The translations under genes and the position numbers were made by a program. Below the pieces are notes generated by a model that was not told where the DNA came from, did not search any database, and was given only the letters and a program-made list of their open reading frames with translations. A stretch of DNA of 53,206 nucleotides from Gemmatimonadota bacterium (GTDB taxonomy: Bacteria; 4572-55; J002): positions 1 through 53,206 of the forward strand of contig RFFQ01000185.1 of the NCBI GenBank assembly GCA_003697105.1. The letters are read 5' to 3'. Shown one piece after another: positions 1 to 53,206 of the stretch (within the stretch, counting starts at the first letter, position 1; each line of letters opens with the position of its first letter).

Positions 1-140
1 GTCTTTTCCCGTTTTGATAAATTCGATACGTCATTTATGGCATTTTTACAGTTCGTAGCCACATTGATATGGTTACGCTAAATGTCAACAGAACCTAGTA
101 TATTCTGCTTTTACTCTACTCCAAAAAAGGACTCTTCAAA

Positions 141-1565
141 ATGTCAGTACGTGTGCGATTTGCGCCCAGCCCTACCGGATTTTTGCATATCGGTAATGTG
201 CGCACCGCCATTTTTAACTATTTGTTCGCCCGCCATCACAACGGTTCGTTCATTTTACGGATTGAAGATACCGATCAGGAACGTTCTACGAAAGAATCGG
301 AAACCCGTTTGATTGAAATTCTCAAGTGGTTAGGGTTCTCTTGGGATGAAGGTCCCGATTGCGGCGGAGAGGTAGGTCCCTATCGCCAAATGGAGCGTTT
401 AGCGTTGTACCAAACATATGCGCAACAACTGATTGATTCCGGGCATGCTTATTATTGCTACACCTCTGCTGAGGAATTAGCCCAACTGCGGGAGCAGGGG
501 GGCTATGACAACCGTCATCGGGAGCTTACTCTTGAACAGCAACAAGCGTTTGAAGCAGAGGGGCGCCAACCCGTAGTTCGCTTCAAAGTGCCGGATCAGG
601 AAATCACCTTTACCGATATTATCAAAGGTAACGTAACGGTCAATTTGACCGATCTACCGGATTTTGTGATCCTCCGTGCCAACGGCATTCCGACCTATAA
701 TTATGCCTGTGTGATTGATGATGCCTTGATGAAAATATCCCATGTGATTCGCGGAGACGATCATCTAATCAATACCCCGAAACAGATCATTATGTATCAC
801 GCATTGGGCTTTGATCTGCCGGAATTTGCTCACATGCCCATGATTTTGGGTCAAGATGGTTCAAAACTCTCAAAACGGGATGCCGAAAAGTACGGCTACC
901 CCATCTATCTGGAACAATATCGGGACCGGGGGTATCTGCCGGAAGCGATTATTAATTATTTGAGCCTCTTGAGCTGGTCATCTGAATCCGGTGAAGAACT
1001 ATTGTCACTTGACCAACTGATTGCAGAAGCCGATATTCACCGGATCGGAAAAAGCGCCGCAAAGTTTGACATCCAGAAGCTGAACTGGATGAACGGGATG
1101 TACATCCGGGAAGCGGATATAACACGAATTGCCCGTTTGGCGCAACCATACTTGCAGGCTGCCGGTTATCCGGCGGATGATTTGGATCAGGTCACGGAAA
1201 TTGTGTCCCAGACCCGAAAATACTTGGAGTACCTCGCCCAAATCCCAGAACATGTCGGGTTGTTTTTTGCCGATAGGGTGGAGTTTGAAAATGAGGAAGC
1301 GGCAAAAATCGCCCAAACAGAAACGGCACAGACGATCTACCGTGCCTTTTTAGACGGTCTGGAAACGATTGATACGCTAACACCGGATGAATTTAAGTCT
1401 CTCATGAAATCCATCCAAAAATCAACGGGAATTAAAGGTAAAAACCTGTGGATGCCGGTTCGCGTGGGGTTAACCGGGCAAACCCACGGACCCGATCTGG
1501 CGGCAACCGTTGCCATTGTGGGCAAAGAGACCTGCGCCAACCGCTTGAAACGGATGTTGCAATAA
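141..1565 (+). CDS. gltX: Glutamyl-tRNA synthetase
   Basis: Class I aminoacyl-tRNA synthetase of 474 residues that charges tRNA-Glu in the cytoplasm; the length is normal for a bacterial discriminating or non-discriminating GluRS. The N-terminus carries the ATP-binding signature RFAPSPTGFLHIGN (HIGN at residues 16-19), and the second class I motif is KLSKR at residues 242-246. The catalytic Rossmann domain fills about residues 1-320 and the rest is the helical anticodon-binding domain. The ATG at 141 follows an AGGA-like ribosome site at about 127-131 and begins exactly where the family begins. The 140 bases upstream hold no other gene and no convincing promoter. Whether it also charges tRNA-Gln cannot be decided from this window, which shows no glnS or gatCAB. 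Confidence 0.97.
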   Translation: MSVRVRFAPSPTGFLHIGNVRTAIFNYLFARHHNGSFILRIEDTDQERSTKESETRLIEILKWLGFSWDEGPDCGGEVGPYRQMERLALYQTYAQQLIDSGHAYYCYTSAEELAQLREQGGYDNRHRELTLEQQQAFEAEGRQPVVRFKVPDQEITFTDIIKGNVTVNLTDLPDFVILRANGIPTYNYACVIDDALMKISHVIRGDDHLINTPKQIIMYHALGFDLPEFAHMPMILGQDGSKLSKRDAEKYGYPIYLEQYRDRGYLPEAIINYLSLLSWSSESGEELLSLDQLIAEADIHRIGKSAAKFDIQKLNWMNGMYIREADITRIARLAQPYLQAAGYPADDLDQVTEIVSQTRKYLEYLAQIPEHVGLFFADRVEFENEEAAKIAQTETAQTIYRAFLDGLETIDTLTPDEFKSLMKSIQKSTGIKGKNLWMPVRVGLTGQTHGPDLAATVAIVGKETCANRLKRMLQ

Positions 1566-1656
1566 CCTGCTTTTTTATCTTGACTTTCTGAGGGGATCAT
1601 GATATTATGACTGCCCTTGAAACACCTGCCCCATCGTGAGAGGGTGGAGAACACCA

Positions 1657-2028
1657 ATGTCCCAGAAAATTTTAGTGGTTGATGATGATGCCAATATTCG
1701 GAAGTTAGTCGAAAAGGTCTTGAAATTCAAGGGCTTTGAGGTTACCATCGCCACCAATGGCAAAGAGGCATTGGACAAAGTTGATGAGCTTATCCCCGAT
1801 TTGATTTTGGTGGATGGGTTGATGCCATCCATTGATGGTTTTAATTTTAGTAAGCAAGTCAAAAAACGGTACAAAATTCCCATCATTATGATGACGGCGG
1901 TGTACAAGCAGGCGCAGTATAAAGCGCGAGCGCAAGAATGGGGTATTGATGCTTATTTAACAAAGCCCTTTCACGTTAGTGAGTTAATGAAGCATATCAC
2001 CGCTTTACTTGGTGATGACATAGGTTAG
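1657..2028 (+). CDS. Single-domain response regulator (CheY-like receiver)
   Basis: A stand-alone receiver domain of 123 residues with no output domain. The acidic pocket is D9-D10-D11, the phosphoacceptor is D53 in VDGLMP, the switch Thr is T80 and the conserved Lys is K103 in TKPF, so it should be phosphorylatable. The ATG at 1657 is preferred over an in-frame GTG at 1636 because the domain begins immediately after it and a GGTGGA ribosome site precedes it. No histidine kinase is adjacent, so the partner is unknown. Single receivers usually act by protein-protein contact or as phosphate relays. It sits 92 bp after gltX and just ahead of tRNA-Pro. Confidence 0.93.
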   Translation: MSQKILVVDDDANIRKLVEKVLKFKGFEVTIATNGKEALDKVDELIPDLILVDGLMPSIDGFNFSKQVKKRYKIPIIMMTAVYKQAQYKARAQEWGIDAYLTKPFHVSELMKHITALLGDDIG

Positions 2029-2030
2029 GT

Positions 2031-2107
2031 CGGGATGTGGCGCAGCCCGGTAGCGCACCAGCATGGGGGGCTGGGGGTCGTGGGTTCAAATCCCGCCATC
2101 CCGACCA
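2031..2107 (+). tRNA. tRNA-Pro (GGG)
   Basis: A complete cloverleaf can be drawn. The acceptor stem CGGGATG pairs with CATCCCG, the D arm is GCGC/GCGC, the anticodon stem is CCAGC/GCTGG around the 7-base loop ATGGGGG (anticodon GGG), and the T arm is GTGGG-TTCAAAT-CCCGC. The 3' CCA is encoded. A strong terminator follows directly. Confidence 0.96.
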
Positions 2108-2116
2108 TCTCTCAAT

Positions 2117-2152
2117 AGACCACTTGGGACGTTCTCAAGTGGTCTTTTGTTT
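2117..2152 (+). terminator. Rho-independent terminator after tRNA-Pro
   Basis: A perfect 10-bp stem, AGACCACTTG (2117-2126) with CAAGTGGTCT (2136-2145), is followed by a T-rich tract. It closes the response regulator/tRNA-Pro transcript. Confidence 0.9.
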
Positions 2153-2196
2153 AAGTTGATCTCATATTGTATTCCTTATCAGCGGAGGTACAACCG

Positions 2197-3090
2197 ATGC
2201 ACTCCCTCGGATTTATCGGACTCGGTATTATGGGTAGCCGCATGGCGATGAATTTACAAAATGCCGGATTTCCTTTGCGAGTTTACAACCGCACCCGGGA
2301 ACATGCCCAACCCGTGGTCGAGGCTGGAGCAACATTTGTGGACTCCCCGGCAGAACTGGCGTCACAAGTGGATATTCTGTTTACGATGCTCTCGGAACCA
2401 CGAGTCGTCGAGCAATTTGCTCTGGGTGAAGACGGATTTTTGAAGCATCTCAAAAAGGGGTCATTGTGGGTAGATTGTACTACCTGTAACCCTTCTTTCT
2501 CCCAGCACATGGCAACTGCTGCCACCAGCTACGGTGTCCGGTTTATGGATGCCCCGGTTGCGGGATCAAAAGTACCGGCAGAGAACGGTCAGTTGCTCTT
2601 TTTAGTGGGTGGAGATGCCCAAGATGTGGCAAATTGCGAACCCTACTTTAAGGTTATGGGTCGGGGGTTTAATCATCTGGGAGGGCATGGCGCCGGTGCC
2701 GGAATGAAGATGGTGGTAAATCTGCTGTTGGGTAATGCGATGCTGGTCTTTGCGGAGGCGCTGAATCTGGGTGAGGCGTTGGGATTTTCCCGCCAAAAAT
2801 TGTTGGATACCCTGTTACCGACTCCAGTCGTACCGGCGTTTGTGACCGGTAAACGGCATAAGTTGGAGCAGGAGAATTATGACCCGGAATTTCCCCTGCA
2901 ATGGATGCAAAAAGATTTGCAACTGGCTTCCGTCACCGCCTACGAACACGACACGCCACTTCCCGCAACCAACACGGCAAAGGAAATCTTCCAATTGGCA
3001 AAACAAAACGGGTTTGCCCAACAGGATTTTTCCGCTATTTTTCAATTCTTGAACGAAACCCGCTCAAACCAAGCCGGTGTCAAAGACTAA
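2197..3090 (+). CDS. NAD(P)-dependent beta-hydroxyacid dehydrogenase (3-hydroxyisobutyrate / gamma-hydroxybutyrate dehydrogenase family)
   Basis: A soluble 297-residue oxidoreductase. The N-terminal Rossmann motif G8-L-G-I-M-G13 lies in the family signature GFIGLGIMGSRMAMNL. The substrate-binding DAPVAGSK segment is around residue 120 and the family's catalytic lysine is K171 in GAGMKMVVN. The C-terminal all-helical domain is complete, and the length is typical of the 3-HIBADH/GLYR1/tartronate semialdehyde reductase superfamily. The ATG at 2197 has a GGAGG site 10 bases upstream and starts at the conserved beta strand; an in-frame upstream start at 2167 lacks both. Motifs alone do not separate 3-hydroxyisobutyrate, gamma-hydroxybutyrate and glyoxylate/succinic semialdehyde activities. 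No valine-catabolism genes are nearby. Confidence 0.9.
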   Translation: MHSLGFIGLGIMGSRMAMNLQNAGFPLRVYNRTREHAQPVVEAGATFVDSPAELASQVDILFTMLSEPRVVEQFALGEDGFLKHLKKGSLWVDCTTCNPSFSQHMATAATSYGVRFMDAPVAGSKVPAENGQLLFLVGGDAQDVANCEPYFKVMGRGFNHLGGHGAGAGMKMVVNLLLGNAMLVFAEALNLGEALGFSRQKLLDTLLPTPVVPAFVTGKRHKLEQENYDPEFPLQWMQKDLQLASVTAYEHDTPLPATNTAKEIFQLAKQNGFAQQDFSAIFQFLNETRSNQAGVKD

Positions 3091-3103
3091 ACTAAGAAAA
3101 GCA

Positions 3104-3131
3104 TTGACAAACGCTTTGCGGTGATTATCAT
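3104..3131 (+). promoter_or_regulatory. Sigma-70-type promoter upstream of lepA
   Basis: The -35 is TTGACA (3104-3109, consensus), followed by a 16-bp spacer and the -10 TATCAT (3126-3131, 5 of 6). It lies about 60 bp upstream of the lepA start and probably drives lepA-lepB and perhaps the following genes. Confidence 0.75.
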
Positions 3132-3197
3132 ACGTATTCAATTTAGGTGTAATTTTTTGGATTCAATATCTTGATTTGGAGTGACATCAGACGACCC

Positions 3198-4988
3198 ATG
3201 GACCACATTCGTAACTTTTGCATCATTGCCCATATCGATCATGGTAAATCCACGTTAGCTGACCGATTACTCGAAGCCACCGGTACCCTTGGTTCCAAAG
3301 AGATGAAAGAACAAGTGTTAGACAGTATGGACTTGGAGCGCGAACGGGGTATTACTATCAAGGCACATGCCATCCGCATGGACTATCACGCCGATGATGG
3401 TAATACGTACGTTTTAAATCTAATTGATACCCCCGGTCATGTGGATTTTACCTATGAAGTCTCCCGCAGTTTAGCCGCATGTGAAGGGGCAATTCTGGTG
3501 GTGGATGCCTCGCAGGGCGTGGAGGCACAAACCATTAGTAACTTATATTTAGCCATCGATAACGATCTGGAAATTATCCCGGTTATCAATAAAATCGATC
3601 TCCCGGGGGCAGAAATTGACATGGTGAAACAACAAATCCTAGATTTGTTGGGAGGAGACCCCGATGACATCCTGCTGGCGAGTGCCAAGCAAGGTATTGG
3701 GACAAAGGAAATTTTAGAAGCCGTCATCAAGCACGTGCCCCCACCCGAGGGTGACCCGAACAAGCCCCTTAAAGCCCTGGTTTTTGATAGTGTATTTGAC
3801 CAATATCGCGGCGCATACCCGTATGTGCGGGTGGGCGATGGCGTCGTCAAAAAAGGAATGAAAATTAAATTCCATCAGACCGGACAGACTTTTGAAGTGG
3901 ACGAAGTAGGTACCTTCAAACTGGGTCTGGTGCCAAAAGCGGAACTTTCTGCCGGCGAAGTAGGCTATATTGTCGCCAGTATTAAGGAGATTGCCAAAAT
4001 TCGCATTGGCGACACGATTACCGATGCCGAAAATCCCACTCAAGAACCGTATCCGGGTTACCGGGAAGTGAAACCAATGGTCTTTAGCGGGTTATACCCC
4101 ACCACACCGGAGCAATACGAGCCGTTGCGCGATGCCCTAGATAAATTGCGTCTAAATGATGCCTCTCTCACTTACGAACCGGAATCCTCCATGGCGCTTG
4201 GCTTCGGTTATCGTTGCGGATTCTTGGGCTTACTCCACATGGAAATTGTACAGGAACGGTTGGAGCGAGAATACGGTCTGGAATTGATCATGACTGTACC
4301 CAATGCGGAGTGCATTGTCTATTATACCGATGGAACGTCCGAAGAGATCGATAATCCGGCGGAATATCCCGATCCGGCAAAGATCGATCATGTGGAAGAA
4401 CCGTTTGTCGAGGCGGAACTGTTTCTGCCCAAAGAGTTTGTGGGCAACATCATGCAACTTTGCCAAGACCGCCGCGGGGTGTATGTCAAGATGGAATACA
4501 TCGATGAAAATCGGGTTATGCTGGTTTATGAAATGCCTCTCACGGAGATTTTGTTCGATTTTTATGATAAAATTAAATCACTCTCCAAGGGGTATGCCTC
4601 ATTTGATTATGAATTTCTGGAATTTCGGGAATCCAAGTTGGTCAAGCTCGATACCCTGTTGAATGGAGACCGGGTGGATGCCCTCTCGATGATCATCCAC
4701 CGCGATAAAGCGTATGATTGGGGGCGCCGGTTATGTGAGCGGCTAAAAGAGATCATTCCCCGCCAACAATTCCAGATTGCCATTCAAGCGGCAATTGGCT
4801 CTAAAGTAATTGCCCGGGAGACGATCCGGGCGTATCGGAAAGATGTGACCTCCAAGTGTTACGGCGGTGATATTTCCCGAAAACGGAAATTATTGGAAAA
4901 ACAAAAGGAAGGTAAAAAGCGGATGCGTCAAGTTGGATCGGTGGAAGTTCCGCAGGAGGCATTTCTGGCTGTACTCAAAGTGGATTAA
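3198..4988 (+). CDS. lepA: Elongation factor 4 (back-translocating GTPase LepA)
   Basis: A 596-residue translational GTPase that works on the ribosome; its proposed roles are back-translocation and 30S assembly. The P-loop is AHIDHGKST at residues 11-19, and the G2-G4 motifs ([20 protein letters not shown]) follow. The C-terminus carries the LepA-specific domain ([37 protein letters not shown]). The start at 3198 fits LepA homologues ([18 protein letters not shown]), but there is no close Shine-Dalgarno sequence. A TTG at 3171 in the same frame would add nine residues and remains possible. lepB follows after 3 bp, the common lepA-lepB operon. Confidence 0.96.
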
Positions 4989-4991
4989 ACA

Positions 4992-5702
4992 ATGGCGAAA
5001 AAAAGACGTAAAACGCAAGATAACGGGTCGGTAAAAGCCCAACCGAAAACTACGGAGACCCCCAACCGCAACCGGCGAAAATCAAAAACACGAGAATTGG
5101 TGGAATCTTTGATTATTGCCGTGATTTTGGCACTGCTTATTCGGGCGTTCATTATTCAGGCGTTCCGGATCCCTTCAGGTTCCATGGAACAAACCCTCCT
5201 GATCGGAGATTTTTTGCTCGTCAATAAATTTATCTATGGGACAAAAGTACCGTTTTCTGAGGATCGTATCTTCCAGTTTAAGGCACCGGAACGCGGTGAC
5301 ATTATTGTCTTCAAAGCTCCCGATGACCCGAAAAAAGATTTTATTAAGCGTATCGTCGGTGTGGCTGGGGATACCTTGCAATTGCGCAATAAAATTCTTT
5401 ATGTGAATGGCGAAAAACAGGATGAACCGTTTGTGCAACATATTGATCCGGTAGTGTACACGCCGCCAGACCCCCGTTCCGTCCGGGATAACTTCGGACC
5501 GGTGGTGGTGCCGGAGGGTAAATTGTTTATGATGGGTGATAATCGGGACAATAGCCATGATAGCCGCTTTTGGGGCTTTTTAGACGAAAATGAAGTCAAG
5601 GGAAAAGCACTGGTTATCTATTTTTCCCTCAACAATGAGAAATGCTTGCTCCCCTTTTTATGTGTGCCCCGCTTGAACCGGATCGGGCAAATGATTCGTT
5701 GA
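4992..5702 (+). CDS. lepB: Signal peptidase I
   Basis: A 236-residue membrane-bound serine protease that removes signal peptides from Sec and Tat substrates. A lysine/arginine-rich cytoplasmic N-terminus (residues 1-34) leads into one transmembrane helix (about 36-56). The catalytic serine follows in PSGSM (S64) and the catalytic general-base lysine is in FIKRIVG (K119). The box E motif GDNRDNSHDSR is present near residue 180. The single N-terminal helix resembles the short Gram-positive/deep-branching form rather than the two-helix E. coli enzyme. It is transcribed with lepA, whose stop lies 3 bp upstream. Confidence 0.95.
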   Translation: MAKKRRKTQDNGSVKAQPKTTETPNRNRRKSKTRELVESLIIAVILALLIRAFIIQAFRIPSGSMEQTLLIGDFLLVNKFIYGTKVPFSEDRIFQFKAPERGDIIVFKAPDDPKKDFIKRIVGVAGDTLQLRNKILYVNGEKQDEPFVQHIDPVVYTPPDPRSVRDNFGPVVVPEGKLFMMGDNRDNSHDSRFWGFLDENEVKGKALVIYFSLNNEKCLLPFLCVPRLNRIGQMIR

Positions 5703-5735
5703 GCCTAAACTTCTCCGAAAGAGGCATTCTGCCAG

Positions 5736-6635
5736 ATGTATCGTGTTGGTGGCCAAGCTGTTCGTGAGGGGGTGATGATGTGTACTCCCCATCACATGGT
5801 GACCGTTGTTCGCCTTCCATCCGGACGGATGGCGGTGGATTGCCGCCCGTGGCAAACTCTCGTCCCGCCTCACTCCTTGCTGAGAGTGCCGCTGTTACGC
5901 TGTGGCTTTACTCTCCTTGAAAATATGGTCAACGGTGCCACGGCACTCTTCTATTCTCACCGTGTGTTGTGCCCCACGCCCCATGTGTTTGGCGAATTTG
6001 GGATGCGGGTACATTCCTTGCTCCTCCTACCGGTAATCGCCTTGCTGGTCTTTATCGGTTTACCGCATCTGGTGGTGGAACATCTAGGAAAAGGGCAAAC
6101 CAATCCGTTTTTTTTTAATGTTATGACCGGAATATTGCGGTGTGGAATATTCGGGCTGTATCTAGGGTTTGTTTTTCGGGATGCCACCTTTCATCGCGTT
6201 TTGCAATATCATGGTGCAGAACATAAAGCCATCCGTGCGTATGAAGCCCTCCAACCACTCAGTGTTGATGTGCTCCGGCGGCAATCTCGATTCCATAACC
6301 GTTGTGGCTCTCAATTGGTCGGGTGGCTCTTATTGCTGTTGCCGCTGGGATACACCGTTATTGACTATTTGATGATGTGGAGCGGGATTCCGTTGACCTC
6401 CGGCGGGCGATTGTGGAATCATGTGATGATCCTTCCCGGCATCATTTTGTTGGCATACGAATGTGTCCATGTGACGGCATTGAATTCATGGGGAGCATTT
6501 TTCACCAACTGGATACAACGATGGCTCACCGCAGAACCCACAGATGATCAGCTCGAAATTGCTTATTTTGCCTTGAAAAAAGTGTTGTCGTTGGCACCAT
6601 CAAATCATGACGTAAACATCCAAAACACCGCATAA
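5736..6635 (+). CDS. YqhQ-like DUF1385 membrane protein
   Basis: A 299-residue protein with the DUF1385 signatures: the N-terminal VGGQAVREGVMM and the YHGAEHKAIRAYE motif with conserved His and Glu near residue 165, often described as metal-dependent-enzyme-like. Hydrophobic segments lie at about residues 88-111, 120-150, 195-215 and 230-250, so it is an integral membrane protein. In Bacillus the family member is YqhQ; its function is unsettled. It follows lepB by 33 bp and is probably in the same transcript. The name rests on family motifs; no substrate can be given. Confidence 0.85.
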   Translation: MYRVGGQAVREGVMMCTPHHMVTVVRLPSGRMAVDCRPWQTLVPPHSLLRVPLLRCGFTLLENMVNGATALFYSHRVLCPTPHVFGEFGMRVHSLLLLPVIALLVFIGLPHLVVEHLGKGQTNPFFFNVMTGILRCGIFGLYLGFVFRDATFHRVLQYHGAEHKAIRAYEALQPLSVDVLRRQSRFHNRCGSQLVGWLLLLLPLGYTVIDYLMMWSGIPLTSGGRLWNHVMILPGIILLAYECVHVTALNSWGAFFTNWIQRWLTAEPTDDQLEIAYFALKKVLSLAPSNHDVNIQNTA

Positions 6636-6695
6636 ACGCTATTCGTTGCTCGGCACCACCTCCACTGTCTTCCCTCATTTTTAAGGAATAAGTGC

Positions 6696-8006
6696 ATGTC
6701 GCGACCCCGGATATTAGTTGTCGATGATGACCCGCATCTAGTGCGATTGGTTGTCTCCACTTTGGGAATGGCACATTACGAAATTGTGAAAGCATTTTCC
6801 GGAAAAGAGGCGTTGCAAAAAATTGAGGAATTTCACCCGGAACTGGTAATCCTGGATGTGATGATGCCTCATGTAAACGGTTACGAAGTTTGCGAACAGA
6901 TGAAAGCAAATGTATTTACCCGCCATACACCGGTCATCATGCTCTCTGCAAAAAAAAATGTGGAAGACCGGGTTACTGGGTTGGAAATTGGGGCAGATGA
7001 CTACATGGTCAAACCGTTTAACCCGGTGGAGCTGCGAGTTCGGGTCGAATCGCTGCTCCGCCGGAGTACGGAAACACTGGACGCCAACCCCATCACTCAT
7101 TTGCCGGGCAATGTCTCCATCGAGCGTGAAATTATCCAGCGCATCAAACAACATCCAAAATTTGCGTTTTGCTATGTAGACCTCGATCATTTCAAGGCAT
7201 TTAACGATAAATACGGGTTCTATCAGGGTGACCAAATTATCCTATTGGTCGCCCGGATTTTGGAAAAGTCGATTCGGGAAAAAGGGAATCCCACCGATTT
7301 TATCGGGCACATTGGCGGCGATGACTTTGTATTCATCACCACCCCCGACCGGGTCAAATCCCTATCGCAGGCGATTATTACGGAATTCGATAGCCGGGTA
7401 CCCGAATTTTATGATGAAACAGACCGGCAACAAGGGTTTATTATTAGTCAAAACCGGCAAGGTCTGGTTACGCGGTTCCCGATTATGACCTTGACAATTG
7501 TTGCGATAACCAATGAACAACGGGAGATCACACACCCCGCGGAAATCAGTGCGATTGAAGGGGAATTGAAAGCCTATGCCAAAAGTTTGGAAGGTAGTAA
7601 CTATGTTATTGATAAACGGAAAGAGAAGGTCATTAATAAAGAATATCATAAGTTCATCAAAATTTTAATCCTAGATACTGAAGTCCGCCGGGCACGGTTA
7701 CGGAAGTTACAACTGGAAGGTGAAAATTACACCGTGGCGCTTGCCCAAACTGCCCGGGATGCAATTTCGCTGTTGGAAGAACAAAAACCCAGTGTCGTGC
7801 TGATTGAAAAGGACGTACCGTTTATGGACGCCTACGAACTAAGCCACTATATCAACAAAAACCCCCATTTACAAAAAACACCGGTAATGGTAATGTCCAA
7901 CGTGATGATGATCGAAAAAGACCCCCAATCTGATTATATTGATTACTTTACCAAAAAGATCAAGTTAGACGAACTTTTGGATACCGTGCGGGGGATATTG
8001 GAGTAA
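6696..8006 (+). CDS. Response regulator with GGDEF domain and C-terminal pseudo-receiver
   Basis: A 436-residue cytoplasmic protein with three parts. The N-terminal receiver (1-120) has D10-D12, phosphoacceptor D54 and K in VKPF, so it looks functional. The central GGDEF-type domain (about 130-300) has NPITHLPGN, the YVDLDHFKAFND strand and a signature GGDDF at 207-211. This is close enough to consensus to allow diguanylate cyclase activity, though the sequence after it is unusual. The C-terminal receiver-like fold (about 320-436) has Glu (E371) where the phosphoacceptor Asp should be and lacks the normal acidic cluster, so it is probably a pseudo-receiver or a constitutively 'on' mimic. The small membrane protein at 8013 starts 6 bp later and may be its partner. 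No kinase is adjacent. Confidence 0.88.
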   Translation: MSRPRILVVDDDPHLVRLVVSTLGMAHYEIVKAFSGKEALQKIEEFHPELVILDVMMPHVNGYEVCEQMKANVFTRHTPVIMLSAKKNVEDRVTGLEIGADDYMVKPFNPVELRVRVESLLRRSTETLDANPITHLPGNVSIEREIIQRIKQHPKFAFCYVDLDHFKAFNDKYGFYQGDQIILLVARILEKSIREKGNPTDFIGHIGGDDFVFITTPDRVKSLSQAIITEFDSRVPEFYDETDRQQGFIISQNRQGLVTRFPIMTLTIVAITNEQREITHPAEISAIEGELKAYAKSLEGSNYVIDKRKEKVINKEYHKFIKILILDTEVRRARLRKLQLEGENYTVALAQTARDAISLLEEQKPSVVLIEKDVPFMDAYELSHYINKNPHLQKTPVMVMSNVMMIEKDPQSDYIDYFTKKIKLDELLDTVRGILE

Positions 8007-8012
8007 CGCGGC

Positions 8013-8417
8013 ATGTCACCCGAAATGATTTTTACAATCGCTGTATTTATTTCGATTCCTTCCATGATTTGGGCAACCCTTTACGGACGCCACCAACTTA
8101 TCAATTACTTTATTAAGAATCGACCCGAATTGAATTTGACCGGTCTTTGCCGCCGGATTACCATTGCGCTATTGGTGAATATCGCCGCGGCTATGCTCTT
8201 GTTCGGGAGTGATTTTATCACGGTCAGCAAAGATATTGTCATCTTTACCACTTACTGGTTTATCTGGATGGTGTTGATGCTTCTCTTAGTGGTGCTGACG
8301 CTGTGGGATGGGGCATCCTCTCGCCGGCATATCATGGAAAAACGAGATCAAATTGTGACTGAATTTATGCTTTACGAGGCGAAACCGCACGTAGAGAGTA
8401 AAGAGGTCTCGTCCTGA
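8013..8417 (+). CDS. Small membrane protein with three predicted transmembrane helices
   Basis: I do not recognise this family. The 134-residue product has hydrophobic helices at about residues 4-24, 47-67 and 75-97, then a charged, cytoplasmic-looking tail of about 35 residues rich in Arg, Glu and Lys. The ATG at 8013 lies 6 bp after the stop of the receiver-GGDEF protein, so the two are almost certainly co-transcribed and perhaps functionally linked, for example as a membrane anchor or input. A terminator follows. Confidence 0.75.
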   Translation: MSPEMIFTIAVFISIPSMIWATLYGRHQLINYFIKNRPELNLTGLCRRITIALLVNIAAAMLLFGSDFITVSKDIVIFTTYWFIWMVLMLLLVVLTLWDGASSRRHIMEKRDQIVTEFMLYEAKPHVESKEVSS

Positions 8418-8468
8418 GTGACATTTTGTCTTGCCAATTGGTAGCCGATGATATATATTAGCCGGGCT

Positions 8469-8507
8469 AAGTGGGTTTCTTCGCACGGACGAACCCACTT
8501 TTTATTT
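8469..8507 (+). terminator. Rho-independent terminator
   Basis: A 9-bp stem, AAGTGGGTT (8469-8477) with AACCCACTT (8492-8500), is followed by TTTATTTT. It separates the receiver-GGDEF/membrane protein unit from the rimP-nusA operon. Confidence 0.87.
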
Positions 8508-8539
8508 TGGTCACAATTGAACTTTTAGCGGATGGAATT

Positions 8540-9040
8540 ATGGGCAAGATCGGGATTTTATCACGCCTCATGTATCTCGCGGAAGAAGCCGCCGATCAGT
8601 ATGACGCCGAAGTTGTGGATGTGGCTTACACCGGCCAAACCCGCAATGCGGTTGTTCGGGTCTTTGTTGACCGGATCGGGGGTATCTCTTTGGATGAATG
8701 CGCTCATATTAGCCGGGCACTGGCAGATTTGCTGGATATGGAAGATTTGATCCCGCACCGCTACCGGCTTGAGGTCTCCTCCCCCGGGGTTGAACGCCCC
8801 TTAAAAAAACCGCGCGACTTTGAGCGCTTCGCGGGAGAATTGGTGAAAATCCATACCGCCCAACCTATCGAAAATCAAACGATACATGTGGGGCATCTGC
8901 ATCACTTTGAAAAGCAGCGGGTTTATCTGGCACTCTCTGAGGAGCACATTCGCGTAATCCCGTTTGAACACATCACGAAAGCGAATTTAAAATTTGAATC
9001 CCCCTTTGGGGATTCGCCATCTAAGCCGTCTAAATCGTAA
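8540..9040 (+). CDS. rimP: Ribosome maturation factor RimP
   Basis: A 166-residue 30S assembly factor. The N-terminal domain carries the family pattern VVDVAYTG...RVFVDRIGGISLDECAHISRAL, then the RYRLEVSSPGVERPL motif near residue 80 and the C-terminal SH3-like barrel. The open frame extends upstream into the terminator, so the real start is the ATG at 8540, preceded by a GGATGGA-like site. It heads the rimP-nusA-ylxR-ylxQ-infB-ylxP-rbfA block found in many bacteria, with nusA 22 bp downstream. The last few residues (after KFESPFGD) are a non-conserved tail. Confidence 0.94.
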   Translation: MGKIGILSRLMYLAEEAADQYDAEVVDVAYTGQTRNAVVRVFVDRIGGISLDECAHISRALADLLDMEDLIPHRYRLEVSSPGVERPLKKPRDFERFAGELVKIHTAQPIENQTIHVGHLHHFEKQRVYLALSEEHIRVIPFEHITKANLKFESPFGDSPSKPSKS

Positions 9041-9062
9041 GAAGTAGAGGAATGTTGCGTTT

Positions 9063-10556
9063 ATGAACACATATGAAATCGTTGATGCGATTCGTCAGCT
9101 TACCAATCAGAAAAATGTCACCAGAGAGATCGTATTGGAGACATTACAAACTGCATTGGTTGCCGCCGCGAAAAAGAATATCAACGCTTCCAAAACGCTG
9201 GATATTGAATCCGAAGTGGATGACCGCACCGGAGAGTTGCGCGTCTATGCCTACAAACAGGTGGTCGATGAAGTGACCCGTCCGACCCACGAAATTGCAC
9301 TGGTAGATGCCTTGAAAATTGACCCGCAAGTGGAATTGGGTGATGAAGTTCAAGTTGATTTGAATTTGGCTGATTTTGGACGAAACGCCATCCAATTAGC
9401 GAAGCAAGTGCTGATTCAGCGCATCCGCGAAAGTGAACGAGACCGTATTTATGAGGAATATAAAGACCAAACGGGCGTGATTTTAACCGGTACTGTCCGG
9501 CAAATTGACCGGGGCAACATCATTGTGGCATTAGACCGCACCGAAGCCGTGATCCCCCCCAGCGAACAGATTCCCAAAGATCGATTTCATATTGGTGATA
9601 CGATTCGGGCGTTATTAATCGAGGTTGACCGTAATTCCAAAGGCGCCCAATTGACACTCTCCCGAACCGCGAATGACTTTTTGAAACGGTTGTTTGAACT
9701 GGAAGTCCCCGAAATTCAACAAAAAATTGTCGAGATTAAAGCGGTTGCTCGCGACCCCGGCGAACGTGCAAAAATCGCCGTCCGGTCTTCCGAACGACGG
9801 GTAGACCCCGTCGGCGCGTGTGTGGGAATTCGTGGCTCTCGGGTACAAGCGGTGGTGCGTGAATTGAATAACGAACGCATCGATATTGTGCCGTGGAGCG
9901 AAGACCCCGCCGTCTTTGTCAGTCGTGCGCTCGCCCCCGCCAGAATTAACCGGATTATCATTTACGAACGCGAACATCGGATGGAAATTGTCGTTGAAAA
10001 AGACCAACTCTCTTTAGCAATTGGTAAAAACGGGCAAAATGTGCGCCTCGCACACCAGTTGACCGGTTGGTCCATTGACCTCCTGACGGTCGATGAATAC
10101 GATACACAATTGGAACGGGAAGACTTACTCGAAATTTGCGATGATATTGGTGCGGATCGGGATATTATCGACCTCCTTGCCGCGGAAGGCTTCTCAACCG
10201 TACAATCCGTAGCGGGGATGTCTCTTGCTCGCTTGATCGAAATCACCAATTTACCGGAAGATATGGCAGCAGCTCTCCTTCGTGAAACGCAAGCCTTAAT
10301 TGAAGAAGACCAGCCTGAAGAAACCGGTGATACCGAAGACGAATTGATCGACGGATTTGAAGATGATGATTTTGACCTCAGTGAACCCGAAACGGATGAA
10401 CCCGAAGACGATAATCCGCCGGACGAACCGGCAGAGGAGGATTCTTCGGAAGCGAACGAGGATGAGACTGAAACCACCGTGCCGGTAGAAGAAATAGAAG
10501 AACGTGAAACCGATGCGCCCGGCTCTCCTGAACATGATGACGATGAGTCCAAATGA
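9063..10556 (+). CDS. nusA: Transcription termination/antitermination factor NusA
   Basis: A 497-residue RNA polymerase-binding factor. The N-terminal RNAP-binding domain (1-130) is followed by the S1 domain (about 135-200, GVILTGTVRQIDRGN). KH1 (GACVGIRGSRVQAVV) and KH2 (LSLAIGKNGQNVRLA) follow in order. A helix-hairpin region (about 355-415) resembles the C-terminal repeat seen in proteobacterial NusA. The last 80 residues are almost purely acidic (Glu/Asp with Pro/Ser), an extension beyond the conserved domains that probably is disordered. The stop overlaps the ylxR start (ATGA), indicating translational coupling. Confidence 0.96.
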   Translation: MNTYEIVDAIRQLTNQKNVTREIVLETLQTALVAAAKKNINASKTLDIESEVDDRTGELRVYAYKQVVDEVTRPTHEIALVDALKIDPQVELGDEVQVDLNLADFGRNAIQLAKQVLIQRIRESERDRIYEEYKDQTGVILTGTVRQIDRGNIIVALDRTEAVIPPSEQIPKDRFHIGDTIRALLIEVDRNSKGAQLTLSRTANDFLKRLFELEVPEIQQKIVEIKAVARDPGERAKIAVRSSERRVDPVGACVGIRGSRVQAVVRELNNERIDIVPWSEDPAVFVSRALAPARINRIIIYEREHRMEIVVEKDQLSLAIGKNGQNVRLAHQLTGWSIDLLTVDEYDTQLEREDLLEICDDIGADRDIIDLLAAEGFSTVQSVAGMSLARLIEITNLPEDMAAALLRETQALIEEDQPEETGDTEDELIDGFEDDDFDLSEPETDEPEDDNPPDEPAEEDSSEANEDETETTVPVEEIEERETDAPGSPEHDDDESK

Positions 10557-10855
10557 GCGGTCGATCTGAATCGCATGTGCCCATCCGGTCATGTATCTGT
10601 TGCCGCCAAAAGTTCCCAAAATCAATGCTCAACCGGTTTGTGCTGCGCGGGAATCTCATCCAACCCGACCCATCTCACCGGTTGCCCGGACGGGGGGCGT
10701 ACCTATGTAACTTTCCGGCTTGCTGGAAAAAGGCACAACAGACCGGTTTATTTCGACGGGCTTTTCGGGTCCAACCCATGATATTTGATTATAGTGAGTA
10801 TCTTCGATTTTATGAATTCCATATCCACACCACAGAAACTCCTGAATGCGATTAG
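10553..10855 (+). CDS. ylxR: YlxR-family (DUF448) RNA-binding protein
   Basis: A 100-residue member of the YlxR/DUF448 family. It has the RSCICCRQKFPKSMLNRFV segment with its Cys pair and the highly conserved PGRGAYLC motif near residue 45. Members are small nucleic-acid-binding proteins nearly always found between nusA and infB; reported roles concern RNase P and transcription. Its ATG overlaps the nusA stop by 4 bp. The C-terminal about 25 residues are not conserved, and the next gene's likely start lies inside them. Confidence 0.9.
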   Translation: MSGRSESHVPIRSCICCRQKFPKSMLNRFVLRGNLIQPDPSHRLPGRGAYLCNFPACWKKAQQTGLFRRAFRVQPMIFDYSEYLRFYEFHIHTTETPECD

Positions 10856-11129
10856 CTTGGCGAAAAAAGCCGGCAAATTGGCTGTCGGGTATCAAAACGT
10901 GGTCTATCAGATTAAAAAAAAGCGTGTCCGGTTGGTTATTCTCGCAATAGATGCTTCCGAACGGACACAACAGCGTATTTCCCAGTTACAACATCAGGTT
11001 TCATTTCCAATGATACAAGTATTCACCAAAGACGAGCTCAGTCGTGCCGTTGGTGGGGCAAATCGAACCTGTTTAGGTATCGTGGACGCCAATTTGGCGT
11101 CTCTGATTTTAAAGCTCAATAGGGGGTGA
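10812..11129 (+). CDS. ylxQ: YlxQ-like L7Ae/L30e-family RNA-binding protein
   Basis: A 105-residue L7Ae-type domain: KLLNAISLAKKAGKLAVGYQNV at the N-terminus, the LVILAIDAS strand, and GGANRTCLGIVD near the end. The family binds kink-turn RNA and sits between ylxR and infB. I place the start at the ATG at 10812 because the domain begins there; this overlaps the ylxR tail by 44 bp. An in-frame TTG at 10785 would add nine unconserved residues. No strong ribosome site is visible, so it probably relies on coupling with ylxR. infB begins 4 bp after the stop. Confidence 0.87.
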   Translation: MNSISTPQKLLNAISLAKKAGKLAVGYQNVVYQIKKKRVRLVILAIDASERTQQRISQLQHQVSFPMIQVFTKDELSRAVGGANRTCLGIVDANLASLILKLNRG

Positions 11130-11133
11130 TGGT

Positions 11134-13713
11134 TTGGCTAAGCATCGTGTCTATGAAGTAGCCCGAAGTTTTGAGATTTCCAGTAATGCACTCCTGCAGA
11201 TTCTCGCCCAGATGGGGGTATCTGTTAAAGGTCACATGAGTGTTATTTCCGAAGATGTGGTGGAGCAGGTCCGGCAGAAACTGGAAGAAGAAAGAGAAGC
11301 CGCCCGGCAACATCTGGAAAAAAAGCGGCGTCTCGCAGAAGAAGATAGTGGTGATAGCGGGGGTACAACCCGCCGCCGTCGCCGCCGTCGTCGTCGCGTT
11401 TCAACCGAAGAGAAAACGCCCAAGTCCACCGAAACGACCGTCCAAGCGGAACATGTCGAGACGGATACGCAATCACCGCCAGCACAACCGGTAGAAATCG
11501 AAAAACCGGTGTCCGCAGACGAAACCGCGCCGGCAGAAGAACCGGTACCGGTACCCGCCTCCGAACCGGTAGTTTCTGCACCAGAGGAGACTCCCTCAGA
11601 TGTTTCGGCAGAAGCTCCCGCTGAGGAACCTGAGGAAAAACCGGAGAAAAAGAATCGCCGTCGCCGCCGCCGTCGTAAACGAAAGGATTCCGAAGGAAAA
11701 GAAGTCTCTTTGCAAGAACCGAAACCGGACGACTCCAGTACAAAAGAGACGAAAACAAAAAAAGATAAAAAAGGCAAAAAAGATAGTAAAAAAAGTGCGA
11801 AAAAAGAAAAAGAGTTAGCCGAAGTAAAGAAAATTCAGCAGCAGATCAAGCAGACTCTTGCGCAGGATACCTCTCCCAAAAAACGTAAATATCGCAAAAA
11901 GCAACAAAACGTGGAGACCGACGTTGAAGATAACGCCCCGGATGTTATCCAAGTAAGTGAATCCTTAGCCGTACTGGATTTAGCGCGATTTCTGGATACC
12001 GACGTCTATGAGTTGATCAACCTCGCCCGGAAGGAGTTGGGGCTGCGCATCACCGCAAATCAGCGCTTGGATGTTGAAACCATTGAGATGATCGCTCTGG
12101 ATTTTGGATTTGAAGTGGAACGGGTTGAGGATTTAAGCACGAAAATCCAGCATCAAGTCGATGATGCCGCTGAAGATGAAGGTAGCGAACCCCGCGCACC
12201 CATTGTGACCATCATGGGTCATGTGGACCATGGCAAAACGTCATTATTGGATTATATTCGGCGGAGCAAAATCACGGAATCAGAATCCGGGGGGATTACC
12301 CAGCATGTTGGGGCGTATGAAGTCGTGACTGAAAACGGCAGAATTACCTTTTTAGACACTCCCGGTCACGAAGCATTCACCGCCATGCGGGCACGGGGTG
12401 CCAATGTAACCGATATCGTGATTTTAGTGGTGGCGGCTGACGATGGGCTGATGCCGCAAACTATCGAAGCCATTGATCACGCCAAAGCCGCAAATGTGCC
12501 CATTATTGTTGCCGTGAACAAAATCGATTTACCGGCAGCGAACCCGGATAAAGTCCGCTCGCAATTGGCAGAACGCGGACTTATCCCCGAAGAATGGGGC
12601 GGTGACACGATCGTCGTCAATGTCTCTGCACATACCGGTGAAGGTGTCGATAAGTTGCTGGAAATGGTCTCGCTCCAAGCTGAAATCATGGAACTTAAAG
12701 CGAACCCGAACCGGGATGCCGTCGGGGTTGTTGTTGAGTCCCGTTTAGACCCCGGAAAAGGCGCCGTGGTGACGGTATTGGTGCAACAAGGGACCCTGAA
12801 AATCCGGGATAGCTTTGTCACCGGCATCTACAACGGCCGGGTGCGGGCAATGAAAGATGATCAAGGGAATGATATTAAAGAAGCCGGACCCTCAAAACCG
12901 GTCGTTATTTATGGTGGTCTCGCTGGATTACCCAATGCGGGGGATTCGCTCGTCGTAGTGCCCTCTGAAAAGAAGGCGAAGGAAATTGCCCAGCAACGGC
13001 AACAATTGAAACGTCAACAAGACCTTCAAGACCGGCAAAAATCGCGGATGAGCCTCACCGATTTTTACTCCTCACTGAAAAAAGGTGAAGTCAAAACGTT
13101 AAAAATGGTGGTTAAAGCCGATGTTAATGGGTCGGTTGAAGCCTTGAGCGATTCTTTGTTGCGCTTGACCAATGACGAAGTGGAAATTGAAATCCTTCAC
13201 AAAGGTGTTGGTGCGATCTCCGAAAATGATGTGATGCTGGCATCTGCCTCCGATGCGATTATTATCGGCTTCCACGTGGATGCGGAAAGCAACAGAGTGT
13301 TGGATTTGATCAAACGTGAGGGGTTGGATTTTCGCCGGTATGAGGTGATTTATGAGTTGATCGATGATGTTCGGGCGGCGATGGAAGGGCTGTTAGAGCC
13401 GGATATCGAAGAACGCCGTTTGGGTGTCGCAGAGGTTCGCGCGGTTTTCCGAATCTCACGCACCGGTACCATCGCCGGATGTTACGTACTGGAAGGCACC
13501 ATCCGCCGCGACCGGATGGCGCGCTTGTGGCGGGGTAATGAAGTGGTCTATGAAGGTAAAATCGACTCGCTCAAGCGATTCAAAGAAGATGTCCGCGAAG
13601 TGCAACAAGGCTATGAATGCGGGATCGGTTTGCTGGATTACAACGCCATTGAAGAGGGAGACCGCATCGAAGCTTACGAAGTGGTTGAGGTCAGTCGTAA
13701 ATTAGAGGGATAG
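11134..13713 (+). CDS. infB: Translation initiation factor IF-2
   Basis: An 859-residue GTPase that delivers initiator tRNA to the 30S subunit. It starts with TTG at 11134 behind AGGGGG; the IF2_N domain begins at residue 2. A long charged linker (about 60-270) follows, with two arginine runs (about residues 76-89 and 172-186) and alternating Pro/Glu/Ala and Lys-rich stretches. A second IF2_N-like subdomain is at about 275-330. The G domain has GHVDHGKT at 362-369, DTPGHEAF and NKIDLP, then domains II-IV end the protein. The length and linker resemble the long IF-2 form. It is co-transcribed with ylxQ upstream and ylxP 4 bp downstream. Confidence 0.96.
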
Positions 13714-13717
13714 TCTG

Positions 13718-13999
13718 ATGATTGTTGGCACATGTGAGATCGAATGCTTTTTGCCGGTAAGCCAATCCCTCAAGGACAAACGGCATGTTCTAAAAAGCCT
13801 GAAGACTCGCATTCGCAATAAATTTAATGTCTCTGTGAGTGAAATTGGTGAAAAAAACCTGTGGCAACGGGCGACATTAGCAATTGCGATTGTGGGGGAT
13901 GATACTCGATTTTTGCAAAAAGTGCTCAGTCAGGTATTACAGTTAGTTGAACGGGAAACCTATCTTGAAATCATTGATTCGTATATTGATATTAGCTGA
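13718..13999 (+). CDS. ylxP: YlxP-like DUF503 protein
   Basis: A 93-residue protein with the DUF503 pattern: SLKDKRHVLKSLKTRIRNKFNVSVSE, then the A-I-V-D/G segment. The family is small, has a ferredoxin-like fold and occurs in the infB-rbfA interval; its biochemical role is not established. It lies 4 bp after infB and 8 bp before rbfA. Confidence 0.88.
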   Translation: MIVGTCEIECFLPVSQSLKDKRHVLKSLKTRIRNKFNVSVSEIGEKNLWQRATLAIAIVGDDTRFLQKVLSQVLQLVERETYLEIIDSYIDIS

Positions 14000-14007
14000 G
14001 ATGTCTC

Positions 14008-14379
14008 ATGCGATCTTATAACCAAGAACGTATCAACGATCTATTGCGTGAAGCAATCGGACAAATTGTGGATCGAGATGTCAAAGACCCTCGCATCCAT
14101 TTTGTGACGATTACCCGCGTGGAAACCAGCGTGGACCGGCGTTACGCCACTATATTTTTCAGCATTTTAGGCGGTGAGGACGAACGGGATAACACCTTGA
14201 CAGGACTGAAAAATGCAACTCCCTATATCCGTACCCGGTTGGCAAATATGGTTTCGTTGCGCCGAATTCCGGAACTCCGCTTTAAGTATGATCGCAATAT
14301 CGAATATAGTGCCCATATCAGCCAATTATTAAATCAGATTAAATCGGAACGTGTGTCAGATGAGGAACGTGATGGATAA
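14008..14379 (+). CDS. rbfA: Ribosome-binding factor A
   Basis: A 123-residue 30S maturation factor with a KH-like fold. Visible are the N-terminal helix RINDLLREAIGQIV, the DPRIHFVTITRVETSVDRRYATIFFSI strand pair, and RIPELRFKYDRNIEYSAHISQLLNQI at the end, all at family positions. It overlaps the next gene by 8 bp. Cold-shock or 30S-assembly roles are known for the family; nothing unusual is visible here. Confidence 0.93.
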   Translation: MRSYNQERINDLLREAIGQIVDRDVKDPRIHFVTITRVETSVDRRYATIFFSILGGEDERDNTLTGLKNATPYIRTRLANMVSLRRIPELRFKYDRNIEYSAHISQLLNQIKSERVSDEERDG

Positions 14380-15334
14380 TCAGGCTATTGTTGAGTTGAT
14401 CCAAAATGAAGATTATTTTTTGATCACATCTCATGTAGACCCTGATGGTGATAACATCGCTTCCCAACTCGGTTTATTATCTATTTTTAAGGAGTTGGGC
14501 AAACACGCGGTGATCGTGGACCAAGATGCAACTCCCGTCGCCTACCAATTTTTACTCAATGACGATGTCATCTATCACCAATTGCCCCCTGATACACGCT
14601 ATGACTACAGTTTTGTGCTGGATGCCGCAAATTTAGACCGGGTGGGTGACTCCGTAGTGGCGCTCATCCAGCAGGGTAACGGGGTGATCAATATTGACCA
14701 CCATACCAGCAATACCCGGTTTGGTACCTACAACTGGGTGGAACCGGAAGCATGTGCCACGGCTATCGTCGTTTACAAACTGGCAAAAGCGTTGGGCGTG
14801 ACATTGACCCCCGAAATGGCGACCCGCTTATATGCCGGCATTATCACCGATACCGGTCGATTTCGATATACCAATACTACATTGGAAACATTTGAAGTCT
14901 CCGCTGATTTGGTGCGCCACGGCGCAAATCCGAGTTATGTGGCCACCCAAATTTATGATCAAGAACCCATTTCAAAATTGCGTTTATTAGTCAAGGTGCT
15001 CTCCAGCTTACAATCGGCAGCGGATGGGAAAATCCACTGGCTTCAAATCACCAAATCCTGCTATGATGAGACCGGCTCCAATGTGTATGAGAGCGAAAAC
15101 ATGATCAATTATGCTACCTCCATCAAAGGCACTAAATTAGCCATTTTGTTCCGTGAGATGGAAAATTCGGATCGAATTCGGGTAAGTTTTCGTTCCAAAG
15201 GGTTCGTCAATGTGGATAAACTGGCACAATGCTTTGGCGGGGGAGGTCATGCGGCGGCTGCCGGGGCACGGATCCCCGGTACATTGGCTGAAGTCCAACA
15301 AAAAGTATTAACTGAAGCGTGTAAATGGGTGTAA
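14372..15334 (+). CDS. DHH/DHHA1 phosphoesterase (NrnA-like oligoribonuclease / pAp phosphatase)
   Basis: A 320-residue manganese-dependent phosphoesterase. The metal-binding motifs are HVDPDGDNIAS (D23, D25), LDAANLDR, the DHH triad at residues 109-111, and TDTGRFRYTN. The C-terminal DHHA1 domain ends with GGGGHAAAAGARIPG. Family members degrade nanoRNA and/or dephosphorylate 3'-phosphoadenosine 5'-phosphate; some cleave c-di-AMP products. Position directly after rbfA is typical. The ATG at 14372 has GAGGA five bases upstream, which decides against the in-frame GTG at 14351. Function within the family is inferred. Confidence 0.9.
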   Translation: MDNQAIVELIQNEDYFLITSHVDPDGDNIASQLGLLSIFKELGKHAVIVDQDATPVAYQFLLNDDVIYHQLPPDTRYDYSFVLDAANLDRVGDSVVALIQQGNGVINIDHHTSNTRFGTYNWVEPEACATAIVVYKLAKALGVTLTPEMATRLYAGIITDTGRFRYTNTTLETFEVSADLVRHGANPSYVATQIYDQEPISKLRLLVKVLSSLQSAADGKIHWLQITKSCYDETGSNVYESENMINYATSIKGTKLAILFREMENSDRIRVSFRSKGFVNVDKLAQCFGGGGHAAAAGARIPGTLAEVQQKVLTEACKWV

Positions 15335-15338
15335 AGAC

Positions 15339-16652
15339 ATGAATCGATTAGGGTTGCTGGTTATCGGGTTATGGCTCCTGGGGGGAAGCGTTACCCCCCT
15401 CTATGCGGTACCGGTGGATCGAATTGTAGCCGTAGTGGATGATGACGTCATCTTGTTAAGTGAATTGGAACAACAGCTCGAAATTTACGCCGCCCAATTT
15501 CAAATCCCGCTCTCCGATACCCAACGGATTCAGAGCCTCCGTCAGGAATTGCTCGAAGGCATGATCAATGACAAGATTGCCGTACGGGTTGCCCGCGAAG
15601 ATGAAGACATATCGGTTAGTGCCACTGAAATTGAAGATGCCCTAGAATCCGCTCTGGCAGATATTAAAAGTCGATTCACCTCGGAGGAGGATTTTGAACT
15701 GGCTCTGGCTGAGGAAGGAACCAGCCTCGACGAACTTCGGGAAAAATATCGCGTCGAAGTTGAAGATCAACTCTATAAATCCAAGCTAATCAGTACCAAA
15801 ATTCGGGCAAATGTGAAAGTTACCCAAGCCGATTTGCAAAAATTCTACGAGGAAAATAAAGATAAATTTCCAACCGAAACGCCTACGGAAGTCACAGTTG
15901 CCCATATCTTGTTTCTGATTAAACCGGCAACGGATATCATCGAACAAAAACGGCAAGAATTAAATCAAATCCGAACCCGAATTCTGAATGGAGAAGATTT
16001 TGCCACTTTAGCCGAAGAATATTCCGAAGACCCCGGTTCCCGGATGCGAGGTGGGGACTTAGGCTTTTTCTCGCGGGGTTCTATGGTCAAAGAATTTGAA
16101 GATGTTGTGTTTTCGCTTGATGCCGGTGAAATCAGCGATATTGTGGAAACCCGCTTTGGCTTGCACATCATTAAAGTGGAAGAAAAAGTAGAAAATGAAG
16201 ACCGTGTTCGGGCACGGCATATTCTCCTGCGGGTTGCTCCTACAGAATCCGATGTGGAACGAACCCGCGCCCTTGCCCAAAGTGTGCGCGATAGCCTCCT
16301 AAACGGCGCTGATTTTACCGAAATGGTACATCGCTATTCTGGTGACGCCAATACAATGGATAAAGATGGAGTGATGGGTACGTTTCCGTTGAACGAACTT
16401 GATGAGGTGTACCAAATCGCGTTGAAGGATGTAGGTGAAGGCGAGTACAGCGAAATCACCCAATCCGAGTATGGACTCCATATTTTTAAAGTCTTAGAAC
16501 GGAAAGACCCGGCTCCGGTGACGTTTGAGGATATTGCCAGCCGAATTGAACCGATGGTGCAACAACAAAAAATGGCAGAAGCCTATGATAAATGGATTCA
16601 AAAACACCGGAAAGATTACTACATTGAAAACCGGTTAGAATCATTACAATAA
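15339..16652 (+). CDS. SurA-like periplasmic peptidyl-prolyl isomerase with two parvulin domains
   Basis: A 437-residue exported chaperone/PPIase. A signal peptide ends at about residue 23 (LYA then VPVDR). A SurA_N-type chaperone domain follows (about 25-170, DRIVAVVDDDVILLSELEQQL). The first rotamase domain has VAHILFLI, GGDLGFFSRGSMVKEFED and FGLHIIKVEE. The second (VRARHILLRV, GVMGTFPLNELDEVYQIA, YGLHIFKVLER) is shorter and lacks the GDLGW-type loop, so it may be inactive. It would escort outer-membrane proteins, which supports a diderm cell. It follows the DHH gene by 4 bp. Confidence 0.9.
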   Translation: MNRLGLLVIGLWLLGGSVTPLYAVPVDRIVAVVDDDVILLSELEQQLEIYAAQFQIPLSDTQRIQSLRQELLEGMINDKIAVRVAREDEDISVSATEIEDALESALADIKSRFTSEEDFELALAEEGTSLDELREKYRVEVEDQLYKSKLISTKIRANVKVTQADLQKFYEENKDKFPTETPTEVTVAHILFLIKPATDIIEQKRQELNQIRTRILNGEDFATLAEEYSEDPGSRMRGGDLGFFSRGSMVKEFEDVVFSLDAGEISDIVETRFGLHIIKVEEKVENEDRVRARHILLRVAPTESDVERTRALAQSVRDSLLNGADFTEMVHRYSGDANTMDKDGVMGTFPLNELDEVYQIALKDVGEGEYSEITQSEYGLHIFKVLERKDPAPVTFEDIASRIEPMVQQQKMAEAYDKWIQKHRKDYYIENRLESLQ

Positions 16653-16828
16653 CTAGAATCTCAGGTTATCTACGCCTTAAACTGCTTTATTATCAAATAC
16701 CATATTGCCCCTTGAATGTTTTTTACCGGATAGACACCCCCCGGATTCTGGTATAGATGTCCCCGCAAGTTTGTGCGGTGTTGCCATCCTCCTTGCATCC
16801 ACTTAAGGTATTATTTATAAGGTAATTA

Positions 16829-16870
16829 TAAAAAAACAGACCTTCCTGAATAAGGAAGGTCTGTTTTTTT
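16829..16870. terminator. Bidirectional terminator
   Basis: A perfect 10-bp stem, CAGACCTTCC (16837-16846) with GGAAGGTCTG (16854-16863), is flanked by an A run on the left and seven T on the right. It can stop the long rightward operon ending with the SurA-like gene and leftward transcripts from the men side. Confidence 0.9.
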
Positions 16871-16937
16871 AACCGGTTGAGTTCAAATTATGACTAAAAT
16901 AACTAGAGAAGCCGTGCTTCACGGGTTGGAAGGCATA

Positions 16938-16978
16938 AAAAAAGAGCCATTGGGGCATTCCCAAAGGGATCAATGGCT
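16938..16978 (-). terminator. Minus-strand terminator downstream of menH
   Basis: On the minus strand the sequence reads AGCCATTG - loop containing TCCC/GGGA - CAATGGCT followed by CTTTTTTT. The stem arms are 16946-16953 and 16971-16978. It lies about 310 bp beyond the menH stop and is the first good leftward stop signal. Confidence 0.65.
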
Positions 16979-16984
16979 GGAAAA

Positions 16985-17119
16985 ATGGTCAATATCCTCG
17001 CCATTGCGGTTGTCTGGGCACTCAAAGTCGGCGAATGGAAACAGAAACGGGAGCCCATTAAAATCAAAAAACACGGTTGAGCTGAGATCCGTTTATTTCG
17101 ATATGGGCTTGATGAATGA
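16985..17119 (+). pseudogene. Remnant of an IS4-type transposase C-terminus
   Basis: Reading from 16985 gives MVNILAIAVVWALKVGEW, KQKREPIKIKKHG, an in-frame TGA at 17078-17080, then AEIRLFRYGLDE and a stop at 17117. The pattern ILAIA..WA.K.GEW..Q..PI.IKKHGR....LFRYGLD is the C-terminal tail of many IS4-family DDE transposases. The TGA replaces what would be the Arg codon after KKHG (CGA to TGA). Nothing of the catalytic core is visible upstream in any frame and no terminal inverted repeats were found, so this is a decayed fragment. The family assignment is from memory of the motif. Confidence 0.6.
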
Positions 17120-17289
17120 CAATCAATCATTGCCTATATACATCTGAAACCCATTGAATTCAAAAGAGTTATTACACTTTTGACGTGTACTTAGGCTATC
17201 ATTGGTGCAGAAAGACTTGTGAAAAATGAACCGCCGTATTCTTAGGAAGAAGTGCTATTTTTGTAAAGATAATTGGAATACGTCGAATT

Positions 17290-18081
17290 TTACGGAGGGG
17301 AACAAAGTGCAGCGCGCAGTATATGGAGGAACTCCGCCGGATTTTCCACATGCACATTATGCCCGCACGTTGGCACCAACCGGTGCACCGCTTGAGGGTT
17401 CCGGGTGACCATCTCTTGAGCAATGTGACTAAATTTGGAATCACGTCCCCCCGTGATAAGGACGGTTTTACCTCGATATGCCGCCCATTTTTCCCAAAGT
17501 GAGGGCTGAACGCCGGTGCCCATCTCCCGCAAAGATTTTGCCAGTAGGTGGGGCTGATTTTGTAACTTTTTTGCCCGAATCTCGTTAAACCGGGGGTGTT
17601 CTCGTAAACTGTCCCATAATGGAAGGTGGTACCATTCGGTTAAAAATTGAGTAAAATCGATGGTTTCCAACTTCTGGGCAAGATGCGCGTCGTGTGCGCG
17701 TCGTTGGTGGCGTTCTGCAGCGGTTTTTAAGCCCGGCGATGCGGACTCTAACACCAGTGTTTTTACGCGGTGAAGGTGATGAAGTGCCACGTATAGCGCC
17801 AAACGCCCGCCCATGGAGTAGCCGGCTAAATGAACGGCAGGTAAGCCTAAGGTGTCCAGCAGGTTGACCAGCAACTTGGTGCTGTTTTCCATTGTAAAGA
17901 GGTGATGATCGTCCAATGTTGTCTGACCGTGTCCCGGTAGATCGACCATCACACCGTAAAAATTATCTGCTAATTGGGTGCTGATGTCCCGCCAATCTGT
18001 CCCTCGCCCCATGAATCCGTGTAAAAAAAGGATCGCGGGGTTATTGGGGTTGCCAGTGGTGTCGTAGTAAAGGGTGCTCAT
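17290..18081 (-). CDS. menH: Alpha/beta hydrolase, probable SHCHC synthase MenH
   Basis: A 263-residue alpha/beta hydrolase. Its oxyanion segment is LHGFMGRGTDW, the nucleophile is S89 in GYSMGGRLAL, the acid lies in GGRDSKF near residue 218 and the histidine is in TCGHNVHVENP. HGFMG and GYSMGGR are characteristic of MenH, which eliminates pyruvate from SEPHCHC in menaquinone synthesis. Its ATG overlaps the menD stop (ATGA), so the two steps MenD and MenH are translationally coupled. menF, menC, menE and menB are not in the window. Confidence 0.87.
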   Translation of the reverse strand: MSTLYYDTTGNPNNPAILFLHGFMGRGTDWRDISTQLADNFYGVMVDLPGHGQTTLDDHHLFTMENSTKLLVNLLDTLGLPAVHLAGYSMGGRLALYVALHHLHRVKTLVLESASPGLKTAAERHQRRAHDAHLAQKLETIDFTQFLTEWYHLPLWDSLREHPRFNEIRAKKLQNQPHLLAKSLREMGTGVQPSLWEKWAAYRGKTVLITGGRDSKFSHIAQEMVTRNPQAVHRLVPTCGHNVHVENPAEFLHILRAALCSPP

Positions 18082-19811
18082 GAGGTAAGGTGGCTGATGA
18101 TGCTGGCTTGTAATTGCCGGTGTAAGGCGACATTTTCCGCACGTGTGGTGCGGACTTCGATCACGGTTGATTGTCCCTGTTTTAGGGCGTTTTGGTAGCA
18201 GGTGATAAATTCCGGCCGGGTGCGGGGGTGTTGGTAGCGTAAGCCGAAATTTTCACTAACGTGCCGGAACGTCAGGTGGTGGGGTGTTCCAAAATAGGGT
18301 TCAAACACGTCGGGATGGTTCGCGATGGGCAAAAAGGAGAAAATACCTCCGCCCTGATTATTGATTAAGATAATGATCACGGGTTGGCGCAACCGGTCGA
18401 TCAAACTGAGTGAATTTAGGTCATGCAAAAATGCCAAATCTCCTGTGATCAGCGTCACCGGCGCCTCCAAACCGGCGGAGAATCCGGTGGCGCTGGCGAT
18501 TGTCCCATCGATGCCGCTTGCACCGCGGTTTGCGGCAATTCGCACCGGAACACCATCCGTGGTGGCGTACATGTCGAGGTCACGGATGGGCATGGAACTG
18601 CTCACAAACAGCCCGTGTCCGGCAGGTATATACCGGCTGATAAGATGCGCTACCATAATTTCATTGAGGGATTCCTGATTTGCCACAAATTGATCTAGAA
18701 TCACTTTTACTCGCTCTGATTGGGTTTTCCAGTGGGATGAGTCGTTTTGGGGCGCGATTCTTGAGATGATATGTTCGCAAAATGCGATCAGATCACACTC
18801 GATCCGGTGCGTGACGTGGTGGGTGGGATCGTGGCGGAAGGGGTGGGGTTTCACCACGATCCGGTGTTGGGGTGGTGACGCCTCCAAAAATTGCGCCAAT
18901 CGCTTGGAGGTGAATTCACCTCCCAGATGTAAAACGAGATCGGGTGGGGGTTGCTCGATGAGTAATTGTTGATCCACATAGGGTATGATATGCTCCGAAC
19001 GAACACCCCATCGCAATCCGGAAAGCACATCGACAACAGCCGGCAGACGGAGATGCTCGATCAATGTTAAGACGGCTTTTTGTTCGTCTGGTTTGGAGAG
19101 CCGCCCGACGATAATCAACGGCTGTTTGGCATTACAAATGTGTGCGCTAACCGCACACTGTGGTGCCTCGGGGGGCACCATTTGGGGCGGATCATAGCGT
19201 GTGTACGGGGTAGTTGTGGATTGCCAGCGGGTTAAGCCCTCAAGGTACGCGGCGGGAACGGGTTCGGTTTGGGGGGCAAGTGGTTCGCGGAACATGCAAT
19301 TCAGATGCACCGGTCCTGCCGGCGGTCGATGGGCACGGTACACCGCTTGGTCAATGGTGGTTAACACCATTTGCGGGGGGATGTGGATGTCTGGGCAGGG
19401 TAAATCAAACTGCCAGCGCACTCGATCACCAAACATTGCTGGTTGGCGGATGGTCTGGTTCGCCCCCGTTTCGCGCAATTCGGGAGGGCGATCGGCGGAG
19501 AAAATCAATAAGGGTACGGTATCCACATCTGCTTCCACCACGGCCGGCAGGTAGTTTGCCGCAGCAGTACCGGAGGTGCAGATCAACACCGCAGATGTTC
19601 CGGTGGCACGGGCATATCCCAAGGCATGGAACGCCGCGGATCGTTCATCATAAGCGAGAATTGCGGTGGTGTGCGGATGTTTGGCAACCGCTACCGTCAA
19701 CGGCGTGGAACGCGATCCCGGCGAAATACAAAAGTACCGGATTCCCGTACGGAGCAGCTCTTCCACCAGCAGAGAAGCCCAGACTGTATTGAAAGAGGTG
19801 GTATCAATCAT
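18078..19811 (-). CDS. menD: SEPHCHC synthase MenD
   Basis: A 577-residue thiamine-diphosphate enzyme that joins 2-oxoglutarate and isochorismate in menaquinone synthesis. The N-terminal domain has CISPGSRSTPL and the DERSAAFHALG segment with the glutamate that activates ThDP, then ICTSGTAAANYLPA. The C-terminal ThDP/Mg site is TGDLAFLHDLNSL...INNQGGGIFSFLP. The ATG at 19811 matches the family N-terminus and has a GGGATG-type site; an in-frame TTG at 19850 overlaps the upstream hairpin and is unlikely. It is followed directly by menH. Presence of MenD implies the classical menaquinone route, not the futalosine one. Confidence 0.94.
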   Translation of the reverse strand: MIDTTSFNTVWASLLVEELLRTGIRYFCISPGSRSTPLTVAVAKHPHTTAILAYDERSAAFHALGYARATGTSAVLICTSGTAAANYLPAVVEADVDTVPLLIFSADRPPELRETGANQTIRQPAMFGDRVRWQFDLPCPDIHIPPQMVLTTIDQAVYRAHRPPAGPVHLNCMFREPLAPQTEPVPAAYLEGLTRWQSTTTPYTRYDPPQMVPPEAPQCAVSAHICNAKQPLIIVGRLSKPDEQKAVLTLIEHLRLPAVVDVLSGLRWGVRSEHIIPYVDQQLLIEQPPPDLVLHLGGEFTSKRLAQFLEASPPQHRIVVKPHPFRHDPTHHVTHRIECDLIAFCEHIISRIAPQNDSSHWKTQSERVKVILDQFVANQESLNEIMVAHLISRYIPAGHGLFVSSSMPIRDLDMYATTDGVPVRIAANRGASGIDGTIASATGFSAGLEAPVTLITGDLAFLHDLNSLSLIDRLRQPVIIILINNQGGGIFSFLPIANHPDVFEPYFGTPHHLTFRHVSENFGLRYQHPRTRPEFITCYQNALKQGQSTVIEVRTTRAENVALHRQLQASIISHLTS

Positions 19812-19841
19812 TTTCACATCCCATTTGACCGAGTATGGAAA

Positions 19842-19888
19842 CACCGCCAAGAGAACGTTGGGGGATGCTCTTGGCGGTGCGGGTTTTT
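19842..19888. terminator. Strong inverted repeat between kgd and menD
   Basis: A 12-bp perfect stem, CACCGCCAAGAG (19842-19853) with CTCTTGGCGGTG (19868-19879). The T run (TTTTT) follows on the + side, while only TTT follows on the minus side. It lies between the kgd stop and menD on the minus strand, so it probably attenuates kgd read-through into men. Confidence 0.65.
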
Positions 19889-19909
19889 GTGGTTGGGATT
19901 ATTTTGGAT

Positions 19910-22900
19910 TTAGGCAAATGCTTCTTCCACCACGCGGCGTTGTTCCACCTCGTGTACGCGATGGCTGCCACTTGCCGGGCTGCCGCTGGGTAGCCGCCCA
20001 ACATATTTTAAGGTGTGATAATCCCACAATACTTTATCTTTTTGCACGTTATGACCATAAAATTTGGAGAAGATATAGGTCCATGCGCCCATGTTCCGCG
20101 GTTCTTCCTGCACCCACCGGATGTCGCTCGCTTGGGGGTATTTGCGGAAGATGCTCTGTACATATTTGTGGGGGAAGGGGTATAACTGCTCTAAGCGAAC
20201 AATCGCCGTATCGGTGATCTTATTTTCCTCACGATAATGGAGTAGTTCATAGGCGATTTTACCCGTGCAAAATAGAATCCGGGTCGGGTTTTCCGGTGGA
20301 TTCGGATCATCAAGCACCAATTTAAATCGTCCATTGGTGAACTCGGCGGCAGTGGACTTTGCATCGGGGGCTCGTAACAAACTTTTGGGAGTAAAAATCA
20401 CTTGAGGGCGCTTGACTGCCAGATGGGCTTGGCGGCGTAACGCATGGAAGTGTTGCGCTGCGGTTGTCGGCACAATGATGCGCATATTGGATTCCGCACA
20501 GAGCGTTAAGAAGCGTTCGATGCGGGCACTGGAATGCTCCGGACCCTGTCCTTCATAGCCGTGTGGGAGCATCAACACCAATCCGCTGGTCTGTCCCCAT
20601 TTATCTTCTGAGGAGGAGATAAATTGATCGATAATGATTTGCGCCCCGTTCATAAAGTCACCGAATTGGGCTTCCCAGATGGTCAATGAATTTTCGCGCA
20701 CCATGGCATATCCATACTCAAACCCCATGACGGCATATTCACTGAGGGAACTATCATAGGGCATAAAGACCGATTGTTTGCCGGGGATAATATGATTAAG
20801 TGGGTTATAAATCTCTTCGGTTTCATAATCGATCAGAATCGCGTGGCGTTGGCTGAACGTTCCGCGCCGGGAATCTTGCCCGGAGAGGCGAACCGGTGTC
20901 CCCTCTAGCACGAGCGAACCAAACGCCAGCAATTCTCCCATTGCCCAATCAACGGCATCTTTGGCGAGCATTTCACTGCGGTTTTTAAGGAGTCGTATCA
21001 ATTTGGGGTGAATGGTGAAGCCCTCCGGTACGGTACTCAAAGCACGGCTAATTTCGTCTAAAATGGGGCGGGCAACGCCGGTTTCGATCTCGGGGTCGAG
21101 TTGCTCCGGTGGTGTTTCTTCTTGCGGCACAGAAACCGGTTGTGGCTCCACTTTTTGGGTCTCTTCAAATGCGTCTCCCAAAATTTGCTTAAACTCGTTG
21201 GTTACCTTCTGGATTTCCTCCGGTTTAATATTGTGGCGCTTAACCAGTTGCTCCATGTAAATTTCACGAATGGAGGGCATTTGCCGAATTTTAGAATACA
21301 TTTTAGGCTGGGTATAGCTGGGTTCGTCACTTTCATTGTGCCCGTAACGGCGGTAACAGAGCAGATCGATGACCACATCCTTGCCAAACTCCTGGCGGAA
21401 ATCGAGGGCAAGTTCAATCACCCGGATGCAGGCTTCGGGGTCATTGGCATTCACATGGAAGATCGGTGCTTGTACCATTTTGGCGACATCGGTGGCGTAC
21501 ACACTGGATCGCGAGTCTTTGGGTCCGGTGGTGAAACCGATGCCATTGTTGATGACAATGTGAATCGTTCCGCCGGTATGGTAGCCTAGTAACGCACTCA
21601 GGTTGAATGTTTCTGCCACCACTCCTTGACCGGCAAAGGCGGAATCCCCGTGTACGAGCACCGGTAGGACAATTTTCCGGTTGGTACGGTGTCCCGCAAC
21701 GGTGCGCATATCCTGTTTGGCACGTGTCATGCCTTCGGCGACTGGGTCCACCGCTTCCAAATGGCTTGGATTCGCAGAAAGGGTCACTTCTAGCGTACCG
21801 CGCCCATCACGATGATGGTGGACACCTTTTGCTCCGAGGTGGTATTTCACATCTCCGGAACCTTGCGGCAAACTGGGGTCTATATCACCTTCAAATTCGC
21901 GGAAAATCTTAGCGTACGGTTTTTCCATGATATTTGCCAGCACATTGAGCCGTCCCCGGTGTGCCATGCCGATCACCGCTTCGACGATACGGTGGGTCTC
22001 GATAGCCCGGTCAAATAGTGCATCCAACATGGGGATGATCGTTTCCGCACCTTCCGCACTAAACCGCTTGTGACCGATATATTTGGTTTGTAGAAATTGT
22101 TCAAATGCTTCTGCCGCATTGAGCCGGTTTAAAATGCGCATCCGTTTGGCGTGATTGAACAGTTTGTTTATATCAATACCTTCCACGCGGTTCTGAATCC
22201 ATTGTTTTTGGACGGGGTCTTGGATGTGCATATACTCGATCCCGATTGTCTGGCAGTAAGCATCCCGTAAAATATCCAGCACGTCGCGCAGGGTTGCCTT
22301 GTTTTTGCCTGCCAAGCCCGCTACATGGAATGTTCGGTCATAATCCCAGACGGAAAGCTGATAATATTCCGGGTCAAGCTCCACATGGGAAGGTACTTCC
22401 GAGCGGATGGGGTCCAAATTGGCGATCAAATGGCCGCGCACCCGGTACATGTTGATTAACTGATAAACTTTGACCGATTTTTCAATGATCTCATCCGTGC
22501 CCTCCAGCATCGGATTGATGTCGCGCGTCAGTTTGAGGGGCTTAAAGGGGATTTTAAGGCTCTCAAAAATATCATCATAGAAATCATAATCCCCATTGAG
22601 ATACAGGTGGACAAAACGCAGGAATTGGCCACTTTCTGCCCCTTGAATCACGCGGTGATCGTATGTACTGCTGATTGTCATCACTTTGCTGACACCCAAC
22701 CGCGCCAACGTTTGCAAGTCCGCCGATTGGTATTCCGCCGGATAATCGATGGCGCCGGTGGCAACGATTAAGCCTTGTCCGACCATCAACCGTGGTGCGG
22801 AATGGTAGGTGCCAATTGTGCCTGTATTGGTTAAAGTGAGGGTGGTTCCACTAAAATCATCCGGTGAGATGGTGTTATTGCGCACTTTTTGAATCAGTTC

Positions 22901-23506
22901 GTTATAAGCGACGACAAACTCGCGAAAACTTTTCCGGTCAGCCGCTTTGATATTCGGTACCAAGAGGGTGCGTCCACCTTTGCGCTCCACATCCACTGCC
23001 AGACCAAAATTGATCTGTGCCGGTTCGATGCGGTACATTTTTCCGGCGACTTCCGTGAAGGCGTATGTCATGGCGGGGACTTGTTTCAGTGCTTTGAGGA
23101 TCGCCCAAGCAATCACATGCGTAAAACTAATTTTTGGTTGGTTGTGTGCGACTTGGTAACGGTTGATGATTCGCCGATTTTCTTCCAACAGCCGCACGGG
23201 GATGACCCGGGTAGAGGTTGCCGTAGGGATGGACAGACTGCGTTCCATGTTCTCCACAATGCGCACCGCGCCCCCTTTTAAGGGCTTGGCACCCGGAGGG
23301 AGATCATCTGAAGATGATTTCTGGCTGGCGGATGTGGTATCCGCTAGGGGAGGTTTGGGTTTACCGAAACTTTTCCCGTTGGTCGAAAAAAATTCCCGCC
23401 AGTTTTCATCCACCGCGTTGGGATTTTCTTGAAACTGGCGGTACATCTCTTCAATTAGCCATGAATTGGCACCGGAAAACGGCAATGCTTCTCCTTTTTG
23501 AGCCAT
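19910..23506 (-). CDS. kgd: Fused E2-E1 2-oxoglutarate dehydrogenase / decarboxylase (Kgd type)
   Basis: A single 1198-residue polypeptide combining two TCA-cycle activities, as in mycobacterial Kgd. A short E1-type N-terminal helix (LIEEMYRQFQENPNAVDENWREFF) is followed by a Ser/Pro-rich linker (about 50-80). The dihydrolipoyl succinyltransferase-like catalytic domain (about 85-330) ends at DHRVIQGAESG with H284. A complete ThDP-dependent E1 (about 340-1198) has HGDSAFAGQGVVAE at about 619-632, then INNGIGFTT. There is no lipoyl domain, so lipoyl groups would have to come from another protein. A good promoter lies 75 bp upstream. Odd features: it stands alone, without lpd or a separate sucB. 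Confidence 0.93.
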   Translation of the reverse strand: MAQKGEALPFSGANSWLIEEMYRQFQENPNAVDENWREFFSTNGKSFGKPKPPLADTTSASQKSSSDDLPPGAKPLKGGAVRIVENMERSLSIPTATSTRVIPVRLLEENRRIINRYQVAHNQPKISFTHVIAWAILKALKQVPAMTYAFTEVAGKMYRIEPAQINFGLAVDVERKGGRTLLVPNIKAADRKSFREFVVAYNELIQKVRNNTISPDDFSGTTLTLTNTGTIGTYHSAPRLMVGQGLIVATGAIDYPAEYQSADLQTLARLGVSKVMTISSTYDHRVIQGAESGQFLRFVHLYLNGDYDFYDDIFESLKIPFKPLKLTRDINPMLEGTDEIIEKSVKVYQLINMYRVRGHLIANLDPIRSEVPSHVELDPEYYQLSVWDYDRTFHVAGLAGKNKATLRDVLDILRDAYCQTIGIEYMHIQDPVQKQWIQNRVEGIDINKLFNHAKRMRILNRLNAAEAFEQFLQTKYIGHKRFSAEGAETIIPMLDALFDRAIETHRIVEAVIGMAHRGRLNVLANIMEKPYAKIFREFEGDIDPSLPQGSGDVKYHLGAKGVHHHRDGRGTLEVTLSANPSHLEAVDPVAEGMTRAKQDMRTVAGHRTNRKIVLPVLVHGDSAFAGQGVVAETFNLSALLGYHTGGTIHIVINNGIGFTTGPKDSRSSVYATDVAKMVQAPIFHVNANDPEACIRVIELALDFRQEFGKDVVIDLLCYRRYGHNESDEPSYTQPKMYSKIRQMPSIREIYMEQLVKRHNIKPEEIQKVTNEFKQILGDAFEETQKVEPQPVSVPQEETPPEQLDPEIETGVARPILDEISRALSTVPEGFTIHPKLIRLLKNRSEMLAKDAVDWAMGELLAFGSLVLEGTPVRLSGQDSRRGTFSQRHAILIDYETEEIYNPLNHIIPGKQSVFMPYDSSLSEYAVMGFEYGYAMVRENSLTIWEAQFGDFMNGAQIIIDQFISSSEDKWGQTSGLVLMLPHGYEGQGPEHSSARIERFLTLCAESNMRIIVPTTAAQHFHALRRQAHLAVKRPQVIFTPKSLLRAPDAKSTAAEFTNGRFKLVLDDPNPPENPTRILFCTGKIAYELLHYREENKITDTAIVRLEQLYPFPHKYVQSIFRKYPQASDIRWVQEEPRNMGAWTYIFSKFYGHNVQKDKVLWDYHTLKYVGRLPSGSPASGSHRVHEVEQRRVVEEAFA

Positions 23507-23580
23507 GATGCTACTCTCTATTCAATTGAAAATGGGAAATTCAGAACAGACGGTCGTTCTATGGTTCGGATTGATCTGTG

Positions 23581-23609
23581 AGTATATGCCGATCCACCCG
23601 AAATGGCAA
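23581..23609 (-). promoter_or_regulatory. Promoter of kgd
   Basis: On the minus strand TTGCCA (23609-23604), a 17-bp spacer and TATACT (23586-23581); both hexamers match 5 of 6 consensus positions. It is 75 bp upstream of the kgd start codon. Confidence 0.75.
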
Positions 23610-23670
23610 GGGAAAATTCAGTTAGGTGGGGGATGGTATATCAGGTTTGTTCTTTATAAATGGTGAAACA

Positions 23671-23703
23671 TAAAAAACCCTAAGTAAGGATTTACTTAGG
23701 GTT
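23671..23703 (-). terminator. Terminator of the tRNA operon
   Basis: The stem AACCCTAAGTAA (23676-23687) / TTACTTAGGGTT (23692-23703) is followed on the minus strand by a run of T. It lies just downstream of tRNA-Thr and ends the leftward tRNA transcript. Confidence 0.87.
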
Positions 23704-23713
23704 ATATCTTTTC

Positions 23714-23789
23714 TGGAGCCGATGAGCGGACTCGAACCGCTGACCTATTCATTACGAGTGAATTGCTCTACCAACTGAGCTACATCGGC
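23714..23789 (-). tRNA. tRNA-Thr (CGT)
   Basis: Acceptor GCCGATG/CATCGGC, anticodon stem ATTCA/TGAAT, loop CTCGTAA with anticodon CGT; CCA is encoded. It is the last of four tandem tRNAs on the minus strand. Confidence 0.95.
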
Positions 23790-23805
23790 AGTTGACTTGC
23801 CCGAT

Positions 23806-23881
23806 TGGTGGCCCGGACCGGAATCGAACCAGTGACACAGGGATTTTCAGTCCCCTGCTCTACCTACTGAGCTACCGGGCC
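23806..23881 (-). tRNA. tRNA-Phe (GAA)
   Basis: Acceptor GGCCCGG/CCGGGCC, anticodon stem GGGGA/TCCCT, loop CTGAAAA with anticodon GAA; discriminator A and encoded CCA. Confidence 0.95.
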
Positions 23882-23896
23882 CCAAAGGCAAAAAAA

Positions 23897-23973
23897 TGGC
23901 GGGGTCGACGAGACTCGAACTCGCGGCCTCTTGCGTGACAGGCAAGCGTTCTAACCAACTGAACTACGACCCC
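23897..23973 (-). tRNA. tRNA-Asp (GTC)
   Basis: Acceptor GGGGTCG/CGACCCC, anticodon stem CTTGC/GCAAG, loop CTGTCAC with anticodon GTC; discriminator G, as expected for tRNA-Asp, and encoded CCA. Confidence 0.95.
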
Positions 23974-23993
23974 GCTAAATTTTCACGGTAAGC

Positions 23994-24070
23994 TGGTGGG
24001 CGATAGAGGGCTTGAACCTCTGACCCCCTGCTTGTAAGGCAGGTGCTCTGCCCAACTGAGCTAATCGCCC
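23994..24070 (-). tRNA. tRNA-Val (TAC)
   Basis: Acceptor GGGCGAT/ATCGCCC, anticodon stem CCTGC/GCAGG, loop CTTACAA with anticodon TAC; discriminator A and encoded CCA. It lies only 21 bp after the stop of the small membrane protein at 24092, separated by a short hairpin (GATTTC/GAAATC). Confidence 0.95.
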
Positions 24071-24091
24071 GATTTCAAAGAAATCGTGTCT

Positions 24092-24340
24092 TTACTCTTT
24101 ATCTTTATATAAAATCGCCAGCGGCAATAACCCGCAATAACCACCGACTAAAAGTATGGGTGAGACGTACATCGCTAAAAATCCATCCCGCGATGAGCCT
24201 AAAAAGATAAACCCAATTGTGATGACAATTAACCCGGCAACCAGATACAGGATGTTTTGCTTACCAAATAACATCTCCACATTTTGGTCTGTCTGCATCC
24301 GGCGCGAACGCCGTTTGGTTTGCCGCTGTTGTCGAGCCAT
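24092..24340 (-). CDS. Small two-helix membrane protein (DUF3098-like)
   Basis: An 82-residue protein: a strongly basic N-terminus (ARQQRQTKRRSRRM), the segment LFGKQNILYLVAGLIVITIGFIFLG forming helix one, a short loop, then helix two (VSPILLVGGYCGLLPLAILY). The LFGKxNYxxLxxGxxxIxxGFxxL pattern resembles DUF3098, a small family of unknown role, but the match is by eye only. The ATG at 24340 has AAGG six bases upstream, which decides it over the GTG at 24346. It sits between a strong promoter and four tRNA genes in the same direction, so the mRNA and tRNAs are probably one primary transcript. Confidence 0.78.
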   Translation of the reverse strand: MARQQRQTKRRSRRMQTDQNVEMLFGKQNILYLVAGLIVITIGFIFLGSSRDGFLAMYVSPILLVGGYCGLLPLAILYKDKE

Positions 24341-24381
24341 AATCACCTTACAAATTTGAGTTGTCGTTTTAGGTGGTGCGG

Positions 24382-24410
24382 AATATAGTAGCCTGTGTAA
24401 TAAAAGTCAA
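24382..24410 (-). promoter_or_regulatory. Promoter of the membrane protein-tRNA operon
   Basis: On the minus strand TTGACT (24410-24405), a 17-bp spacer and TATATT (24387-24382). It is divergent from the promoter of the large ATPase gene. Confidence 0.8.
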
Positions 24411-24489
24411 GAGAAAAGTTTTGCTTGAACGCCGATTTTTTCAATCCCGCGGTATCGTAGTGAGAACAAGGGTTTTCTCAAAATAAATA

Positions 24490-24518
24490 TTGACACCTTT
24501 TAACATCTCTGGTAAGAT
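24490..24518 (+). promoter_or_regulatory. Promoter of the STAND-like ATPase gene
   Basis: Consensus -35 TTGACA (24490-24495), a 17-bp spacer and -10 TAAGAT (24513-24518, 4 of 6). It leads into a leader of about 65 bases and a very strong AAGGAGGAGG ribosome site at 24577-24586. Confidence 0.65.
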
Positions 24519-24588
24519 CAATAAGGACTATGTTTGGATTTTCGTGTTGGTTATAGGATCGATTTTGTTAGCTTTTAAGGAGGAGGCA

Positions 24589-27500
24589 ATGTCCAACCTT
24601 GTGAATCCGTATGTCACCGGAACACCGTTGACTTCGGAAAATGCGTTTTATGGGCGAGAAGACATTTTTCAATTTATTGAGAATGCGCTTCAAAACCCGT
24701 CCCAAAACCTAATTGTCATTTATGGGCAACGGCGCATTGGGAAGACCTCCATTTTGAACCGGTTACCTCACCGGTTGGCTGGAACCGATTGTCATGTGGT
24801 GTCCTGCTCCTTGATGGGGAAAGCACATTATTCAACGTCCCAAATTTTAGCTCATATTGCGCGGACCATTGCCGAAACCGTCGCTGGTATAGACCTTCCG
24901 GTCGAAGCATCGTTTCGACAAGAGGATTATTTTCGGCGAGAGTTTCTACCGGCAGTTTTTGACCATTTATCATCTTCTCGTTTATTGGTAACGTTTGACG
25001 AGTATGATGAGTTTGGGACAGAACCTCTCCAATTACCCAACTCTGCCTACCGCACCTTGTTTCCATATCTTCAGACTCTGCTCCAATCAGAAAAGCGGCT
25101 GGTTCTGCTTTTCGCGTTAGGGCATCGAATCGAAGAGTTGCCTCCACTCCATCACGGCTTTTTCAAATCTGCTTTAGTGAAAGTAGTACCGCGGCTTTCA
25201 CCCGATGAGGCGAGACGCTTGATCTCTCAAGCCGTTTCAGAAGTGTTTACCTACGATACCTCTGCCCTGAAATTGATCTGGAAATTGACCGCCGGACACC
25301 CCTACTTTACCCAACTAATTGGCTCGGAGGTCTTTAAGTTGGCGCAACGGGAGGGGTTGAGTATTATCAATGCCGATCACGTTCATAGCGTGCTGCCAGC
25401 GGCAATGGAAAGTGGTGAAGCGGCGCTTGCGTGGATGTGGGATGGGTTGTCCCGTTCCGAACGGATTGTGTTTTCGGCGATGGCACACGCGGCTGACGAA
25501 GATGGCGTAGCGACGCTACAGGATATTCGGAGTTCCTTAAAAACGTACCATATCCGGTTGCTGGAAACCGAGATTTCCAACGCACCGAAACACTTGACCG
25601 AAATTGGGATGTTAGAAGCCGTTTCGGAGGATACCTACCGGTTTATTGTCGAATTTTTGCGCGGTTGGGTTTTCTTCAAATACCCTCTGGAAAACATCCA
25701 CCGCAATATTGATCGCGAAAATCAGCGAGCCAACCGCTATTTTGAAAATGCACGGGAAGCCCACTTGGATGGCGAATTTGAATTGGCAATAGAAGATTAC
25801 CGGCGTGCCCTGAAAGCGAATCCGGATCATCTGGGTGCCCGATTGGGGTTGGCACAAGCACTCTATGAACTGGGGGATTACCGCGATGCCATTGTGGAGT
25901 ACAACACGGCATACCAATTAGATGCGCAGGCGGCGAAAGATGGCTTGATTTCGGCACAACTCAAATATGCCACCCAATTGGAAGGAAAGCAAAATCAAAC
26001 GGAAGCAATTGAACTGTACCATCAGGTTTTAGACATCTCACCGCACGAACGGCGCGCGATCTCGCGCTTAAGTGCCATCTGGATGAGTCAAGCACGAAGT
26101 GCGCTCTTAAATAATCATTTTGATGAGGCGATGCGCCACGCCCAGCAGGTGCTGGAAATTGATCCGGATAATCTTATCGTCCAGCAATTAATGGATGAGA
26201 TCAAAGCCCAACAGAAGCAATACCAGATTAAGCAGTTAGCCAACCAAATTGATCGCCTTCAAACCGAAAAAAATTGGGAGTCGCTCCAGAGCCTCTACCG
26301 TCAATTGATTGACTTGGAACCGGATAACCCAATTTGGAGTGAATCTTTAGCAGACGTTGAGCAAGAAATCCGGCTAGGGCAATTATATCAGGAAGCAAAA
26401 ACGGCCCATGATAACGAAGAGTGGGCACGAGCCGAGGCGCTTTGGGCTCAGTTGTACCGCGAAAAAACAACGTATGTCGGGCACGATGGTATCGAAACGG
26501 CAATTCTTTTTGCGCAAGCGATTCTCTCCCGCCGCGGAAACCTCCTTCCCAGCGGCATGTCTTCAGAACAAATTCAGGAATTGAACGCTCAGATTGCTCA
26601 ACTCGAAACTGAAAATGCCACGTTGCGGCAGGAATATAATCAAGCTCAGACCCAACTCGAGCAACTTACTCGTGAAAACCGGCATCTCAATGGTAGAATT
26701 ACGTCGCTCGAACAAACGGAACACCACCTTGCCGAACTCCAAACAACCGTGACACGGTTAACTCAAGAGCGTGACGAAGCGTTATCCAGAAAAGCGGCTG
26801 TGGAGGAACAACTTGCCGAATTAACTGCTAAAGTGGAACAATTGACCACTGAAAACGCAACCTTGACCTCGCAAACCCAGCAACGTGATGAATGGGAACT
26901 CCGCGTTCAGGAATTAGAAACCGAACTCGCCGAACGGACAACGGAGCGTGACCAGCTTCAGGCGGCAAAATTTGAATTAGAACAGCGCCTTCAAACCGCC
27001 GGTACCCAACAGCAACGCCTCGAGGAACTGACCCAAGTGCTCCAATCAGTTACGGCAGAACGCGACACCGCACAGGAACAACAACACACCTTGCAACAGC
27101 AGATTTCGGAATTACAACAAGCTCAGGAAACCGGTGTGGCTACGCAAACCCAATTAACCACCGAACTTGAAACCCTGAAAACCCGTGCCGCCCAGATGGA
27201 AGATGCGTTGAATGCCGCAATGACGGAACAAAAAGAGCTTCGCGACCAGCTTGAACAAAAAACCGCCGAATTGCAAGCACTTCAGTCCAGTTCAAATCAG
27301 GTGGCAGTCCTACAAACTCAACTTCAGGAAAAACAGACGGAAATTGATACCCTCCACCAACGTATTCTGCAGTTGCAACCGCTTCAGGCATTACTCGACC
27401 AAAAATCGCATGAAATTGAACAACTTCAAGCCGAAATCCAAGCCTTAAAAACCGCTGATGCGGAAGAAAAAACCAATTATGAAAATCAGGTGGTCTCTCT

Positions 27501-28932
27501 TAAAAGCGCGTTACAAGAAAAAACGGAGGAGACCACTACCCTCCAAAAACGGTTAGATGAATTAGAAGCTCAGGTGGAAACGCTCATGCAAGTGCCGGAA
27601 GGGACTCACATGATTCAATCCACGGATGAGCCGGATTATCGCGATTTTACTGCCGAAACGGAAGTACCTCCTTCTGCGCCATCGGTTGAAGCGGATTTAT
27701 TTGATGCGCCGCTCGATACTTCTCCCCTTAAAGAGACTTCGAGTGATTTTTTTGAAGACCATACCGGGTTTGAAGAACAAAATCTAACCGAGGATTATGA
27801 TTTTGAACCGGCGGCTTCGACGCCATCCGATACCATTGAAACCGCAGATTTTGAAGAACAAGAATTAGATAGTTTTGAGATGGATGCTCCGCTAACGGGA
27901 ATCCCGGCGGAACCGGAACAGGCTTTTGAACTGGATTTTGATCCCACGTCTGGAGTAGAGGCACCCGCAAGTCCCAGTGTGGAGGAGTTAGACTTTGAAA
28001 CCGGTAGTGATTTCGGCGTTGATACCGGATCACCCGCATCATCCGCCGTTGAAGTCGCTCCGCTACCCGGAAAAGATTTTGATTTTATGTCCGATAGTTT
28101 CGCGGAGGACATGGCAGATGAACCCGATGCGCCGACTCTTACAGAACCGGCGTCATCGGCGTTTGAATTTGATGCCGAAACGGGGTTTGAAGACCTCACC
28201 GTGGGAGATACACCGGCAGAAACCGCATTTGAACCGGAACAAGACGCCGGTTTTGAAGATATTCCGATAAGTGATGATACCACCTTTGGTGAGCAAGCGT
28301 TTGAATTTGATATTACCTCCGGTTTTGAAGGAGATTCATTTGCGGCGGAAACATCTGTTGGTGATGTGGATGCAGGGTTTGAAGACCTCCCTGTAAGCGA
28401 TGATATCCTCATTGATGATTCCGGTTTTGGTCTGGATGATAGCGCTGACGTAACGGATGATCAGCCCGATACGACTTATGCCGGGGCGGCGTATGCCGAA
28501 GGCGTGGCAGACCTGGAAGAAATGGAATTTATGACCGTTGATGACCTGTTCGATCATGTGTCCGCATTCACCGAAGGACTGGTTATGTACAACGAAACCC
28601 GTGATTTTGGTGTGTTTGAACGTATTTACACAGAAATGGACCATCTGGAAACCCTAGCTCAAGTCGGTGAATTTCATTCGGTTAGTGAACTCTCCAGTTT
28701 AACCAAATCGATTTTGTACCGGCTCCATATTGGCGAGTTGGTTTTAGATGATGAACTGTTGGATGCACTTCATGATGCCGCCGAAGCGTTGACCAATTTG
28801 ATTTCCGGATTGATCGGCGAAGAAGATATTGACGATGAATCAATTATGCAGGCGATTCGGGAGCGATTCCGCGATGTACTGGCAAATTATGACACCGGTG
28901 AAGATGATTTTGAAGATTTAGTGGTAGGATAA
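24589..28932 (+). CDS. Large STAND-like ATPase with TPRs, long coiled coil, acidic repeats and a C-terminal HPt-like domain
   Basis: A 1447-residue cytoplasmic protein; the start is fixed by AAGGAGGAGG before the ATG at 24589. Residues 1-370 form an AAA+/STAND-type NTPase: FYGREDIF box, Walker A GQRRIGKT at 46-53, Walker B LLVTFDEYDEF at 132-142, and a winged-helix-like part. About 380-540 (possibly to 640) are TPRs (AREAHLDGEFELAIEDYRRAL). About 660-1005 are an uninterrupted Gln/Glu/Leu-rich coiled coil. About 1005-1300 are acidic, Phe/Glu/Asp-rich and disordered-looking, with a recurring FED[LI] motif. The last about 140 residues are helical and resemble a CheA-P1/HPt fold, with H1352 near the phosphoacceptor position, but the flanking K-G residues are missing. 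No partner gene is adjacent. The exact role is unknown; the layout suggests a scaffold or signal-transducing hub. Confidence 0.85.
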   Translation: MSNLVNPYVTGTPLTSENAFYGREDIFQFIENALQNPSQNLIVIYGQRRIGKTSILNRLPHRLAGTDCHVVSCSLMGKAHYSTSQILAHIARTIAETVAGIDLPVEASFRQEDYFRREFLPAVFDHLSSSRLLVTFDEYDEFGTEPLQLPNSAYRTLFPYLQTLLQSEKRLVLLFALGHRIEELPPLHHGFFKSALVKVVPRLSPDEARRLISQAVSEVFTYDTSALKLIWKLTAGHPYFTQLIGSEVFKLAQREGLSIINADHVHSVLPAAMESGEAALAWMWDGLSRSERIVFSAMAHAADEDGVATLQDIRSSLKTYHIRLLETEISNAPKHLTEIGMLEAVSEDTYRFIVEFLRGWVFFKYPLENIHRNIDRENQRANRYFENAREAHLDGEFELAIEDYRRALKANPDHLGARLGLAQALYELGDYRDAIVEYNTAYQLDAQAAKDGLISAQLKYATQLEGKQNQTEAIELYHQVLDISPHERRAISRLSAIWMSQARSALLNNHFDEAMRHAQQVLEIDPDNLIVQQLMDEIKAQQKQYQIKQLANQIDRLQTEKNWESLQSLYRQLIDLEPDNPIWSESLADVEQEIRLGQLYQEAKTAHDNEEWARAEALWAQLYREKTTYVGHDGIETAILFAQAILSRRGNLLPSGMSSEQIQELNAQIAQLETENATLRQEYNQAQTQLEQLTRENRHLNGRITSLEQTEHHLAELQTTVTRLTQERDEALSRKAAVEEQLAELTAKVEQLTTENATLTSQTQQRDEWELRVQELETELAERTTERDQLQAAKFELEQRLQTAGTQQQRLEELTQVLQSVTAERDTAQEQQHTLQQQISELQQAQETGVATQTQLTTELETLKTRAAQMEDALNAAMTEQKELRDQLEQKTAELQALQSSSNQVAVLQTQLQEKQTEIDTLHQRILQLQPLQALLDQKSHEIEQLQAEIQALKTADAEEKTNYENQVVSLKSALQEKTEETTTLQKRLDELEAQVETLMQVPEGTHMIQSTDEPDYRDFTAETEVPPSAPSVEADLFDAPLDTSPLKETSSDFFEDHTGFEEQNLTEDYDFEPAASTPSDTIETADFEEQELDSFEMDAPLTGIPAEPEQAFELDFDPTSGVEAPASPSVEELDFETGSDFGVDTGSPASSAVEVAPLPGKDFDFMSDSFAEDMADEPDAPTLTEPASSAFEFDAETGFEDLTVGDTPAETAFEPEQDAGFEDIPISDDTTFGEQAFEFDITSGFEGDSFAAETSVGDVDAGFEDLPVSDDILIDDSGFGLDDSADVTDDQPDTTYAGAAYAEGVADLEEMEFMTVDDLFDHVSAFTEGLVMYNETRDFGVFERIYTEMDHLETLAQVGEFHSVSELSSLTKSILYRLHIGELVLDDELLDALHDAAEALTNLISGLIGEEDIDDESIMQAIRERFRDVLANYDTGEDDFEDLVVG

Positions 28933-28974
28933 CGGTGCAGCTCATTTCCTGAGACCAACAGGATGAACAAACAA

Positions 28975-29005
28975 ACGCCGGTCTATTAACTAGACCGGCG
29001 TTTTG
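28975..29005. terminator. Bidirectional terminator between convergent genes
   Basis: An 11-bp perfect stem, ACGCCGGTCTA (28975-28985) with TAGACCGGCGT (28991-29001), then TTTTG on the + side and a T-containing tract on the minus side. It serves the large ATPase gene and trxA. Confidence 0.85.
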
Positions 29006-29007
29006 TA

Positions 29008-29325
29008 TTATAGGTGAGGTTCAATTTGGGTTTTAATTGCCTGAAGTGGTGCCGCCCCTACGGTTTTCCAGACCACTTGACCATTTTTAAAAAGCATTAA
29101 GGTCGGAATACTTTGTATCCCAAATTTACTAGCAACGTGCGGTTTTTCATCCACATTGACCTTGATCACCAGCAATCTATCTTTGTAATCCTGTGCCAGT
29201 TGTTTAATCGTGGGCGCAATGGCACGGCAAGGAGCACACCACTCCGCCCAGAAATCCACAAATACCGGTTTGTCACTTTCGGCAACCAGTTTATCAAACG
29301 AAGAGGGTAATGATGAGTTTGCCAT
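29008..29325 (-). CDS. trxA: Thioredoxin
   Basis: A 105-residue thioredoxin with the active site W29-C30-A-P-C33 and the cis-proline loop SIPTLMLF. WCAPC replaces the usual WCGPC; this variant occurs in genuine thioredoxins. There is no signal peptide, so it is cytoplasmic. An AAAGGAGGT ribosome site and a consensus-like promoter lie upstream. Expected clients in the neighbourhood are MsrB (if cytoplasmic electrons reach it) and the peroxiredoxin at 32328. Confidence 0.93.
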   Translation of the reverse strand: MANSSLPSSFDKLVAESDKPVFVDFWAEWCAPCRAIAPTIKQLAQDYKDRLLVIKVNVDEKPHVASKFGIQSIPTLMLFKNGQVVWKTVGAAPLQAIKTQIEPHL

Positions 29326-29347
29326 GAGTTACCTCCTTTACTTTACG

Positions 29348-29376
29348 ATCATACCCCCGGCGGTAATCGTTCACAA
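29348..29376 (-). promoter_or_regulatory. Promoter of trxA
   Basis: On the minus strand TTGTGA (29376-29371), a 17-bp spacer and TATGAT (29353-29348), 22 bp before the start codon. trxA is thus independently transcribed from the methyltransferase gene upstream. Confidence 0.7.
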
Positions 29377-29469
29377 TTTCTTCTTCCATAAAAAGTTCAC
29401 GTTCCGCTGGTATTTTTTACAGGATTTACCTACCCCCGGTTGTAGTTTCATCATGCAAAATATTCATAG

Positions 29470-30117
29470 TTAAATCTTTTTTCTGAACTCCATTAGTATT
29501 TCTCGATTCCGGCGTTTGGGATGAGATGTGGTTGGAATCTCTTGATGATGCAAGGCTAATCCGGTAGCTTCAAACTCAGTGATCACCTGATGGGGGTTTA
29601 CTCCATAGGGGGGACCTCCTTCTGCCAACGGCTTATCCAGCGGGAAGAAAAGCCCTAAAAAGGTACCGCCGGGCTTGAGCATTGTTACCATTTTCTGGAC
29701 GTATTCTGGACGTCGATGGGGGTCAATGGCACAGTAACAGGTATATTCCAGAATTAAGTCATAGCGTGCCTGATGCATTTCTGGCAGTTCAAAAATATCA
29801 GCTTGGAGCGCTTCCAATGTCACACCTTGTTCCGCTGCCATGCGGGCTAGGCTCTCAATGGGTTCGGGAGCAAAGTCAACTGCTGTAACGTGATAACCCG
29901 CTTTGGCAAATGCAATGGCATCATGCCCGTAGCCACAACCGGGGATCAACACCCGGCAACCGTTCCCATTTTGATCCGGTTTGCAGGGCAGTTTATCCTG
30001 TGCGATCAGGGCGGTAAACACCGGTGTGGCATGCTTCATATCCCAACCCGCGGTGCCTTCCTGATACCGTTTTGACCAGTACTTGGGGGAATTGATGTTA
30101 TGGTGATTGTGACTCAT
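29470..30117 (-). CDS. TPMT-family SAM-dependent methyltransferase
   Basis: A 215-residue class I methyltransferase of the thiopurine S-methyltransferase type. The N-terminal YWSKRYQEGTAGWDMKHATPVF is the family hallmark, where the Trp/Asp region contacts SAM and substrate. Motif I is VLIPGCGYGHDAIAFAKAGYHVTAVDFAPE and the later strand is YDLILEYTCYCAIDP. Bacterial members methylate tellurite, selenite or thiol compounds, or are unassigned. The gene starts 4 bp after msrB and is probably in its operon, which fits a role in sulfur/chalcogen detoxification; that role is inferred. Confidence 0.87.
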   Translation of the reverse strand: MSHNHHNINSPKYWSKRYQEGTAGWDMKHATPVFTALIAQDKLPCKPDQNGNGCRVLIPGCGYGHDAIAFAKAGYHVTAVDFAPEPIESLARMAAEQGVTLEALQADIFELPEMHQARYDLILEYTCYCAIDPHRRPEYVQKMVTMLKPGGTFLGLFFPLDKPLAEGGPPYGVNPHQVITEFEATGLALHHQEIPTTSHPKRRNREILMEFRKKI

Positions 30118-30121
30118 AAGG

Positions 30122-30661
30122 CTATGGCTTTGAAGTATCTGTTTCGATCAGTTTTAAGGCTTCGGAATTGATGCAATAACGTAATCCGGTGGGTGGCGGT
30201 CCATCCTTAAAGACATGACCCAGGTGCCCGCCACATCTACTACAAACCACTTCGGTCCGGGGACCATAAAACCCTACCGGATCGAGCCGCTCTTCAATTG
30301 ATTTTCCATCCACGGGTTGGTAGAAACTGGGCCACCCGCACCCGGAATTGTATTTAGTTTCGGATTGAAACAGCGGTTGCCCGCATCCAGCGCAGACATA
30401 AATGCCGGGGGTTTTGGTGTTCCAGTATTTGCCGGTAAAGGCACGTTCCGTACCTTTTTCTCGCAGGATGTAATATTGTTTTGGAGTGAGTTCTGCCTTC
30501 CATTCGGCATCGGTCTTTTGGATTTTATCATTCATGATCGAATTCCTCTCAACTGGGGGTGTCGAAGGAACGGTGGTCTGTTGGTGGACGGATTTTTGGC
30601 TACAACTGCTGGCCAGTATCATGAGAATCAGCAGAGAGAATTGCCAATATCTGGATAACAT
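30122..30661 (-). CDS. msrB: Lipoprotein methionine-R-sulfoxide reductase MsrB
   Basis: A 179-residue protein. A signal peptide with a lipobox-like end ([10 protein letters not shown], Cys near residue 20) predicts export and lipid anchoring. A spacer of about 25 residues follows, then a full MsrB domain: Zn-binding CAGCGQPLF and CSRCGGHLG pairs, the GWPSFYQPV core, and the catalytic Cys in [11 protein letters not shown]. It repairs Met-R-sulfoxide, here presumably in envelope proteins. The ATG at 30661 has a perfect GGGAGGT site; an upstream in-frame start at 30718 lacks one. The methyltransferase gene follows by 4 bp. A CRP/FNR-like dyad lies 65-81 bp upstream of the start. Confidence 0.92.
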
Positions 30662-30700
30662 GGGTACCTCCCGGTGAAACGGTGTGAACATTGGGTGAGT

Positions 30701-30742
30701 TGTATACCGGTTTAGCATCTTTATCTCGTGATTTTATCACGA
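30701..30742 (-). promoter_or_regulatory. msrB promoter with a 7-3-7 dyad operator
   Basis: On the minus strand TATACA (30706-30701) is a plausible -10 without a recognisable -35. The dyad TCGTGAT-N3-ATCACGA (30726-30742) is centred about 40 bp upstream of the predicted start site, the place of a class II CRP/FNR-type activator. It matches the dyad at 41800-41816 at 14 of 17 positions. Confidence 0.55.
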
Positions 30743-30815
30743 AACATCGCGATTTTGATAAATATGGTGCCAACGGTTGGGTTCACATCCTAAATTGACC
30801 CCGGACGATGCCCGT

Positions 30816-31622
30816 TTAGTTCAAACTTTCGATAAATTCATGGGATAATATATAGATTCCTGCCACCAACACAAACCAACCGAACGCCACTTTGAGTTTA
30901 CGTTCCGAGATAAAACGAGCCAAATAGCTGCCCGTTACGACGCCAATTATGGCGAGTAGGGTAAAACTGAAAAGAAAAAACCAATCAATGGGCATCCGGT
31001 TGAGTAAGTCGCCGCTGAATCCAATCATGGCGTTGATGGTAATGATCATCAATGAGGTGCCCACTGCCACGAGCATGGGTAACCGGACTAACATCACCAA
31101 CGATGGGACGATCAAAAACCCCCCTCCTGCCCCCACCAGACCGGTCAATGTACCAACCCCGAATCCTTGCAACCAAATCTGGAGATAGATCAGAGGATGT
31201 TGTTTGATAGGTGTCTGGTGCTCTGTTCGGCCGCGAATCATGGACACCGCTGCCAAAATCATTAACAAGGCAAACAGGATCAAAATGGCGACATCTTTGG
31301 TCAATGTGACGTCGCCCATCTGGCAAATTGGATCGGGCAGTGCCGGTAAGATGAATCGTCGAGCGGTAAATACGCCCACCTGCGCGGGCACGGCGAAGAC
31401 AAGCCCTGCAGAAAGATTTACCAATCCTTGGCGGAAATACTCAATTGCTCCGATTAAGCTAGTTGTTCCCACGATAAAGAGCGAGTATGCGGTTGCAGTG
31501 ACCGGTGATATATCGAGTATATAAACTAAAATGGGAACGGTTAATATAGACCCCCCACCACCGGTCAAGCCCAATGTTAGCCCAACCAGAATTGCCCCTG
31601 CATATCCAAAGAACTTTAGCAC
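30816..31622 (-). CDS. TauE/SafE-family membrane transporter
   Basis: A 268-residue integral membrane protein with about eight hydrophobic segments in two homologous halves. The first half has LTLGLTGGGGSILTVPILVYIL, the second GTLTGLVGAGGGFLIVPSLVMLV; the paired glycine-rich GxGGG motifs are the TauE/SafE hallmark. The family exports sulfite, sulfoacetate or other sulfur anions, or imports sulfur compounds. I choose the GTG at 31622 because an AGAGGCG site precedes it and the first helix starts there; an in-frame upstream ATG at 31694 would add 24 residues that overlap the AT-rich operator-like leader. It is part of the redox/sulfur cassette led by ArsR. Confidence 0.88.
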   Translation of the reverse strand: MLKFFGYAGAILVGLTLGLTGGGGSILTVPILVYILDISPVTATAYSLFIVGTTSLIGAIEYFRQGLVNLSAGLVFAVPAQVGVFTARRFILPALPDPICQMGDVTLTKDVAILILFALLMILAAVSMIRGRTEHQTPIKQHPLIYLQIWLQGFGVGTLTGLVGAGGGFLIVPSLVMLVRLPMLVAVGTSLMIITINAMIGFSGDLLNRMPIDWFFLFSFTLLAIIGVVTGSYLARFISERKLKVAFGWFVLVAGIYILSHEFIESLN

Positions 31623-31634
31623 CGGGACGCCTCT

Positions 31635-31655
31635 TAAATATATAGAAATATATAT
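31635..31655. promoter_or_regulatory. AT-rich operator-like site upstream of the TauE/SafE gene
   Basis: Contains TAAATATATAGA (31635-31646), identical over 12 bp to 33799-33810 in front of arsR, and continues as an imperfect ATATAT-AGAA-ATATAT dyad. Sites of this kind are typical of ArsR/BigR-type repressors. The assignment is inferred from repetition and position. Confidence 0.45.
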
Positions 31656-31701
31656 GTTTGGGGTAAGAATAAAATAGAATGCGGCAAAAGGCAAGTCTTT
31701 T

Positions 31702-32331
31702 TTAGGGGATTAACTCCGCCGGAATAGTGACCCGGACCACGCCGCGAAAGTCATTGGGTTGGTAACCGGTGGCTTTATCTTCCGGGTAGTAGTCGGTGAG
31801 CAATTGCTGTACTTTGGGGGGGATTGTTGTTTCTGTGCCATGGCAGTGCATACACAACCCCTCTATTTTCAGGGGTTTGTAGTAGTTATAACGAGGGTGA
31901 AGGCTATCCCCAATAGTTTGCAGATAATATTCGGGCGGGGTAAATTGATGCTGAAAGGTATCTTCAAAAAATTCAAGTGCTTCGATTTCTGCCGGGGAGG
32001 GTGCGTTATCTGGGTTGCGATATTTTAAAGAGGTACGCTTGATTTTCACACCGGAGGGGAGACTATCCTCTGCCGCTAGGGTGATTGCCAGGGCATTATC
32101 GGAGCAAAACTCAAAACCCGCTACGGGACCCTGTTCCTTGATGACACGCAACCGTTGGCGGCGTAGATTCCGCAAAAAGACCATCGCGTATTTTTCGCCG
32201 ATCTCTGCAATGGTGGCTTCCCGTTCGGCGTGTTGTTGAAGACGGTGCTCCTTCAGTAAGTATAGCGTTATTGCCGAACCAAGTACCATCATGCCTAGAA
32301 TGACGAGGGTGATGAGTGCAATCCGGATCAT
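31702..32331 (-). CDS. Membrane-anchored DUF3365 (Tll0287-like) haem protein
   Basis: A 209-residue protein: an N-terminal transmembrane anchor (residues 3-25), a helical region, then a DUF3365-type sensor/haem domain ending in a c-type haem motif CMHCH at 160-164. Mono-haem DUF3365 domains occur as extracytoplasmic redox sensors or electron carriers, alone or fused to kinases; here it is stand-alone. Its start overlaps the peroxiredoxin stop (ATGA). Covalent haem attachment would need a cytochrome c assembly system, consistent with the CcsA-type protein at 41957. Confidence 0.85.
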   Translation of the reverse strand: MIRIALITLVILGMMVLGSAITLYLLKEHRLQQHAEREATIAEIGEKYAMVFLRNLRRQRLRVIKEQGPVAGFEFCSDNALAITLAAEDSLPSGVKIKRTSLKYRNPDNAPSPAEIEALEFFEDTFQHQFTPPEYYLQTIGDSLHPRYNYYKPLKIEGLCMHCHGTETTIPPKVQQLLTDYYPEDKATGYQPNDFRGVVRVTIPAELIP

Positions 32332-32735
32332 AAGCTCAACTGATGAATCATGTGAGTGATATGTGCCTTGGCGTTCAGCATATTAGTATAAACGCCAACA
32401 ATTTTTTGATTGGGATCGATCCGGTAGGTGATGCGCGCGGTGAGGTTGGTCAACGGGATATTTGCCCTGTAGAGTTTGGCAACCCGTCCATCGACATCAG
32501 AAAGGAGTTGGATGCTATCACGGCTGATACCAAAAACCAGAATGTCCCGATCATCGAACACGTGAAAATTATCCTGAAAAGCACAGGCTTCTTTCGTGCA
32601 ATCGGGGTTAAAATATTTAGGGTAAAAATACAGAATACCACTCTTGTTTTTCAGATGTACACTCAGGGTAAATATCTCACCGCTGGTGGAGGGTAAGGAA
32701 AAATCCGGGGCGGTGGTGCCGATGGGGAGTGCCAT
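32328..32735 (-). CDS. Bcp-type peroxiredoxin
   Basis: A 135-residue AhpC/TSA-fold peroxidase. The peroxidatic cysteine is C46 in PKYFNPDC and the probable resolving cysteine is C51 five residues later (CTKEAC), the BCP/PrxQ alpha2 arrangement. The Thr of the canonical PxxxTxxC is Asn43 here, which could lower peroxide reactivity or alter the substrate. The length is a little below typical Bcp (about 150), owing to a short C-terminus. There is no gap to the preceding membrane-protein stop (TAA directly followed by ATG), and it overlaps the DUF3365 gene. Thioredoxin is the expected reductant. Confidence 0.87.
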   Translation of the reverse strand: MALPIGTTAPDFSLPSTSGEIFTLSVHLKNKSGILYFYPKYFNPDCTKEACAFQDNFHVFDDRDILVFGISRDSIQLLSDVDGRVAKLYRANIPLTNLTARITYRIDPNQKIVGVYTNMLNAKAHITHMIHQLSL

Positions 32736-33473
32736 TTACTCTGCCTCCCCTGGATGGCAGCAATCGGCTTTTTTATCCATCGGAACATGTGTCTCATGCG
32801 CCATTTTGGGGCTGAGGTAGGGAATTCCGAGTGACATGCCCCGCAAGATGAAAAGTAATCCCAGTGTGACCATCATTACCGGTACAAACCGCAGTAATCC
32901 CCGCCGGAACGTGGTATGTACTAAACTCCCTGCTAATGATACCGCGAGCATCACCGGAAATGTCCCTGCTCCAAACAAGACCATCGCGATCATGCCGTCG
33001 ATCATATCACCGGTGGACATGGCAACTGCCAATCCGGCATAGACTAAGCCGCATGGTAAAAATCCATTTAAAAAGCCGATGGTCAATAATGATTCGTAAT
33101 TGTGAACCCCAAATAAAGAACGGAAAAAGGCTTTAACACACTGTACAGGTTCACGGGTAGCAAAGGAAGGTATCACATACGTGGCGTAACGTGTGGGCAA
33201 AAAGGCGGCAAGTAACATAAGCACACCCAGTACAATCGAAAGTCCTTGTTGAAATCCGGCGAGGGAAATTGCCTGCCCCAACAAGCCGAATACCGCACCC
33301 AAAATTGCATAAGAGACAATCCGCCCGCTGTTGTAAAGCACTCGTCCGGTAAGGTGGGTCAATTTAGAAGCATTTTTAGCCGAAGGGAGCGCCAGCGCAA
33401 TGGGTCCGCACATGCCAATGCAATGTAAACTGCCAAACAATCCCACTAAAAACGCCGTGTAAAACAGTTCCAT
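32736..33473 (-). CDS. UreH/DsbD_2-like membrane protein
   Basis: A 245-residue integral membrane protein with six or so helices and two conserved motifs: FGSLHCIGMCGPIALALP (residues 13-30) and NGFLPCGLVYAGLAVAMSTG. These Cys/Gly motifs define the COG2836 UreH-like group, often near cytochrome oxidase or copper/haem genes and often labelled sulfite exporter-like. The C-terminal tail is soluble with a CC pair (ADCCHPGE), possibly metal- or thiol-reactive. Start: the ATG at 33473 is chosen; a TTG at 33485 overlapping the arsR stop is possible. Cotranscription with arsR is near certain (gap 5 bp). Confidence 0.85.
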   Translation of the reverse strand: MELFYTAFLVGLFGSLHCIGMCGPIALALPSAKNASKLTHLTGRVLYNSGRIVSYAILGAVFGLLGQAISLAGFQQGLSIVLGVLMLLAAFLPTRYATYVIPSFATREPVQCVKAFFRSLFGVHNYESLLTIGFLNGFLPCGLVYAGLAVAMSTGDMIDGMIAMVLFGAGTFPVMLAVSLAGSLVHTTFRRGLLRFVPVMMVTLGLLFILRGMSLGIPYLSPKMAHETHVPMDKKADCCHPGEAE

Positions 33474-33478
33474 GAGGG

Positions 33479-33781
33479 TTAGCAACTACACTTTTCAATG
33501 CAATGGATGATTTGACTAACTCGATTATGCTTGAGGAAATAGTAGGTATTTTTTCCTTCCCGTTTGGAATTTAAGACCCCCCGGTCCTTGAGGATGCGCA
33601 GGTGATGCGATGCCACAGCTTGTTCAATATCTAGTTCTTCAAAAATTTCAGTGACGGTGAGCTGGCGATCATCCTTTAAAAGATCGACAATGGACATCCG
33701 TATGGGGTGGGCGATGGCTTTGAGCATGTTGGCGGCTTGTTCCAACTGCTCATAATCAAGGCGATTGTATAGTGTATCCAT
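33479..33781 (-). CDS. ArsR/SmtB-family transcriptional repressor
   Basis: A 100-residue winged-helix regulator: AANMLKAIAHPIRMSIVDLL (first helices), the recognition helix region AVASHHLRILKDRGVL, and the wing SKREGKNTYYFLK. The usual ELCVCD metal loop in helix 3 is absent. Instead the C-terminus ends in CIEKCSC, three Cys that could sense thiols, sulfide or a metal. The ATG at 33781 starts at the conserved region; upstream in-frame codons run into the AT-rich operator. It is the first gene of the leftward cassette with the UreH-like protein, peroxiredoxin, DUF3365 and probably TauE/SafE, and likely autoregulates. Confidence 0.9.
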   Translation of the reverse strand: MDTLYNRLDYEQLEQAANMLKAIAHPIRMSIVDLLKDDRQLTVTEIFEELDIEQAVASHHLRILKDRGVLNSKREGKNTYYFLKHNRVSQIIHCIEKCSC

Positions 33782-33798
33782 AGAAGTTACCAAAAATA

Positions 33799-33830
33799 TA
33801 AATATATAGATATTAACTTTTGCCAAAAGT
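33799..33830. promoter_or_regulatory. arsR leader: AT-rich operator and 15-bp dyad
   Basis: TAAATATATAGA (33799-33810) is shared with the tauE leader. Next to it is ACTTTTG-C-CAAAAGT (33816-33830), a near-perfect dyad with a one-base centre. Both lie within 50 bp upstream of the arsR start, where an autoregulatory repressor would bind. Confidence 0.45.
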
Positions 33831-33870
33831 AACTTATCTTTGCCCTAAAAGCAAGATGTTTTTTTGTGAA

Positions 33871-33886
33871 TTTGAACCGGTTCAAA
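33871..33886. repeat. 16-bp perfect palindrome
   Basis: TTTGAACC-GGTTCAAA reads identically on both strands. It lies between arsR and the 3' end of prkA2, about 85 bp from the arsR start. It could be an operator or a small hairpin; no T run on the minus side makes it a poor terminator. Confidence 0.5.
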
Positions 33887-33992
33887 AGGATATGGACTGT
33901 TCAATATATGCAAATATCTACTTTTTGTCCATCAAAAATATCGGCGGGTGGTGGATAGTGCGGGTGACAGATGGTATAAATCTAAAAAGGGA

Positions 33993-36284
33993 TCATGTTT
34001 TGGCAAATTTAGTGGCTAACTCATTGTCAATCACATAGATACAAACTTCTTTAGCTCCCTGTTCTGTGTAGGCATATTTGGTACAAAAATTTTCAATAAG
34101 GTAACTCACGTCATCGCGGATACGCTTATCGTGGGCTTTAAACGCATCGGTATTGTAGTCTTTAATCGCTTGCCGGAAATTCTCATTGTCAAGGAACGGA
34201 TCCAGCGCTTTTTCTTTCAGATTGTAAACGTAGCGATCATATAAAGATTGGAATAGCGCGGTTTCGTTTATCGATTTACCTTCGGTCATGATTTCCTGAG
34301 TTAAGGTCTGGGTGGTGTACTCTTTTTGGGTTGTTTGGCGGAACGATTGGCGGGTTTCCCGGCTGACATTTGCTCCGAGCAAGCGGTTTTCGATGCTTTC
34401 CAGAAAGGATTCCGTAATTTCCAGTTTTTCGCCGGTATAAATGCATGTTTCGGTGGCGCCGATTTCAAAATTAGTCGCAAATATGTAATTTTGAATATCT
34501 TTGGCGATACGATCCTCGTTATAGTAATAGAGTGATTCCTTGACTTCTTGCAAAACGGCGTAGTCATACATCCGGACCAGCGAATCTAGGAAGCCTTCTG
34601 GGATGAGCGCACTGAGGTCTTTGCGGGTTTTGGTGAAAAAGTCGTACAACGCAGACATATTGATCAGGCGGTCTTCACGGGCATAAGTGGAGTAAAATTG
34701 GTTAAAAATCTTGATAGAATCTCTTCCTGATAAGCCGCTCTTACCTTCGGTTTCGGATTCTGTGATCACACTGCGCCGGCGTTTCGCCGTGAACCGGTTA
34801 CGGTCTTCTTCGGTTAGCCAACCGGGGATATGGCCGGTAAAGATTTCCATTTTCAGCAAAAGCAGGTTTTCATCACAATAGAGGCGATATTTTTTGGGGT
34901 CACCAATCCATTCGATCAGGGCATCGGAATGCTTATTAAGGCGCGTGGCGATGATGACCCGGGCGAAGTTGTGTAACACACGTGGTAAGAAATTTCGGTC
35001 GATGTATTTCCCAAAAATATTGCGGTAGATTTCCACTTCCGTGTTTAGATCAAGCACATAATTGATATTGATGTACTCGATCCGGTCAGAAAATGACTGG
35101 AAATCTTCAATTGTTTTTTTGTCTTCGGGATTCATCAAGGCGATAAAGAGTGAAGTCACATTTTCTTCAATTTCACCGACTTTGTGGACACCTTCGCTGA
35201 TGATGTTGTGCAATTCGAGCAGGCGGTCCACATTGTGTGATTTTACATCCATCAGGGCATAGATGCCGTTGTTGGTCTTAGCGTAGCGAGAATAAATATA
35301 TTTTACCTGATTGCTGTCCCGAAAAAGCGTATTGATCTGGTTTTGAAGCATGGGGTTGGTATGAATGTGTTCCTTACTGGGTTTATCACCCGGATTGAAC
35401 ACACTAATTCCCTCACCTAATCGCCGGTTGTGCATGTAAGGACGGACATAAATTGCCTCAAAAACCTTTTGGGGACTTTTGAGTTTATTCAAAAGCGAGT
35501 GATACAGCGAGGTGCAGATAGTGCATGCGTTATCCCGGAAGACCCAGTTATACTCTTTATCGGTAAATAGATGAAACTTAAATTCGTTATTTTCCAATAG
35601 ATGATCGAAAAAACCTCGTCGGAGTTCTTTCGGGATCATTAGTAGCGGGTGGTCATGGGAAGGACATGGAATTTCAATGTAATATTCTGACATAAATGAT
35701 CCTGCCATGGGCGGCATGATGTCATTAGAGGACATGGGATCGGCACTGAAATCTGTGAGTTGCTGTGCCAAAGGTTTTCGATCGGCTTCAGTGAAACGGT
35801 TTACCATCTGGCGGTCGATTCGCCAGACGGTTTCGTAGCGTATTCCGGCATCTGTGCGAGTATATTCCTCAAATTTCCGTAATAAGTTGTTGAGAAATGT
35901 ACTCTTACCGCACCCGTAAGGTCCTTCAAAAATATAAAGTTTATTTTGTTGCGCGCCCCGTTTAAGGGCATCCACATGGTTGACAAGCCGGTTTGCAAAA
36001 AGCCGGTCTGCAAAAAACGGATTATCAGACCCTTCCACAAAGAGCCGGTTGCAATCATAAAAGACAAAATGAATCGATTCGGGGTCGTTAGGATACTCAT
36101 CAACACCTTCGGAGAGATACGTCTTGATCATGTCGTGGAAAACCTGAAACACATTACGGATGGTGGCTTGCGGTTTTTCCAACAAAATCTTTAGAAAATC
36201 CTGAAACGAGATCGGGAAACGCTGCCCTCGTTCATTCACACTCTGATCAAGGTATTGAATAGCATTGTTGATATGGTCGCTCAT
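33993..36284 (-). CDS. Second PrkA-like AAA+ ATPase/serine kinase
   Basis: A 763-residue member of the PrkA group. Helical N-terminus; P-loop EGPYGCGKST around residues 120-129; the PrkA-type segment CPSHDHPLLMIPKELR (compare CPxHEEPLxLIP in PrkA); a Cys pair in NACTICTSLY; the AAA+ sensor region DRIEYININYVLDL; and a long C-terminal helical part. It is longer than classical YeaG/PrkA (about 640). It is divergent from the first copy at 39532, so the two are not a recent duplication. It is last in the prkA1-DUF444-spoVR unit, separated from spoVR by a repeat-rich 183-bp gap. Kinase activity is a family property and not proved by motifs here. Confidence 0.85.
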   Translation of the reverse strand: MSDHINNAIQYLDQSVNERGQRFPISFQDFLKILLEKPQATIRNVFQVFHDMIKTYLSEGVDEYPNDPESIHFVFYDCNRLFVEGSDNPFFADRLFANRLVNHVDALKRGAQQNKLYIFEGPYGCGKSTFLNNLLRKFEEYTRTDAGIRYETVWRIDRQMVNRFTEADRKPLAQQLTDFSADPMSSNDIMPPMAGSFMSEYYIEIPCPSHDHPLLMIPKELRRGFFDHLLENNEFKFHLFTDKEYNWVFRDNACTICTSLYHSLLNKLKSPQKVFEAIYVRPYMHNRRLGEGISVFNPGDKPSKEHIHTNPMLQNQINTLFRDSNQVKYIYSRYAKTNNGIYALMDVKSHNVDRLLELHNIISEGVHKVGEIEENVTSLFIALMNPEDKKTIEDFQSFSDRIEYININYVLDLNTEVEIYRNIFGKYIDRNFLPRVLHNFARVIIATRLNKHSDALIEWIGDPKKYRLYCDENLLLLKMEIFTGHIPGWLTEEDRNRFTAKRRRSVITESETEGKSGLSGRDSIKIFNQFYSTYAREDRLINMSALYDFFTKTRKDLSALIPEGFLDSLVRMYDYAVLQEVKESLYYYNEDRIAKDIQNYIFATNFEIGATETCIYTGEKLEITESFLESIENRLLGANVSRETRQSFRQTTQKEYTTQTLTQEIMTEGKSINETALFQSLYDRYVYNLKEKALDPFLDNENFRQAIKDYNTDAFKAHDKRIRDDVSYLIENFCTKYAYTEQGAKEVCIYVIDNELATKFAKT

Positions 36285-36297
36285 GAAAATCGTTTTA

Positions 36298-36391
36298 ATT
36301 TAGGGTTTAGGGATTAGGGATCAGGATTTAGGGATTCGGATTTAGGGATTAGGGATCAGGATTTTAGAATTTAGGGATTAGGGTTTAGGGG
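36298..36391. repeat. TTAGGG-like degenerate minisatellite
   Basis: About 94 bp built from TTAGGGA/TTTAGGG/ATCAGGA units. An exact 24-bp copy occurs at 36306-36329 and again at 36341-36364 (period 35 bp). It lies immediately upstream of the prkA2 start on the minus strand. Confidence 0.8.
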
Positions 36392-36402
36392 TTCATGTAA
36401 TT

Positions 36403-36470
36403 CCCAAACTCCCGAACTCATCAAACTCCCCAACTCCCGAACTCGTAAAACTCCCGAACTCCCGAACTCA
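36403..36470. repeat. AACTCCCG tandem repeat overlapping the spoVR stop
   Basis: About 68 bp of imperfect AACTCCCG / AACTC units, at least seven copies, read on the minus strand as GAGTTCGGGAGTT. The last unit supplies the TGA stop of spoVR (36468-36470). Confidence 0.75.
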
Positions 36471-38081
36471 CTTGAGTATCCGGCGTCCTAACCGGCGGTC
36501 ATGCATAGTGTACAGTACGTGTTCCCATTGGATTTGGGGTTCTTCATCGTCATCGGAGTCGGAGATAGAAGCTACTTCATGGGTTTCTAACTGGACAGGT
36601 CCTCCCCACAAGAATTCGACCCCGATCATCGTGTTTTTGATAAATTCCGTGACCAGAGGTTTTCCTTCAAAATGATGGATCAGATAGAGGGTTTCTTCAT
36701 CACCTTTTTCGGGATCGACTTCGATGAATGGGGGGTGATAAAGTGAATTTAGCAACATTCGTTTGTAATCTTCGGCATTCCGGCTCTGGACGTAATATTC
36801 CCATACCATACGGTCTTCGTTCAAGCGTCGTCCTGCCACGAACAGGTTGTTTTGAGTTACGAAATCTTGGTCCACAAAGGTATCAATAAAAGTATCATCG
36901 CAGAAGGATTCACGCACTTTGAAGATGAATTTCCGTCCTTCATGGGTGTGTTGGTTATAGTGTTCACGTTCGTAGCGGTCGGTCAATTTTAGATAATCCC
37001 AGGAGCGTTTGCCGCGATTGACATAATCCTCGATGTAATAAAAGAGGCGCAATCCCAAGGCATACGGATTCAGACCGACTCGAGGTAAAGCCGTTACCCC
37101 TGCGTTGATACGGGCAAAATCGACTTCGTGCCCGCGAATCCGATCATCCTGCATAAATAACGTTTCATGCCAATAACTTGCCCAACCTTCATTCATAATT
37201 TTGGTACGAATTTGGGGTTGGAAGAAGATCGACGTTTTACGGACAATCTCCATCACGGATTTCATCCACAGGTTGTCTTCTTTGTTTAAAAATTCAGAAT
37301 GATCCATCAGATATTGGAAGATATCTGTCTTGCGCTGGGGCTTTTCTTGCAAATGTTTTTTAAAAAGGGCTTCAAATTCAGGATATTTTTTATCAACCTC
37401 CGTGAAGAAGGTCTGCACACCCAAGTTATCGTGGGCACTTGTTACTTGATTATAGCGATTGATTTCCTCCAGATACTCGCTGATTTTCACCTGCTTGATG
37501 TCCTGCAGAAACCGGTCAAAATAAAAATCAAGGCGTTGGGTATAGCGGGTTTTGTGCGGGCGGTCTGTACGGGAAAGTTCCGTAAAAAACCCCACCAGAT
37601 TATCCAGCCCGCGCGAAAATTCGATCACATAATCGACCCAACGTCCTTTTTCGGAGCGTAATTTGGCAATAAGCCGTTTATCGGAAAGGGCTCTTCCGGT
37701 AAAATCATAATCCCAGGTGTGGCTAAAAAAGAGGTTATTCTGGAAGAAGTCAATGTGTCCTAACACGTGGTAAAAGATCATCACATTGAGCCAATCGGGG
37801 TTATTATCATTATAAAACGAGATTGCCGGGCGGGTGTTAATCACCGTTTCGTAAGGGTTATGGGGGTACAACTCATACTTCCCTTTTTCTCGCAGGACTT
37901 CTACATCATGTACCCAATAGTCGTACAGGGTTGGGATCATATATTTGGGAGAGAGTTCCAGCAAGTCGCGGTTTGTGACGATATACTCCAGACTTTCGTC
38001 CTCAAAGCGCAAGCCGGCATCCCGAGCCCGTTCTTTACACCCTTCCATAATTTTTTTGGTGTGTTGATCGATAAGTTCCAT
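36468..38081 (-). CDS. spoVR: SpoVR-family protein (YcgB-like)
   Basis: A 537-residue cytoplasmic protein of the SpoVR/YcgB family: PKYMIPTLYDYWVHDVEV near the start, MIFYHVLGHIDFFQNNLFF, NEGWASYWHETLFMQ, and NPYALGLRLFYYIED. The histidine/glutamate-rich motifs are invariant in the family and could bind metal. The role is unknown but linked to stress, stationary phase and, in spore-formers, cortex formation. The length fits E. coli YcgB (about 510). It is co-transcribed with DUF444 (16 bp gap) and PrkA upstream. An acidic insertion near the C-terminus (SISDSDDDEEPQ) is unusual. Confidence 0.92.
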   Translation of the reverse strand: MELIDQHTKKIMEGCKERARDAGLRFEDESLEYIVTNRDLLELSPKYMIPTLYDYWVHDVEVLREKGKYELYPHNPYETVINTRPAISFYNDNNPDWLNVMIFYHVLGHIDFFQNNLFFSHTWDYDFTGRALSDKRLIAKLRSEKGRWVDYVIEFSRGLDNLVGFFTELSRTDRPHKTRYTQRLDFYFDRFLQDIKQVKISEYLEEINRYNQVTSAHDNLGVQTFFTEVDKKYPEFEALFKKHLQEKPQRKTDIFQYLMDHSEFLNKEDNLWMKSVMEIVRKTSIFFQPQIRTKIMNEGWASYWHETLFMQDDRIRGHEVDFARINAGVTALPRVGLNPYALGLRLFYYIEDYVNRGKRSWDYLKLTDRYEREHYNQHTHEGRKFIFKVRESFCDDTFIDTFVDQDFVTQNNLFVAGRRLNEDRMVWEYYVQSRNAEDYKRMLLNSLYHPPFIEVDPEKGDEETLYLIHHFEGKPLVTEFIKNTMIGVEFLWGGPVQLETHEVASISDSDDDEEPQIQWEHVLYTMHDRRLGRRILK

Positions 38082-38097
38082 ATTATAACCTTTGGAT

Positions 38098-39474
38098 TTA
38101 TGAAATCAGCGAGCGAATCCCTTCAATCAAACGGCTTTCATTGGCGTCATTTGGCACAATATCCAAGCGGAGCAAATCTGGGTGTTCTGCCAGCAGTCCG
38201 GATCGCTTCAGGTATCGTTCCACTTCAGAGTTATAGCTGCTGGAACGGCGCCCCCGGTCGGCGATTGTGATTCCCACCCGGTTGGCGTAAGTGAGCATCT
38301 GTTTTAATTCGGGTAGGGATTCTTTACCGTCGGTATCCCAGTCGTCACCATCCGTGCCGTGGAAAATGTAAATATTGTAATCTCGGGCGAGGCTTTCATC
38401 CGCTACGATTTTATTGACCAACCGGTAGGCCGAGGCAACCTTTGTTCCACCGGCAACACGGGAATTATAGTAGGTATAAAAATCTTTGACCTCGGTGGCG
38501 TCCGTGTCGTGCAGAATAAACCGGGTTTCCACCTGTTTTTCGTACTGGTAAAGCAGCCAACTGTAGATCAACACATGCTGCGAGACGACCAATTCGGTGG
38601 GTTTACCAAACATCGAACCGGAATAGTCCCGCACAAAAAAGACCAATGCTTGAGATTCGTAATCCTGTTCTTTGGAAAGAATCCGGTAAATTTTATCATC
38701 TGGGGCAATCAAAAATGAGGTAGAGTCGATGTTTTCGACATCTTTCACATTACCCAGATGGATATTGGTTTCAAGGACTTTTTTCAGGGTTGCTTTTTTG
38801 TCTAAAATTTGGCCAAATCCGCGGTGACGGTCGGTCATTTCATAGGTGAAGCGGGTCAATACGCGCTTTTTGCCTTTATCTTTTAGATTTGGCAACTCGA
38901 ATTGTTCGGTTAGGATCCGCCCGAGGTCATAGGCGTTGGATTCCATCTCATGGGGTCCGGCGGAGCCTTGCCCCGGACCGGCACCGGAGCCTCCATCTTG
39001 CGGGCGAACCGGTTGTTCACCAATGACTTCACCTTCCTCACCGGTACCGGAGCCGCCAAAGGTCTCATCATCTTCCGGTGGACGGATGGAATCATGAATA
39101 AATTTTTCTTCCACTGTGGTGGGGACAATAACAATTTTCTCTTTACCCCCTTTGCCGGGTTTGATCAGGCGTCCGACCCGAATTTTACGCGGGAAGCCAT
39201 CTTTTTCGCGTTGTTTGTCCCGTTCCAGTAATTCATCAATTGAGCTTAGATACACATGATAATTTCCATGGGGGGTTGTCATTTGTTGCAAAAAGGTGAG
39301 GTCATTATAGTCATAAATCCCAAGGGTACGTTGCGTTGCCAACGCGGGCAAATCCGGTTCGATAACCTCATGGGTTAGACTCCCCTGTAATTCGGTTAGG
39401 ATGTGCTTCTCTTGTTCGGGGGTCAGCCGCTCTTCCATTTTGAGGTGTTGGTAATATTCGTGGGCTGAACTCAT
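38098..39474 (-). CDS. DUF444 (YeaH-like) von Willebrand A-type protein
   Basis: A 458-residue protein of the YeaH/DUF444 family. The vWA-type metal site DYSGS is at residues 283-287 and the later HGTDGDDWDTDG loop completes it. An N-terminal basic/helical part and a Gly-Ser-Gly-rich linker (about 140-170, GGSGAGPGQGSAGP) precede it. In Enterobacteria YeaH is co-expressed with the kinase YeaG under nitrogen and stationary-phase stress. AAA+ plus vWA pairs (compare MoxR/vWA) commonly act as remodelling machines, which suggests a PrkA-DUF444 complex. The ATG at 39474 follows AAGGGG. Confidence 0.92.
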   Translation of the reverse strand: MSSAHEYYQHLKMEERLTPEQEKHILTELQGSLTHEVIEPDLPALATQRTLGIYDYNDLTFLQQMTTPHGNYHVYLSSIDELLERDKQREKDGFPRKIRVGRLIKPGKGGKEKIVIVPTTVEEKFIHDSIRPPEDDETFGGSGTGEEGEVIGEQPVRPQDGGSGAGPGQGSAGPHEMESNAYDLGRILTEQFELPNLKDKGKKRVLTRFTYEMTDRHRGFGQILDKKATLKKVLETNIHLGNVKDVENIDSTSFLIAPDDKIYRILSKEQDYESQALVFFVRDYSGSMFGKPTELVVSQHVLIYSWLLYQYEKQVETRFILHDTDATEVKDFYTYYNSRVAGGTKVASAYRLVNKIVADESLARDYNIYIFHGTDGDDWDTDGKESLPELKQMLTYANRVGITIADRGRRSSSYNSEVERYLKRSGLLAEHPDLLRLDIVPNDANESRLIEGIRSLIS

Positions 39475-39531
39475 GGATGTTTCCCCTTAATTGGTGTTGT
39501 GGGGGGCAGGGGTTGCCGTGTCAGATTGGGT

Positions 39532-41592
39532 TTACTTTTCATCTTCTTGGGTGCAAAAATATTCAATGGTTTTTTGAGCGCAGGTACGGCAGTAACCCAG
39601 TTTATCAAGCATGGTTTCGATCATCCGGTCATATAATTTTTGGTTTTCTTCATTGGTTCGATTTGCCAACGCGCCGATCAGGCTCCCCGCGCCGGCAATA
39701 TCGGACTTCAAGCGGACGTCGGTTACGGCTTTGACCAGTTCTAGGTTGTCCATAAAGTCATAATTGGGATCCACCGATAGTTTTTGTCCGTAAATTTTGC
39801 GGATAGAGGTGCGGAAGGTCTCCCGCCGTTCTTGAGTTTTTAGCCCTAATCGCTCTTCTACGCTTTGGATGTATCGTTCATCAATTTTGAGCGCTCGTAA
39901 TTCCCCGGTTTGGGGGTCTTTGTATTTCCACATTTTGTCGGCGCCCAAATTATCCGCATCAATTCCGATGATCATGTTGACATAGCTCATTACATCTTTG
40001 CGGATGGCGTGGGGTTCATCCATATAGGCGTTGAACATCTCGGTCATGATTCGTTCGCGGTATAATCCTTTAGCGATCTTCAAATCTTCCAAATACTTAA
40101 TGCGGTCATTGGCTTCGGAGACATAATCCAAAATGATGCGTTCAATCGCTTTGAAAATGTCGTAGGCAAACATGCACTGACCTTCATTGGTTTCGGAACT
40201 TTCGACTAATAACTGGATGGCACGACCCAAATTCCGTTGTCCCAGCCCTTTTTGCCCGAAACGTTTGGTAATATCAGGATTTTGATTTAGGGTATCGATC
40301 ACTTCCGCCAACGTTTTGATGCTTTTTTCACCGGCAACTTCACCGGCGGCGAGTTTAAGCGTTTCCACCGGAGTTAATTTTTCGGTATGGGGAAGGCGGG
40401 TGAGGACTACGGCGACCGAGGCGGCATAGTTGAGGTTCGGGTCTTGGTGAAGCAAATCGCGATTGAAGGTTGTCCGGGTTTCGCTTCCGATGGCGTAATC
40501 CGTTAAATCTTTTTGCAACTTGTAGTTGGTATTGTGGGACACATAGCAAATCCGGCAGCGATCCACAATGGGGGCTTCTTCTTTTTCCGCTAAAAAGCGA
40601 TTAAATTCCGAGTTGTTACTGGTGGCGATAATCAACGTATCAATGGGCCACTTGAAGCCATCTAACTCAATGGTGCGGTTTTGAATAACCCCTAAATAGA
40701 CTTGCACCAAATCCTTTTTGTTTTTGTAGATTTCATCGCTGAAGTGGATTCCACCTCCCGCGACCCGTGCCAGAGCACCGCGCCGCAAATCAAACCGGTA
40801 GGGGTTATTGGTATCCGTGATGTGAAGCAAGCGTTGGATGGATTCCTCTCCCAGCAAGTCCACGGCGGAAGAGGTAATTTTATCTTTCGCAGAGTATTTA
40901 CCGGTGACCGTTCCCAGACTTTCGGTGAGGGGCACCGGCACAACCTCTACAAATTCCAACATCTTGTCAATTTCATCGCCGGTATATTCCCGGATATCAT
41001 TCCAGATATAATCGCTACAGGCGCCCAACGGGCGGTAATTTTGGTACATCTGTTCCAACTGGGCATCGGAAAATCCAATGGTTTTACTGAGATAGGTGAG
41101 GTTATCGTCCCGGAACGGGAACAGATTCATTGCCAGAATCATCGGGTCTTCATATGTTTGGGACTCAATGGTTTTGATACGCCCGTAATTACCCAGTTTA
41201 TCCATGTTGACAAAGCGAAAGGTGTACTTGCGGTTTTTCTCATCGTATAGAAAGCGGCGGTACGCCGAGCAAAGAAATTCCACAAAAAAGGTCTTGCCGT
41301 TCCCCGGTTCTCCGACGAACACAAACGCCATTTCCGAAGAAGACCCTCCTTCGGCGGCATCTTTTACATAAGAGACAAAACTATTAATTTCCTCATACAT
41401 GCCGATGATGTGCTTTTTGCCTTGCCGGAAAAGACCGAAATCGTAGGTTGTTTTGCCATTGACGACCACTTTTTCCACGCCAGATTCCAGAATCATACGG
41501 GAAATGGCTTGAAAGGCATTTTCAAACGCTCGTTCCCCTTTTTTGACTTGATCTAAGTGATAATGCAGTGTTTTAAAGGAATTATTTGCCAT
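39532..41592 (-). CDS. prkA: PrkA-family serine protein kinase (YeaG-like AAA+)
   Basis: A 686-residue AAA+ kinase. The N-terminal helical region carries KVVVNGKTTYDFGLFRQGKKHIIGMYEEI, Walker A GEPGNGKT is at residues 94-101, and the PrkA arginine/sensor part TLIIATSNNSEFNRFLAEKEEAPIVDRCRICYV follows. The C-terminal PrkA domain has LGRAIQLLVESSE and the DEPHAIRKDVMSYVNMIIGIDADNLG region. The ATG at 41592 (GGGGAAA upstream) is chosen over an in-frame start at 41628. It is the first gene of the leftward unit prkA1-DUF444-spoVR-prkA2. A sigma-70-type promoter and a CRP/FNR-like dyad lie about 160-220 bp upstream. Confidence 0.92.
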   Translation of the reverse strand: MANNSFKTLHYHLDQVKKGERAFENAFQAISRMILESGVEKVVVNGKTTYDFGLFRQGKKHIIGMYEEINSFVSYVKDAAEGGSSSEMAFVFVGEPGNGKTFFVEFLCSAYRRFLYDEKNRKYTFRFVNMDKLGNYGRIKTIESQTYEDPMILAMNLFPFRDDNLTYLSKTIGFSDAQLEQMYQNYRPLGACSDYIWNDIREYTGDEIDKMLEFVEVVPVPLTESLGTVTGKYSAKDKITSSAVDLLGEESIQRLLHITDTNNPYRFDLRRGALARVAGGGIHFSDEIYKNKKDLVQVYLGVIQNRTIELDGFKWPIDTLIIATSNNSEFNRFLAEKEEAPIVDRCRICYVSHNTNYKLQKDLTDYAIGSETRTTFNRDLLHQDPNLNYAASVAVVLTRLPHTEKLTPVETLKLAAGEVAGEKSIKTLAEVIDTLNQNPDITKRFGQKGLGQRNLGRAIQLLVESSETNEGQCMFAYDIFKAIERIILDYVSEANDRIKYLEDLKIAKGLYRERIMTEMFNAYMDEPHAIRKDVMSYVNMIIGIDADNLGADKMWKYKDPQTGELRALKIDERYIQSVEERLGLKTQERRETFRTSIRKIYGQKLSVDPNYDFMDNLELVKAVTDVRLKSDIAGAGSLIGALANRTNEENQKLYDRMIETMLDKLGYCRTCAQKTIEYFCTQEDEK

Positions 41593-41753
41593 GGTAATTT
41601 CCCCTTTCGGTTGGGGTGGAAGATTCACGAGGTGATCGTAAAATATAATGACGCAAATTTGAGGCTGAATTGCAGAAAAATAGTATTAACCCGATCTTTT
41701 ATGCTGTTTTTTGCCGTACCGGCGGTGGGTTTTAGCTAAATGGCGCGCTCTAA

Positions 41754-41816
41754 AATATAATCAATCTAGGTTTACTTTCAAAGAGGTATTGATCGATTGT
41801 TGTGATTTCATCACAA
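41754..41816 (-). promoter_or_regulatory. prkA operon promoter with upstream CRP/FNR-like dyad
   Basis: On the minus strand TTGAAA (41781-41776), a 16-bp spacer and TATATT (41759-41754). The dyad TTGTGAT-TTC-ATCACAA (41800-41816) is centred at about -61 from the predicted start site, a class I activator position. The TGTGA-N5-TCACA spacing is one base shorter than the classical CRP site. Confidence 0.6.
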
Positions 41817-41835
41817 TATTTTCATAATTTTCACC

Positions 41836-41850
41836 GGAGACGCCGTCTCC
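41836..41850. promoter_or_regulatory. 15-bp perfect dyad between prkA and ccsA
   Basis: GGAGACG-C-CGTCTCC is a 7-1-7 perfect inverted repeat, centred about 64 bp upstream of the predicted ccsA start site. No T run follows, so an operator is more likely than a terminator. The binding protein is unknown. Confidence 0.5.
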
Positions 41851-41871
41851 AAACTGGGTTTATCCTAGACC

Positions 41872-41900
41872 TTGACTTTTCCGTTATATTGCGCTATATG
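41872..41900 (+). promoter_or_regulatory. Promoter of the ccsA-like / sigma-54 activator unit
   Basis: -35 TTGACT (41872-41877), a 17-bp spacer and -10 TATATG (41895-41900). It is about 55 bp upstream of the ccsA-like start. Confidence 0.6.
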
Positions 41901-41956
41901 TTGAATAATATTGGGTCTTACAGAACATTTTTAAGTGAGGAACAGGACTTGTGGGA

Positions 41957-42775
41957 ATGGTACTTACCTTTGGTTTTTGGTTTATTGTAGGGCTGTATGC
42001 CGCCGCATGTGGATTTTATTGGCGAGGGTTTCTGTACAAACAGGAAAAGGGTTTACAACTCGCGCAACGTTGGTTTTGGGGAGCGATTCTGGTTCATTTG
42101 CTCACGCTGATCCTGCTTAGTTATGACTTAAAACGGTTACCGGTCGCCACGCTGAGTGAGGCATTTACCACCTTTGTCTGGTTGACCGGCACCATTTATT
42201 ATGTGCTGGAACGCCGTCTGAAAGACCATTCCATTGGTGCGTTTATTTTGCCACTGTTGTTAATTATGCTCTTGATCTCCAATATCACCTTTGACCGCAA
42301 CGAACCCATCGCTGAGGTGTTGAAAGATGTCCGGTTTGAAGTTCACGTTCTGACGTTACTGTTGGCGTATGGGGCATTTGCGCTCTCTTTTATTGCCAGT
42401 TTACTGCACACGTTGCTCTCCCGGGAACTGCAGAAGCATGACTTGGGAATGTTCTATAGTCGCTTGCCTTCACTTCCATTCTTTGACCGGATCAGCAATT
42501 CCGCTGTGGACATTGGGCTGATCTTTCTCACTATCGGTTTGATATTAGGTGTGTACAATGCCGCATTAGTTTGGCAGGATAAGCTCTTTACGGACCCCAA
42601 AATTTACTCCGCATTTTTAAGCTGGATCATCTACGGGATTCACTTTGCCGGGCGGCGATTTGGGAATTGGTACGGTCAACGTGCCGCTACAATTTCACTG
42701 ATCGGCTTTGGTTGGCTTATTTTTTCGTTCGTCATTATTTCCATGTATTTCTCCAATCTTCATCATTTTGTATAA
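41957..42775 (+). CDS. CcsA/HemX-like membrane protein (cytochrome c assembly family)
   Basis: A 272-residue protein with about eight transmembrane helices, of the CcsA/CcmC/HemX superfamily. The central segment FEVHVLTLLLAYGAFALSFIASLLHTLLSRELQ, with its helix-borne His, is characteristic, and another His is in WIIYGIHFAGRR. The length is that of HemX/short CcsA rather than full-length ResC, and the tryptophan-rich WWD loop is not obvious. In many bacteria such a gene lies immediately before hemA, and in Bacillus HemX affects HemA levels. Here the next gene, 15 bp on, carries a HemA-derived domain. The ATG at 41957 (AGGA at -10) is preferred over the GTG at 41951. Confidence 0.85.
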   Translation: MVLTFGFWFIVGLYAAACGFYWRGFLYKQEKGLQLAQRWFWGAILVHLLTLILLSYDLKRLPVATLSEAFTTFVWLTGTIYYVLERRLKDHSIGAFILPLLLIMLLISNITFDRNEPIAEVLKDVRFEVHVLTLLLAYGAFALSFIASLLHTLLSRELQKHDLGMFYSRLPSLPFFDRISNSAVDIGLIFLTIGLILGVYNAALVWQDKLFTDPKIYSAFLSWIIYGIHFAGRRFGNWYGQRAATISLIGFGWLIFSFVIISMYFSNLHHFV

Positions 42776-42790
42776 GCGATTAATGCTCCG

Positions 42791-44743
42791 ATGCCGCTAG
42801 CAGCCTATCATTTTCAATTTAATGACCCCCAGCCGGTGACCTCGCCGTTACCCCAAACGATGATGAAAGACCTGAATGCCCAACTTGAGGTCGCCGAATG
42901 GCTCTGTTTGCGTTATGCCGGTAATTGTGAGATGTTCCTGATCGAGGCTGAACCTTTGGGAACGGAAACGGTATGGAGTCTCCTCCAAGAAACCGGCATT
43001 GTGCCCAAAGGCAAACCGGAAGAGGCTCAATACCGGTTTCATCGGGAAGCTATCCACTACTTTTACGCCATAACAACCGGTATCATCGGGCAAACCCGGG
43101 GCAAACGCCTGCTGGAAATTCTGCACGAAGCCTATGCCCAAGCTGTGGAAATGACCTATGCGGGACCGATTCTTCACCGGCTTTTTCATCGGGGGGTGTG
43201 GCTTCATGAAAAAGTCAGGCTGGAAACGCGCTTTTTCCGCTTTGCGGTTGATGAAGAGAGCGTCCTGCGGGAGCTTGCCGGAAAGGTGTTGGGGCACTTA
43301 ACCCAAGCGGTGACCTACATCATGGGTTACCAACCGGAGGTAGTTTATCAACTGGAAGAATTACGGCAAGGTGGCTGCCGAAAATTTGTTTTTGTGGGGG
43401 ATGAGCCGGTGGATGACGTGGTGATCCGGGTTTCAGGGGAAGTCCGGTCTCCTCAAGCTCTGCGGGTATTACCCGTAGAGACGGATATTTTGTTGATTTG
43501 TGAGGGTGCACCGCCCATGTTCAAGCAACCCCAAGTGATTCAGGAACGGATGAACCGGCGGCACAACGCACCCCTCTTCATTTTAGACCAAACCGGCGGC
43601 TATTTTGAGCCAAAAACCCTCAAAAAACTGTATAATGTCTATCATTATCAACCACAAGATTTAACGCCTATTATCCGGTATAACCGGCAGGAGCAACGCG
43701 CTGAAGCCGCGCGAATCGAACCGTGGATTCGGGAAGAAGTCAGTGCGTTCTACGACTGGTACCGGACTGAAGAACGATTCCAATTTGCTGGTATGATCGG
43801 CGCAAACCCGCAGATGCGCCGCATATTTGAACTCATTTCCCGCATTTCCCAGACCGATATTACCGTACTCATCGATGGTGAGAGCGGTACGGGTAAGGAA
43901 CTGGTTGCCCGTGCCATCCATGACCTCAGTGCCCGGCGGGATAAACCGTTCATTGCAGTCAATTGTGGTGCCATTCCGGAAAATCTGCTGGAAAGTGAAC
44001 TTTTCGGACACATGAAAGGCGCGTTTACCGGGGCGACTGCCAGCAAGCAAGGCTTGTTTGAAAGTGCCGATCAAGGCACCATCTTTTTGGATGAAATCGG
44101 CGAATTACCGGCATCATTACAAGTGAAACTATTGCGGTTTTTGCAAGAAGGCGAACTGAAACGAGTCGGCAGTAATGCGACCTTGCAATTGGATGTGCGC
44201 GTGCTTGCCGCAACAAATAAACACCTAGAAAAACTCGTTGAAAATGGGGAATTTAGGAGCGATTTATATTATCGCTTAAATGTCATCCAACTCACCTTAC
44301 CGCCTTTGCGGGAACGGCAAGAAGACATCCCCTTGCTGGCACAACACTTTCTCCGTAAATATGCCCGCAAATTAAATAAAGATGTGGCGGAACTTTCGCC
44401 AGAAGCAATGGAAGCACTGCTTCACTATCGCTGGCAGGGCAATGTTCGTGAATTGGAAAATGTGATGGAACGGGCGGTCGCCCTGACCGTGGGGAAGTCC
44501 ATTTCGGTGTACGATCTGCCGCCGGCGTTGCAAAACGTCAATCATCAAACTAGCTCTCCGATGGAAACTGACGCCAAAGCACGTTTGACCTTGAAAGAAG
44601 TGGAAAAAAAGTATATTTTGGAAACTTTGGATTTATTCGATTGGAATTACGACGAAGTCTGTCGCCAACTTGGGATTGGGCGCACGACGCTCTGGCGTAA
44701 ATTACGGGAGTACGGCGTCAGTGAATCCAGTACAAAGACATGA
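42791..44743 (+). CDS. Sigma-54-dependent activator with a glutamyl-tRNA reductase-like sensor domain
   Basis: A 650-residue enhancer-binding protein. Residues 1 to about 320 resemble glutamyl-tRNA reductase (HemA): HREAIHYFYAITTGIIGQTRGKRLLE aligns with the family's AVxHLxRVASGLDSxVLGExQIL; AGPILHRLFHRGVWLHEKVRLET aligns with LxRxFQxxxxxAKRVRTET; ERMNRRHNAPLFILDQ and YNVYHYQPQDL align with LxxRRNxPxLLIDIA and NxYLYxVDDL. The catalytic Cys of STCNR is lost (region around A43-N45) and the Rossmann GxGxxG is degenerate (VGDEPV), so it should be catalytically dead. Residues about 345-575 are a full AAA+ activator: Walker A GESGTGKE at 363-370, GAFTGA at 410-415. A Fis-type HTH (DEVCRQLGIGRTTLWRKLREYG) ends it. 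It follows the CcsA/HemX-like gene by 15 bp. Ligand and targets are unknown. Confidence 0.9.
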   Translation: MPLAAYHFQFNDPQPVTSPLPQTMMKDLNAQLEVAEWLCLRYAGNCEMFLIEAEPLGTETVWSLLQETGIVPKGKPEEAQYRFHREAIHYFYAITTGIIGQTRGKRLLEILHEAYAQAVEMTYAGPILHRLFHRGVWLHEKVRLETRFFRFAVDEESVLRELAGKVLGHLTQAVTYIMGYQPEVVYQLEELRQGGCRKFVFVGDEPVDDVVIRVSGEVRSPQALRVLPVETDILLICEGAPPMFKQPQVIQERMNRRHNAPLFILDQTGGYFEPKTLKKLYNVYHYQPQDLTPIIRYNRQEQRAEAARIEPWIREEVSAFYDWYRTEERFQFAGMIGANPQMRRIFELISRISQTDITVLIDGESGTGKELVARAIHDLSARRDKPFIAVNCGAIPENLLESELFGHMKGAFTGATASKQGLFESADQGTIFLDEIGELPASLQVKLLRFLQEGELKRVGSNATLQLDVRVLAATNKHLEKLVENGEFRSDLYYRLNVIQLTLPPLRERQEDIPLLAQHFLRKYARKLNKDVAELSPEAMEALLHYRWQGNVRELENVMERAVALTVGKSISVYDLPPALQNVNHQTSSPMETDAKARLTLKEVEKKYILETLDLFDWNYDEVCRQLGIGRTTLWRKLREYGVSESSTKT

Positions 44744-44993
44744 CCATCGCAATGGTAACGCTAAGTTCCCCTCTGACCACCCCCAACGTATCTCTTCCGA
44801 GCGTCCCCCTGTCTTCAGCGGGGTCAATCCAGACCAATGAACTGTTGGTGGTAACTGGTACGCTTGGCGAATGTTACCAATCACGCCGACAATTCGCCGA
44901 ATTTTTAGCCAAAAACCGGATGGTGAGGTATCCCCTCGCTGGTCTTCAACACGACCATTGGCAGAACTCATCTTTTTACGAGGAGGTTAGATT
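44744..44993 (+). promoter_or_regulatory. Leader region with nested inverted repeats
   Basis: 250 bases between the activator and the next gene. It holds TGGTAAC (44849-44855) / GTTACCA (44873-44879) and GGCGAAT (44866-44872) / ATTCGCC (44892-44898), which interlock. A GG-N10-GC arrangement (TGGTAACTGGTACGCT, from 44849) has sigma-54 spacing but poor flanking match. An 85-codon open frame spanning 44740-44997 has no family resemblance and I do not call it. Confidence 0.35.
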
Positions 44994-45872
44994 GTGAATG
45001 AAAATACATTTAAACTGTTGATTGGTATTTTTTTACTCTTTTTTGTGATGAATATCGTTTGCAATAACCAAAAGAAACAAACACCTACCTATGGTGACAT
45101 TAATGTGACAACAATGGTTACGGCGGCAGATGGGCTAGACTTGAAAGCCGTCGGGGAACTGGTCAAGGAGGTCCCGGATGCCGAAAGTTTTGAACGTAAA
45201 CTCAATGAACCCGGGGGTATTAATAACCTTGACCTGAATGAAGACGGTACGGTGGATTACATCAAAGTGACGGAATATGGTGATTCTCGCATCAAAGGTT
45301 TCTCGCTAACAACTGAACCGGCACCGGGGGAAATTCAAGAGATTGCTAGTATCGAGATTGAAAAACAGGGGGATACGGCGGAAGTGGCGGTACGCGGCAA
45401 TGAGCACATCTACGGGCATAATCATTATTATCACTATAATACCTCCATTGTGGACTTCTTGCTCCTTGGCTACCTGTTTAACTCTTTCCATACACCGTAT
45501 GTCTCGCCGTATTATTATGGCTATTACCCCTCGTATTATCGCCCGTACCGTCCGGTAACTGTGGAGACGTACCGTACCCGGACTCAGCCCTACACCAGCC
45601 GTTCCACCGCGCGGCAAGTGAGCCGCAATCCTTTGCCTTCTAAAGCATCTGGGGCGTCCTCCGTCACCTCCCCGAATCAAGGCAAAACGGCGAGCAAGGG
45701 GATTAAAGCCCCCCTTAAAAATCCGACCCAGTCCCAAAAGAGTTTTCAGGCACGAAATCCCTCTAAACAAGTGAAAAGTGGGGGATTTGGACGGAGTAAA
45801 ACGAGTTCATCCAAACCCACAGTACGGCGGAGTACCTCCCGGCGTAGTGGCGGCTCTTTCGGTGGAAAATAG
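44994..45872 (+). CDS. Membrane-anchored or exported Tyr/Ser/Arg-rich protein of unknown function
   Basis: I do not recognise this 292-residue protein. The GTG at 44994 has AGGAGG seven bases upstream; the ATG at 44998 is out of frame. An N-terminal hydrophobic helix (residues 7-24) acts as signal or anchor. A soluble domain (about 35-135) contains LNEDGTVDYIKV, resembling an isolated EF-hand-like loop. A Tyr-rich stretch (HTPYVSPYYYGYYPSYYRPYRP, interrupted) and then about 100 residues of Ser/Thr/Arg/Lys-rich low complexity ending in GGSFGGK follow. It precedes the DUF350 gene by 11 bp and so belongs to that operon; an envelope-stress or surface role is only a guess. Confidence 0.75.
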   Translation: MNENTFKLLIGIFLLFFVMNIVCNNQKKQTPTYGDINVTTMVTAADGLDLKAVGELVKEVPDAESFERKLNEPGGINNLDLNEDGTVDYIKVTEYGDSRIKGFSLTTEPAPGEIQEIASIEIEKQGDTAEVAVRGNEHIYGHNHYYHYNTSIVDFLLLGYLFNSFHTPYVSPYYYGYYPSYYRPYRPVTVETYRTRTQPYTSRSTARQVSRNPLPSKASGASSVTSPNQGKTASKGIKAPLKNPTQSQKSFQARNPSKQVKSGGFGRSKTSSSKPTVRRSTSRRSGGSFGGK

Positions 45873-45883
45873 GAGGAAACACA

Positions 45884-46774
45884 ATGAATATTATTCAAAA
45901 TTTGCTACCGGATTTAATCGATTTGACCCCAGCCCTCGATTTGTATCACCCGGAATCCGTGCTCTATCTGGTCGTTGTTCTGGTGATGTTTTATCTGGGT
46001 AAAAAAGTGTTTGACCTGACGGTTCCTTTCAACTTGAATGAGCAACTGACCCAAGAAGACAACAAAGCGATTGCTACCGCTTTTGTGGGCTATATGTTTG
46101 GCTTGGGGATCATCTTTTGGGGTGTGCTGACCTCTGAAGCCGCCCGTGATGTGTACTGGGATTTGCTGGATACTGCCATTTGGGGAGGGATTGGTATCCT
46201 CTTATTGAACATTGCCCGGGTGATTAATGAACAGATCATCCTCTATCAATTTGATGATGTGAAAGAGTTAGTTGAAGACCGGAATGTCGGCACCGGGGCG
46301 GTCGCATGTGGCGCATACATCGGCGCAGGATTGCTGGTTCAAGGAACTATCTACGGGGAAAGTATGGGCTACTTGCAGGACATCATCAGTGTGCTGATCT
46401 TTTTTGTCCTTGGCGAGATTTTCTTTGTCCTGTATTCGGTATTATATCACCGGGTGGTGCGCTTTCATCTGCATGACGAGATTGAGCGGGATAATGTTGC
46501 CGCCGGTGTGGCTTTTGGGATGAGTTTTGTGGCAATGGGTATTTTGCTTTCCGGTTATATGAAATTTTCCTATTCGCTGGTGGGGTTTGCTCTCTGGTTT
46601 GTCTTGGGTACGTTTTTGCTGTTGATCTTCCGGTATCTCATTGATAAACTGATCCTGCCCGGTTCGTTGTTAGATGAAGAGATTCGCCAAGACCAAAATT
46701 GGGGGGCGGCACTTCTCGAAGGGGGAACGGCAATTGCCATCGCCCTGCTGATGAATGCCGCTTTTTTTAGTTGA
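45884..46774 (+). CDS. DUF350-family membrane protein (two repeats)
   Basis: A 296-residue integral membrane protein with about eight helices arranged as two DUF350-like units. In each, a helix pair is followed by an amphipathic segment: NKAIATAFVGYMFGLGIIFWGVL and DNVAAGVAFGMSFVAMGILLSGYM are the internal repeat landmarks, and RNVGTGAVACGAYIGAGLLVQG is a further one. E. coli YjfL is a one-unit member. The function is unknown; family genes often accompany PspA/YjfJ proteins, polyamine synthases and K+ channels, and here a K+ channel lies two genes downstream. Confidence 0.85.
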   Translation: MNIIQNLLPDLIDLTPALDLYHPESVLYLVVVLVMFYLGKKVFDLTVPFNLNEQLTQEDNKAIATAFVGYMFGLGIIFWGVLTSEAARDVYWDLLDTAIWGGIGILLLNIARVINEQIILYQFDDVKELVEDRNVGTGAVACGAYIGAGLLVQGTIYGESMGYLQDIISVLIFFVLGEIFFVLYSVLYHRVVRFHLHDEIERDNVAAGVAFGMSFVAMGILLSGYMKFSYSLVGFALWFVLGTFLLLIFRYLIDKLILPGSLLDEEIRQDQNWGAALLEGGTAIAIALLMNAAFFS

Positions 46775-46801
46775 TTTGCCAATTAAGAGGGGATTTCAGC
46801 C

Positions 46802-47635
46802 ATGTCACGTAAACAATTTACCTTGACCGAAGAACAGCGAAAATCCTTTGCGGGAGTCTATCTGCTGGATGTTATCATCAATGTGCCGGCGTATTTTTCC
46901 GTGCTATTGGAAGGCAATGATAAAGATTTGGAACCCGTGTTGGACTGGCTGATGGTCAAAGAATATGTCCAGATTAAAGATAATGAAAAATACGTCCCCA
47001 CCGCCAAAGGTAGAGCCGTCCTCCAAAACTTCAAAGAGCGTTACTTGGAATTTTTGAAGGTGTTTGATATTTATTGTGCGGTCGATCTGGAAGCTGGGGA
47101 ATTTGCTTTTAGTTATTATTTCGATTTTGACAACATGGACGAATGGCGCGCCTTCCTCCAAGATGAACGCTGGGAAGACCTCCGAATTGCCGTTGCCGAT
47201 TACAAAGGCATTGACCCCGTGGAAATTGTGTTTATGAGTTTTATCCATGAAAACCGATTTGGACGGGATGAAACCGGGTGGCAGTTTGACTTGCTTTTGG
47301 GCACCGTTTGGGATGAAATTTTAGAGATTTGCAACACGGCGCTCCTCAAAGATGACCTTGCCTACGAGGATGAGCACGGGTATGTCAGCGGGGAAGATGT
47401 TATTGAAGACATCATCACGCAAGGCACGGAATTAATGATCGAACTCTACCAAAAAGATGAGCAGTTTAATGTCCCGGATGAAACACCGGTTTATGAGGCG
47501 GTGGGGGATAATGGCCATGGGGATGAATTGGTGGTGGAAAAGGTCGTGATGATACCCTATCCGGTAGATTATTACTATCCCTACCGGGACCCCCGGTATT
47601 TACGCCCAATATGGCGACGGCGCTGGTTGATCTAG
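46802..47635 (+). CDS. Uncharacterised acidic protein with a winged-helix-like N-terminus
   Basis: I do not recognise this 277-residue soluble protein. Residues 1-85 look like a winged-helix fold (VLDWLMVKEYVQIKDNEKYVPTAKGRAVLQNF: helix, strand and 'T.KG' turn). The middle (85-200) is acidic and aromatic. The C-terminus is YPVDYYYPYRDPRYLRPIWRRRWLI, a Tyr/Pro/Arg tail. It lies between DUF350 and the K+ channel, 27 bp after the former and 4 bp before the latter, so it is an obligate member of this operon. It may regulate or scaffold the channel or DUF350 protein; that is a guess from context. Confidence 0.75.
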   Translation: MSRKQFTLTEEQRKSFAGVYLLDVIINVPAYFSVLLEGNDKDLEPVLDWLMVKEYVQIKDNEKYVPTAKGRAVLQNFKERYLEFLKVFDIYCAVDLEAGEFAFSYYFDFDNMDEWRAFLQDERWEDLRIAVADYKGIDPVEIVFMSFIHENRFGRDETGWQFDLLLGTVWDEILEICNTALLKDDLAYEDEHGYVSGEDVIEDIITQGTELMIELYQKDEQFNVPDETPVYEAVGDNGHGDELVVEKVVMIPYPVDYYYPYRDPRYLRPIWRRRWLI

Positions 47636-47639
47636 AAAA

Positions 47640-48734
47640 ATGAACATTTTTGTTCGGATTATCAAAAAAATATTGCCCAAAGGGGGGTTCTATCGCCCGA
47701 AACTACTGACGGTGTTGCTGGTTTCGGTGGGGTTAAATGTTGCCTTTGGCATCGCCTTCTATTTTGCCGAGCGGCATCTTCAGGAAGGGTTGACCCTGAC
47801 CGATGCTATCTGGTGGGCAATGGTCACGATGACCACGGTTGGATACGGCGATATTTATGCCCAAACCGCCGTCGGGCGATTTTTAATTTCGTATCCCTGT
47901 ATGGTGATCGGAATCGGTATTATCGGCTATCTGGTCGGAATTGTGGCGGAGTCGGTTTTGGAATCGATCTCGCGCCAAAAAAAGGGGTTGAAAGCAATTA
48001 CCATGAAAGACCATATCATCATTTGTAACTGCCCGCAGGTTGAAAAAGTGGTGCGGTTGGTGGACGAATTATCTTATGACCCAACCGGAAAAGACCGGCA
48101 ATTTGTCTTGATTACCGAACGATTTGAGGAACTTCCGGAAGCGTTACATCATGCGAACATCAAATTTGTCAAAGGCGACCCCACCAAAGAGGATGTTTTA
48201 CAGCGGGCGAATATTTTGAAATGTGCCGGCGTGTTTGTTCTGGCAGAGAACCCGTCAGATGTGGCTTCAGACCACAAAACGTTTGCTATCGGTACCATCA
48301 TCGAAATGATTGAAAAAGAGCACCAAGTCCCCATCAAAACCGTCGTGGAACTGGTCACAAAAGAAAACCTGAAAATGATGCAGCGCACCCACGTGGATGG
48401 GATCGTCTCGGTGGACGGCATTATCAATTGCCTGATGGTGCAGGAGTTCCTCGACCCCGGGATTCATGATGTGGTGCATGAACTCATCAGTAACAAAACC
48501 GGTAGTGAATTTTATACCTTAACGACCCGGTTGACGGGGTTCACGGTGGGTGATATTCAAAAAGCCACCTGTGATGCGCCGCAGAACGTGCAGTTGATCG
48601 GCGTGATTCGCCACGGGGAACATCTGCTAAACCCTGAAAAACAGTTTAAAATTGAAGATGGCGACCGGTTGGTCATCCTTGCCCCCCAGCGTACTGATTT
48701 TGAACGGATTGAGCAAAAGATGTTAGGGTACTAG
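47640..48734 (+). CDS. Two-transmembrane K+ channel with RCK (TrkA-N/TrkA-C) domain
   Basis: A 364-residue ion channel: TM1 (about 22-43), pore helix, selectivity filter TTVGYGD at 65-71, TM2 (about 82-105), then a cytoplasmic RCK ring domain (about 118-250) and a TrkA-C domain (about 275-364, EFYTLTTRLTGFTVGDI...DRLVILAP). The nucleotide-binding loop of the RCK is HIIICNCPQVEKVV, in which the usual GxGxxG is replaced by CNCP, so NAD/ATP binding is doubtful and gating may respond to another signal (metal, redox or protein). Otherwise it is the MthK-like layout. It is the last gene of the four-gene unit. Confidence 0.93.
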   Translation: MNIFVRIIKKILPKGGFYRPKLLTVLLVSVGLNVAFGIAFYFAERHLQEGLTLTDAIWWAMVTMTTVGYGDIYAQTAVGRFLISYPCMVIGIGIIGYLVGIVAESVLESISRQKKGLKAITMKDHIIICNCPQVEKVVRLVDELSYDPTGKDRQFVLITERFEELPEALHHANIKFVKGDPTKEDVLQRANILKCAGVFVLAENPSDVASDHKTFAIGTIIEMIEKEHQVPIKTVVELVTKENLKMMQRTHVDGIVSVDGIINCLMVQEFLDPGIHDVVHELISNKTGSEFYTLTTRLTGFTVGDIQKATCDAPQNVQLIGVIRHGEHLLNPEKQFKIEDGDRLVILAPQRTDFERIEQKMLGY

Positions 48735-48744
48735 CGCGTTAGGA

Positions 48745-48755
48745 GGGGGGGGGGG
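48745..48755. repeat. Eleven-G homopolymer between convergent genes
   Basis: A run of 11 G (C on the minus strand), lying between the K+ channel stop and the MglA-like stop (48759). It sits 4 bp beyond the latter gene's end, so length changes would not shift the known frames. Confidence 0.9.
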
Positions 48756-48758
48756 CGC

Positions 48759-49406
48759 TTACGCCCGGATTCGCCGCCGGGAGGTGATCCCCTGTTTTTT
48801 GAGCCCGACGTTTTGCAAGACACGCTCGCAAATCGCCCGGTATGTCTCTTCTACCCCCACGCCTTGTTGGGCAGAGGATTCAAATACGTTTTTGAGAGCA
48901 AGCGCCGGATTTAGGGCATTTCGCAGGGTGAATTTGGGGATGTTATGCGGTAGGTCGATTTTATTGACCTGTAAAATTAGAGGGGCTTCCAATTGAAGCT
49001 CATCCATTGCCTGTTGCAATTCTTGGAAACTTTCAATATTGTCATTTAAACGATCCGCTTGGGAGTCCGCTACAAAGACGATGCCATCCACTCCACGCAA
49101 CATCTGGCGCCGGGTGGCGGCAAATGCCATCTGCCCGGGTACACTGTACGTTTGGAATTTGACCTGAAAGCTTCCGACAGTCTCCTCCAGCGGTAAAAAA
49201 TCAAAAAAGCGGGTGCGACCGCTGTACTGGCTTTGTTCCGTGTCCATATTAATCGCCAAGGCGATCAATTTTCCGGTTGGGTTGTACATTGATTGCGGTA
49301 CTTTTTCAGCTAATTGTTTTAGGTTGGTGGTCTTACCACTCAGACCCGGACCATAATAAACGATTTTGCAAATGACCTCTTTCTTCTGGTAGTTGATCAT
49401 CGACAT
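48759..49406 (-). CDS. MglA-like Ras-superfamily small GTPase
   Basis: A 215-residue GTPase: P-loop GPGLSGKTT (19-27), switch II region VPGQMAFAATRRQMLRGVDGIVFVADSQ and NKIDLP, as in MglA. MglA sets cell polarity and drives gliding/twitching motility; related GTPases regulate other processes. The expected partner MglB (roadblock) is not adjacent. The ATG at 49406 starts the conserved MxMINYxxKEVxxKIVYYGPGLSGKTTN, which is the family start; upstream in-frame residues overlap the divergent glycosyltransferase gene. The C-terminal RRRIRA tail is basic. Confidence 0.93.
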   Translation of the reverse strand: MSMINYQKKEVICKIVYYGPGLSGKTTNLKQLAEKVPQSMYNPTGKLIALAINMDTEQSQYSGRTRFFDFLPLEETVGSFQVKFQTYSVPGQMAFAATRRQMLRGVDGIVFVADSQADRLNDNIESFQELQQAMDELQLEAPLILQVNKIDLPHNIPKFTLRNALNPALALKNVFESSAQQGVGVEETYRAICERVLQNVGLKKQGITSRRRIRA

Positions 49407-49462
49407 TCGTATTTCCCCCCCAACTGAGTTCCTTAAATACCACCTCACACGTTTTACATCCG

Positions 49463-50644
49463 ATGAATGAACATAATGCGCAAGTGGTGATTGATCAAGA
49501 TAAAACGACACGCCTTTCGATTTGTATGACGGTCATCGGAGAATTAACCCATGACCAGCGGGTTTTCCGCGAGGCACACTGTTTACAGCAGGCGGGGCAT
49601 CAGGTGCATATCATCGGTGGTACGAGCAATCCGAACAAAATTCCAGAAGATTGGGGCGACATCACCATTGAATATCTCCAATTACGGGCGGCGCGGGGTA
49701 AAAAAATGTACGCAGAGCATGCGCTCAAGCTGTTGCACCGGCTGGCGACCCTCGATATGGATGTGATTCATTGTCACGATCTGGATACACTGCTTGCCGG
49801 GGCCATCATGGCCAAATTACGGGGTAAAAAGTTGATTTATGATAGTCATGAACTTTTCCCGGAACAAGGTTCGCTGGCAAATCGCCCGCGCGAGCGCAAA
49901 ATATGGGGGATGTTGGAACGGCTTCTGATTCACCTGCCGGATTGGATTATTACGGTCAATGACTCGTTGGCAGAAATCATGGCAGAGCGATACCATGTTG
50001 AACCACCGACCCCCATTCGCAATATCCCGGACGGACAGGTTAGGGAACGAACCAACCGGTTGCGGCAAAAAACCGGTCTCTCTCCGGCGCACAAAATCGT
50101 CCTTTACCAAGGACAAATGATGCCCGGACGCGGGTTGTTCACCCTGATTGAGAGCATCCTGAAGTTGCCAGATGAGTATGTGTTGGTCTTGTTGGGTAAA
50201 GGGGGGTTAATGCCGGAACTCCGCCGGCGTGCCGCCTTGCATCCCCCAAAAATTCGGGTTCTGGATGCGGTGCCTTTTGCCGAATTGCTCTCGTACACCG
50301 CATCTGCCGACATCGGTATATGCTTGATCGAAAACATCAGCACCAGCTATTATTACGCGTTGCCCAACAAATTTTTTGAATACATGATGGCAGGTCTTCC
50401 GGTGATTGCGAGTAATTTCCCGGAATTTGAACGCATCTTTAAAATATTCCCGTTTGGCGTTACGGTTGACCCGAGTGACGCCGACGCCGTGGCTCAGGCA
50501 ATCCGTGCCATTGGAGAGAATCCGGCGTGGCAACAGGAACTTCAAACCATCGCTCGATCCGCGACAACAGTTTATAATTGGCAGATGGAGCAGAAAAAAT
50601 TATTGGATATTTATAATCGTCTGTATTATACTTCTCAGAAATAA
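49463..50644 (+). CDS. GT4-family glycosyltransferase
   Basis: A 393-residue GT-B-fold retaining glycosyltransferase. The N-terminal domain has MTVIGELTHDQRVFREA and IYDSHELFPEQ (acceptor side). The C-terminal nucleotide-sugar domain has VLYQGQMMPGRGLFTLIESI and ISTSYYYALPNKFFEYMMAGLPVIASNFPEF, the E-X7-E-like GT4 signature. It likely adds a sugar to a surface polysaccharide or lipid. The specificity cannot be read. It is divergent from mglA (56 bp between the starts) and precedes the HEAT-like gene. Confidence 0.9.
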   Translation: MNEHNAQVVIDQDKTTRLSICMTVIGELTHDQRVFREAHCLQQAGHQVHIIGGTSNPNKIPEDWGDITIEYLQLRAARGKKMYAEHALKLLHRLATLDMDVIHCHDLDTLLAGAIMAKLRGKKLIYDSHELFPEQGSLANRPRERKIWGMLERLLIHLPDWIITVNDSLAEIMAERYHVEPPTPIRNIPDGQVRERTNRLRQKTGLSPAHKIVLYQGQMMPGRGLFTLIESILKLPDEYVLVLLGKGGLMPELRRRAALHPPKIRVLDAVPFAELLSYTASADIGICLIENISTSYYYALPNKFFEYMMAGLPVIASNFPEFERIFKIFPFGVTVDPSDADAVAQAIRAIGENPAWQQELQTIARSATTVYNWQMEQKKLLDIYNRLYYTSQK

Positions 50645-50676
50645 CCCTTATTTTACCATTTACTCAGGTTTTGATC

Positions 50677-52242
50677 ATGAGCTTAAGCCGCAAGCAACAT
50701 TTGTTGCGAGAATATAAAGCCGTCTCTGAATTTGTGGATTTCCTGATTCGTGAAAACCATACGATAGAGGATTTTGAGCAACATATCCTAGAATTTTTAA
50801 CCGAGGCGGAAACAAATCAGTTCGAGGTGGTTCCCTCCTTAATAGAAAAAATGAAGCGAGATTATACCAAACCGTATGTTCTCAGCACGATTGTGGAGAT
50901 TTTGAAGCAATATGGCGATGAGACGGTACTGGATGAAGTGTTTGAAACCTTTATCGACCCCGATGTACCGGATGATATCCGTGCCCCTTTGTTGGAGTTG
51001 ATGAATTTTTACGGGATCGATACCACCAACCCAGAACTGGGTCTGCATTTTCAGGATATTGATGCGGTACATCGCAAGGCACTGGAGAGTGTGTTGGAAC
51101 AACTGGATCAGCATGAAGAGTTGGCAATTGAATTCCTCAATGAGGTGCATGAAATGCCGCGCGAGATGAAACAAGACCTGATCAAAGAAGTAACCGCGCA
51201 AGGAGAAGAGCGCGCCCTGCCTCTGTTGGCGGTCTTTGCGGAGTATCCCGATGCGGAAGTTGCCAATATTGCGATCCACGCGCTAGGCACGTTGCGTTCC
51301 CCCCGTGCCCTCTGGGTGTTACAGCACTTGACCAACCACCAACGCGGGTTGAAGAACAGTATCGAACGCTCCCTTCGTAAATTGCAGTTTGCCGGCATTC
51401 CCGCTCCCACCACAGATAGTGCCCCGTTGCCGTTCCATGAATGCCTGCTTTCCAATGTGGATGGACGGGGCAGCCGGATGCTGTTTCTTTCGCGTCAGGT
51501 GGACGATGATCATTACGAACTGGTCAACTTCATGCTGAATGAGTTCTGTGGTATCAAGGATTGCATGGGTGAATTCGGAATTAGCTTCGCCTTTTACACC
51601 GATATCCGGCAACAAATGAGTAATGAATTGCATCTGGTAAAAATCGACTCCTCATACGCGATTGACTTGATTCGAGATGCGCTCTGGTGGGCCATGCGGA
51701 ATAAGGAAATGATTTCACCGGCATTCATCTTGAAACGAGCCATCTTTGGCAATGTGGACTTGACCCCCGCACCATATGAACCGGATTTATACCGCTATCG
51801 CTTGGCGGAAGTACAAGACCGGGCAGAGGCGTTACTGGATGCAACGGAAAATTTGATCGATGTTGATCTCCTCGCCGATTGGTGGCTGGATATCCCCGAA
51901 GCATATCAATTTGTGAAGAAAAAACAACGCCAATTACAACGCCGGGGAATGACAACGCCAATTGTTATGGAATTCATCCAAAAGGTGATCGAACCCCTCC
52001 GGGAACACTTCATCCGGCGAACCGCCCTGACCATTGAATATATGGCACTGGATGACGAAACCCGATACCGTGAGAGTATCGAGTTGCTGTTAACCGTGTG
52101 GTTGGCACTCGCTGAATGGGAGATGAACTGTACCGATATCCCGTTTTTCGTGGAATTGGCAGAACAAAGCATTTTTTATGTCCTTGATAATATTGAACTG
52201 GGCATTGATTCGCCAGAATCCTTCGTCCCGGAATATCAGTAA
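50677..52242 (+). CDS. HEAT-repeat-like protein of unknown function
   Basis: A 521-residue soluble acidic protein. Residues about 1-240 show helical repeats of HEAT/ARM type, for example the segment from about 160 containing DAEVANIAIHALGTLRSPRALWVL. The remaining 280 residues are largely helical with no recognised motif. The ATG at 50677 is chosen; a TTG at 50671 lies in the same frame. It overlaps the RluD-type gene (TAATG). Homologues of unknown role could bind RNA or protein; a link to pseudouridylation is suggested only by the overlap. Confidence 0.7.
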   Translation: MSLSRKQHLLREYKAVSEFVDFLIRENHTIEDFEQHILEFLTEAETNQFEVVPSLIEKMKRDYTKPYVLSTIVEILKQYGDETVLDEVFETFIDPDVPDDIRAPLLELMNFYGIDTTNPELGLHFQDIDAVHRKALESVLEQLDQHEELAIEFLNEVHEMPREMKQDLIKEVTAQGEERALPLLAVFAEYPDAEVANIAIHALGTLRSPRALWVLQHLTNHQRGLKNSIERSLRKLQFAGIPAPTTDSAPLPFHECLLSNVDGRGSRMLFLSRQVDDDHYELVNFMLNEFCGIKDCMGEFGISFAFYTDIRQQMSNELHLVKIDSSYAIDLIRDALWWAMRNKEMISPAFILKRAIFGNVDLTPAPYEPDLYRYRLAEVQDRAEALLDATENLIDVDLLADWWLDIPEAYQFVKKKQRQLQRRGMTTPIVMEFIQKVIEPLREHFIRRTALTIEYMALDDETRYRESIELLLTVWLALAEWEMNCTDIPFFVELAEQSIFYVLDNIELGIDSPESFVPEYQ

Positions 52243-53206
52243 TGGTCGGGTCTCCTCTCACAATCTTAGTTGATGAAAATCCGGCGCATTTGCGTTTAGA
52301 CCGGTTTTTGCATGACCGGTTGGCGCCAGACCTCTCCCGTTCGCGAATTCAAAAGTTGATCAAATGCGGGGATGTGACACTCAACCGGCAACCCACCCAA
52401 CCCAGCGCCATCCCCCAAACCGGGGATGAAATCCGGCTACGGATCCCTGAACCGGTACAACTGGATGTAACTCCCCAATCCATCCCGCTGGAGATTTTGT
52501 ATGAAGATGCGCATTTGCTGGTGGTCAACAAACCGCCCGGAATGGTAGTACATCCGGCGGCGGGCAACCCGGATGGTACGTTAGTGAATGCCTTGCTGGC
52601 ACATTGCGATGACCTCTCAGGGATTAATGGAATCATGCGCCCGGGGATCGTCCACCGGCTAGATAAAAATACATCGGGACTGTTGATCGTTGCCAAACAG
52701 GATCAAGCGCACCGGTTTTTAGCGGCACAACTCAAACAGCGCACCCTTTCACGCACGTATGTGGCGTTGGTGTGGGGTCACATGCCCGCGGATTCCGGCA
52801 CCATCCATGCCCCCATTGCCCGGAGTCCCGTCCATCGAAAAAAAATGGCGGTGGTGGAGGGCGGGCGGGAAGCGATAACCCACTGGCGCGTGGAACAACG
52901 TTTCCCCTTTTGTGACCGGGTACAAATTAAGTTGGAAACCGGACGAACCCACCAAATCCGCGTGCATCTGCGTCATGTGGGGCATCCGGTTTTTGGTGAC
53001 CCCGAATATGGAGGACGGGAAAAACGGTTAGGGAGTATTGCCCCTCAATTCAAATCAACTGCTAAGCAAATGTTACGCATCCTGGACCGGCAAGCACTTC
53101 ATGCTACCGAAATCGAGTTTGTGCACCCGCACACCCAAGAAAAAATGCAGTTTACCTCCGGTTTACCGGACGATTTTAATCAGATTATGGCAATTTTAGC
53201 TAATTA
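52242..53206 (+). CDS. rluD: RluD-family 23S rRNA pseudouridine synthase (3' edge of window)
   Basis: A 321-residue reading frame from the ATG at 52242, which overlaps the preceding stop by one base; the last visible bases are TA, so its stop codon is cut by the window edge and the protein is probably complete. An N-terminal S4 RNA-binding domain (LRLDRFLHDRLAPDLSRSRIQKLIKCGDV) is followed by a synthase domain with VNKPPGMVVHPAAG and the catalytic HRLDKNTSG, where D141 is the nucleophilic aspartate. GRTHQIRVHLRHVGHPVFGDPEYG ends the fold. RluD modifies helix 69; RluC/RluA-type target choice is not excluded. Confidence 0.93.
   Translation, partial: MVGSPLTILVDENPAHLRLDRFLHDRLAPDLSRSRIQKLIKCGDVTLNRQPTQPSAIPQTGDEIRLRIPEPVQLDVTPQSIPLEILYEDAHLLVVNKPPGMVVHPAAGNPDGTLVNALLAHCDDLSGINGIMRPGIVHRLDKNTSGLLIVAKQDQAHRFLAAQLKQRTLSRTYVALVWGHMPADSGTIHAPIARSPVHRKKMAVVEGGREAITHWRVEQRFPFCDRVQIKLETGRTHQIRVHLRHVGHPVFGDPEYGGREKRLGSIAPQFKSTAKQMLRILDRQALHATEIEFVHPHTQEKMQFTSGLPDDFNQIMAILAN

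Follow-up and report, generated by a model that had tools for sequence, protein, structure and literature searches.

A STAND-type NTPase protein of a Gemmatimonadota bacterium ending in a pseudo-HPt domain related to repeats of a chemosensory hub

The window analysed, the whole stretch of 53,206 nucleotides of contig RFFQ01000185.1, encodes a 1447-residue protein that begins with a STAND-type NTPase and ends in a helical domain of HPt type. The question raised by this locus is whether the C-terminal domain carries phosphate or is kept for another purpose. The original prediction was a large phosphorelay hub with H1352 near the phosphoacceptor place or, if the His is not used, a scaffold. The features are as follows.

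24490..24518, + strand: promoter-like TTGACA-17 bp-TAAGAT, with TG before the -10 (consensus scan)
24577..24586, + strand: ribosome-binding site AAGGAGGAGG, 5' of ATG 24589 (sequence read directly)
24589..28932, + strand: 1447-aa protein (intact ORF)
24589..25413, + strand: STAND-type AAA+ NTPase core, aa 1-275 (motifs, sub-cut-off Pfam AAA_16, AF2/Foldseek)
25414..25713, + strand: winged-helix region, aa 276-375 (AF2 helices and beta wing 342-352)
25714..26553, + strand: TPR superhelix, aa 376-655 (Pfam, PDB TPR matches, AF2 helix pairs)
26554..27618, + strand: long coiled coil, aa 656-1010 (heptad periodicity, SMC/filament-type matches)
27619..28524, + strand: acidic low-complexity linker, aa 1011-1312 (composition, repeated motif)
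28528..28884, + strand: predicted pseudo-HPt (degenerate CheA P1-type), aa 1314-1432 (repeat-model score, PDB profile, AF2/Foldseek)
28639..28641, + strand: D1351, column of the CheA phosphoacceptor His (alignment with 12 true HPts, H in 12/12)
28642..28644, + strand: H1352, acceptor+1 position, T or S in true HPts (same alignment)
28973..29003, no strand assigned: 13-bp bidirectional terminator-like hairpin between the 1447-aa gene and the convergent gene (sequence scan)

The gene is a single intact ORF of 1447 codons on the + strand (24589-28932), free of internal stops, as predicted. A good ribosome-binding site, AAGGAGGAGG at 24577-24586, precedes ATG 24589. This ATG is likely the start codon and TTG 24490, the start of the mechanical ORF call, spurious, since the TTG overlaps the promoter-like TTGACA-17-TAAGAT sequence. 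Sites of this type number 12 in the region (7.0 expected in the consensus scan), and the one at 24490-24518, taken alone, is weak evidence of a promoter. Four tRNA genes on the opposite strand (23714-24070) lie on the 5' side and a convergent gene block on the 3' side; the gene is thus probably monocistronic, and its neighbours, which are housekeeping genes, are uninformative on function. An operon partner is absent, a point against a scaffold role. The receivers noted nearby as possible relay partners are real (about 1636-2028, by sequence; 6696-8006, by Pfam). They belong to other transcription units, at a distance of 18-22 kb, and, being about 20 kb from a seemingly monocistronic gene, carry no weight.

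The proposed domain order of NTPase, TPR, coiled coil, acidic disorder and helical domain is borne out computationally by motifs, Pfam, AF2, heptads and composition: a STAND-type AAA+ NTPase with a winged helix, TPRs, a coiled coil of ~355 residues, an acidic linker of ~300 residues and the C-terminal helical domain. The NTPase starts at about aa 20, and an N-terminal effector domain is absent. Walker A (G46-QRRIGKT53), Walker B (D137-E138, of the hhhhDE form) and the GHP motif (236-238, the conserved GxP) are present, the winged helix lies C-terminal to the core, and the motifs show little or no variation among four homologues (own genome and one same-class relative). The core scores a weak 30.7 bits against Pfam AAA_16, ~2 bits short of the cut-off of 32.6, so the naming of the STAND family rests on motifs and fold. 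In the AF2 model of aa 1-552 (mean pLDDT 85.9, pTM 0.63) TPR helix pairs follow the NTPase. Foldseek matches of the NTPase model are Orc/Cdc6, the archaeal STAND-like ATPase SSO1545 and the NB domains of plant NLRs (NRC3, Roq1); the Orc/Cdc6-like match reaches across ~390 columns, which supports the winged helix. TPRs at aa 395-530 score above the Pfam cut-off. The coiled coil, about 656-1010, has heptad z values mostly of 2-5 against shuffles; DUF4196 and SMC/Rad50/TMF identities were dropped, their matches being sub-threshold and due to coiled-coil composition. The acidic tract (aa 1011-1310) contains 29% D/E and 1% K/R, with 11 copies of the motif F-E/D-D/F/L/E/I (3.5 in shuffles).

By sequence profile and predicted structure the C-terminal domain is a CheA-P1/HPt-type bundle, in agreement with the fold originally proposed. 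The AF2 model has five helices (pLDDT 94.3, pTM 0.87) and contains the up-down four-helix bundle of this type. In Foldseek it matches CheA P1 at TM 0.73-0.84 and probability 1.00, with modest E values of about 2e-3 to 2e-2. The profile of alignment A2, made of the degenerate domains and the query with true HPts left out, finds the CheA P1 structures 2lp4 (8e-7), 2ld6 (1.5e-6) and 1tqg (3e-6). Pfam Hpt does not detect the domain.

The residues required for phosphotransfer are lost. An alignment with 12 true CheA HPts shows H (12/12), K (12/12), G (12/12), H (11/12) and E (12/12) in its five catalytic columns, where the C-terminal domain has D1351, E1354, T1355, S1370 and K1373. Neither the HxxKG motif with its acceptor His nor the second-helix His and Glu (CheA E70) is present. 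The same register, with D1351 in the acceptor column, is obtained in HMMER alignments with T. maritima and enteric CheA. H1352 is thus close to the phosphoacceptor place, as predicted, but one residue off it; the K-G following the acceptor is indeed missing, and the acceptor His, the second-helix His and the catalytic Glu are gone as well. His in the H1352 column occurs in none of the hub repeats described below and is also absent in the same-class relative. H1352 as a phosphoacceptor is rejected on account of the register and the loss of all catalytic columns. The domain is therefore classed as a pseudo-HPt, predicted unable to carry phosphate.

A phosphorelay hub, in which H1352 or another residue takes phosphate and passes it to receivers while the NTPase tunes the process, would have in its favour the true CheA-P1-type fold, a His one residue from the acceptor column and the receiver genes of the window. 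Against these stand D, E, T, S and K in the five catalytic columns, the lack of H1352 in every hub repeat and the failure of Pfam Hpt to find the domain. The original prediction had named non-conservation of H1352 in homologues as refuting the relay, which is now very improbable; its scaffold fallback is favoured by the lost catalytic residues. A bundle predicted at pLDDT 94 with all catalytic columns replaced argues for retention for a purpose other than phosphotransfer.

The ancestry of the domain points to one protein of the same genome. In a whole-protein search of this genome, aa 1314-1429 match two stretches of a protein on contig C176 (E 6.5e-10 and 1.7e-6). A model of four repeats of this protein, built without the query, gives the C-terminal domain 62.1 bits; the maximum of 1000 shuffles is 12.2 bits, and other helical parts of the 1447-aa protein score below 0. 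With the A2 model, strong matches in the whole genome are confined to two genes, the 1447-aa gene and the hub to which the C176 protein belongs; CheAs are marginal. In a tree whose long branches limit finer reading, the query, hub repeats R2-R5 and the hub domains of the same-class relative lie behind a 99/99 branch, with true HPts, hub R6 and hub R1 on its other side. From this grouping, the class of dead HPts is probably older than the split between the two genomes, and the 1447-aa gene probably captured one of its members. The link to the hub is the shared ancestry of one domain, and copied domains can gain new partners; this counts against a scaffold acting on the hub.

Of the HPt repeats in the C176 protein, five are degenerate and one has HTLMGSA; the acceptor is absent from 5/6 hub HPts. 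Contig C176 ends in frame within the acidic repeat EQPALEDEFLAAES, and contig C80 starts within the same repeat and runs on into a CheA-like C-terminus. An exact overlap of the two contig ends was not found; the two probably belong to one hub gene split by the acidic repeat. That a single gene spans two contigs is what we infer, and it is a further point against the scaffold reading. The ATPase domain of the hub has lost the N box (EPLLKIMVADIE instead of DPLVHLIRNSADHGIE) and the G2 loop, and CheW alone scores above the Pfam cut-off. Judged from these motifs, the hub looks like a largely catalytically dead pseudo-CheA. In the same-class relative, the hub lies 3' of a 720-aa membrane protein that is MCP-like in look and has no Pfam match.

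Contig C56 of the same genome encodes an MCP, a CheA without P1, two CheWs and RodZ. Since this CheA retains intact ATP motifs, it could conceivably phosphorylate hub R6 in trans. The same gene set allows for a decoy, in which the pseudo-HPt would bind the P1-less CheA at its ATPase domain, as a pseudosubstrate, and lower kinase output. The kinase has intact ATP-site motifs, is encoded beside the MCP and both CheWs and, lacking P1, must phosphorylate a P1 in trans. A simple inhibitor, however, needs no long scaffold, and this explanation is considered improbable.

The STAND part occurs in other contexts. A paralogue on contig C22 (1980 aa, STAND-TPR-coiled coil) has no pseudo-HPt tail; the gene behind it is of coiled-coil-TM-PKD-FGE type. 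In a genome from a different phylum, STAND-TPR-FGE (FGE-sulfatase) forms a single chain. By sequence comparison, the STAND module is reused with varying C-terminal modules. An orthologue of the 1447-aa protein was not found in the single same-class genome, the class being sampled by two genomes only, and scans of genome contigs with the whole protein or the STAND-TPR alignment gave no confirmed relative. Searches with pseudo-HPt and STAND-TPR models covered 145 and 386 genomes. Nearly all of the pseudo-HPt matches examined outside the class are in CheA-type frames with HxxKG. The STAND-TPR module is present at E 1e-15 or better in five genomes, own genome included, and a second protein with the full architecture, pseudo-HPt tail included, was not found among the 386.

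Such variation of C-terminal modules, together with the FGE-sulfatase in that position in the relative from another phylum and the FGE-bearing coiled-coil gene behind the C22 paralogue, would suit an NLR-like conflict or sensor STAND protein. Here TPRs and C-terminal domain would sense an attacker or a mimic of the chemosensory system, and the NTPase would oligomerise on recognition. Conflict systems built on STAND proteins have been reported from multicellular prokaryotes (PMC7159879, PMC10907252). Set against this are the absence of an N-terminal effector, the housekeeping neighbours, the derivation of the C-terminal module from the host's own signalling hub and the PADLOC result, which comprises weak coiled-coil and short NTPase scores and no convincing match. 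A function of this kind is unlikely. Anti-phage STAND systems (Avs and others) were rejected as an identity; PADLOC scores are weak and the effector domain is lacking.

The explanation preferred, and held with a little more than even confidence, is a STAND/TPR/coiled-coil scaffold that docks, in the manner of FimL, on partners of the largely dead chemosensory hub. Docking best explains why a well-formed HPt bundle copied from the hub is retained without catalytic residues; switching by ATP, the identity of the partners and the scaffold role itself we infer from the domain make-up. The protein would be a cytoplasmic STAND-ATPase scaffold. The NTPase and winged helix would form a nucleotide-driven switch, either on/off or by oligomerisation; the TPRs would bind a partner, the coiled coil would act as a spacer and multimerise, and the pseudo-HPt would be displayed on the flexible acidic linker. 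A copy of the degenerate hub repeats, this domain would most likely compete for or recruit the partners of the hub: CheY-like receivers, the ATPase domain of a CheA, or the hub. Hub partners would thereby be brought together under ATP control, and the chemosensory apparatus concentrated or positioned, in the way of FimL with PilG/ChpA in Pseudomonas.

Gln occupies both acceptor sites in the HPt-like domains of FimL, a protein of the Pseudomonas/Acinetobacter Pil-Chp systems that is homologous to the N-terminus of ChpA (PMC3019171). FimL binds PilG and FimV, helps to bring PilG to the pole and, with FimV, tethers PilG close to the Chp system (PMC10519157). Common to FimL and the present protein are HPt-like domains that lack the acceptor His and are related by homology to repeats of the own ChpA-type hub kinase and, in the present protein, derived from them. 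FimL is believed to work through binding rather than phosphotransfer; the likeness claimed is one of mode of working, taken from descriptions. A STAND NTPase, TPRs or a coiled coil, which the present protein has in its one chain, do not figure in descriptions of FimL. The C-terminal domain shares fold and profile homology with CheA P1/HPt domains but has lost all five catalytic positions and lies below Pfam Hpt detection. Walker A/B, the GHP motif, winged helix and TPR superhelix are those of STAND NTPases (MNS/NLR-like, SSO1545-like AAA+), from which the protein differs in lacking an N-terminal effector and in ending with coiled coil, acidic linker and pseudo-HPt. With ChpA/PilL-type multi-HPt CheAs, here the C176/C80 hub, it shares the pseudo-HPt class and acidic linkers, but not the CheA dimerisation, ATPase or CheW domains. 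In the Myxococcus polarity system, FrzS joins a pseudo-receiver to a coiled coil and has SgmX, a TPR protein, as a binding partner (PMC11580455). The parallel is a pseudo two-component domain with a long coiled coil and a TPR protein involved; FrzS, however, has a pseudo-receiver and no ATPase, whereas TPR, coiled coil and pseudo-HPt are here in one chain.

A wider reading, put forward tentatively and as distinctly less probable than the scaffold, is that in this lineage STAND ATPases have become part of a chemotaxis-type array with a pseudokinase as its central CheA, and that ATP-driven STAND assembly gates or positions the array. No description of an NLR-like ATPase switch coupled to chemosensory signalling was found in the literature searched, nor, within its incomplete coverage, of a STAND protein with an HPt. 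Pseudo-receivers are well recognised; for pseudo-HPts there are few known examples, among them FimL and the ChpA repeats. In the present protein a STAND ATPase scaffold appears to have captured a pseudo-HPt. If this is correct, two-component domains would act as docking modules between NLR-like ATPases and chemosensory arrays; a testable set of partners follows from the gene: the hub, the P1-less CheA and CheY-like receivers. The genome also has genes for ATPases of the type IV pilus/type II secretion type, which speaks for the scaffold reading and makes a role in surface motility possible.

A further STAND paralogue of this genome, on contig C40, carries a degenerate receiver-like insert inside its NTPase (Response_reg 2e-4, sub-cut-off; weak PDB matches including FrzS), an observation on the side of the scaffold reading.

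The hub, a ChpA/CheA-like protein of the same genome, carries the degenerate HPt repeats nearest to the pseudo-HPt of the protein under study; it has a homologue in a same-class genome.

L039 1-3165 (-), contig C176: hub, first part
L082 1-2034 (+), contig C80: hub, probable second part
L074 3-5708 (-), contig C39: homologous hub, same-class genome

The C176 and C80 parts probably form one pseudo-CheA of >1700 aa. Five of its HPt repeats lack the acceptor His; a sixth contains HTLMGSA. An extended acidic repeat array and CheW are also present. N box and G2 loop are both absent from the ATPase domain. The homologue possesses at least three dead HPts, and is immediately preceded upstream by a 720-aa membrane, coiled-coil, MCP-like protein with no Pfam match.

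L083 2249-6929 (+), contig C56: chemosensory gene row

Encodes a dCache MCP, CheA and two CheWs, followed by RodZ. CheA has intact ATP-site motifs and no P1; the row hints that CheA is split and works in trans.

L098 14163-16961 (+), another phylum: STAND-TPR relative fused to FGE-sulfatase domain
L040 3502-9444 / L085 1441-4842: STAND-TPR relative with giant coiled coil, and next gene (coiled-coil-TM-PKD-FGE)
L041 3087-6332 (-), contig C40: TPR-TPR-STAND protein

The L098 and L040 STAND-TPR modules are related to that of the protein under study. The C40 protein bears a receiver-like insert, probably degenerate, within its NTPase; the gene after it encodes an nSTAND2-Ser/Thr kinase fusion.

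Window 33993-41628 (-): PrkA-type kinase gene cluster
Window 48759-49511 (-): small Ras/Arf-like GTPase

The former, with SpoVR-like and YeaH-like neighbours (PrkA stress cluster), includes a second AAA protein (39532-41628). The GTPase is MglA-like in appearance (MglA, polarity GTPase) and its gene adjoins a K+ channel/RCK gene (47640-48734).
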